DNA of 32,231 bases from Pseudomonadota bacterium (lineage in GTDB: Bacteria; Pseudomonadota; Gammaproteobacteria; Pseudomonadales; Pseudohongiellaceae): positions 1 to 32,231 of the forward strand of contig JADFIJ010000010.1 in the NCBI GenBank assembly GCA_022566775.1. The letters run 5' to 3'. This document shows, piece after piece, positions 1 to 32,231 of the stretch. Every line of letters starts with the position of its first letter. Positions within the stretch are counted from its first letter, which is position 1. Both the position numbers and the translations under genes were made by a program. The notes beneath the pieces are model-generated. The model did no database searches, had not been told where the DNA came from, and saw only the letters and a list, made by a program, of their open reading frames with translations.

Positions 1-317
1 ACAAACTTGGTGCCCGGCAGCACCGGCAGAAACCAGCCTCGCGGAATACAGACTTTGAGAATACTGTCCAGGCTAACGCCGGCACCACAGCGGATTGTCG
101 CCGACTCCTCATCCAGGCTCAGGAAGCCATCGAGAAAGCGGCTGCTGATCAAATTCTCGGACAGGGCGCTGTCGCCGTAACTTCTGCCGGCGCCACGGGC
201 GATCATGGACCCGATTTTCTTTTTCGCCGTGAGAATTTTGATCAGCGATTCTGAGTCGACAGGCTCCAGTAGCGCAGCGGATGCTTTGGGAAAGCGGCCC
301 CAGCCGTAGACTTCCAT
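1..317 (-). CDS. FAD-binding oxidoreductase, N-terminal part (cut by window edge)
   Basis: About 105 codons are visible, starting at the ATG complementary to 315-317 and running off the left edge. The segment GAGRSYGDSAL (about residues 43-53) matches the FAD pyrophosphate-binding loop of the FAD_binding_4 family, in particular the DprE1/GlcD-like sugar or alcohol oxidases, whose loop reads G-x-G-R-S-Y-G-D. The following stretch (LSLDEESATIRCGAGVSLD) is the usual continuation of that domain. No substrate can be named because the substrate-binding half is missing. The gene points away from a promoter region (351-517) that is duplicated at 2915-3081. A 55-bp relic of this same gene survives at 2861-2915 upstream of the vWA gene. 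Seen: motif and frame. Inferred: oxidase type. Confidence 0.72.
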   Translation of the reverse strand, partial: MEVYGWGRFPKASAALLEPVDSESLIKILTAKKKIGSMIARGAGRSYGDSALSENLISSRFLDGFLSLDEESATIRCGAGVSLDSILKVCIPRGWFLPVLPGTKF

Positions 318-350
318 GCAGGAATCCCGTTGTGAGAGAACAATTGATAG

Positions 351-517
351 CAGGGATGATACCTTAACATACCCCATGTACAGGGTAGGAGTTTGGGGTC
401 TGCGGCGCGGAAATTTCAAACTCGCTGCATATTTTCTACGTGTTTAACCCCTTTTTACACTATTTCGCGGCTATCCATAGTAACAGCATCAATCACGCAA
501 ACAGGGGAACCTACATG
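351..517 (+). repeat. Promoter-region duplicate, copy 1 (orphaned)
   Basis: These 167 bp match 2915-3081, the upstream region and start codon of the vWA lipoprotein gene, at nearly equal length with scattered mismatches. Shared blocks include the CAGGGTAGGAG, CTTAACCCC and AGTAACAGCATCAATCACGC stretches and the GGGGAACC ribosome-binding region. In this copy the start codon is followed directly by a stop (ATG TAA at 515-520). The sequence then passes into an IS91-family transposase remnant instead of the vWA gene. Further left, 68-120 inside the oxidoreductase gene matches 2861-2915. Confidence 0.85.
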
Positions 518-1090
518 TAAAAGTTACCTCAATCTCGATGGCCTTAATGAAGACCCGATGCAGGAACTCCATGCCCACTCAGTGACTTATTGCATAGCCA
601 TGGGCTCACAACGTGGACGCAAGGTGTTCACCCTGCAAACTATTCCTCCCAAGCTAGATTTACCCCCAGGCTCTGAACGCGTTGCCAAGCTAGCCGGGTT
701 CAGCCTTCACGCTGGAGTGGGCCCCAACAGCAAACACCGGATCCATATGACGCCAGCCAAACGGGGCAGGGGCCGAAAAGGGCAAGAGCCACAAGCCTGG
801 GATGAGAAAACAGCGGCAGAGCGGCATGCGTCAATGACCTGGATGCAAAGACTGAAACGCGTGTTCAAAGCTTTTGCGTCCTGCTCACAACCCTGACCTA
901 CAACCCTGTAGGCCACATCGATATCGAGATCTGTGAGAGGTGCAAAGGGCCAGTAAAAACCATCGCTTGTATAGAGGATTCGGCTGTTATTGAGAAGATT
1001 CTTAAGCACCTAAAGGAGAAAGCTGTTTTCAAACAACAACAGCGACCGGCCGCCACCAGGGAGGGCACCGTCACAGAGCGAGTTGTTTGA
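518..1090 (+). pseudogene. IS91-family transposase, C-terminal remnant with deletion and frameshift
   Basis: In one frame the segment encodes VTYCIAMGSQRGRKVFTLQT, then KLAGFSLHAGV, then GPNSKHRIHMTPAKRG and MTWMQRLKRVF. All are signature blocks of IS91/Y2-type rolling-circle transposases. A region expected between the HAGV and PNSKH blocks, including the catalytic tyrosine area, is missing. After the RLKRVF block (about 872) the frame shifts, and the other frame continues with HIDIEICERCKGPVK and IACIEDSAVIEKILKHLKEKA up to TGA at 1088-1090. That is the normal C-terminal zinc-ribbon-like end of the family. The N-terminal half is absent. The pieces are collinear with the family, so this is a decayed element and not a host gene. 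Confidence 0.88.
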
Positions 1091-1330
1091 GCATTCTTAA
1101 TTTCTCTTTTTGCTACTCGCTGCCTGGGAAGGCTGTGGGGCTGGCGGCGGCCAGAAGTTTAAACAATTTGAAAACAACCGATCGATGGACGAAGAACCGC
1201 TGGGTTGGGAAATATGGCGGAGTTTTAGCGAGAATTCAGCGGCTTGCTGGAACCAACAGGATGATATTTCCTGACAAGGAAGTTGTAGACTTGAATAGAG
1301 AGAGCTTTTATTCTACTTATGAGCCTCGCT
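1091..1330 (+). mobile_element. IS91-family element, 3' terminal region
   Basis: This noncoding tail of the element follows the transposase stop. It aligns with 25470-25600: shared CTTAA after the stop region, GCTGCCtGGGAAGG, GGCTGGCGGCGGCC, AACAATT and GGACGAAGAACCGC-like blocks, with moderate divergence. That shared tail links this remnant to the shorter IS91 derivatives at 25380 and 32105. The exact right end is not visible. From about 1331 to 1500 I see no gene and no clear promoter. Confidence 0.6.
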
Positions 1331-1500
1331 GAGCTGGATTGGCAGAGGCTTGAGGCAGCATATTCAATATTTCGGCGAGCGTGCTAGGTTGCTGAGTTGT
1401 AAACGTCCTCGATGCTGCCAGGTGAAGAAGTCTTGGAAGCAACCAGGCACACATAAATAGGCACGTCACACAACTAATTCGGCAGATGGATCTTTAAAAG

Positions 1501-1920
1501 ATGCAGCAATTTTATCAGCTGTTAGCAGATGCGGTCCTGGTTCTCCATGCGCTGATTGTTGCATTTATAGTTATTGGTCTGTTATTGATTATAATCGGCG
1601 GCGTTCGAAAATGGACATGGATAGTCAACCCCTGGTTTAGAGTTGCACACTTGGTGGGTATTGGCATCGTAATCCTGCAGGCATGGTTTGGGGCCCTATG
1701 TCCGTTGACTACGCTGGAGATGTGGTTGCGCCAGCAAGCCGGTAGTCTGATCTACAAGGAGAGTTTTATTCAGTACTGGCTGCAGAAGATTCTTTTTTAC
1801 CAGGCACCGCTGTGGGTATTTGCCGTGGCGTACACGGCTTTCGGTCTATTAGTGCTGATGGCATGGCTGACGTTTCCGCCAATGTTTAAATCTGTAAAAA
1901 ATACATCATCCGGTTCGTAA
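1501..1920 (+). CDS. DUF2784 domain membrane protein
   Basis: This is a 139-residue integral membrane protein of the DUF2784 family, whose function is unknown. Four hydrophobic segments can be seen at roughly residues 8-34, 46-66, 95-110 and 105-128. The family hallmark, an aromatic stretch followed by a CPLTTLE motif and W-L-R, is present (residues about 62-77). Length is normal for the family. The start has only a weak upstream purine stretch (TTTAAAAG). It lies between IS91 debris and convergent mtfA, only 8 bp from the mtfA stop, so no operon is suggested. The family name is secure; role and partners are unknown. Confidence 0.8.
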   Translation: MQQFYQLLADAVLVLHALIVAFIVIGLLLIIIGGVRKWTWIVNPWFRVAHLVGIGIVILQAWFGALCPLTTLEMWLRQQAGSLIYKESFIQYWLQKILFYQAPLWVFAVAYTAFGLLVLMAWLTFPPMFKSVKNTSSGS

Positions 1921-1928
1921 GACAATAA

Positions 1929-2765
1929 TTACGAAGTAATCCATCCGGCAGGGTCTACCCGATAGAAATTAACCAGTTCGCGATACAACTCTTCATGGTT
2001 GCGATGCATTTGTAGGGGGCACTCAAAAAATGTTTCCGTGGCAACAGCAAAAAATTCGGCAGGATTGGTAGCGCCGTAATGGTCCATCAGGCTTTGTTGC
2101 TGATGTGAAGCCTGATGTTGTAATGCCTCAAACTCTTTTGAAAATACCTGCGCCCAGCTCTTATAAGCACCCCGAGTCTGCAACACCGGTGCGCCGTTTG
2201 TTGCGCCAGTTTCGTGATCGAGTTGATGAGCAAACTCATGCAGTACGACATTGTGTCCATCCTGCAGATTTAGCACGCCGTTCTCAACATTATCCCAGGC
2301 CAGTACAACTTTTCCCTGGCTCCAGGATTCGCCTAACAATGCGGTGCGATTAGTGGAAACCAGCCCCAGGTCATCACGCACCTGCCGCGTTGCTACAAAA
2401 GTTGATGGATACACTAACACCGACTGCAATTGGTTGTACTGGCTGCTGTTTCTATTGAGTAACAACAGGCAGGCCTGAGCCGCGATGGTAACGCGAATCT
2501 CATCATTAATTTCCTGACCGCCGCAACCGACAAACCGTTTGTCATTCAGGAACACCTTGATCAGGTTTTGTAGCTGGTGTTGTAGTTTCTCTGGCAAGTT
2601 ACCGTAGAAGAGTAGACGTCGACGCAAGATCTCCAGCCAGTTGTCGGGAAATTCCTTGCGGTATATTCGATTCAAGCGCAATTGTGGCCAATAGATCACG
2701 CGGAAAACAACTGCTACTACGATCAATAGTAAGGTAGTCAACGCAATAATTGGAGGAATGGTCAT
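1929..2765 (-). CDS. mtfA: MtfA-like zinc-dependent peptidase (M90)
   Basis: This 278-residue protein matches the MtfA/glucose-regulated metallopeptidase family (M90). The zinc-binding HEFAH motif lies at residues 176-180, followed by QLDHETG. The downstream NPAEFFAVATETFFE (about 234-248) supplies the expected acidic ligand. In Escherichia coli MtfA binds the repressor Mlc and has peptidase activity; whether this species has Mlc is not visible. Residues 4-24 are strongly hydrophobic, so this version may be anchored in the inner membrane, unlike soluble E. coli MtfA. Length is typical. It runs convergently to the DUF2784 gene. Start ATG is complementary to 2763-2765. Confidence 0.88.
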   Translation of the reverse strand: MTIPPIIALTTLLLIVVAVVFRVIYWPQLRLNRIYRKEFPDNWLEILRRRLLFYGNLPEKLQHQLQNLIKVFLNDKRFVGCGGQEINDEIRVTIAAQACLLLLNRNSSQYNQLQSVLVYPSTFVATRQVRDDLGLVSTNRTALLGESWSQGKVVLAWDNVENGVLNLQDGHNVVLHEFAHQLDHETGATNGAPVLQTRGAYKSWAQVFSKEFEALQHQASHQQQSLMDHYGATNPAEFFAVATETFFECPLQMHRNHEELYRELVNFYRVDPAGWITS

Positions 2766-2860
2766 CTTAGCTTTTTAGATATGGTCCAGAGGCCAAATTT
2801 GCAATGCCTGTATACTAACCGAATCGCAACAGGAGCACAGAAAGAATAAAACCAGACATT

Positions 2861-3081
2861 CCTGGCTGAGGCCGGCACCGCAGCATATTGTCGCCGCGCC
2901 CTCATCCGGGCTTGCAGGGATCATACCTTAACCTACCTCATACACAGGGTAGGAGTTGGCTGTCCGCGGTGCGGGAACTTCACTATCACCACATTTTTTC
3001 TAAGTGCTTAACCCCTTTTCCCATTATTTCGCGATTAATGATAGTAACAGCATCAATCACGCAAAAAGGGGAACCAACATG
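2861..3081 (+). repeat. Promoter-region duplicate, copy 2 (active, upstream of vWA gene)
   Basis: 2915-3081 matches 351-517 and ends at the vWA start codon. 2861-2915 matches 68-120, which lies inside the FAD oxidoreductase gene on the minus strand. About 230 bp present between those blocks in copy 1 are deleted here at a GGCT/GCAGGGAT junction. So this copy carries a relic of the oxidoreductase gene, no longer a gene, next to an intact vWA gene. Confidence 0.85.
2974..3003 (+). promoter_or_regulatory. Possible ECF-sigma type promoter of the vWA-sigma operon
   Basis: GGAACTT (2974-2980) and TCTAA (2999-3003) resemble the -35 and -10 elements of RpoE-type ECF promoters, but the 18-bp spacer is longer than the usual 16-17. 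The diverged copy 1 has GGAAATT (409-415) and TCTAC (435-439). Since the operon encodes an ECF sigma factor, autoregulation would fit. This is a pattern match only. Confidence 0.35.
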
Positions 3082-4935
3082 AACAAAGTAAACGCCAAAT
3101 CCAAGCTCCGCATGCCTACTGTGGCAATTCCATTCCGCAGTTCTATTTTGTGCATCAGCATCGCCACCATCTTGCTGGTGGGCTGCAGTGCGAAACCGAC
3201 TGAGTCGGGAATTCAGCCCGTCGTCCCGCCGGCGACCATCTCAGCGCAGACAATTTCGGGTATCGAAGATAACGATTCTGCGGCGATCATCGATGAGGCT
3301 TCAAAAATCGACGCAGTGGTAGCACCGATAGGCCAGGTGTCCAACAGGGCTATCGGTGCTGGCCGCGCAGAGGCGCGCCAGGTGAGCGAGGTGGTGGCCA
3401 GTGGAGATCGGGTCAGGATTGCTCCCCTCAACTCGGTGTCTTCGGCAGTTGTCAGCAATGAATTAGCGTATGACCGGCTAACTTACCATCCGGGACCTCG
3501 CGTGCTGGCGAATACCGAAAACTATACACGCATCGATGAAAATGAAATCAAGCGCGTCAGCGAATCACCGGTGTCGACGTTCAGTATCGATGTCGATACT
3601 GCGGCTTATAGCAATCTTCGCCGCATGCTGACCCGGGAAGGCAGACTGCCGCCCTTTGACGCAGTCAGATTGGAAGAAATGATCAATTATTTCGACTACG
3701 ACTATCCCTCACCCGACAGCCTGAATCAGCCACTGGCAATAACCACCGAGATGATGGTGTCACCGTGGAATCCGGACAATCATTTGTTAATGGTGGGAAT
3801 CCAGGGTTTCGAACCGGCCCTCGATCAGAGGCCCAATGCAAACCTGGTATTTCTGGTAGATGTCTCCGGTAGCATGCAGTCTGCAGACAAACTGGGTCTG
3901 GTGAAACAATCCCTGCATCTGCTGGTTTCACAAATGGGCGCGGATGACCGCATCGCGCTGGTCGTGTATGCAGGCGCAGCTGGCGTGGTACTGGAGTCAA
4001 CCAGCGCAGATAAAAAATCGAAGATACGACAGGCCATCGACTCACTCAGCGCCGGTGGCAGCACCAATGGCGGTGCCGGGATCGAACTGGCCTATAGAAT
4101 TGCAGAAGAAAACAAGATTGAAGATGGCATTAATCGGGTCATCATCGCCAGTGACGGCGATCTGAATGTGGGTATCACTAGCATCGAAGACCTGAAAGAG
4201 CTAATTATCAGGAAGCGCGAAAATGACATTGCCCTCACCAGCCTGGGTTTTGGAACAGGCAATTACAATTACTCTCTGATGGAGCAGCTTGCCGATGTAG
4301 GCAACGGTAACGCGGCTTACATCGATTCACTGAGCGAAGCCAGGAAAGTGCTGGTGGAAGAAATGCAATCGACGCTTTTGACAATCGCCAAGGATGTCAA
4401 GATACAGGTCGAGTTCAATCCGGCGGTGGTAGCTGAATACCGATTGATTGGCTATGAAAACAGGGTGCTGAATCGGGAAGATTTTCGCAATGATAATATT
4501 GACGCCGGAGAAATTGGTGCCGGTCATACCGTGACGGCCCTGTATGAAGTGAGTCTGAGAGGGTCTCGGGGAGCCATGATTCCGGACCGCAGGTATGCCC
4601 AGCCAGACGTGGAAACAGAAGACTTCAGCGATGAGCTTGCCTACGTTAATATTCGCTACAAGCTACCCGATGCAGACAGAAGCACAGAATTCGGCGTTGC
4701 GGTCAGAAACCAGAACATCGATTCAGAAAACCTTCAGGCCACGGAAAATATCCGTTTCGCGGCAGCAGTTGCAGGCTTCGGTCAGCTACTGCGTGGTGGC
4801 AAGCATACCGCAGACTGGGATTATGATGAGCTGCTGCTGCTGGCACGCGAGTCCAGGGGTGATGACGTACACGGCTATCGCAGCGAGTTGCTTGGACTGG
4901 TGGAGCTGGCGAAAATCTTGGGAGACTCCGGTTAA
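3079..4935 (+). CDS. YfbK-like von Willebrand factor A lipoprotein
   Basis: This 618-residue exported lipoprotein has an N-terminal hydrophobic segment ending in lipobox LVGC (lipidated Cys at residue 36), so it should sit in the periplasm anchored to a membrane. A low-complexity linker of about 110 residues follows. Next come the conserved vWA-N region (SPVSTFSIDVDTAAYSNLRR, about 163-182), a vWA domain with an intact metal-binding DVSGS motif (261-265), and a YfbK-type C-terminal region. Family members often sit next to ECF sigma factors, as here; their molecular function is poorly known. ATG 3079 was chosen because GGGG precedes it and the lipoprotein signal follows; the frame is open further upstream only through the repeat. 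The sigma gene starts 38 bp downstream. Confidence 0.85.
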   Translation: MNKVNAKSKLRMPTVAIPFRSSILCISIATILLVGCSAKPTESGIQPVVPPATISAQTISGIEDNDSAAIIDEASKIDAVVAPIGQVSNRAIGAGRAEARQVSEVVASGDRVRIAPLNSVSSAVVSNELAYDRLTYHPGPRVLANTENYTRIDENEIKRVSESPVSTFSIDVDTAAYSNLRRMLTREGRLPPFDAVRLEEMINYFDYDYPSPDSLNQPLAITTEMMVSPWNPDNHLLMVGIQGFEPALDQRPNANLVFLVDVSGSMQSADKLGLVKQSLHLLVSQMGADDRIALVVYAGAAGVVLESTSADKKSKIRQAIDSLSAGGSTNGGAGIELAYRIAEENKIEDGINRVIIASDGDLNVGITSIEDLKELIIRKRENDIALTSLGFGTGNYNYSLMEQLADVGNGNAAYIDSLSEARKVLVEEMQSTLLTIAKDVKIQVEFNPAVVAEYRLIGYENRVLNREDFRNDNIDAGEIGAGHTVTALYEVSLRGSRGAMIPDRRYAQPDVETEDFSDELAYVNIRYKLPDADRSTEFGVAVRNQNIDSENLQATENIRFAAAVAGFGQLLRGGKHTADWDYDELLLLARESRGDDVHGYRSELLGLVELAKILGDSG

Positions 4936-4973
4936 TATCATTAATCCAAGACAGGCTATAAAATGAACTCAAG

Positions 4974-5543
4974 ATGCTAGGATTGCTTACAAAAATCAGC
5001 GACGAGTCACTCATGTTGAAATATCAGCAGGGTGACTCAAGCTCGTTTGAGAAGCTTTACGCTCGACATAAGGATTCCTTATTCGCCTATTTATATAGAT
5101 CCCATGTCGATCTGAGTGTCATCGAAGAAATAGCCCAGGAAACCTGGGTAGCGATAATTGACTCGGCAAAAAATTACCGGGCCGCGGCCAAGTTCAAAAC
5201 TTACCTGTATGCGATAGCGCATCGAAAGCTGGTAGATTTTTGGCGGAAAAATAAATTTGATTACCTGGTGGATCGAACCGATGGCAGCGGCGAGTCGATC
5301 GTGGAAAATATTGCCGATACCCACAGTCCCTCCGCCGATGCCATAGATCTGTCGATGGATCTGTTGCTGGCTCTTGAATCCTTATCCAAGGAGCAGCAAC
5401 AAGCATTTCTGCTGCGGGAAGAAGGGTTTTCACGCCGCGAAATAGCTGTCATGACAGACACGAACGAAGAAACTATCAAGAGCCGTATTCGCTATGCGAG
5501 CACGCACTTGAAACGAATACTCGAGGTGCAATATGCCGACTAA
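4974..5543 (+). CDS. ECF-type RNA polymerase sigma factor
   Basis: This 189-residue sigma-70 family protein has only regions 2 and 4, which is the ECF architecture. Region 2 spans about residues 22-90, with DLSVIEEIAQETWVAI and the -10-binding helix FKTYLYAIAHRKLVDFWRK. Region 4 (about 130-185) has LSKEQQQAFLLREEGFSRREIA and an EETIKSRIRYA recognition helix. It would direct RNA polymerase to a small regulon, possibly including its own operon (see the GGAACTT...TCTAA site). The start at 4974 lacks a strong ribosome-binding site; ATG 5013 (MLKYQQGD) is an alternative. Its last codons overlap the next gene by 11 bp, which suggests translational coupling. Confidence 0.9.
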   Translation: MLGLLTKISDESLMLKYQQGDSSSFEKLYARHKDSLFAYLYRSHVDLSVIEEIAQETWVAIIDSAKNYRAAAKFKTYLYAIAHRKLVDFWRKNKFDYLVDRTDGSGESIVENIADTHSPSADAIDLSMDLLLALESLSKEQQQAFLLREEGFSRREIAVMTDTNEETIKSRIRYASTHLKRILEVQYAD

Positions 5544-6750
5544 ACAAGACCTGGATGATGCAGAGCTCTCGGTATTATTGAGTAAGGCCGAGCCGCCAAA
5601 ATCCCCGCAACACGTGGATGATTATATTCTGGCCCACGCCAGGACCCAGGCGGGCGCATCCGAACCCGGTTCGCGGTGGCGGTTTCTGGTGGTCAGCAAG
5701 AGCTGGCTCAATCAAAACTGGTTCTCTGCCGTGGCGACTATTTCGGTGGCGGTCGTCGCGGTATCCCTGTCTTTTCAAAACTTTGTAGCACCGTCGGTGG
5801 ATGAAATCGCGTTGACCTCAGCGGCGGGTCGCGGTATCGCCGATTTCGATGTGGAACTCGATGCGACTGCTCCTTTGAGGGTTCAGGCGACCCAATCCCT
5901 GCTCTCTGTTAATGAGCTCTCCGTCGAAGAACTTCCTGTGGCAGAAGAAGCTTCCCCCACACTGGCGCTGAAAGTTGACAATGCCAACTTGCCCACCGCG
6001 CCGCAATCGCTGGCGTTGAATGATAGTCCGGTGCTTGAAAACCGTCGCCGAGAAGCGAACCTGGAAAATAGCCTGTCACCGACGGCAGCAGCCAGTTCGA
6101 CTGCAGCCGTTTCCTCTCTGGAAAGAGCAGAGCGGTCAGTTGCGCCGAACGACGCAATCGCGGGCATAGAATCACTCTCTACGAGTGGCCTGGATCGGGA
6201 TTCCAGTACCGCTGCCGCTGTCGATACCCTAAACGCATCGAGACTACTGGCGGCGAACGCTATTGGAAATGGGGTGGAGAGGGTAGTTGCAGACGAATTG
6301 GCGCAGGCACGAGTGGCACCGTCGGTAGCCAGTGTGGCGTCAAGTGCTAGCTTGCAAGAGGAAGTGGGGGACATTGTGGTGGAGGAACTTGTAGCGGTGG
6401 GCCTGGTCCGCTCGAATCCTCAGGCTGCGGCATCACCGGCAGCAGCGACCCGGCCGGGGCTCGACACCCTCCTGGCTGCTGACACTGCGGCACAACAGAG
6501 CCTGATCGAGATGTTGACACGAGTGCTCATCGGTCTCGATCAGAACGAGATAGCCATGAGGGCCCCTTTAGAGGATTTAATAGCGCCGCTAATAAGCGCC
6601 TACAATCAACTTGCAGATGAACCGACCATCGCCGCAGCAGCAGATCGATATCGCGATGTACGACTCAATTTTACTGCCTTCGATCTGCCCGAATCACTGG
6701 CCCAGTTGATGGATTTTTTGCAGGCACTGGAATACCCAGAGCCGCGTTAG
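5533..6750 (+). CDS. Ala/Ser-rich one-pass membrane protein, candidate anti-sigma factor
   Basis: This 405-residue protein matches no named family that I recognise. It has a short cytoplasmic N-terminus (about 60 residues with PQHVDDYILAHAR), one membrane helix (about 63-81), then a long Ala/Ser/Val/Glu-rich periplasmic part and a more ordered C-terminal segment (about 330-405). An ECF gene overlapping by 11 bp with a one-pass membrane protein is the usual sigma/anti-sigma layout, so it may hold the sigma factor inactive at the membrane. The N-terminal domain shows no clear ZAS zinc motif (no H-x3-C-x2-C), so if it is an anti-sigma factor it is an unusual one. The vWA lipoprotein would be a natural periplasmic partner. 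The function is inference from context. Confidence 0.65.
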   Translation: MPTKQDLDDAELSVLLSKAEPPKSPQHVDDYILAHARTQAGASEPGSRWRFLVVSKSWLNQNWFSAVATISVAVVAVSLSFQNFVAPSVDEIALTSAAGRGIADFDVELDATAPLRVQATQSLLSVNELSVEELPVAEEASPTLALKVDNANLPTAPQSLALNDSPVLENRRREANLENSLSPTAAASSTAAVSSLERAERSVAPNDAIAGIESLSTSGLDRDSSTAAAVDTLNASRLLAANAIGNGVERVVADELAQARVAPSVASVASSASLQEEVGDIVVEELVAVGLVRSNPQAAASPAAATRPGLDTLLAADTAAQQSLIEMLTRVLIGLDQNEIAMRAPLEDLIAPLISAYNQLADEPTIAAAADRYRDVRLNFTAFDLPESLAQLMDFLQALEYPEPR

Positions 6751-6837
6751 CTCCCGCCTCTATCGAATTGCGCAATTATCTGGCTTTAGGGCTGGGTCTG
6801 CGCTATACCTTGCACGCGCCTGGCTCTAGGATTCGAG

Positions 6838-7635
6838 ATGACTGATGTATTGCAATTTACCCTGGCTCTGGCGCGCACAGCGGGCGAATTGATTGTTACC
6901 GAGCGAGCCGGGGCGGCGCTCACCCTGGAATTAAAAAATGGTAACGAGCTCGTTACCAACGCCGATCTGGCGGCGGATAATTTGATCTGCCAGCGCATCG
7001 CGCAGCGATTTCCGGATCACCATATTCTCTCCGAAGAGTCCTCCCCCAATCTCGGCAACATCCAAGATCTTACTCTGCCGGTTTGGATCATCGATCCCAT
7101 CGACGGCACCGTAAATTTCGCCCATGGCCATAATCACTCGGCGGTCTCTATTGCCTTCGTGGAAGATGGACAGATAGAAGTGGGGGTGGTGTTTAATCCC
7201 TTCACCGACGAGATGTTTTCGGCCCGACGTGGAGGCGGAGCGTTTCTCAATGGCGAGACCATCAGGGTGGCCGAGGAAACCGAGCTGTCCAGGGCCATTA
7301 TCGCCACTGGCTTTCCCTATGAGAAGTCTGGCATAGCACCGATGATCACCCGACTGCATGCGGTGTTGGCCCATTGCGCCGATATTCGCCGGCTGGGTAC
7401 CGCCGCACTGGATATCTGCTTTCTGGCCATGGGCAGGATGGATGGTTATTACGAAAGCCTCAGCCTTTGGGATTTCGCGGCGGCACAGCTAATCGCCCGG
7501 GAGGCGGGTGCAGAAACCGGGCATTTTAGCCCCGTGCCTGCGGGCATCGACCCCCAATTTTACGATCGGGACATCTTGATGGCGAATCCGGTGCTGTTCC
7601 CTAAATTACTGGCCCTGCTGCAAGCGGCGCAATGA
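6838..7635 (+). CDS. Inositol monophosphatase family phosphatase
   Basis: This 265-residue protein carries the full metal-binding signature of the Mg2+-dependent IMPase family: SEE (residues 65-67), the WIIDPIDGTVNF motif (83-94) and a C-terminal WDFAAAQLIAREAG motif. Length is typical. Family members hydrolyse inositol phosphates, histidinol phosphate, NADP or PAP; the sequence alone does not decide which. It lies 87 bp after the sigma operon on the same strand and may have its own promoter, though no clear one is seen. AGGA precedes the ATG by 7 bp. Cytosolic; no signal peptide. Confidence 0.88.
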   Translation: MTDVLQFTLALARTAGELIVTERAGAALTLELKNGNELVTNADLAADNLICQRIAQRFPDHHILSEESSPNLGNIQDLTLPVWIIDPIDGTVNFAHGHNHSAVSIAFVEDGQIEVGVVFNPFTDEMFSARRGGGAFLNGETIRVAEETELSRAIIATGFPYEKSGIAPMITRLHAVLAHCADIRRLGTAALDICFLAMGRMDGYYESLSLWDFAAAQLIAREAGAETGHFSPVPAGIDPQFYDRDILMANPVLFPKLLALLQAAQ

Positions 7636-7872
7636 ATTCGCGCGCTTTTAGGCTAGCCTCCGGTTCATCGGGACCAATCAGACCCGCTTAACGGTGAAAC
7701 GAAGTGCATTCTATTGACTGAAAAGCGCTTAATTCGTACCCTTAGTTCCGTTCTAGCGCCGTTATCCCCCTGCTAGCCCCGGTGTTTTAAAACCAGCGCG
7801 ACCGTGGCACAGCCCGCCTGTAGTGGTTTCCTGGCGGGTGGATGGGCCAATTCTAATTTCGAGGAGAGAACC

Positions 7873-9585
7873 GTGAAAAACGTGAGCCTGTTAAAAATGT
7901 GTCTTATGTCTCTGCTGCTGATTCCTGCATTCAGTAATGCGGCCGACAGAGTCGGTGATTTTTCGCTACTGGATCAAGAGGGTAACTACCATGGCATGAG
8001 CTGGTATGACGATCATGCCGCCGTCGCCCTGCTGGTTCAGGCCAATGGCAGCGCTGCCACCGCGGCCGCACTGCCGGCGTTCGATGCCCTTAAAACCACC
8101 TATGACAGCCAGGGTGTAGAGTTCCTCATGATCAACCCAATGGGCGGACAGGACAGAGCGGAATTACAAGCCCAGGTCGCCGAGTACGGTGTTGATATTC
8201 CCGTGCTGGTGGACGATGCTCGGGTTATTTCAGCAGCACTCGGGATTGAGAAAACCGGTGAAGTGCTGATCTTTAATCCCAAGTCTTTCATCGTCGAGTA
8301 TCGCGGTGCCATTGCCGGTCTCGAGGCCGCCATCCAGGAAATTCTGGCAGGTGAGGAAGTCAGCACGCCGTTGCTGGCCGCTAGCGGTGAGGCGGTAACT
8401 TTCCCGGTACAGGCTGCGGTGTCTTACACCCGGGATGTGGCGCCTGTATTGGCGGAGCAATGTGCAAGCTGTCACCGTGAAGGTGGTGTTGCGCCCTTCG
8501 CTATGGACAGCCACACCATGGTGCAAGGCTGGTCACCCATGATTCGGGAAGTGCTGATGACCAAGCGTATGCCGCCGGGTCAGATCGACGCACATGTGGG
8601 GGACTTTGTTAACGACCGTCTGCTTGACGATCAGGATGTTCGTAATATTATTGCCTGGGTCGACGCGGGCGCGGCAAAAGATGGCGATACCGATCCCCTC
8701 GCCGAGCTGACCTGGCCTACTTCCAAGTGGGCGAATGGTGAGCCCGATTTGATTCTGGATATTCCGGCAACCACAGTGCCGGCAACCGGAAATGGTGTTT
8801 TCATCAATACCGAAGTCACCATCGTCATGGACGAAGATCGCTGGTTGCGTGGCAGCCAGATAGTCGCCGGCGACAGGTCAGTGCTCCACCACACGGTTAA
8901 TCGCCTCGATTTTCCTGAGGAGATTGGCACCAGAAGGGGCGGATTTCTGGGCGGTGGTGGTAACCCGGACAAGGCGAGTATCACCGCTTACGTGCCTGGC
9001 GGCACGCCAGACTTGAATCCCCCGGGTGTTGGCGGGCTGATTAAGGCAGGGTCGGTGGTGGCGCTAAATATGCACTACACGCCGAATGGCCGCGAAACCG
9101 TCGATCGCAGTCAACTCGGCTTGTGGTTTTATCCCAAAGGCGAGGAGCCAAAAGAGAGAATGTCCGGCAACTGTGCCTGCATCTTTCCGAATACCTGGAC
9201 CACCATTCCGGCCCACGACCCCAATTTTCAGCAGACAGCCTTCGTGGTGCTGGCAAAAGACGCCGAGCTGTATAGCTTTCTGCCCCACATGCACTTCCGC
9301 GGCAAGTCCATGCGTTTCTACGCAGACTATCCGGATGGCACCCGCGAAGAGCTGATCAACATCGCCAAGTACAATTACAACTGGCAGCTCAGCTATACTT
9401 TCGCGGAGCCAAAATTTGTGCCAGAAGGTACCAAGATCACGGCGGTAGCTGCGTGGGATAACTCGGCACAAAATCCAGCCAATCCCAATCCCGACAGAAA
9501 TGTAGATTGGGGCAATGAAAGCTGGGATGAGATGTTCTTCGGTGCGATGCAGTACAAGTTCACCGGACAGGGTGGGGAAGACTAA
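7873..9585 (+). CDS. Secreted redoxin-cytochrome c-copper monooxygenase (PHM-like) fusion
   Basis: This 570-residue exported protein has a signal peptide (about 1-24, cleavage after SNA). A thioredoxin/AhpC-like domain spans about 25-160 and lacks a CxxC pair. A c-type haem motif CASCH (197-201) follows, and then a C-terminal domain like the type II copper, ascorbate-dependent monooxygenases. Copper ligands visible by family comparison are HH at 339-340 and H401 (NMHYTP) for one site, and HMH (472-474) plus the DEM methionine (553) for the other. Fusion to a cytochrome suggests electrons arrive by haem instead of ascorbate; that is inference, as is any substrate. GTG 7873 was chosen over an in-frame GTG at 7804 because GAGGAG lies 6 bp upstream and the signal peptide starts there. 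A terminator follows at 9599. Confidence 0.82.
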   Translation: MKNVSLLKMCLMSLLLIPAFSNAADRVGDFSLLDQEGNYHGMSWYDDHAAVALLVQANGSAATAAALPAFDALKTTYDSQGVEFLMINPMGGQDRAELQAQVAEYGVDIPVLVDDARVISAALGIEKTGEVLIFNPKSFIVEYRGAIAGLEAAIQEILAGEEVSTPLLAASGEAVTFPVQAAVSYTRDVAPVLAEQCASCHREGGVAPFAMDSHTMVQGWSPMIREVLMTKRMPPGQIDAHVGDFVNDRLLDDQDVRNIIAWVDAGAAKDGDTDPLAELTWPTSKWANGEPDLILDIPATTVPATGNGVFINTEVTIVMDEDRWLRGSQIVAGDRSVLHHTVNRLDFPEEIGTRRGGFLGGGGNPDKASITAYVPGGTPDLNPPGVGGLIKAGSVVALNMHYTPNGRETVDRSQLGLWFYPKGEEPKERMSGNCACIFPNTWTTIPAHDPNFQQTAFVVLAKDAELYSFLPHMHFRGKSMRFYADYPDGTREELINIAKYNYNWQLSYTFAEPKFVPEGTKITAVAAWDNSAQNPANPNPDRNVDWGNESWDEMFFGAMQYKFTGQGGED

Positions 9586-9598
9586 GACTCCTACGCTC

Positions 9599-9637
9599 AA
9601 AAAAACCCGGCCACGTTCTCAGTAGCCGGGTTTTTTT
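9599..9637 (+). terminator. Rho-independent terminator after the monooxygenase gene
   Basis: A perfect stem pairs AAAAAAACCCGGC (9599-9611) with GCCGGGTTTTTTT (9625-9637) around a 13-nt loop. It lies 14 bp after the stop codon, and the run of seven T closes it. The A-run on the left arm means it could also work in the opposite direction. Confidence 0.92.
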
Positions 9638-9755
9638 AGGTTTGAGAAACTTAACCCGGTTAATTCACCAGTACGCTTGAAAATTCGGGTTTCGTGCCTG
9701 TCCAATAGCCTGTTCTCAATATTTACTTCAGTGACACTTTGTACAGTCTTTCGCT

Positions 9756-9877
9756 TGCCTGATTTTCACTTGATCTTTCGTGTTTTGAACGCACATGCTC
9801 GCTCCGACGTAGCTAACGCTACGTTTACGCTCACGAGTCCGCCCAAAACACGAAATCTCGGCGTGAAACTTCAGGCA
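9756..9877. repeat. 122-bp imperfect palindrome (MITE/REP-like)
   Basis: The outer arms TGCCTGATTTTCAC (9756-9769) and GTGAAACTTCAGGCA (9863-9877) are complementary apart from one short bulge. A second pair is TTCGTGTTTT (9777-9786) and AAAACACGAA (9845-9854). The centre folds as ACGTAGC-TAAC-GCTACGT (9807-9824). No ORF of the element is seen. It lies between a terminator and the convergent end of the DUF3237 gene, a typical spot for a small mobile palindrome. Confidence 0.75.
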
Positions 9878-9895
9878 ACAGGTGAAATATCCGGG

Positions 9896-10405
9896 TTAGA
9901 GAATCTGAAATATATCGTAGGCGACCTTGCCCTGGATCTGTTTGCTCTTGCCGATACAGACGATGTGATTCAGCCAGTCGTATTTCTCTGACGCGGTTTG
10001 GAAGATGGGTCGGACCCGCCAGTACAGGCCATTTTCGCCCGGGTGCACGACCCCGGTGTAACTCATGAAGATGATGGCACCATCATCGGTGTCCAGCGTG
10101 ATACGCACATCGAGGCTGGTGTGACCGGAGACCTGTGTTATCCAGTCGGCGCCGCCATCGCGTACTGTGCCCTGGAGGCGCGGGCCGCCAAATGTGCCAC
10201 CGGTAACCGGGGCGATACTGGTGTGACCGGCGTCGAGTTGCGCAGCCACATCCAGCGACAATTCCATTAAAAACTCTGATTCGAGTGCGCTTGCTGCGGT
10301 TTGGGCGGTTGCCATGGTGCTTGCTCCTACAGAGGCCGCTGCCAATGCAGTCGCGCCAAGTTTGGTAAATTCTCTGCGGCTTAAAGATCTCTTATTATCG
10401 CTCAT
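9896..10405 (-). CDS. Tat-exported DUF3237 protein
   Basis: This protein of about 169 residues begins with a twin-arginine signal: SRREFTK (residues 9-15) followed by an alanine-rich hydrophobic stretch and a likely AxA cleavage near residue 34. The mature part matches DUF3237, a small beta-barrel family of unknown function, with GGTFGGPRLQGTV, GADW and the LDVRITLDTDDGAIIFMSYTG strand pattern. Start 10405 was chosen over 10435 because the Tat motif then lies near the N-terminus and GGAG precedes it. It is 71 bp downstream of the RND transporter gene on the same strand and may be co-transcribed. Tat export suggests the protein folds before export, but no cofactor motif is seen. Confidence 0.85.
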   Translation of the reverse strand: MSDNKRSLSRREFTKLGATALAAASVGASTMATAQTAASALESEFLMELSLDVAAQLDAGHTSIAPVTGGTFGGPRLQGTVRDGGADWITQVSGHTSLDVRITLDTDDGAIIFMSYTGVVHPGENGLYWRVRPIFQTASEKYDWLNHIVCIGKSKQIQGKVAYDIFQIL

Positions 10406-10476
10406 TCCAGTGCTCCATAAATAGTTTGTCCCCATGCCAGGGTCTCATTGTAGGGTCTCATGATAGGTCCAATAGA

Positions 10477-12792
10477 TCAGGATGTCATCGCTTCTGACTT
10501 AAAGCGATTGTCGAATCGTCGCAGGATGGTAGGCAAGTAGAGCAAGTCGAGTACCAGGGCCAGCACTACGATCGGTACCAACAGTTTTGCCGCCTGTTGA
10601 AAATACAGGGTGCTGGCCCCAATCAGGATGGTGGTGCCCAATGCCAGCACCAGGGTTGTAATGCTGAGTGCCGGGCCTGCCGTCTTTATTGCATGATTGA
10701 TGGAGCTGGCCTTGTCGGCGCCATCTCTTCTGCTTTCCAGGTAGTGAGTAAGGATGTGCACGGTGTCGTCAACCACCAGCCCAATGCTGATGCTGAACAA
10801 CATCATCACAAAAGGATCCAGTTGTCCCACAAACAGCGCCCACATTCCAAAAACCATGGTTGCAGGCAGTAGATTTGGAATCACGCTCAATATGCCAAAA
10901 TAGACACTGCGCAGTCCGACGATGAGGCTCAGTGTAATCAGTACCAGGCTCAGGCTATAACCCTGCAACAATTCGATGGTAACCAATTCGTCCATACGCG
11001 CGAACAGCAGTATGCCGCTGCCGTGAATCAATTCCGCGTCTGGAAAATCTTCGTTGAACTTGCGTGTGATCTGCTCGTCAAGGTCGATGAGTTCCTGATT
11101 CGATATTGGCGTGGCGTTGACAAACAAATTCAGTAAGGAAAAATCTGCGTTGATAAAGCCAAACAGTGGGAAATCTTCACTCTGCGCCAAGCCATAGCTC
11201 AGCAGATGATTTGTCACCGTCGATTTGTCATCCGGCAGGCGGTAGAACGCCTCATCGTCCTGGTGTTGCACACGATTGACAGTCTTCAATACGTCGACAA
11301 TACTGGCGACCGATTCCACATGCGCCTGCTGGTCCAGCCAGGCGCTGAAGCGTTCAACTCGGCTGAGGAATTCCGGCTCGATTGCCGCCTCACTGCCCAG
11401 CGCATCGATCCCATAAGTAAGCGCGGGACCCCGATTAAGGCGTTGGCTCACCTCCTCGTAATACTGCTTGATGTCGGCATCCGTGGCGATGAAATCCAGG
11501 CGATTGAAATCGGTCTCGTTGAGGGGCAGCAGCATGATCGTCAGTACCGCGAAGGTGGTGCATGACCAGAATATGGGTTTGTCATGGCGTTCCGTGAATT
11601 CCATGAGTTTTTGCAGCGTCTCGTGTAAAAATGGCGAGTCCGCGGGATCGGCTGCCGCCATGACTTTTGAAAACCTGATGAGCAAGGCGGGCAGTATCAG
11701 CAGGGTCAGTACGTAGGCGAATACTATACCCATGGCCACGATCTGACCGAAATCCTGTATCGCCGGTGATGAAGACATATTCAGCGAAGAGAAGCCGATG
11801 GCGGTGGTCAGGGCAGCCAGTGTGATGGGTTGAAAGTTATAGCTAACACTGTGCTCCATGGCCGCCGTTTTTTTCTGGCCCCTGTGTAGGGCCTGTTTAT
11901 AGATGGAGATGATATGCACGCTGTTGGCTACGGATATCATCACCACCACCAGGGGCGCAATGATGGAGATGGTATTGAAGGAGAAGCCAAGAAAACCCAA
12001 GGTGCCGATGGTGCACAACAGCGTGAAAACAGTGTGAGTGAGTATGCAGACAGCCAGTGTGGCGGACTTGAAGCAATAACAAATAACCGCGACACAGGTG
12101 AGTATGATAAGAGGCAGAAGACTGGTGAGATCATCGATCATGGCCTCCTGGCTGGACTGTTCCAGCAGGACCTCGCCATTTGCGTGAATGCCTACCTGGG
12201 GATTTGAGGCGCGCAGTTCATCCCGTAGCTGCAACACGGCATTCGCAATTTCCAGGCGTTGGCGGGAGTCGGCGTCTTTTGCATCCAGTACCACTATCGC
12301 GAAGGTGAGGCTGGCATCTTCTGACAGCAGGTTTGCGGTTAACAGTCTGTCATTAACAGCCGTAGCGGCGAGAGCGTCTAATTCCTCCGGTGAATAGTCA
12401 GTCAGGGGATTAGTAAACAGGCGTTGCCGGGTTTCCGGAGAATAGTAATCGATTAGTGAGGTGAGCCGCGTCGCATTGGGAATCGCCTTATACCCGTCTC
12501 TCAGTTCTGCGATCGCATCCAGCACAGCTTTACTGAACACGGAATCATCTTCGATTGCGATAAAGGCGAAGTTGATCTCGACGGCACTGGGAAATTCCGC
12601 CTCCAGTCTGTCCAGTTCCTCCAGGTAGGGATCGCTGCGAGTCAGCAAGGCCCCCAGCGAGGTGTCGAAACTGCTGCGAAGAATCCCGCTTGCCAGCACC
12701 AGGGTGAAGAGACAGGCGGCGAGAGTTAGTAATTTGCGATAGCCGACAGTGAACTCGGCGACCTTGAGGGATAGAGTTTTTTGTCCTTGCAT
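10477..12792 (-). CDS. MMPL/SSD-type RND transporter
   Basis: This 771-residue protein has the tandem layout of the RND superfamily, MMPL subtype: one N-terminal helix (20-38), a large periplasmic loop (about 40-220), a membrane block (about 222-390), a second isolated helix (about 405-425), a second loop, and a C-terminal block (about 615-760). The GLVVDDTVHILTHYLESRR stretch in the second block is the conserved acidic proton-relay helix of the family. No membrane-fusion or outer-membrane gene is adjacent, which fits MMPL-like exporters of lipids or hopanoids better than tripartite drug pumps. Substrate unknown. It diverges from the DUF2339 gene across 130 bp. Confidence 0.87.
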   Translation of the reverse strand: MQGQKTLSLKVAEFTVGYRKLLTLAACLFTLVLASGILRSSFDTSLGALLTRSDPYLEELDRLEAEFPSAVEINFAFIAIEDDSVFSKAVLDAIAELRDGYKAIPNATRLTSLIDYYSPETRQRLFTNPLTDYSPEELDALAATAVNDRLLTANLLSEDASLTFAIVVLDAKDADSRQRLEIANAVLQLRDELRASNPQVGIHANGEVLLEQSSQEAMIDDLTSLLPLIILTCVAVICYCFKSATLAVCILTHTVFTLLCTIGTLGFLGFSFNTISIIAPLVVVMISVANSVHIISIYKQALHRGQKKTAAMEHSVSYNFQPITLAALTTAIGFSSLNMSSSPAIQDFGQIVAMGIVFAYVLTLLILPALLIRFSKVMAAADPADSPFLHETLQKLMEFTERHDKPIFWSCTTFAVLTIMLLPLNETDFNRLDFIATDADIKQYYEEVSQRLNRGPALTYGIDALGSEAAIEPEFLSRVERFSAWLDQQAHVESVASIVDVLKTVNRVQHQDDEAFYRLPDDKSTVTNHLLSYGLAQSEDFPLFGFINADFSLLNLFVNATPISNQELIDLDEQITRKFNEDFPDAELIHGSGILLFARMDELVTIELLQGYSLSLVLITLSLIVGLRSVYFGILSVIPNLLPATMVFGMWALFVGQLDPFVMMLFSISIGLVVDDTVHILTHYLESRRDGADKASSINHAIKTAGPALSITTLVLALGTTILIGASTLYFQQAAKLLVPIVVLALVLDLLYLPTILRRFDNRFKSEAMTS

Positions 12793-12922
12793 TCAGCAGT
12801 TTACTCGGCTGGAGATTGCTTCTATTCTCATCTTAATCTAATCGCCCGATTCCTGGTATCGACAATATGCCAACTCAACAGCTTTTACACCTCAATTCAT
12901 CTCCATTGCATCGAGCGTTGAT

Positions 12923-15619
12923 ATGCTGGCGTTAATGGCCACGCTTGTAGTGCTCGCACTGATCCTGGGTTCGGTACTGGGCTGGGTCGCGTTCTTTAAA
13001 CTTAATTCACTGCTTAAAGATGTGGCCACGCTGCGAAAAAATATGCAGAACATACTGCATAGAATCGAAAATCTTGGCGGCGTAGCCCCGGCCGCGATAG
13101 CTCCTGAGCATGGGATGCAGGAGCCGCCCCATATCTCGGAAGATTTGCAGGTGACTGTGGCAGACGCCGGTGCCGTTCTCAAGTCGGCAGCCGTCATGGA
13201 AAATGTCTGGACTGGTGACAACGAAACCACGGTGGAGGTTTCCGCGAGTCCGAATCTTGACTCACAGTTGCCTGGACAAAGCACAGCCGACCTGGTTTCC
13301 CGCTTGAAAGATCAGTGGATGATTTGGCTGGGCGGTATTTCTATCGGTCTCTCGGGTATCTTCATGGTGCGATATTCGATCGAACAGGGCTTGCTGGGAC
13401 CTGCCGCCAGAGTCATGCTGAGTCTGGGTGCCGCGCTCGCGCTACATGCCCTGGCAGAATTTGGGCGGCGCCGCAACGTGTCTCAGTACCAGGCGCTCGC
13501 GGCACTGGCGGGCGGGGCCAGTATTATTCTCTATGCCGCACTATTGGCTGCGTTAAATCTCTACAGCCTTATCTCTCCTGTGCCTGCTTTTGTGGCTCTG
13601 GCCATGGTTTCAATGGCCACACTAGCGCTAGCGGTATTGCATGGCCCAGTGCTGGCCATATTAGGGATACTTGGCGCTTATGCAATTCCATTGCTGGTGG
13701 AAACCGGCAATGACAGCATTCTTGGTCTGTACATTTATTCTCTCATCATTACATCTGCGGCAATTCTGTTAATGCAGCATGTTTATAGGAGCTGGCTCTG
13801 GGGTTATATGCTGCTGGGATCATTCGGCTGGTGGTTTGTTTCGCTGACAATCGATGCTGCGGACGGCTACAGAGGCTACTACCTGGCGGCGTTGGCCTAT
13901 ATCTACCTCGCGCTTCCACTTTGGGATTGGCTGCTCAATAAGCCGGATCGAGGCTTTTCAGAGTCACACGATGCGGGCGATAAGATTCAGGGCTATCACA
14001 TCAGCCAGGCCCCGGTGTTTCGTTCCCTGCTGTTGATAGTCCTGGCTTTTGGGATATCGATAATAGTCGAAGCCTCGGCCAGTTCTGCAATTTTTTATTG
14101 GACGCCACTGGTTGGCTTGTTGATCATTGCTGCAGGTCATCATGGCGATCTGTATAAGCTGGCATTGGCCTCTCTGGTCATCCAGCTTATCGCCTGGCTG
14201 AGCCTGGGACTAACTTTTGACGACGGCATAAAACTCCAGGGCTTGATCGGTCCGGATCAGTTTGATTTCCTTATCTATGCACTGTGGATGACATTTGTCT
14301 ACAGTGCACTCTCCCTGCGCAATCTCAATCTTGGATCCAATGAGAATGCCTGGTTTGCGCTCGCTGTAATTTCACCTCTGGCCTGGTTATCCCTTTGTTA
14401 TTTACTCGTCACCGATCTGTCTCAGTCGATCTACTGGGGGGCGCTGTCGGTAATACTCGGCGTATTCTATCTGTCCATTGCGCTCTGGCGTCTTCGTAAG
14501 GGAGAATTGACAGCAGCACTGCGCAGTACCGATCAGGAACAGGACATGTTCGTGGTGTGGTTAATTCTGGCAGGGCATTTCGCTTACTCCCTGGCAGTCG
14601 CCATAATGTTCCGGGAGGCGGGCCTGACGCTGGCACTGTCGGCCCAATTACTATCCATAGCCTGGGTGATACATCGCTTCGATCTCCCGCACATGAATCT
14701 GCTGTTGAAGTTAGTACTGGCCGTCGTTGTTATCCGCTTAACACTCAACCCATGGTTGCTGATGTATTCCGCAGACCTGCACTGGTCTCTTTGGACCTAC
14801 GGTGGTGCGACGGTATTTTGCGGGCTTGCGACGTGGCGATTAAGAGGCAACGAGCCACTACAGAAATGGTTGGAGGCAGCCACGCTACACCTGTTCGTAC
14901 TTACCCTGTGGGCAGAGACTCGTTACTGGTTATATGATGGCGAGATATTCAGGCAGCAAGTGGAACTGATGGAATTTGCGATTAACACGGCACTGTGGTC
15001 ATCACTTGCTTTAGTCTACTACCAGCGTCACAAGGTCAGCCAAAATCTAAAAATATTCTACCTGTATGCCTCAAGAATTTTGCTGGCATTGGCGCTAGCC
15101 AGCTACCTCGTGGTGTTATTTCCCCTCAATCCACTATGGTCGGGTCAGCAAGTTTCGGCGACACCGATTCTTAATATTCTGTTGCTAGCCTATGGATTTC
15201 CAGTTGTAATCAGCCTGCTTCTTTACCGTTTCTATGATGCCGACATCAGACGAATGCTTGGGATAACTTTTGGCCTGTCGGCGTTTATTTTCATCTCTCT
15301 GGAAATTCGTCATCTCTGGCAGGGGGCCTTGGACATCACTCTAACAACAGGCAATGGTGAACTCTATACCTACACGATTGTTTGGTTGCTGATGGCAGTC
15401 GCCTGTCTACTCGCCGGTTCTATCCATTTCGGAAACTCCGTGTACAGGGCAGGTTTTGGCCTGATGATGGGGGTTATTGGTAAGATATTTTTGTTCGATA
15501 TGGCCGGACTGGAAGGTTTGCTCAGGGTGGCATCGTTTATGGGCTTGGGCCTGAGTCTGTTGGGACTGGCCTACCTCTATCAACACTTCAACCTGTCACC
15601 CAAAAGCAATGAATCTTAG
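12923..15619 (+). CDS. DUF2339 multi-pass membrane protein
   Basis: This 898-residue protein has a first membrane helix at about 5-25, a coiled-coil-prone stretch (about 28-55) and a soluble linker to residue 130. The DUF2339 entry motif QWMIWLGGISIGLSGIFMVR follows, then more than twenty hydrophobic segments to the C-terminus. The family is widespread in proteobacteria and has no settled function. Length matches the family. The start has a weak ribosome-binding region, and an ATG 12 bp further in is possible. It converges on finR with 49 bp between the stops. Confidence 0.85.
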   Translation: MLALMATLVVLALILGSVLGWVAFFKLNSLLKDVATLRKNMQNILHRIENLGGVAPAAIAPEHGMQEPPHISEDLQVTVADAGAVLKSAAVMENVWTGDNETTVEVSASPNLDSQLPGQSTADLVSRLKDQWMIWLGGISIGLSGIFMVRYSIEQGLLGPAARVMLSLGAALALHALAEFGRRRNVSQYQALAALAGGASIILYAALLAALNLYSLISPVPAFVALAMVSMATLALAVLHGPVLAILGILGAYAIPLLVETGNDSILGLYIYSLIITSAAILLMQHVYRSWLWGYMLLGSFGWWFVSLTIDAADGYRGYYLAALAYIYLALPLWDWLLNKPDRGFSESHDAGDKIQGYHISQAPVFRSLLLIVLAFGISIIVEASASSAIFYWTPLVGLLIIAAGHHGDLYKLALASLVIQLIAWLSLGLTFDDGIKLQGLIGPDQFDFLIYALWMTFVYSALSLRNLNLGSNENAWFALAVISPLAWLSLCYLLVTDLSQSIYWGALSVILGVFYLSIALWRLRKGELTAALRSTDQEQDMFVVWLILAGHFAYSLAVAIMFREAGLTLALSAQLLSIAWVIHRFDLPHMNLLLKLVLAVVVIRLTLNPWLLMYSADLHWSLWTYGGATVFCGLATWRLRGNEPLQKWLEAATLHLFVLTLWAETRYWLYDGEIFRQQVELMEFAINTALWSSLALVYYQRHKVSQNLKIFYLYASRILLALALASYLVVLFPLNPLWSGQQVSATPILNILLLAYGFPVVISLLLYRFYDADIRRMLGITFGLSAFIFISLEIRHLWQGALDITLTTGNGELYTYTIVWLLMAVACLLAGSIHFGNSVYRAGFGLMMGVIGKIFLFDMAGLEGLLRVASFMGLGLSLLGLAYLYQHFNLSPKSNES

Positions 15620-15668
15620 CCAGCACTGAGACAACACGGTTAACGCGTTGCATTATTGCCTGGGCAAT

Positions 15669-16550
15669 TCAAATGGTATTTTGACAATATTCCATCCAGC
15701 TGCGCACAGCATTGCTGAGATATTTTTGTCGATGCAAGATAAAGTAAAACTTGCGCCTCCAGTTTCTGTGCGGCGCCGAAAGCTGCACCAATGACCCACG
15801 CCTGAAGGCTTCTTCCAGGGTAATTTTCGACAGGCAACCGATACCAAGCCCCTTCTCGACGGCGCGCTTGATCGCTTCCGTGTGTTGTAATTCCAGTCGC
15901 AGCTCGAGTTTGGAAAGTATGCCGGCCATCGCCCGATCGAATGCCTGACGCGTACCCGAGCCCTGTTCTCGAACGATCCACCTGGCCGCCAGCAGATCCG
16001 CATCGCTGAGTTGGGGGTTTCGGGCCAGGGGGTGGTCGGGGGCGCAAAACAAGGCGAGTTCATCGTCGCGCCACTGGCGTACATCCAGGTCCGCCTCCTG
16101 TAATTCACCCTCCACCAGGCCGATATCCAGCTCAAAGTTGCGCACCTTGGCGGCGATCGCCGCCGTATTCTCTACATCCAGCTCGATTCGGGCGGCGGGG
16201 TACCGCTGCATGAACTTTGCCATTATCTCCACGACCAGGTAATTGCCGATGGTGAGTGTGGCACCCACCTTGAGCTGGGCAACTTCACTGTGTTGGGTCA
16301 GGATGCTCTCCAACTCCTCGGCTCGGGATATCAGTGCCAATGCTTTTGGGCGCAGGGCGATGCCCTGCTCATTTAATTGCAGGCGCTTGCCGATGCGATC
16401 GAACAATTTCACATCGAAGCGTTTTTCCAGCTCCTTCAGCGCCGTACTGGCGGCGGACTGGGACATCGCTAAATCAACGGCGGCATGGCTGACATTCTCA
16501 TGATTTGCCACCGCCAGGAACACCTGAAGTTGTTTGAGGGTGAAGCGCAT
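15669..16550 (-). CDS. finR: LysR-type regulator, FinR-like
   Basis: This 293-residue LysR-type regulator has an N-terminal winged helix-turn-helix (about 18-41, VSHAAVDLAMSQSAASTALKELE) and a periplasmic-binding-like effector domain. It is divergent from fpr, and its N-terminus (MRFTLKQLQVFLAVA) closely resembles FinR. In Pseudomonas putida FinR activates fprA in response to superoxide and related stress. Carrying that function over is inference from synteny plus similarity. The 105-bp divergent gap holds a TATCTA/TAGATA palindrome touching its start codon, which could serve autorepression. Full length; start ATG is complementary to 16548-16550. Confidence 0.85.
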   Translation of the reverse strand: MRFTLKQLQVFLAVANHENVSHAAVDLAMSQSAASTALKELEKRFDVKLFDRIGKRLQLNEQGIALRPKALALISRAEELESILTQHSEVAQLKVGATLTIGNYLVVEIMAKFMQRYPAARIELDVENTAAIAAKVRNFELDIGLVEGELQEADLDVRQWRDDELALFCAPDHPLARNPQLSDADLLAARWIVREQGSGTRQAFDRAMAGILSKLELRLELQHTEAIKRAVEKGLGIGCLSKITLEEAFRRGSLVQLSAPHRNWRRKFYFILHRQKYLSNAVRSWMEYCQNTI

Positions 16551-16655
16551 ATCTATAAACTAGATAAAATATATTTAAATAATCAATTTTACAGATATAG
16601 TAGGAGAATCATACACTGCACGCAATCGAATTCGAGTATTTTAGGAGAATCCGCA
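16550..16655. promoter_or_regulatory. Divergent finR/fpr control region
   Basis: This AT-rich gap holds the palindrome TATCTA-TAAAC-TAGATA (16550-16566), a T-N11-A-type LysR box candidate that abuts the finR start. A TAGGAG ribosome-binding site for fpr lies at 16642-16647, 8 bp before GTG 16656. No confident -35/-10 pair could be chosen in the AT-rich tract. Confidence 0.5.
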
Positions 16656-17426
16656 GTGACCAGCCTTTCGATCCAGAGCGTTACCGATGTCCATCACTGG
16701 AATGACTCCCTGTTCAGTTTCAAAACCACCCGAGATAGATCGCTGCGATTCGAAAATGGGCACTTCGTCATGTTGGGTATGCAGGTGGAAGGCAAACCAC
16801 TGCTGCGGGCGTATAGCATTGCCAGCCCCAACTACGATGAAGAACTGGAATTTCTGAGTATCAAAGTGCCGGATGGTGCGCTGACCTCCCGTCTGCAGAA
16901 TATCCAGGTCGGCGATGAGGTCTTCGTCAGCAGCAAGCCCACCGGTACCCTGGTGCTCGACCACCTGTTGGCAGGCAGACACCTCTACCTGATTAGCACC
17001 GGCACGGGTATCGCTCCCTTTATCAGCATCATTCAAGACCCATCGGTTTACGAAAGATTCGATAAGATAATTGTTAGCCATGGCGTTCGCTATGTTGCCG
17101 AACTGGCTTACCGGAAGTTCATCTGCGAACAATTGCCCAGGAATGAATTTTTTGGCGAAGACGTTAAACAGAAATTGATTTACTACCCAACCGTGACCAG
17201 GGAAAAATTCAAAACCCGAGGACGCCTGACCGAATTGATGTCGTCCGGTAAACTGTTCTCCGACATCGGCCTGAATCAACCGGACCCTTCCCAGGATCGT
17301 TTCATGATTTGTGGCAGTCCCGCCATGCTTAGGGATACCTGTCAACTATTGAATGATTGGAGTTTCGAGGAATCACGCCAGGGCCATAAGGGACACTACG
17401 TAGTCGAGCGTGCATTCGTAGCATGA
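16656..17426 (+). CDS. fpr: Ferredoxin/flavodoxin-NADP+ reductase
   Basis: This 256-residue flavoprotein moves electrons between NADP(H) and ferredoxin or flavodoxin in the cytosol. The FAD-binding RAYS motif is at 51-54, the NADP-binding STGTGIAPF at about 114-122, a CGSPAML motif lies near the C-terminus, and the chain ends in the ERAFVA tail typical of the gammaproteobacterial subclass. GTG 16656 was chosen because homologs begin with this segment (MTSLSIQ...VHHWNDSLFSFKTTR) and TAGGAG lies just upstream. The frame is open further upstream, but that part runs through the finR promoter. The pairing with finR supports a role in oxidative stress. Confidence 0.93.
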   Translation: MTSLSIQSVTDVHHWNDSLFSFKTTRDRSLRFENGHFVMLGMQVEGKPLLRAYSIASPNYDEELEFLSIKVPDGALTSRLQNIQVGDEVFVSSKPTGTLVLDHLLAGRHLYLISTGTGIAPFISIIQDPSVYERFDKIIVSHGVRYVAELAYRKFICEQLPRNEFFGEDVKQKLIYYPTVTREKFKTRGRLTELMSSGKLFSDIGLNQPDPSQDRFMICGSPAMLRDTCQLLNDWSFEESRQGHKGHYVVERAFVA

Positions 17427-17503
17427 AAAAGGGCAGCAAGGAATTTTTGATATTCTTTCTAAGGTGATTTGCGAATGCACGGCCAAACGTGCAGAATCTC
17501 CGA

Positions 17504-19279
17504 ATGTCGCAAGCCAGGTCCCAACACACCATCGCAGCAAGCGCCACAGATGAATTCGCTCTGCCCCTGGTGGTGGCTGTCACCGGTCATCGTGATTTGC
17601 TCGATTCGGAGATAGAGGCAATTCGAGCTCGAGTAAGAACCTTCCTGGAAGAGCTGAGGAATCGTTACCCTGCCAATCGACTGGTGGTATTGTCTCCACT
17701 TGCCGAAGGGGCAGATTTACTGGTGGCGGAAGTGGCGGTAGAACTGGCAATCGAACTGATCGTCCCGTTGCCGAAACCGAGGCAGATCTACCTCCAAGGC
17801 TTCAGGTCTGAAGCGGCAAAACAAAGATTCGCTTCGCTATGTACGAGCGCCAGCCAGGTCTTTGAACTGCCGAGCAGTAAACCTCCAGTACCAGAAGAAT
17901 TCAGCGCCTCCGACTGGGAAAGGGACTACCCCTACGCCCAGCTCGGGGCCTATCTCAGTGCACATTGTCATATCTTAATCGCAATTTGGGACGGCAAGCC
18001 TTCACACCACATCGGTGGTACCGCACAGGTAGTAAAGTTTCATCATGATGACGTCATGCCGGGCATCACCTCGAAGACCGCCACTTCACAACAAATGTTA
18101 GTAGACGACGAGAGTGATCTGGTCTTTCATATCGTGTGTTCCCGTGATCGGGAGGATTCGGAACCCCATGCGGATTTCACGGCCCTGGACTGGTTTTGGT
18201 ATACCAAGGACGAGGAATGCCCGCGGTCGAAGGAGCTGCCGGCACAGCACGAGTTAATTTTCAGGCGCAGTGCTGAATTCAGCGAAGATGCAACCAGAAT
18301 GGCCGAGGAGATCGACGCAGGAAAATATTCATTATTGGAAGACAGCCAGCACGCAGATCTACCCGAAGGCATTGAGAATGTAGATCACTTCTTCTATATC
18401 GCAGATTTTCTGGCGATCTTCTATCAGCGTAAAACTGTTCGCACCCTTCTCATAACACATGTTCTGGCTTTTCTGATGGGACTGATGTTTATTTTTTACT
18501 CAGACCTGGAATCGATGCGAATTTTCTTGCTGGCCTTTCTTGGCTTCTTCGCTGCAGCCCTGCTCACCAATGTTCTGGCAAAGCGCGGCGGCTGGCAGAG
18601 GAAATATCTGGACTATCGCACCCTGGCTGAGGGTCTGAGAGTGCAGTTCTATTGGGCTGCCGCCGGTGCGAGTGCAGGTAACAAATGGAAGTTTACCCAC
18701 GACAGTTTCTTGCAGAGTCAGGATCCTGAATTCGGCTGGATACGTAATGTAATGCGCGTAGCAGGGTTTCGCTGTGACGCTGAAAACAAGCAGAGCAGAA
18801 GCGGTCTCGATTTTACTTTGCAACAGTGGGTGGGAAACTTCTCTGAGGGACAGCTCAGCTATTTTCAGAGGAAGACCCGCGACAGGATAAAGAAAAGCAA
18901 GCTCACCCGGTTGCTGGGCATAATAAGCCTGGTTACGAGTATTGTTATTGTTTTTGTTTTCCTGATCTTTGGTCCATCACTATCAGATCTTGTGAGCAAT
19001 GTGCTCATGGTCATTATGGCCGGGGCGCTGTTAGGATTTGCTGTGCGAGAAGCTTACGCCTACGCCACCGCAGAAAAAGAACTGATAAAGCAGTACGAGT
19101 ACATGCTGGGCATCTATAGCAATGCCCAACGCCGACTCGCCGAGGCAGGCGATGATGCGGAAAAACGACAGATACTATTGGCCCTGGGACAATCTGCCCT
19201 GAACGAACATTCCGACTGGTTATTGATGCACAGGGAACGTTCGCTGGACGAGGGCGAGATCTGGCGCATGGGTAGCTAG
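17504..19279 (+). CDS. SLOG-like domain fused to four membrane helices (SLATT-like)
   Basis: This 591-residue protein has an N-terminal Rossmann-like domain with the SLOG pattern: LPLVVAVTGHRD (20-31), LVVLSPLAEGADLLVAEVA (60-78), LIVPLP (85-90), then HILIAIWDGK (156-165) and the GGT loop (171-173). SLOG domains bind nucleotide-like ligands. A helix hairpin follows (about 314-333 and 338-358), then a soluble region with YRTLAEGLRVQFYW, a second hairpin (about 468-489 and 497-517) and a cytoplasmic helical tail ending in HRERSLDEGEIW. The layout resembles SLOG/SLATT effectors proposed for nucleotide-activated conflict systems (family knowledge); the SLATT call is by pattern only. Start is uncertain (ATG 17504 or GTG 17489, neither with a clear ribosome-binding site). 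Function unknown. Confidence 0.7.
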   Translation: MSQARSQHTIAASATDEFALPLVVAVTGHRDLLDSEIEAIRARVRTFLEELRNRYPANRLVVLSPLAEGADLLVAEVAVELAIELIVPLPKPRQIYLQGFRSEAAKQRFASLCTSASQVFELPSSKPPVPEEFSASDWERDYPYAQLGAYLSAHCHILIAIWDGKPSHHIGGTAQVVKFHHDDVMPGITSKTATSQQMLVDDESDLVFHIVCSRDREDSEPHADFTALDWFWYTKDEECPRSKELPAQHELIFRRSAEFSEDATRMAEEIDAGKYSLLEDSQHADLPEGIENVDHFFYIADFLAIFYQRKTVRTLLITHVLAFLMGLMFIFYSDLESMRIFLLAFLGFFAAALLTNVLAKRGGWQRKYLDYRTLAEGLRVQFYWAAAGASAGNKWKFTHDSFLQSQDPEFGWIRNVMRVAGFRCDAENKQSRSGLDFTLQQWVGNFSEGQLSYFQRKTRDRIKKSKLTRLLGIISLVTSIVIVFVFLIFGPSLSDLVSNVLMVIMAGALLGFAVREAYAYATAEKELIKQYEYMLGIYSNAQRRLAEAGDDAEKRQILLALGQSALNEHSDWLLMHRERSLDEGEIWRMGS

Positions 19280-19339
19280 CCCAGACTTTTCAGAGGTGTC
19301 TAGTATGAAGCAAGTCCTACCGATGGCTGCGCAGGAGTG

Positions 19340-20074
19340 ATGAAGTATGTGGCCAAGCTTGGCCTATGCAGTTTGCTCTGGGTGCTCGTCTACGCTGCGA
19401 ACGTCTTTGCCGAACCGGTGGTGTTCAGTGCTGAGTATGAAGCGAAGGCATATGGATTTTCAGCCGTAGCCAAAAGGTCTCTCATCAAACTTTCGGAAAA
19501 CCGCTATAGCTTGCGCAACACAATCGCGGCAGAAATATTTGGAGAAAGCCTCGCGGAACTGGATGAACGCAGCGATTTTCTTTGGCAAGACGGCCGTGTA
19601 ATACCGCAGTCCTATAGTTACATACAGTCCGGAGTGAGCAAATCAGTTGAAAAAGTAGAATTCGACTGGGAGAATAATATTGCCTTCAGTACAGAGGATG
19701 ATGAGAGTTGGCGGATTCCGATCGAGCTTGGGGTTCTGGATAAACTGGCCTATCAACTACAGATTCGTGAACTTATCAAACAAGCCGCTGAAACTGAATT
19801 TCATTTCCGGGTTGTGGATACCGATGAAATTGATGTCCATCACTACAGAATTGTTGGCGAAGAGGTTTTGGAAACCAATCTTGGCAGGCTGAATACGATA
19901 AGGGTCGAAAAGGTGCGCAGGGATTCCGATTCCCGCAGCACGGTAATCTGGCTGGCTACCGACTGGGACTATTTGCTGGTAGGCCTCGAACAGATTAATG
20001 GCTCGGGTCGGACAGTCGAGCTTATTCTCCTGCGCGCAACGGTCGACGGCGAGCTGGTTAGTCCCTTGCGCTAG
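19340..20074 (+). CDS. DUF3108 periplasmic protein
   Basis: This protein of about 244 residues has a signal peptide (hydrophobic 7-22, likely cleavage after VFA at 24) followed by a DUF3108 domain. The domain starts with the typical AEYEAKAYGF repeat-strand pattern, then a tolerant beta-rich body, and ends with a V-I-W-L-A-T-D stretch. The family is common in gammaproteobacteria, and no biochemical role is established. ATG 19340 was chosen because CAGGAG sits 5 bp upstream; the adjacent GTG (19337) overlaps that site. It is 60 bp after the SLOG-like gene on the same strand and could be co-transcribed. It converges with the hydrolase-OsmC gene. Confidence 0.82.
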   Translation: MKYVAKLGLCSLLWVLVYAANVFAEPVVFSAEYEAKAYGFSAVAKRSLIKLSENRYSLRNTIAAEIFGESLAELDERSDFLWQDGRVIPQSYSYIQSGVSKSVEKVEFDWENNIAFSTEDDESWRIPIELGVLDKLAYQLQIRELIKQAAETEFHFRVVDTDEIDVHHYRIVGEEVLETNLGRLNTIRVEKVRRDSDSRSTVIWLATDWDYLLVGLEQINGSGRTVELILLRATVDGELVSPLR

Positions 20075-20148
20075 GAGAGGTCCGGCCTGGTTTCCCCCGG
20101 CGTCTATTTCAGGGGCAAATCTGCTAAAGGCGAGAGAACCAGGATCGC

Positions 20149-21372
20149 TTAGGCACCAGCCACCGTTACTATCCGAGGATTATTCTCCAGGGTCTTATGG
20201 ACCGGACAGCGGTCAGCTATTTCCAGCAGTCTTTGTTTCTCTGCTTTTGTGAGATCTCCCTTCAAGGTAATTTTTCGTTCCAGAACATCGATAAAACCTT
20301 TCGGCTGTTCACAATTCTCACAGTCACTTCGGTGTTGACGTTGGTGGCTTAATTCCACCACCACATCATCGAGCGCAATCTTCTTGTGATTTGCATACAT
20401 GCGCAGGGTCATGGAGGTGCAGGTACCAAGGGCGGCCAGCAAATGCTCATAGGGGTCCGGCCCCAGATCATGTCCCCCGACCTTGAGCGGTTCATCGGCG
20501 ATCCAGAAATGGGAGTCGGTAAAGACGTTACGGCTGAAATGCTGATTCTTTTCCTCCACCCGCACCTGTCCACCGACGACATCTGATTCGCTGTCGGAAG
20601 TCGCTGACTGTCGGGGCAGGAATCGACTGGCCCAGGCGCTGATACAGGCAGCCACATATTCTGAGTCTTCCTTTCGCGTCAATAAGTGATCTGCCGTGTC
20701 CAGGCTGATGAAACTCTTGGGATGCAGCGCCTCGCGATAGATTTTTTCTGCCTCGGCAATAAACACGATGTCATCGACCGGTGAGTGCAGGATTAGAAGG
20801 GCTTTGCGTAGTTTGGAAATATGCTCGGGTGTTTGTGATCGAATATCATCGACAAATTGCTTCTTCATTTTGAATTTGCGACCAGCAAGATCCACTTCAG
20901 CCTCTCCCTGGGCGGTAATCTTATCCAGGTCGGCACCCAGTTGCTTGCTGACATGCTGGGCGCTGAACGGTGCCCCGATGGTGGCGATCGCAACTGCTTC
21001 CGGTATACTCTCCGCCGCCTTTAAAACTGCAGCACCACCGAGACTGTGGCCGATCAATAATTTTGGCGCCTGATATTGCTCTCGCAGGAAATCGGCGGCC
21101 GCCACCAGGTCATCTACATTGGAGGAGAAATTTGTATTGGAAAAATCCCCATCGCTGTTCCCCAGCCCGGTAAAATCAAATCGCAGTACCGCATAACCCA
21201 GGGCAACGAGGGCTCGGGATATTCTCGAGGCGGCAGCTATATCCTTGCCACAGGTAAAACAGTGGGCAAACAGTGCATAGGCCCCTACGGAATTTGCGTC
21301 GGGAGTTTCCAGCAAACCAGCCAGCTTGATGCCCTTGCTTTCGAATTCGATCCTGCTGCGTTTTCCTGCCAT
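20149..21372 (-). CDS. Alpha/beta hydrolase-OsmC fusion protein
   Basis: This 407-residue protein has two domains. The N-terminal half is an alpha/beta hydrolase with nucleophile elbow GHSLGG (Ser110), a later SPVDD acid and a TADHLL histidine. The C-terminal half is an OsmC/Ohr-type domain with cysteines in [13 protein letters not shown] and [10 protein letters not shown], the pair that forms the peroxidatic thiol site. This fusion is a known bifunctional family and probably acts on lipid or peroxide-related substrates in the cytosol; the actual substrate is not known. Start 21372 is preceded by GGAG at 8-bp spacing. The frame is open to 21414 but without a better site. Confidence 0.9.
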
Positions 21373-21597
21373 TAGAAAGTCTCCATATTTTGTAACGTTA
21401 TTAACCACTGCCACTCATATGGTCACGTGGTTCCGGGGTGGTTGCGGTGACCGATAGTGTGCCGACCACACTGGCCGTGGAGAGATCTCCCGGGGTTGAT
21501 AATGTAAAGTCTCGAATTACGTCGCAACAGATATCAAGGCACCTCTGAACAATGCAGTGATGCCCCAGGCTTTCAGGCAGATTAGCAATCAAGACAG

Positions 21598-21660
21598 TAA
21601 ATAGGGACAGATTTATTTTCCAGGGCCTAATTATTCCAAAAATAAATCTGTCCCTATTTA
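21598..21660. repeat. REP-like perfect inverted repeat
   Basis: Two 22-nt arms (21598-21619 and 21639-21660) are perfectly complementary and contain the core ATAGGGACAGATTT. The 19-nt spacer is CAGGGCCTAATTATTCC-like. The GGGACAGATTTATTTT motif is typical of the repeats mobilised by REP-associated tyrosine (Y1) transposases in gammaproteobacteria; no such transposase is in the window. Confidence 0.8.
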
Positions 21661-21663
21661 CCC

Positions 21664-21701
21664 TGGGTTCAAATTGACATAGCTTTTGTTTTACCTATAC
21701 T
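21664..21701 (+). repeat. 38-bp direct repeat, copy 1
   Basis: It begins TGGGTTCAAATTGACATAGC and ends TACCTATACT, and recurs at 25671-25708 with one mismatch. Here it directly follows the REP-like palindrome and lies 45 bp before the DUF2306 start. Confidence 0.85.
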
Positions 21702-21745
21702 CTTCAAGGATTCGTCGCGCGTCTTCATCGAACTCACCCAAGGCT

Positions 21746-22378
21746 ATGATCAATACTAATGACGCCCATAACATGACAGGCCGAACCGTACTTTCCTGTG
21801 TTGTAACATTCCTGGCAGTAGCTGGAATTGGCGCTTCCGTCTTTTTCCTGGTCAGTGGCGGCGCTAATGAAGGCTTCCTGCTCTACCCCACCACAGTATA
21901 CCTGCATATATTTCTCGGCGCTCTCTACTTGGCACTGGCACCGTTTCAGTTCTCGGCAAGAGTGCGCAAGAAGTCACTGGATTATCACCGCTGGAGCGGA
22001 AGACTGCTCAGCGCAATCGGAATGATACTGGGTATGACTGCCGTCTTTATTGGACTCGTCATCCCGTTTTCCGGGTTACCGGAGCAAATCATTATTGGCT
22101 TTTTCGGCCTGCTGTTTCTGTTTTCAATCACCAGGGGTTTCTACTATATTCGGGTGAAACAGGTCAGATTGCATAGAGAATGGATGCTGCGAGCGTTCGC
22201 TATCGGGCTCAGCATTGCCACCATGCGGTTGCTCTTTATTCCTGCGTTGATCATAGTGGGCAACCCCACTCAGTCTGAAATCGAAGCACTCTCTATCATT
22301 TCGTTTACACTCGCCTTTTTCCTGCACTGCAGTTTTGCCGAGTACTGGATTAGAGCGACTCGAACTGTGAGTGCTTAA
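21746..22378 (+). CDS. DUF2306 membrane protein
   Basis: This 210-residue integral membrane protein has about six helices, beginning with VLSCVVTFLAVAGIGASVFFL. DUF2306 features are the YLHIFLGALYLALAPFQF stretch, a following H-R-W-S-G-R motif (DYHRWSGRLLS), HREWMLRAFAIGLS and a C-terminal H/E pair. The HRWSGR and HREWM histidines resemble haem-ligand positions in cytochrome b561-like folds, but that is speculation. ATG 21746 was chosen because the upstream in-frame extension lies in the 38-bp repeat. It has a weak ribosome-binding region. It stands alone, 236 bp ahead of the kinase gene. Confidence 0.8.
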   Translation: MINTNDAHNMTGRTVLSCVVTFLAVAGIGASVFFLVSGGANEGFLLYPTTVYLHIFLGALYLALAPFQFSARVRKKSLDYHRWSGRLLSAIGMILGMTAVFIGLVIPFSGLPEQIIIGFFGLLFLFSITRGFYYIRVKQVRLHREWMLRAFAIGLSIATMRLLFIPALIIVGNPTQSEIEALSIISFTLAFFLHCSFAEYWIRATRTVSA

Positions 22379-22614
22379 TTAGTAATTCCCATGGCCCTGG
22401 CTCTAGTTAAAAATTACTGGATGCAATGATGAATAACCCACGCCCTACTATTTACCCGGAGATTGAAGCGAGGAAGTAGGGGGCCGTATCTTGATTTGCC
22501 ATACTGAAGTGTTAGATGATAGCAATTGAGTAATTAATCAGAGCTTCACTAGATTTGGCCTCCTTGATTACTCTTTCGTTTAGTCTAATCGAAAATGCCA
22601 TCATTCATGGATAA

Positions 22615-24246
22615 ATGAGTGCGGTAGCGGTTTCAAGCGAAGTAAAATCGCTGTCTGTCCACTCGCACCTATTTGGCGAAAAGCTGGGAAACACGCACAA
22701 GCGAGTCATCATCTATCTGATAACAGGTGTAGGATTACTCCTTGGCTATACATTGCTTCGCGGTAATTCCTGGCTGGGTTCACAGCAACTTCATACTACG
22801 ATGGAAGCACTGGCCACGTCCCTGGCATTGATTGTTGGGGTATTGTCACTGGTTCGTTACTACACGAGAAAGAACAACCTTTTCCTGTTCATAGGTACGT
22901 GGTTTCTAGGAACAGCGTTCCTCGATGGCTACCATGCCGTCGTGACCTCCGCTTTTTTTGAGCCTTTTATGCCGTCAGATAATGTCTCGCTCATTCCATG
23001 GAGCTGGATTGCATCGCGTGCGTATTTATCACTCTTCATGTTTTTCAGTTATTTGGCGTGGAGACGCGAGGACAATCTTGGTATCGCCGGTCGAATTTCT
23101 GAGCGTAACGTGTATCTGCTCTCGCTGGCATTCACTGGCGCAAGTTTTCTGTTTTTCTTCTTGGTACCCCTGCCACGGGCCTATTATCCGGAGTATATCT
23201 TCCAACGCCCCGAGGAGTTTGTCCCGGCACTCTTCTTTGGCCTTGCCTTAGTAGGGCATCTACATAAAGGATACTGGCGCTTCGATAATTTTGAGCATTG
23301 GTTGGTTATTTCACTGATTGTTGGTTTCTTGGGGCAGGCCGCTTTCATGTCCTTCTCCGGCATGTTGTTCGATTTTGAATTCGATGCGGCACACACTCTG
23401 AAGAAGGTCAGTTATATCTGTGTCCTGGTTGGATTGTTATATAACATGGCCAATGTTTACGCCAAGGCTGAACGGGCAAGTCAGGCCAAGTCCGATTTTC
23501 TCAACATAGTAAGCCACGAATTCAGGACACCATTGACTGTCGTCCTCGGCTATACTCCGGTGCTTAAAAATGCCAGAGAACTCCCATCTGTCAAGCAGCT
23601 GATGGAGACCTTGGAGCAGGGTAACCTGGACCGAGACGAGATTAAGGGCCGCATAGGAACCGTTCTCGATGATATTGCGGATTACGCCGAAAGAATGAAC
23701 CGTTCGGGTCGCCACCTGCTCCGACTAATTAACGATATGCTGGACATTTCTAAATTTGAAGCTGGGAATTTCGAGCTAGATCTTAAAACTGTTCCCATGG
23801 ATGCGATGGTCTATTCAGTCGTTGAACAGTTCAAAAAATCGGCCGAAGACAAGAACCTCCAATTGCTCTATGAAACCCATGGTGAAATTGTTATCGCTGA
23901 CGAGATTCGGTTGACACAAATATTTTTTAATCTGGTGGGAAACTCGATAAAGTTTACCGCCACTGGCAATATCAGCATTTCGACAAGAAGAAGCGGGGCT
24001 TTCATAGAATGTCTGGTGTCGGATACCGGTTGCGGTATCCCGGAAGCAGAATTTGATGAGGTGTTTGAACGCTTTAAACAAGTAGACGAATCGGCTACAC
24101 GCAAGGCCGGTGGTACAGGTATGGGTCTTGCCATTGTGAAACTTCTGGTCGAACTTCATGGTGGACATATCAATGTCTCCAGCAAACTAGGTGAGGGGAG
24201 CGCATTTCGTTTCACAATTCCTGCGGATCAAAAGAGCACTGACTAG
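22615..24246 (+). CDS. Membrane sensor histidine kinase (MASE-like sensor)
   Basis: This 543-residue protein has about eight hydrophobic segments in residues 30-285, resembling MASE3-type integral sensor domains (L-D-G-Y-H-A pattern near 105-110). A HisKA domain follows with SHEFRTPLTVV (phosphorylated His301), then HATPase_c with the N-box NLVGNSIKFT, DTGCGIPEAEFDEVFERF and GGTGMGLAIVKLL. A 30-residue acidic insert sits inside the HisKA helices (about 325-350). No HAMP, PAS or receiver domain is present. The stop TAG is followed immediately by the receiver ATG, so the two are translationally coupled. Stimulus unknown; a lipid, quinone or redox signal would be guesswork. Confidence 0.88.
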   Translation: MSAVAVSSEVKSLSVHSHLFGEKLGNTHKRVIIYLITGVGLLLGYTLLRGNSWLGSQQLHTTMEALATSLALIVGVLSLVRYYTRKNNLFLFIGTWFLGTAFLDGYHAVVTSAFFEPFMPSDNVSLIPWSWIASRAYLSLFMFFSYLAWRREDNLGIAGRISERNVYLLSLAFTGASFLFFFLVPLPRAYYPEYIFQRPEEFVPALFFGLALVGHLHKGYWRFDNFEHWLVISLIVGFLGQAAFMSFSGMLFDFEFDAAHTLKKVSYICVLVGLLYNMANVYAKAERASQAKSDFLNIVSHEFRTPLTVVLGYTPVLKNARELPSVKQLMETLEQGNLDRDEIKGRIGTVLDDIADYAERMNRSGRHLLRLINDMLDISKFEAGNFELDLKTVPMDAMVYSVVEQFKKSAEDKNLQLLYETHGEIVIADEIRLTQIFFNLVGNSIKFTATGNISISTRRSGAFIECLVSDTGCGIPEAEFDEVFERFKQVDESATRKAGGTGMGLAIVKLLVELHGGHINVSSKLGEGSAFRFTIPADQKSTD

Positions 24247-24615
24247 ATGGCCAAGATTTTATTTGTAGATGACGATCAGGATATTTGTGACCTGATCACC
24301 TTGCGACTTGGGATTGCCGGTCATGACACTACCATCGCCGAAAATGGCAAGATTGGCCTGGAAAAAGCGCTGGCAGAAACTTATGATCTTATACTCATGG
24401 ACATGCATATGCCGGTGATGGAAGGTCATGAGACCGTTAGAACTCTTCGGAATCGAGGCTATACTGGACTCATTGTGGCGCTAACCGCCTCGGTTATGAC
24501 ATCTGAAACCAGTGCGGCGATTGCCTCCGGTTGCGACGATGTAATAGTTAAGCCCATCACTGAAGAATTTGAAGATCAGGTGGCCAAATTTATCGAAGGC
24601 CACACCGGGCCCTGA
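24247..24615 (+). CDS. Stand-alone response regulator receiver
   Basis: This 122-residue CheY-like single-domain receiver has the acidic cluster DDD at 8-10, phospho-acceptor Asp52 in LMDMHMP, Thr80 in ALTAS and Lys102 in VKPI, so it should be active. It has no output domain. It starts right after the kinase stop codon. Together with the Hpt protein downstream it suggests a relay in which this receiver accepts phosphate from the kinase and passes it to, or takes it from, the Hpt protein. Confidence 0.92.
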   Translation: MAKILFVDDDQDICDLITLRLGIAGHDTTIAENGKIGLEKALAETYDLILMDMHMPVMEGHETVRTLRNRGYTGLIVALTASVMTSETSAAIASGCDDVIVKPITEEFEDQVAKFIEGHTGP

Positions 24616-24724
24616 TTGGCGTTTTGTTGTTGGAATTGAAACCCGTATCCCCTGTCTTCGGAGTCACGATAGCTTAGTGCAAGCAAGGATCATCCAAATG
24701 TCCAGATCGGGTTATTGAAAAGCC

Positions 24725-25075
24725 ATGCCGAAGGACGATAAAGGTATGTTAAATGAGCTGGCTATATTGCAAGATAAGTTTGCCAGCAATCTAGATAGTC
24801 GGATTGGTGATATTGCGTCTACTTTACAAGAGTTAAGAGATGTTTCGAAACAGGAGGAATTTAGTTTTCGGCTAAAAAATCTGCAGTCATTAGCCCATAA
24901 ATTGTCAGGTTCGGTGGGCTCCTATGGTTTTGCCGAGGTATCCAGAATTTGTCAGCAAATCGATATTATTACGCTCGAATGCGACGCCGACAGCAAGATG
25001 ATGGCCACTGATCGCTACGAAGCCCTCGAAAATCTGGTGGTACAGCTAAGAGAAAATGAGGCGGGATTAAATTAG
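24725..25075 (+). CDS. Hpt phosphotransfer protein
   Basis: This 116-residue all-helical protein has the Hpt signature AHKLSGSVGSYGF and the phospho-acceptor His58. Length fits a free-standing Hpt domain. It lies 109 bp after the receiver gene on the same strand, with no clear ribosome-binding site beyond GAAAAGCC. It most likely shuttles phosphate between the receiver at 24247 and another receiver; the fragment at 25131 may be the remains of that partner. Confidence 0.82.
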   Translation: MPKDDKGMLNELAILQDKFASNLDSRIGDIASTLQELRDVSKQEEFSFRLKNLQSLAHKLSGSVGSYGFAEVSRICQQIDIITLECDADSKMMATDRYEALENLVVQLRENEAGLN

Positions 25076-25130
25076 TGGACTGGCTTGAGAAAAGGTAATT
25101 TGGATCTGAGGGAAAGGGAATTAGCTGCAA

Positions 25131-25385
25131 TTGAGGCAAGCGTTTCGGAAGAACAGTGCTAAGATCAATCTTGTGCTGCTGGATATTGCCCTGTCTGGAG
25201 TTAGTGGAGTCGACGTGCTCAATCAATTGAAAAAGATCGAGCCTTCTGTGCCAGTAATTTTTATGAGCGCATATATAGAAGATAAATCCGAGGCAATAAG
25301 TTTTGGGGCTGTTGATGCTATCAGGAAGCCATTCGATCTCGAGGATCTTAAAAGACAAGTGCTCGCGGCACTGTCGGAGCGATAA
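25131..25385 (+). pseudogene. Truncated response regulator receiver
   Basis: The frame encodes the middle and end of a receiver domain: Asp18 in VLLDIALSGVSGVDVL, Ser in IFMSAY, and the IRKPFDLEDLK lysine. The first strand and the acidic pair that binds Mg2+ are missing. A TAG stop lies only three codons upstream of the TTG where the frame opens. The stop codon at the other end (CGA TAA) is the first bases of the IS91 derivative that begins at 25380, so both ends look damaged. The start lies 56 bp after the Hpt gene, consistent with a lost third member of the relay operon. Confidence 0.72.
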
Positions 25386-25600
25386 CCCCAAGCGGCGGTG
25401 CCCGCCGCATGGTGGATAGTGCGGCACTGTTAGTGGACGAAGTGCTGCCCAAAAATCCTAAATTTCAGTTATTTGAACGTACTTAACTATGCTGCCAGGG
25501 AAGGTGGCAGAACTGGCTGCGGCCTGGAATTGCAAACAATTCAAAAATGGCTAAATTAGTGGACGGATAACCGCCTAGATTAGTCAATGTCGTGGAGTTT
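25380..25600 (+). mobile_element. Internally deleted IS91-family derivative, copy 1
   Basis: The first part encodes PSGGARRMVDSAALLVDEVLP in one frame, the segment following the N-terminal zinc finger of IS91-type transposases. Near 25451-25465 it switches directly to the sequence that in the longer remnant (1075-1227) surrounds the transposase stop and 3' end. Bases 25380-25506 recur at 32105-32231 with two mismatches and the same deletion junction. The GCGGCGG-TGC-CCGCCGC hairpin at 25392-25408 is part of the coding remnant. The rest of the gap to 25670 shows nothing else. Confidence 0.78.
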
Positions 25601-25670
25601 CCAGAGAGATTTCCGGATTTCCGAAGGTTGTCAGTGTTCGCAGAACGATAGTTTCCGCCAAATGAAGGTG

Positions 25671-25708
25671 TGGGTTCAAATTGACATAGCTTTTGTTTTG
25701 CCTATACT
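25671..25708 (+). repeat. 38-bp direct repeat, copy 2
   Basis: Matches 21664-21701 with one mismatch (GCCTAT for ACCTAT). The stop codon of the minus-strand SnoaL-like gene (complement of 25702-25704) lies inside it, so the C-terminus of that gene is set by the repeat. Confidence 0.85.
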
Positions 25709-26049
25709 ACTGCTTCATTTAGTACTGAAGGATCGTAGTAGGGATTGATCTCCCTCAGCTTGCCGTCGACGACCCTGAACTTATCGAATATATAAGTTTT
25801 CCCGTTGGGTGTGTGTAAAATAAAAAGCGATGCTATGTACTCCCCTTCCACGATGTGCTGTACGACTTCAGCACCCCGCATGAGAGGAAATAAACCTGAT
25901 AGGAAATCGATAACCTCCTGTCCTTGGATTTTAGGAGTAAGCGGACTTTCGTATGTTATGTCGGTGGAGAAAGGTACCTGTGAAAAATCTCCAGCACCCA
26001 ACCCGGTAATATATTTTTCTGCAATGGAAACCATTTCATTTCGATTCAT
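25702..26049 (-). CDS. SnoaL/NTF2-like small protein
   Basis: This 115-residue protein has the NTF2-like (SnoaL) cone fold pattern: an N-terminal helix (MVSIAEKYITGLGAGD), an ITYESPLTP strand where the pocket opens, a helix QEVIDFLSGLFPLM, and C-terminal strands ending KFRVVDGKLREINPYYDP. Members are small-molecule isomerases, hydrolases or binding proteins; the sequence does not say which. GAGGAAG lies about 8 bp upstream of the ATG complementary to 26047-26049, a strong ribosome-binding site. The last few residues and the stop come from the 38-bp repeat, so the C-terminus may be altered. Confidence 0.8.
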   Translation of the reverse strand: MNRNEMVSIAEKYITGLGAGDFSQVPFSTDITYESPLTPKIQGQEVIDFLSGLFPLMRGAEVVQHIVEGEYIASLFILHTPNGKTYIFDKFRVVDGKLREINPYYDPSVLNEAVV

Positions 26050-26125
26050 CTTTTTGCTTCCTCTCTATAGCTTAGCCAATTCTCCTGACTTTCGTATATG
26101 AAGCATCCTCATTTCCCTGGCCAGA

Positions 26126-26280
26126 CTCCTAGTTTACTGGGAAGGAGTTAAATCTTGACTTAACATATCAAAAGCCTGGCTTGTCCGAGCGCCTTCATTG
26201 AGTTGGCGAATTAAACGGCTTATAGTTTTTGCTACAGTCGAATAGTATGTCAAGTCAAGATTTGACCCACTTCCTAGGGC
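26126..26280. repeat. Imperfect 155-bp palindromic element
   Basis: Arms at 26147-26167 and 26246-26266 are complementary over 21 bp with two mismatches (core AAATCTTGACTT), and similarity extends loosely outward to CCTAG on both sides. The interior is open on the minus strand for about 40 codons (STVAKTISRLIRQLNEGARTSQ and on to SQ, stop near 26129), without a start. This could be a degraded coding remnant or part of a REP-type element. The TCAAGTCAAGATTTGACC arm resembles common gammaproteobacterial REP sequences. Confidence 0.55.
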
Positions 26281-26298
26281 TGTTAACTTGTCGATACC

Positions 26299-26580
26299 GT
26301 GCTTAATTATCCACTGGAGATACGAAACGCGATCTACACCACCAATGCCATCGAGTCACTTAACAGCGTGGTTCGCAAGGTGATTAAAAACCTAAAGCTA
26401 TTTCCAACCGATGACTCGGCAAAGAAGGTTGTCTACCTGGCAATCGAGGCCGCGTCGAAGAAATGGACAATGCCAATCCGGAATCGGAAAATGGCATTGA
26501 ATAGATTTATGATTGAATTCGAAGACCGGCTGACGGGCTACATTTGAACCTGGCAGTTACACAGAAAACTTTACACCCTC
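26299..26580 (+). pseudogene. IS256-family transposase C-terminal remnant with right inverted repeat
   Basis: Up to 82 codons encode the extreme C-terminus of a mutator-type (IS256) transposase: YPLEIRNAIYTTNAIESLN contains the conserved TTN-A-I-E block with the last catalytic Glu, followed by KLFPTDDSAKKVVYLAIEAA and RFMIEFEDRL. An in-frame TAA lies four codons upstream of GTG 26299, and most of the gene is absent. The right terminal repeat GGCAGTTACACAGAAAAC starts at 26552 and ends near 26580. The stop codon of the next gene, on the minus strand, begins 2 bp later. Confidence 0.85.
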
Positions 26581-26581
26581 A

Positions 26582-27502
26582 TCAAATTCTCAATGACTCC
26601 ACCGAACTAATAATATTCTCCGCATTAATCCGAATGAAATTCTGAAAAGATTCGGCTAAGAGTGATAGTTCTTTTTGTTCCGGATGAACTGAATACCAGG
26701 GTCTTGGTTTCAGTAATGTTTTTAGTTTCAGTTCGATAAGGTATTTAGTTCTAATTTCTAACCAAACGGCGTGTTTGGAAATTATTGAAATGCCGAGACC
26801 TGCCATCACACCTTGCTTTATTGCTGCACTGCTGCCCAATTCCATCACACTGTTAACTGAGATGCCTTTTTCTTTAAAAATCTGTTCAGTCATCATTCTG
26901 GTGCCAGAACCTTCTTCTCGAAATAGAAAATCCTCACCCTCTAGATCGACTAAAGCGATTTTTTTGCGTTTCGCTAGCCGGTGGCCAGGGCGGGCGATAA
27001 CGACTAACGGGTTGCTGAGGACCGGAACTGCAACGACACGCGAATTTTCTGGTACGTGGGCCATAATAACGAGGTCATCGAGGTTATCGTCTATACGTTC
27101 CATTATTTGATTTCGATTGGCCACAGTCAGTTTGAATTTTACATCTGGATAGAGTCTATGAAAGCCACCTAATAGATGTGGAACAAAGAATTTGGCACTG
27201 GTAACGGCTGAAATTTTCAACTCTCCACTCATACCGCACTTCAGTCGAGTTAGTCGTATATTTACGTTCTGTAACTCCTCGAAAATTGCTTTACATGATG
27301 CCAGTAATATCTCACCCGCTGGCGTAAGACACTTTCGTCTACCTATACGTTCGAAAAGTGATATTCCCATTGACTCTTCAAGCTGGCTGATTTGGATGCT
27401 AAGGGCCGGCGGTGTCAAGCACATCGCCTTAGCTGCTTCGCTGAAACTCTTGTTCTCCGCTGTAGCAATAAGCAATTGCAATTGCCTTAATGTAGGCCTC
27501 AT
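26582..27502 (-). CDS. LysR-type regulator, CbbR/CmpR-like
   Basis: This 306-residue LysR protein has a helix-turn-helix at about 18-41 (KSFSEAAKAMCLTPPALSIQISQLEE) and an effector-binding domain of normal length. The N-terminus (LRQLQLLIATAENKSFSEAAKAMCLT) and the EEGSGTR motif in the effector domain resemble CbbR/CmpR-type regulators of carbon-fixation and bicarbonate-uptake genes. It is divergent from a beta-carbonic anhydrase gene, which supports a CO2- or bicarbonate-responsive role (inference). The IS256 right end stops 2 bp after its stop codon, so the last residues may not be the original ones. The palindrome cluster at 27525-27575 is the likely binding site. Confidence 0.85.
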   Translation of the reverse strand: MRPTLRQLQLLIATAENKSFSEAAKAMCLTPPALSIQISQLEESMGISLFERIGRRKCLTPAGEILLASCKAIFEELQNVNIRLTRLKCGMSGELKISAVTSAKFFVPHLLGGFHRLYPDVKFKLTVANRNQIMERIDDNLDDLVIMAHVPENSRVVAVPVLSNPLVVIARPGHRLAKRKKIALVDLEGEDFLFREEGSGTRMMTEQIFKEKGISVNSVMELGSSAAIKQGVMAGLGISIISKHAVWLEIRTKYLIELKLKTLLKPRPWYSVHPEQKELSLLAESFQNFIRINAENIISSVESLRI

Positions 27503-27524
27503 TCGCTGATTCCAGTAATTTTTA

Positions 27525-27575
27525 ATGTTAAATAAAAATATAACATATAGTGAACTATATTTAAATATTATTTAA
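27525..27575. promoter_or_regulatory. Clustered palindromes, likely LysR operator region
   Basis: Four nested or adjacent palindromes occur in 51 bp: ATGTTA-N10-TAACAT (27525-27546), TATAGT-GA-ACTATA (27546-27559), ATATTTAAATAT (27557-27568) and TTAAATA-T-TATTTAA (27561-27575). GTTA-N10-TAAC fits the TTA-N-TAA style of CmpR/CbbR sites apart from spacing. The tract lies between the LysR start (27502) and the carbonic anhydrase start. No promoter is chosen in this AT-rich stretch. Confidence 0.6.
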
Positions 27576-27664
27576 CACATTAATCCGCTAATTTAGCCAC
27601 ACGATCTAAATTTACGACCAAATTGAACCTTGTCGGCTCTAACGCATCTGGTGAAAGAAGTCAC

Positions 27665-28321
27665 GTGATTGAAATACTGCTGGAGCGCTACCGCAACCGT
27701 GATAGTCGTTCCGACGGCAATGCGAAGAATTTACCATTCCTTGATGACTTGGAGCCCGCAATATCGCCGATAGCAGCGATTATTTCCTGCAGTGACACGC
27801 GAATGGAGCCGAGTAGGGTGTTTGAGCTTTATCCCGGCGAAGTGTTTTCGATTCGCAATATCGCCAATCTGGTACCTATCCATTCGAGGCGAAACTATCC
27901 CTGTGAGACAGCTGCGGGGCTAGAGTTTGCCGTCAAGATACTACGCGTCCCGCATATAGTTGTTTTGGGCCACAGTAATTGCATGGGCATTCACACCATG
28001 ATGGAACTCCCCTACTTCTCTGCCAATGATAGCGAGGTTGATCGCTGGGTCCGGCAGGCCAAGCCTATATGTGAGTATCTGGAAAATATTAGTCATCGCT
28101 TGCCCTTGGAGACGCGGGAAAAAAACTGTGAACAAGCATCCATCCGCTTATCGCTTAGTCGATTGACGACCTATCCCTGCATTCGAACCCGTGTTGAAAC
28201 CAATGAATTGGTTTTGCACGGTTGGTACTTCGATTTTAGCGAAGACGAGCTTTTTCGTTTTGATCCCGATAGCGAGTGTTTTATTCGCGATGCTCGCGTT
28301 AAGAAAGCCAAATCAACCTAA
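27665..28321 (+). CDS. Beta-carbonic anhydrase
   Basis: This 218-residue zinc enzyme interconverts CO2 and bicarbonate in the cytosol. Zinc and catalytic residues are visible: Cys42, Asp44 and Arg46 in SCSDTR, and His103 and Cys106 in LGHSNC. The next residues are M-G where the family normally has G-G, a change right next to a zinc ligand. The C-terminal RLTTYPCIRTRVETNELVLH and GWYFDF-like segments are standard. GTG 27665 is chosen because GAAAGAAG lies just upstream and homologs begin about there; TTG 27623 would add 14 residues without a ribosome-binding site. It leads a likely operon with NhaD 35 bp downstream. Confidence 0.9.
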   Translation: MIEILLERYRNRDSRSDGNAKNLPFLDDLEPAISPIAAIISCSDTRMEPSRVFELYPGEVFSIRNIANLVPIHSRRNYPCETAAGLEFAVKILRVPHIVVLGHSNCMGIHTMMELPYFSANDSEVDRWVRQAKPICEYLENISHRLPLETREKNCEQASIRLSLSRLTTYPCIRTRVETNELVLHGWYFDFSEDELFRFDPDSECFIRDARVKKAKST

Positions 28322-28356
28322 TTACTAATGATTATGTTTACTACTGAGAAAACAAA

Positions 28357-29721
28357 TTGGAACTAACAACACACTGGGCTGGGTTACTGGCCATTGCCAT
28401 TTTCATCGCCGCATACACCCTCGTCATCTTCGAAGAGAATATCCACCTGCGGAAGTCCAAGCCGGTTATCGTAGCTGCAGGTTTTATTTGGATGTTGGTT
28501 GCCTTCGCCTATGCAAGCGTTGGGAACACCCATGAAGCTGAGGAATTAATCGGCCACAGCTTGCTCGAATTTGTAGAACTGTTCCTTTTCCTGCTGGCAG
28601 CGATGACCTACGTTAACACAATGCAAGAGCGCGGAATTTTTGCGGTACTGCGTGTATGGTTGATCAATCAGGGATTTTCCTTACGCAAAATATTCTGGTA
28701 CACCGGTGGAATTGCTTTTTTGATGTCACCGATTGCTGACAATCTCACGACGGCACTGGTATTGGCGACGGTGATCATCTCGGTCGGTGGCAATAATCAC
28801 CGCTTCGTAGTTCTGGGCTGCATCAATATCGTCGTTGCCGCTAACGCAGGGGGTGCGTTCAGTCCCTTCGGCGACATTACCACGCTCATGGTTTGGCAGC
28901 AGGGCTTGGTGGAATTCACTCAGTTCTTTTCCCTCGTAGTTCCATCATTGGTTAACTGGTTGGTGACTGCAACCATACTGTCATTCGCGGTGTCGACTGC
29001 CCAGCCTGATCGGGTACACGAAGAAGAAGCACATTTACAATATGGTGCATGGGTGGTCGTAGCCCTGTTTATGGTGACAATCGCCATGGCTGTTTCTGTG
29101 CACAACTTCCTGCATTTACCGCCAGTACTTGGAATGATGACCGGGCTAGGTTTCTTGCAACTGTTTGGTTATTTCCTGCAGCGCCGTGATAGCTCCGAAA
29201 ATCAACAAATCGTAAGTGGGACTGCTCTCAACATAACAACATCTCGTAATGGTAACCTCGAGTCCAATAAAACCGTTTATGACATATACAAAAATCTACG
29301 TAGGGTCGAGTGGGATACGTTGATGTTTTTCTATGGCGTAATCCTATGTGTTGGTGGTCTCGGTGCATTCGGGTACTTGGCTCTCTTATCCGAGCTGATG
29401 TATACGGATTTGGGACCAACCGCTACCAACATTCTTGTAGGAGTCGTTTCCGCTATCGTAGACAACATTCCCGTAATGTTTGCGGTACTTGAGATGAATC
29501 CGGAAATGAGCCTTGGCCAGTGGTTGCTAGTAACGCTGACAGCTGGTGTGGGTGGTTCAATGCTCTCCATTGGTTCTGCAGCCGGCGTTGCTGTCATGGG
29601 TCAGGCGCGAGGCATATACACATTTTTCGCTCACCTAAAATGGACATGGGCTATAGCTGTGGGCTATGGCGCCAGCATTGCAGTGCATTTTATGGTCAAT
29701 GGTGATGCTTTTAGGCTTTAA
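28357..29721 (+). CDS. nhaD: NhaD-type Na+/H+ antiporter
   Basis: This 454-residue membrane protein of the NhaD (ion transporter) family exports Na+ in exchange for H+. The conserved SPIADNLTTALVL motif lies at residues 124-136 and the NAGGAFSPFGDITTLMVW motif at about 163-180, with about eleven membrane helices. A soluble insert of some 40 residues (about 275-315) separates the two halves. TTG 28357 with GAGAAAA upstream is the start; the ATGs at 28328 and 28334 are out of frame. It follows the carbonic anhydrase gene closely. Since CO2 hydration makes H+ and bicarbonate and NhaD brings H+ in, the pair suggests pH, sodium and inorganic-carbon balance (inference). Confidence 0.93.
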   Translation: MELTTHWAGLLAIAIFIAAYTLVIFEENIHLRKSKPVIVAAGFIWMLVAFAYASVGNTHEAEELIGHSLLEFVELFLFLLAAMTYVNTMQERGIFAVLRVWLINQGFSLRKIFWYTGGIAFLMSPIADNLTTALVLATVIISVGGNNHRFVVLGCINIVVAANAGGAFSPFGDITTLMVWQQGLVEFTQFFSLVVPSLVNWLVTATILSFAVSTAQPDRVHEEEAHLQYGAWVVVALFMVTIAMAVSVHNFLHLPPVLGMMTGLGFLQLFGYFLQRRDSSENQQIVSGTALNITTSRNGNLESNKTVYDIYKNLRRVEWDTLMFFYGVILCVGGLGAFGYLALLSELMYTDLGPTATNILVGVVSAIVDNIPVMFAVLEMNPEMSLGQWLLVTLTAGVGGSMLSIGSAAGVAVMGQARGIYTFFAHLKWTWAIAVGYGASIAVHFMVNGDAFRL

Positions 29722-29824
29722 ACATTGAGAAATTACATTTAGGGGAATTCAAATTTTGAATACTCCAGAATCGTAACCGAGACTATTGATTTTGTAGCCT
29801 TCTCACTACTCAGGAAAAACATTA

Positions 29825-30757
29825 ATGGATACAGTAAATAGGATTCTAATCGTATTTGACCTTTATAAAGATTATCGTGAAGAATCAAACCAAGTTCCTG
29901 TCGAGGTTAGAAATGCGATACGGCTTATCTCGGACAAGCAAACAGCACACCTGATTCTTGTAGGTTGTGGTATCGAGGAATACTTACGTGACAGTTATTC
30001 CAAATTTGGGAAAGATGCTATCGCAAAGCGAAGGGAGTATTGCAAAATACTTGAAGGACGATTGAAGGCTGTTGCGGACAAACTGACAAAGCAACATTAT
30101 CAGGTTACATTTAGATTTCTTCGCACATACCCGCGTTACGATCAGATTGCACAATTGAGTAACAAATACGACGTCGATTTGGTCGTTCAACATGTCAATT
30201 CGAATGCATCTCCGCAACGGTTTTTGTCAGCAAATGACAGTTGGCAATTGGTACGGACCTGCCCGCGATCGCTATTAGTCGTTAAAAACAAAGACTGGAA
30301 AAATTCTCCTGTTATCATAGTGGTAGTTGATCCGATGCCTAGTTATCATCGTCCATTGCCTTATCATTCTGCGATTTTGGATGTTGCATTTCAAGCAAAA
30401 GTACAATTGCATGGCAATTTGCATGTGGTACATGCCTACTCTGAATCTCCTTGGCCTTTTTCTAATACTGAGTCGTTAAAAAACAAACATAAAAAGGCTC
30501 TCGTAGAAATGCTATCCGCATATCGCATAGACCCGGAATCTGTTCATCTGGTTGACAAAACGCCGCTCTATGCTTTGTTGGACTATAAAGAAAAACTTGA
30601 GGCGGACATTATAATTATGGATACATTATCCAAATCCAAATTTACAGAAGCAATAAGTGGGAATTTAACAAAAAGTGTACTCGACTATTTGCAGTCGGAT
30701 CTATTGATCGTCAAGCAAAATGATGCAGAGAGCGTTAAAAATGGGTTTGGTCGCTAA
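29825..30757 (+). CDS. Tandem universal stress protein (UspE-like)
   Basis: This 310-residue protein has two Usp domains in tandem (about 5-150 and 160-305), as in UspE. The second ends with the GNLTKSVLDYLQSDLLIVK signature that matches the usual GNTAE...D-L-L-V-V-K end. The first is more diverged and lacks an obvious nucleotide-binding G-x-G motif. UspE-type proteins act in stress resistance and motility in E. coli by an unknown mechanism. It lies 103 bp after nhaD on the same strand; other nhaD- or SulP-type transporter loci also carry Usp proteins (family knowledge). AT-rich codon use matches its neighbours in this block. Confidence 0.85.
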   Translation: MDTVNRILIVFDLYKDYREESNQVPVEVRNAIRLISDKQTAHLILVGCGIEEYLRDSYSKFGKDAIAKRREYCKILEGRLKAVADKLTKQHYQVTFRFLRTYPRYDQIAQLSNKYDVDLVVQHVNSNASPQRFLSANDSWQLVRTCPRSLLVVKNKDWKNSPVIIVVVDPMPSYHRPLPYHSAILDVAFQAKVQLHGNLHVVHAYSESPWPFSNTESLKNKHKKALVEMLSAYRIDPESVHLVDKTPLYALLDYKEKLEADIIIMDTLSKSKFTEAISGNLTKSVLDYLQSDLLIVKQNDAESVKNGFGR

Positions 30758-30789
30758 TTGTCTACAACAGATTTGGACAAGTAATATAT

Positions 30790-30960
30790 ATGAAATGGGT
30801 AAGGATTTGTGCGCTTATTATATTTTTTGGGTTGATAATTATTATCAATGTTTACGCAGCTGAAAGCCTTCGTTGGGGTTATTCTGGTCCTAATGGCCCA
30901 GAGAACTGGTGTGACATTGCCCCAGAATACTTAACTTGTCAGTACCCAAATGGATGTTAA
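30790..30960 (+). pseudogene. Truncated alpha-carbonic anhydrase (N-terminal remnant)
   Basis: A 56-codon ORF starts with a signal peptide (MKWVRICALIIFFGLIIIIN, cleavage near YAA). It continues with LRWGYSGPNGPENWCDIAPEYLTC, which is the conserved N-terminus of secreted alpha-carbonic anhydrases (WGYSG...GPENW...PEY..C). A TAA stop follows GC. The next bases (ATT CCT GAT CTT) could be the remains of the usual Q-S-P-I-D-I motif, so the stop may be a recent nonsense change. None of the three zinc histidines is present. It lies 32 bp after the Usp gene. A periplasmic alpha enzyme with a cytosolic beta enzyme would complete a CO2-handling set; here the alpha gene appears dead. Confidence 0.78.
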
Positions 30961-31188
30961 ATTCCTGATCTTTAAAGATAAATCAGGCAAGAAATTGAAG
31001 ATCAGTGCAGTTCCTCGGGCAGCTCGGTGGCCCTGCCTATAAATGGCACGTTGTACGCCACTCCAATTGTGGTCTAAAGCGGAGGTTTGAGTAGAGTCTG
31101 ATTCTTAGGCAGTTCCTAATTATTTTTGCTTCACTGACGGTGAAGGAAATAAAGTGAGGTAGTAAAACAATTACAGTTGGAGGTAAAA
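30961..31188. other. Spacer after the carbonic anhydrase locus
   Basis: This holds only a CCTGAT...ATCAGG hairpin (30964-30987) with an inner ATCTTTAAAGAT palindrome and no T-run, so a terminator is doubtful. It also holds short, out-of-frame coding-like debris, possibly from the lost alpha-carbonic anhydrase. No other feature is supported. Confidence 0.4.
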
Positions 31189-31620
31189 ATGGTTAATAAC
31201 TTATCCCGTATTGTCATTGCGCTATCACTTCTTTTAGCCCACTTTGCTATCTCTGCAGAGTACCCGAATATGGAAGGCCGCTGGAGCGGCAATATCCGCG
31301 TTGTCTCTTCTGACACTTCAGGTCAGGTATCAACTGGTGGTGTAATAATTTCTGAATCCGAATTGGTTTTCACGGTCGATTATCAGGATGGCGGAACATT
31401 TATTGGGCGATCTCGAACTTCGAGCATGTCAGCTTCCTCAGAGATCATCAACGTGTGGGGCTCGATTCGATCCAATGGTGACGAAGCAATGTTCGTTACC
31501 AGTACAGGTGGAAAAGGATTGATATGGTTCGAGAATTCTGCTGCTTTCGAATACTGCTATACCAACATTACGGAAGGGTTGGTAATGGCCTATTGCGCAA
31601 AGTTAACAAAGCAAGAGTAG
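31189..31620 (+). CDS. Small secreted protein of unknown function
   Basis: This 143-residue protein has a signal peptide (hydrophobic 6-20, cleavage after ISA). A short Gly/Ser-rich beta-strand-like body follows, starting EYPNMEGRWSGNIRVVSSDT and reminiscent of lipocalin-like or avidin-like single-domain barrels (EGRWSG start), but I do not recognise a named family. Two cysteines near the end (EYCYTN and AYCAKL) could form a disulfide. GGAGGT lies at 31179-31184, the strongest ribosome-binding site in the window, which sets ATG 31189 as the start over an upstream in-frame TTG. The neighbour is the decayed alpha-carbonic anhydrase; no functional link is implied. Confidence 0.72.
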   Translation: MVNNLSRIVIALSLLLAHFAISAEYPNMEGRWSGNIRVVSSDTSGQVSTGGVIISESELVFTVDYQDGGTFIGRSRTSSMSASSEIINVWGSIRSNGDEAMFVTSTGGKGLIWFENSAAFEYCYTNITEGLVMAYCAKLTKQE

Positions 31621-31954
31621 TCGAAGATTAACAGAGGAAAGCTGCTCTCGGGTGCACCGTGTCGGGTACGGACAAGTTAAACAGCATTCTGCGACAATTC
31701 GGCACATGAACTGATCAAAGATGTACAAGCACCACCGATTTCCGCCAGAAATCATTCAACATACGGTATGACTCTTCTTCGAGATTGATACACAAATTGT
31801 GTACCAACGCTTCCGACCAGCATGATCAGCAGCATTCATCCTCGCGCTGACTTTGCTAGAGAAATTTCTGAGCATGCTTAATGAACTTGATTCAAGGCTA
31901 CGTAATTCCTACGTTTTGACAGATTTACGGAAGAATGCGGTTGAATTGGTTGGG
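31621..31954. other. 334-bp intergenic stretch, nothing clearly supported
   Basis: No ORF with a plausible start and no terminator was seen. A 15-bp palindrome TACACAA-A-TTGTGTA sits at 31789-31803; it could be a regulator site or chance. The right boundary is the left end of the MITE at 31955. Confidence 0.5.
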
Positions 31955-32104
31955 TGTTGAATTGCATTCAAATTTGACCCGGGAATTGCAAAGATAATTG
32001 ACCCGGCCAGAGTGAGTAGATTCGGGCACCGCAGCATTGTTTGCGGGTCAATATTCAATGCAAATATGCCGGGGTAGTGGTCCAATTTTGGATGCAAATC
32101 AACA
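31955..32104. mobile_element. IS21-like MITE (paired IS ends without a transposase)
   Basis: Terminal inverted repeats at 31955-31980 and 32079-32104 (both starting TGTTGA, about 21 of 26 positions equal) are each followed inward by a second repeat ending in TTGACCCG (31985-32007 and, inverted, 32043-32065). Two or more stacked repeats at each end is the pattern of IS21-family ends. Only about 35 bp of unrelated sequence lie between the two end blocks. No target-site duplication is visible. The right end touches the IS91 derivative at 32105. Confidence 0.62.
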
Positions 32105-32231
32105 CGATAACCCCAAGCGGCGGTGCCCGCCGCATGGTGGATAGTGCGGCACTGTTAGTGGACGAAGTGCTGCCCAAGAATCCTAAATGTCAGTTATTTG
32201 AACGTACTTAACTATGCTGCCAGGGAAGGTG
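32105..32231 (+). mobile_element. Internally deleted IS91-family derivative, copy 2 (cut by window edge)
   Basis: 127 bp match 25380-25506 with two mismatches, including the same deletion junction after the P-S-G-G-A-R-R-M segment. The left boundary (CGATAACCCC) is identical, while the flanks differ (receiver gene at copy 1, MITE end here). This shows a defined left edge. The right part lies outside the window. Confidence 0.8.

Follow-up and report, generated by a model that had tools for sequence, protein, structure and literature searches.

A CbbR-like LysR regulator gene divergent from nhaD, with an intervening beta-carbonic anhydrase gene, in a member of the Pseudohongiellaceae

Can a regulator related to those of carbon fixation govern Na+/H+ exchange, and does a carbonic anhydrase take part in such control? 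This question is raised by a short row of genes in the 32,231-nucleotide stretch of DNA analysed here (the window), which is contig C241 of a host assembly of 3.4 Mb in 299 contigs (86% complete). The initial annotation read the row as a possible homeostasis locus in which a CO2-type LysR regulator, a beta-carbonic anhydrase (CA), the antiporter NhaD, a universal stress protein (Usp) and a dead alpha-carbonic anhydrase (alpha-CA) would couple inorganic carbon supply to cytoplasmic pH and Na+; as a check, it proposed examining the co-conservation of CA and nhaD in related genomes, the absence of which would speak against the proposal. Profile and homology searches agree with that annotation on the identity and place of all five features (Table 1), and the spacing of 35 bp that it gave between the CA gene and nhaD was confirmed by measurement.

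Table 1. Features at and bordering the locus, in window coordinates
Feature	Position	Strand	Basis
LysR-type regulator, CbbR-like group, 306 aa	26582..27502	-	Pfam, NCBIfam, PDB relatives, trees
AT-rich divergent intergenic stretch, presumed LysR operator/promoter	27503..27594	.	Conserved with G088; putative function
Beta-carbonic anhydrase (CA), 218 aa from likely GTG	27665..28321	+	Pro_CA 1.3e-38
Na+/H+ antiporter NhaD, 454 aa, TTG start	28357..29721	+	NF038006 558.9 bits
Divergent universal stress protein (Usp), 310 aa	29825..30757	+	Pfam Usp 4.1e-12
Alpha-CA relic, 56 aa	30790..30957	+	phmmer 5.5e-7; without Pfam match
Mutator-type transposase C-terminal relic at locus border	26299..26547	+	PF00872 positions 323-377 of 379

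The other gaps are 162 bp between LysR and CA (counted from the GTG), 103 bp between NhaD and Usp and 32 bp between Usp and the alpha-CA relic, and the reading frames of LysR, CA, NhaD and Usp are open. In a scan of the locus, promoter-like and terminator-like sites were no commoner than in shuffled sequences, so the scan does not define transcription units; Rfam and tRNA searches gave no matches. The surroundings of the locus carry several relics and repeats, repeat pieces recur at 8 further places of the host genome, and the GC content of the stretch is mostly below that of the first 21 kb of the window.

NhaD scores above the cut-off of NF038006 (80 bits) and below that of TIGR00775 (389.8 vs 577.1), and the motifs that we take to be typical of NhaD are present; by its family model, the product is predicted to be a Na+/H+ antiporter. 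The CA carries the Pro_CA domain (133.1 bits, cut-off 25.7), and its residues C42, D44, R46, H103 and C106 are invariant across 9 aligned sequences; we take C42, H103 and C106 to be the Cys-His-Cys zinc ligands and D44-R46 the Asp-Arg dyad, so that, as far as sequence tells, the domain is accompanied by its putative catalytic residues. The score against the carbonate dehydratase equivalog NF007756 (59.6) is below the cut-off of 251. The open reading frame begins with TTG at 27623; by eye, translation more probably begins at the GTG at 27665, which is preceded by gaaagaag. The Usp match (47.3, Pfam cut-off 24) is limited to the second half of the protein, residues 185-297, and the UspE equivalog of NCBIfam is matched below its cut-off (84 vs 227). 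The alpha-CA was rightly called dead: its 56 residues, which comprise an N-terminal hydrophobic, signal-like stretch (by eye) and about 30 further residues, match, over residues 20-52, the first part of an alpha-CA only and contain no intact catalytic domain. Since it is a relic, the locus encodes no working periplasmic CA, and the periplasmic CO2-hydrating enzyme of the original proposal falls away.

Regulators of the CbbR type usually control carbon fixation. The window LysR contains the Pfam HTH_1 and LysR_substrate domains, and its closest solved structures in a PDB search are CbbR (5y2v, 1.8e-64) and CmpR (5z49, 8.7e-44). The best of its 52 matching NCBIfam models is CbbR (NF045990), with 238.3 bits, below the cut-off of 450; a model for NhaR is absent among the 25 listed of these 52 matches, and the library may hold none. 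RuBisCO genes lie within 600 bp of the LysR homologue in 30 of 40 fetched regions, which are top-scoring matches picked from a class-wide list (119 of 369 genomes matched). Because a first LysR tree contained long-branch rows, it was rebuilt, with rows L288, L156, L331 and L032 removed and Catenovulum added. In the final tree, the window LysR pairs with that of G088, a genome of another genus in the same family (support 100/100), and a 64-row node (98/98) unites it with RuBisCO-linked rows, which places it inside the radiation of RuBisCO-linked LysRs. Within this node, it lies in a 14-row clade (UFBoot 83, SH-aLRT 95) together with LysRs linked to pyruvate carboxylase, to Psychromonas CA and to Mqo, and the two Psychromonas members are divergent from a beta-CA gene. 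This clade, through which the LysR is linked to HCO3- enzymes, is below the 95 bootstrap mark, and Mqo, the partner of some of its members, is no bicarbonate enzyme.

Genes flanking the closer relatives of the LysR encode RuBisCO, SbtA, biotin carboxylase, Mqo and cupin, each confirmed with Pfam in one example. Some homologues adjoin the gene for SbtA, a Na+-bicarbonate transporter; on Cereibacter plasmids, the LysR match overlaps, in addition, a gene whose annotation is sodium-dependent bicarbonate permease, and in Catenovulum the homologue is divergent from biotin carboxylase, followed by oadA. The cupin label was given to 8 rows, with neighbours read in L069 and L075 and a Pfam scan of L075; the other six were labelled without reading neighbours, which has no bearing on the conclusion. 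In the host assembly (86% complete), neither RuBisCO (PF00016; the same search was positive in 5 of 14 control genomes) nor DabA was found, and the LysR thus differs from CbbR proper in having no Calvin-cycle genes detected in its own genome. The tree and the homologue neighbourhoods place the LysR in the CbbR/inorganic-carbon group, and the claim of a CO2-type regulator stands to that extent. As kin of CbbR in a host with neither RuBisCO nor DabA found, it is a CbbR relative in an organism that is probably non-autotrophic.

The LysR and NhaD of G088 are 73% and 84% identical, respectively, to those of the window. On its contig C65, the N-terminal part of LysR extends to base 85 and NhaD begins at 272 on the opposite strand; the two are adjacent and divergent, without CA between them, and the remainder of LysR is on contig C58. 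Downstream of NhaD follow a Usp gene with two matched stretches and a convergent CPA2-like antiporter gene (family assigned by eye), and the window Usp is 24% identical to this Usp over 180 residues. The intergenic DNA beside the LysR start is conserved: in an ungapped comparison, 59 of 92 positions are identical at the most favourable of ten offsets, whereas 5000 Markov shuffles put through the same procedure averaged 34.0 and did not exceed 46. Identity drops to 30% beyond this stretch, and the start context of nhaD, including the TTG, is nearly identical. An imperfect inverted repeat (27526-27577) lies within the intergenic stretch, which we presume from its conservation to be the LysR operator. 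Since both the LysR-side DNA and the nhaD start are conserved, the window CA gene lies between the presumed operator and nhaD; from the comparison of two genomes, it may have been inserted here or lost there. Both the divergent arrangement of LysR and nhaD and some of the DNA between them thus recur in a second genus, G088 being the one genus outside the host genome in which the adjacency was found. Orthologous LysR (E <= 1e-65) is present in 2 of 137 family genomes only, namely the host and G088.

The CA gene has a different distribution. No CA was found in any of 82 further NhaD regions (at most 8 kb on each side, shortened at contig ends), and NhaD was found in none of the best 80 CA loci listed for named genomes (at most 6 kb on each side). 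The NhaD regions comprise 60 from a list in which 140 of 369 genomes matched and 22 from one in which 63 of 146 matched; L336, which lacks NhaD, was removed, the window was not counted, and the best NhaD was used where there were two. Co-conservation therefore fails in the searched genomes, which is the outcome named at the outset as speaking against the proposal, and the CA-nhaD pair, found in one assembly only, should not be regarded as a conserved system. A conserved row of LysR, CA, nhaD, Usp and alpha-CA was likewise rejected, as no other genome searched has it. Counts within 2 kb of the 82 NhaD genes vs the outer flanks were 0 vs 0 for CA, 3 vs 1 for SulP (binomial p 0.065), 1 vs 3 for LysR and 1 vs 1 for Usp, none a significant enrichment; the Usp profile is weak (11 matches in 376 loci), so the Usp count is a lower bound. 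In the host genome, the window CA matches only itself and one housekeeping-type CA. Among 390 sampled genomes of the order (host included), the best-scoring other homologues are 36-39% identical, and the nearest among the matches listed from 146 relatives is 42% identical. A quick CA tree puts the window CA on a very long, weakly placed branch; a sister relationship to Psychromonas CA was considered and dropped, as the tree separates the two with weak support.

Comparable gene sets occur elsewhere. In congeners, a different type of LysR is divergent from a beta-CA gene, which is followed by SulP: of the 13 loci L020-L032, 11 contain SulP, one more gives short SulP matches and the last gives none. 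The partial LysRs of L021 and L032 were labelled type A by profiles, and the first tree put L032 with the other type. The congener type of LysR faces NhaD, followed by SulP, in G084, and SulP adjoins NhaD on Sulfuricella pSCD and, at a distance of 18 bp, in G211. The Actibacterium plasmid pNS6001 carries LysR, a zinc-finger gene, CA, NhaA, Usp and Usp; it resembles the window in having divergent LysR, beta-CA, Na+/H+ antiporter and Usp in the same order, but its antiporter is NhaA, its LysR belongs to another group (25% identity) and the zinc-finger gene precedes CA. This plasmid set was not retained as a widespread one, as the nearest other plasmid NhaA is only 48% identical. No annotated CA was seen in the three NhaA plasmid neighbourhoods opened (of 1022 records) or in the six NhaD plasmid records opened (of 24); in the latter six, SulP lies beside NhaD in 1 and an annotated Usp lies beside it in 2. 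These examples show genes for LysR, CA, bicarbonate transporters and Na+/H+ antiporters coming together in more than one arrangement, but there are too few cases to support a statistical statement.

The window shares the LysR subfamily and the neighbouring, often divergent layout with the loci at which CbbR and its relatives adjoin genes for RuBisCO, SbtA or pyruvate carboxylase. The window differs from CbbR loci in that no RuBisCO was found in the host assembly, the partners are nhaD and CA, and the CbbR cut-off is not reached. According to the excerpts of the published reports, PycR adjoins the pyruvate carboxylase operon (PMC5059739), and the transcripts of can2-sulP of Acidithiobacillus ferrooxidans fall as CO2 rises, the authors' suggestion being a role in taking up bicarbonate or in proton homeostasis (PMC6458275). 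The latter locus, as described there, also has a cytoplasmic beta-CA beside a membrane transporter, but the transporter is SulP rather than a Na+/H+ antiporter, and the host is an autotroph (PMC6458275). For alkalitolerant Nitrospira, the excerpted text presents Na+/H+ antiporters, Na+-driven bicarbonate uptake and CA (PMC7784846), a logic that, as suggested for the window, connects HCO3- and CA with Na+/H+ exchange when the pH is high; unlike the window, it was proposed from gene content, and the excerpts describe no common locus or regulator (PMC7784846). The literature collection searched gave no match for NhaD, carbonic anhydrase and LysR together or for CbbR, pyruvate carboxylase and LysR together, and no locus with NhaD and carbonic anhydrase is described in the excerpts retrieved on that pair.

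The reading we favour, tentatively and at a little under even confidence, is that a regulator derived from CbbRs, in a host that is probably not autotrophic, governs nhaD and in this genome the CA gene as well. The core would be the divergent LysR/nhaD pair: the LysR, descended from within the CbbR radiation, would bind the shared AT-rich intergenic region and control its own gene and nhaD. As the CA gene sits between operator and nhaD, CA and nhaD, possibly with usp, would be transcribed in the window genome from the LysR-controlled promoter. CA would yield HCO3- and H+ from CO2, and NhaD would import H+ and expel Na+; together they would supply carboxylases and hold the pH of the cytoplasm below that of an alkaline, Na+-rich, CO2-poor exterior. 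We infer the DNA binding, the co-transcription, the effector and the physiological role of the system, and it is gene position only that suggests that LysR may drive CA. That CO2, pH and Na+ are coupled is plausible, and a comparable link has been published on the basis of gene content, as excerpted (PMC7784846). The G088 pair, the conserved LysR-side DNA and nhaD start, the CbbR nesting, the clade shared with pyruvate-carboxylase-, CA- and Mqo-linked LysRs, the homologues beside SbtA, the comparable LysR-CA-transporter sets and the presence of the putative CA zinc-site residues and NhaD motifs argue for the favoured reading; the lack of another searched genome with CA-nhaD and of a near CA homologue in the genomes sampled, the LysR in so few family genomes, the long CA branch, the bootstrap of that clade and its inclusion of Mqo, the relics and repeats around the locus and the scan without a promoter signal argue against it.

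Much of the same evidence bears on another interpretation. In E. coli, NhaR and NhaA form a Na+/pH circuit, and nhaA and nhaR lie in tandem. The window likewise has a LysR-type regulator gene beside a Na+/H+ antiporter gene; the E. coli locus differs in having NhaA instead of NhaD, a tandem instead of a divergent layout, and no CA. If LysR-nhaD were a circuit of that kind, CA would be a chance neighbour and CO2 would not be coupled to Na+/H+ exchange. We regard this as a doubtful yet substantial possibility: the G088 pair lacks CA, no further CA-nhaD pair turned up in the 82 NhaD regions or the best 80 CA loci listed, no near CA homologue occurs in the 390 genomes sampled from the order, and repeats and a transposase relic are close by; however, relatives of the LysR adjoin inorganic-carbon genes elsewhere, CA included, and NhaR is not among the 25 listed of 52 NCBIfam matches, in a library that may hold no such model.

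It seems improbable that LysR and CA instead form the functional pair, as in Psychromonas, with nhaD-usp transcribed separately from inside or behind CA. Divergent LysR/CA genes in Psychromonas and, with the other LysR type, in congeners would fit this arrangement, but G088 retains LysR-nhaD without CA, the CA-nhaD gap is short, and the quick CA tree, with weak support, separates the window CA from that of Psychromonas. Slightly less credible still is that the segment was acquired and is now in decay, with CA and Usp on the way to losing their function and no meaning in the order of the genes. The alpha-CA and transposase relics, the repeat pieces at 8 further places, the GC mostly below that of the first 21 kb and the strong divergence of the CA agree with decay, whereas the open frames of LysR, CA, NhaD and Usp, the retained putative catalytic columns of CA and the 73% and 84% identity of LysR and NhaD to those of G088 do not.

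Carried further, the favoured reading of a CbbR-derived regulator controlling nhaD would make this regulator, freed from carbon fixation, a CO2/bicarbonate switch for Na+/H+ exchange that has captured CA, so that one signal would set both CO2 hydration and proton import; we consider this extension unlikely. A CbbR-type LysR facing nhaD in two genera is a candidate for pH/Na+ homeostasis controlled by carbon status.

The 127-bp direct repeat (98% between its copies) encloses a 6.7-kb stretch of the window, and the contig terminates with the second copy. A 261-bp query taken from the repeat gave ten matches in its own genome, two of which are the window copies; 5 of 28 relatives also carried matches to it. 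The repeat is the relic of a multi-copy element. The receiver-domain gene is located downstream of an Hpt gene, with histidine kinase and response regulator genes (named by eye) also upstream of it, and its partial domain match suggests that it is truncated at the front.

Coordinates of the repeat copies, the receiver-domain gene, the nhaD genes and the nhaD relics
Feature	Region	Positions	Remark
Direct repeat, first copy	window	25380-25506	
Direct repeat, second copy	window	32105-32231	
Receiver-domain gene	window	25131-25385	family positions 40-109 of 111 matched
nhaD	window	28357-29721	
nhaD	L092 (G088, another genus of the family)	272-1636	
nhaD relic	L379	5077-5154	G000:C256 (own genome)
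nhaD relic	L378	4886-4981	G065:C102 (congener)
nhaD relic	L377	5056-5142	G071:C45 (congener)

LysR genes were also found with other partners. In Psychromonas (L142 and L143), a CbbR-like regulator is divergent from a beta-carbonic anhydrase gene that has no close codirectional gene behind it. In L065 (G091), where the neighbor was scanned with Pfam, and L066 (G135), the gene facing a close LysR relative (44%) encodes malate:quinone oxidoreductase, which is not the partner one would expect for a regulator of the CbbR type. On the Actibacterium plasmid pNS6001 (L091), typed as conjugative, a LysR gene is divergent from genes for a zinc-finger protein, beta-carbonic anhydrase, NhaA, two Usp proteins and a P-type ATPase; this carbonic anhydrase-antiporter-Usp row resembles that of the window, but the antiporter belongs to the NhaA instead of the NhaD family.

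The window and L092 NhaDs share a TTG start, and neither has the additional N-terminal segment seen in other NhaDs, their open frames comprising 457 residues versus 477-525 in the full-length same-genus matches among those listed. The nhaD relics of the own genome and two congeners are short (26-32 residues, 65-72% identity) and are flanked by a housekeeping-type beta-carbonic anhydrase gene and a ptsP-like gene (names assigned by eye). Given this position, an older nhaD, convergent with the carbonic anhydrase gene, seems to have once occupied the site and then decayed, and it may have been replaced by the intact copy in the window.
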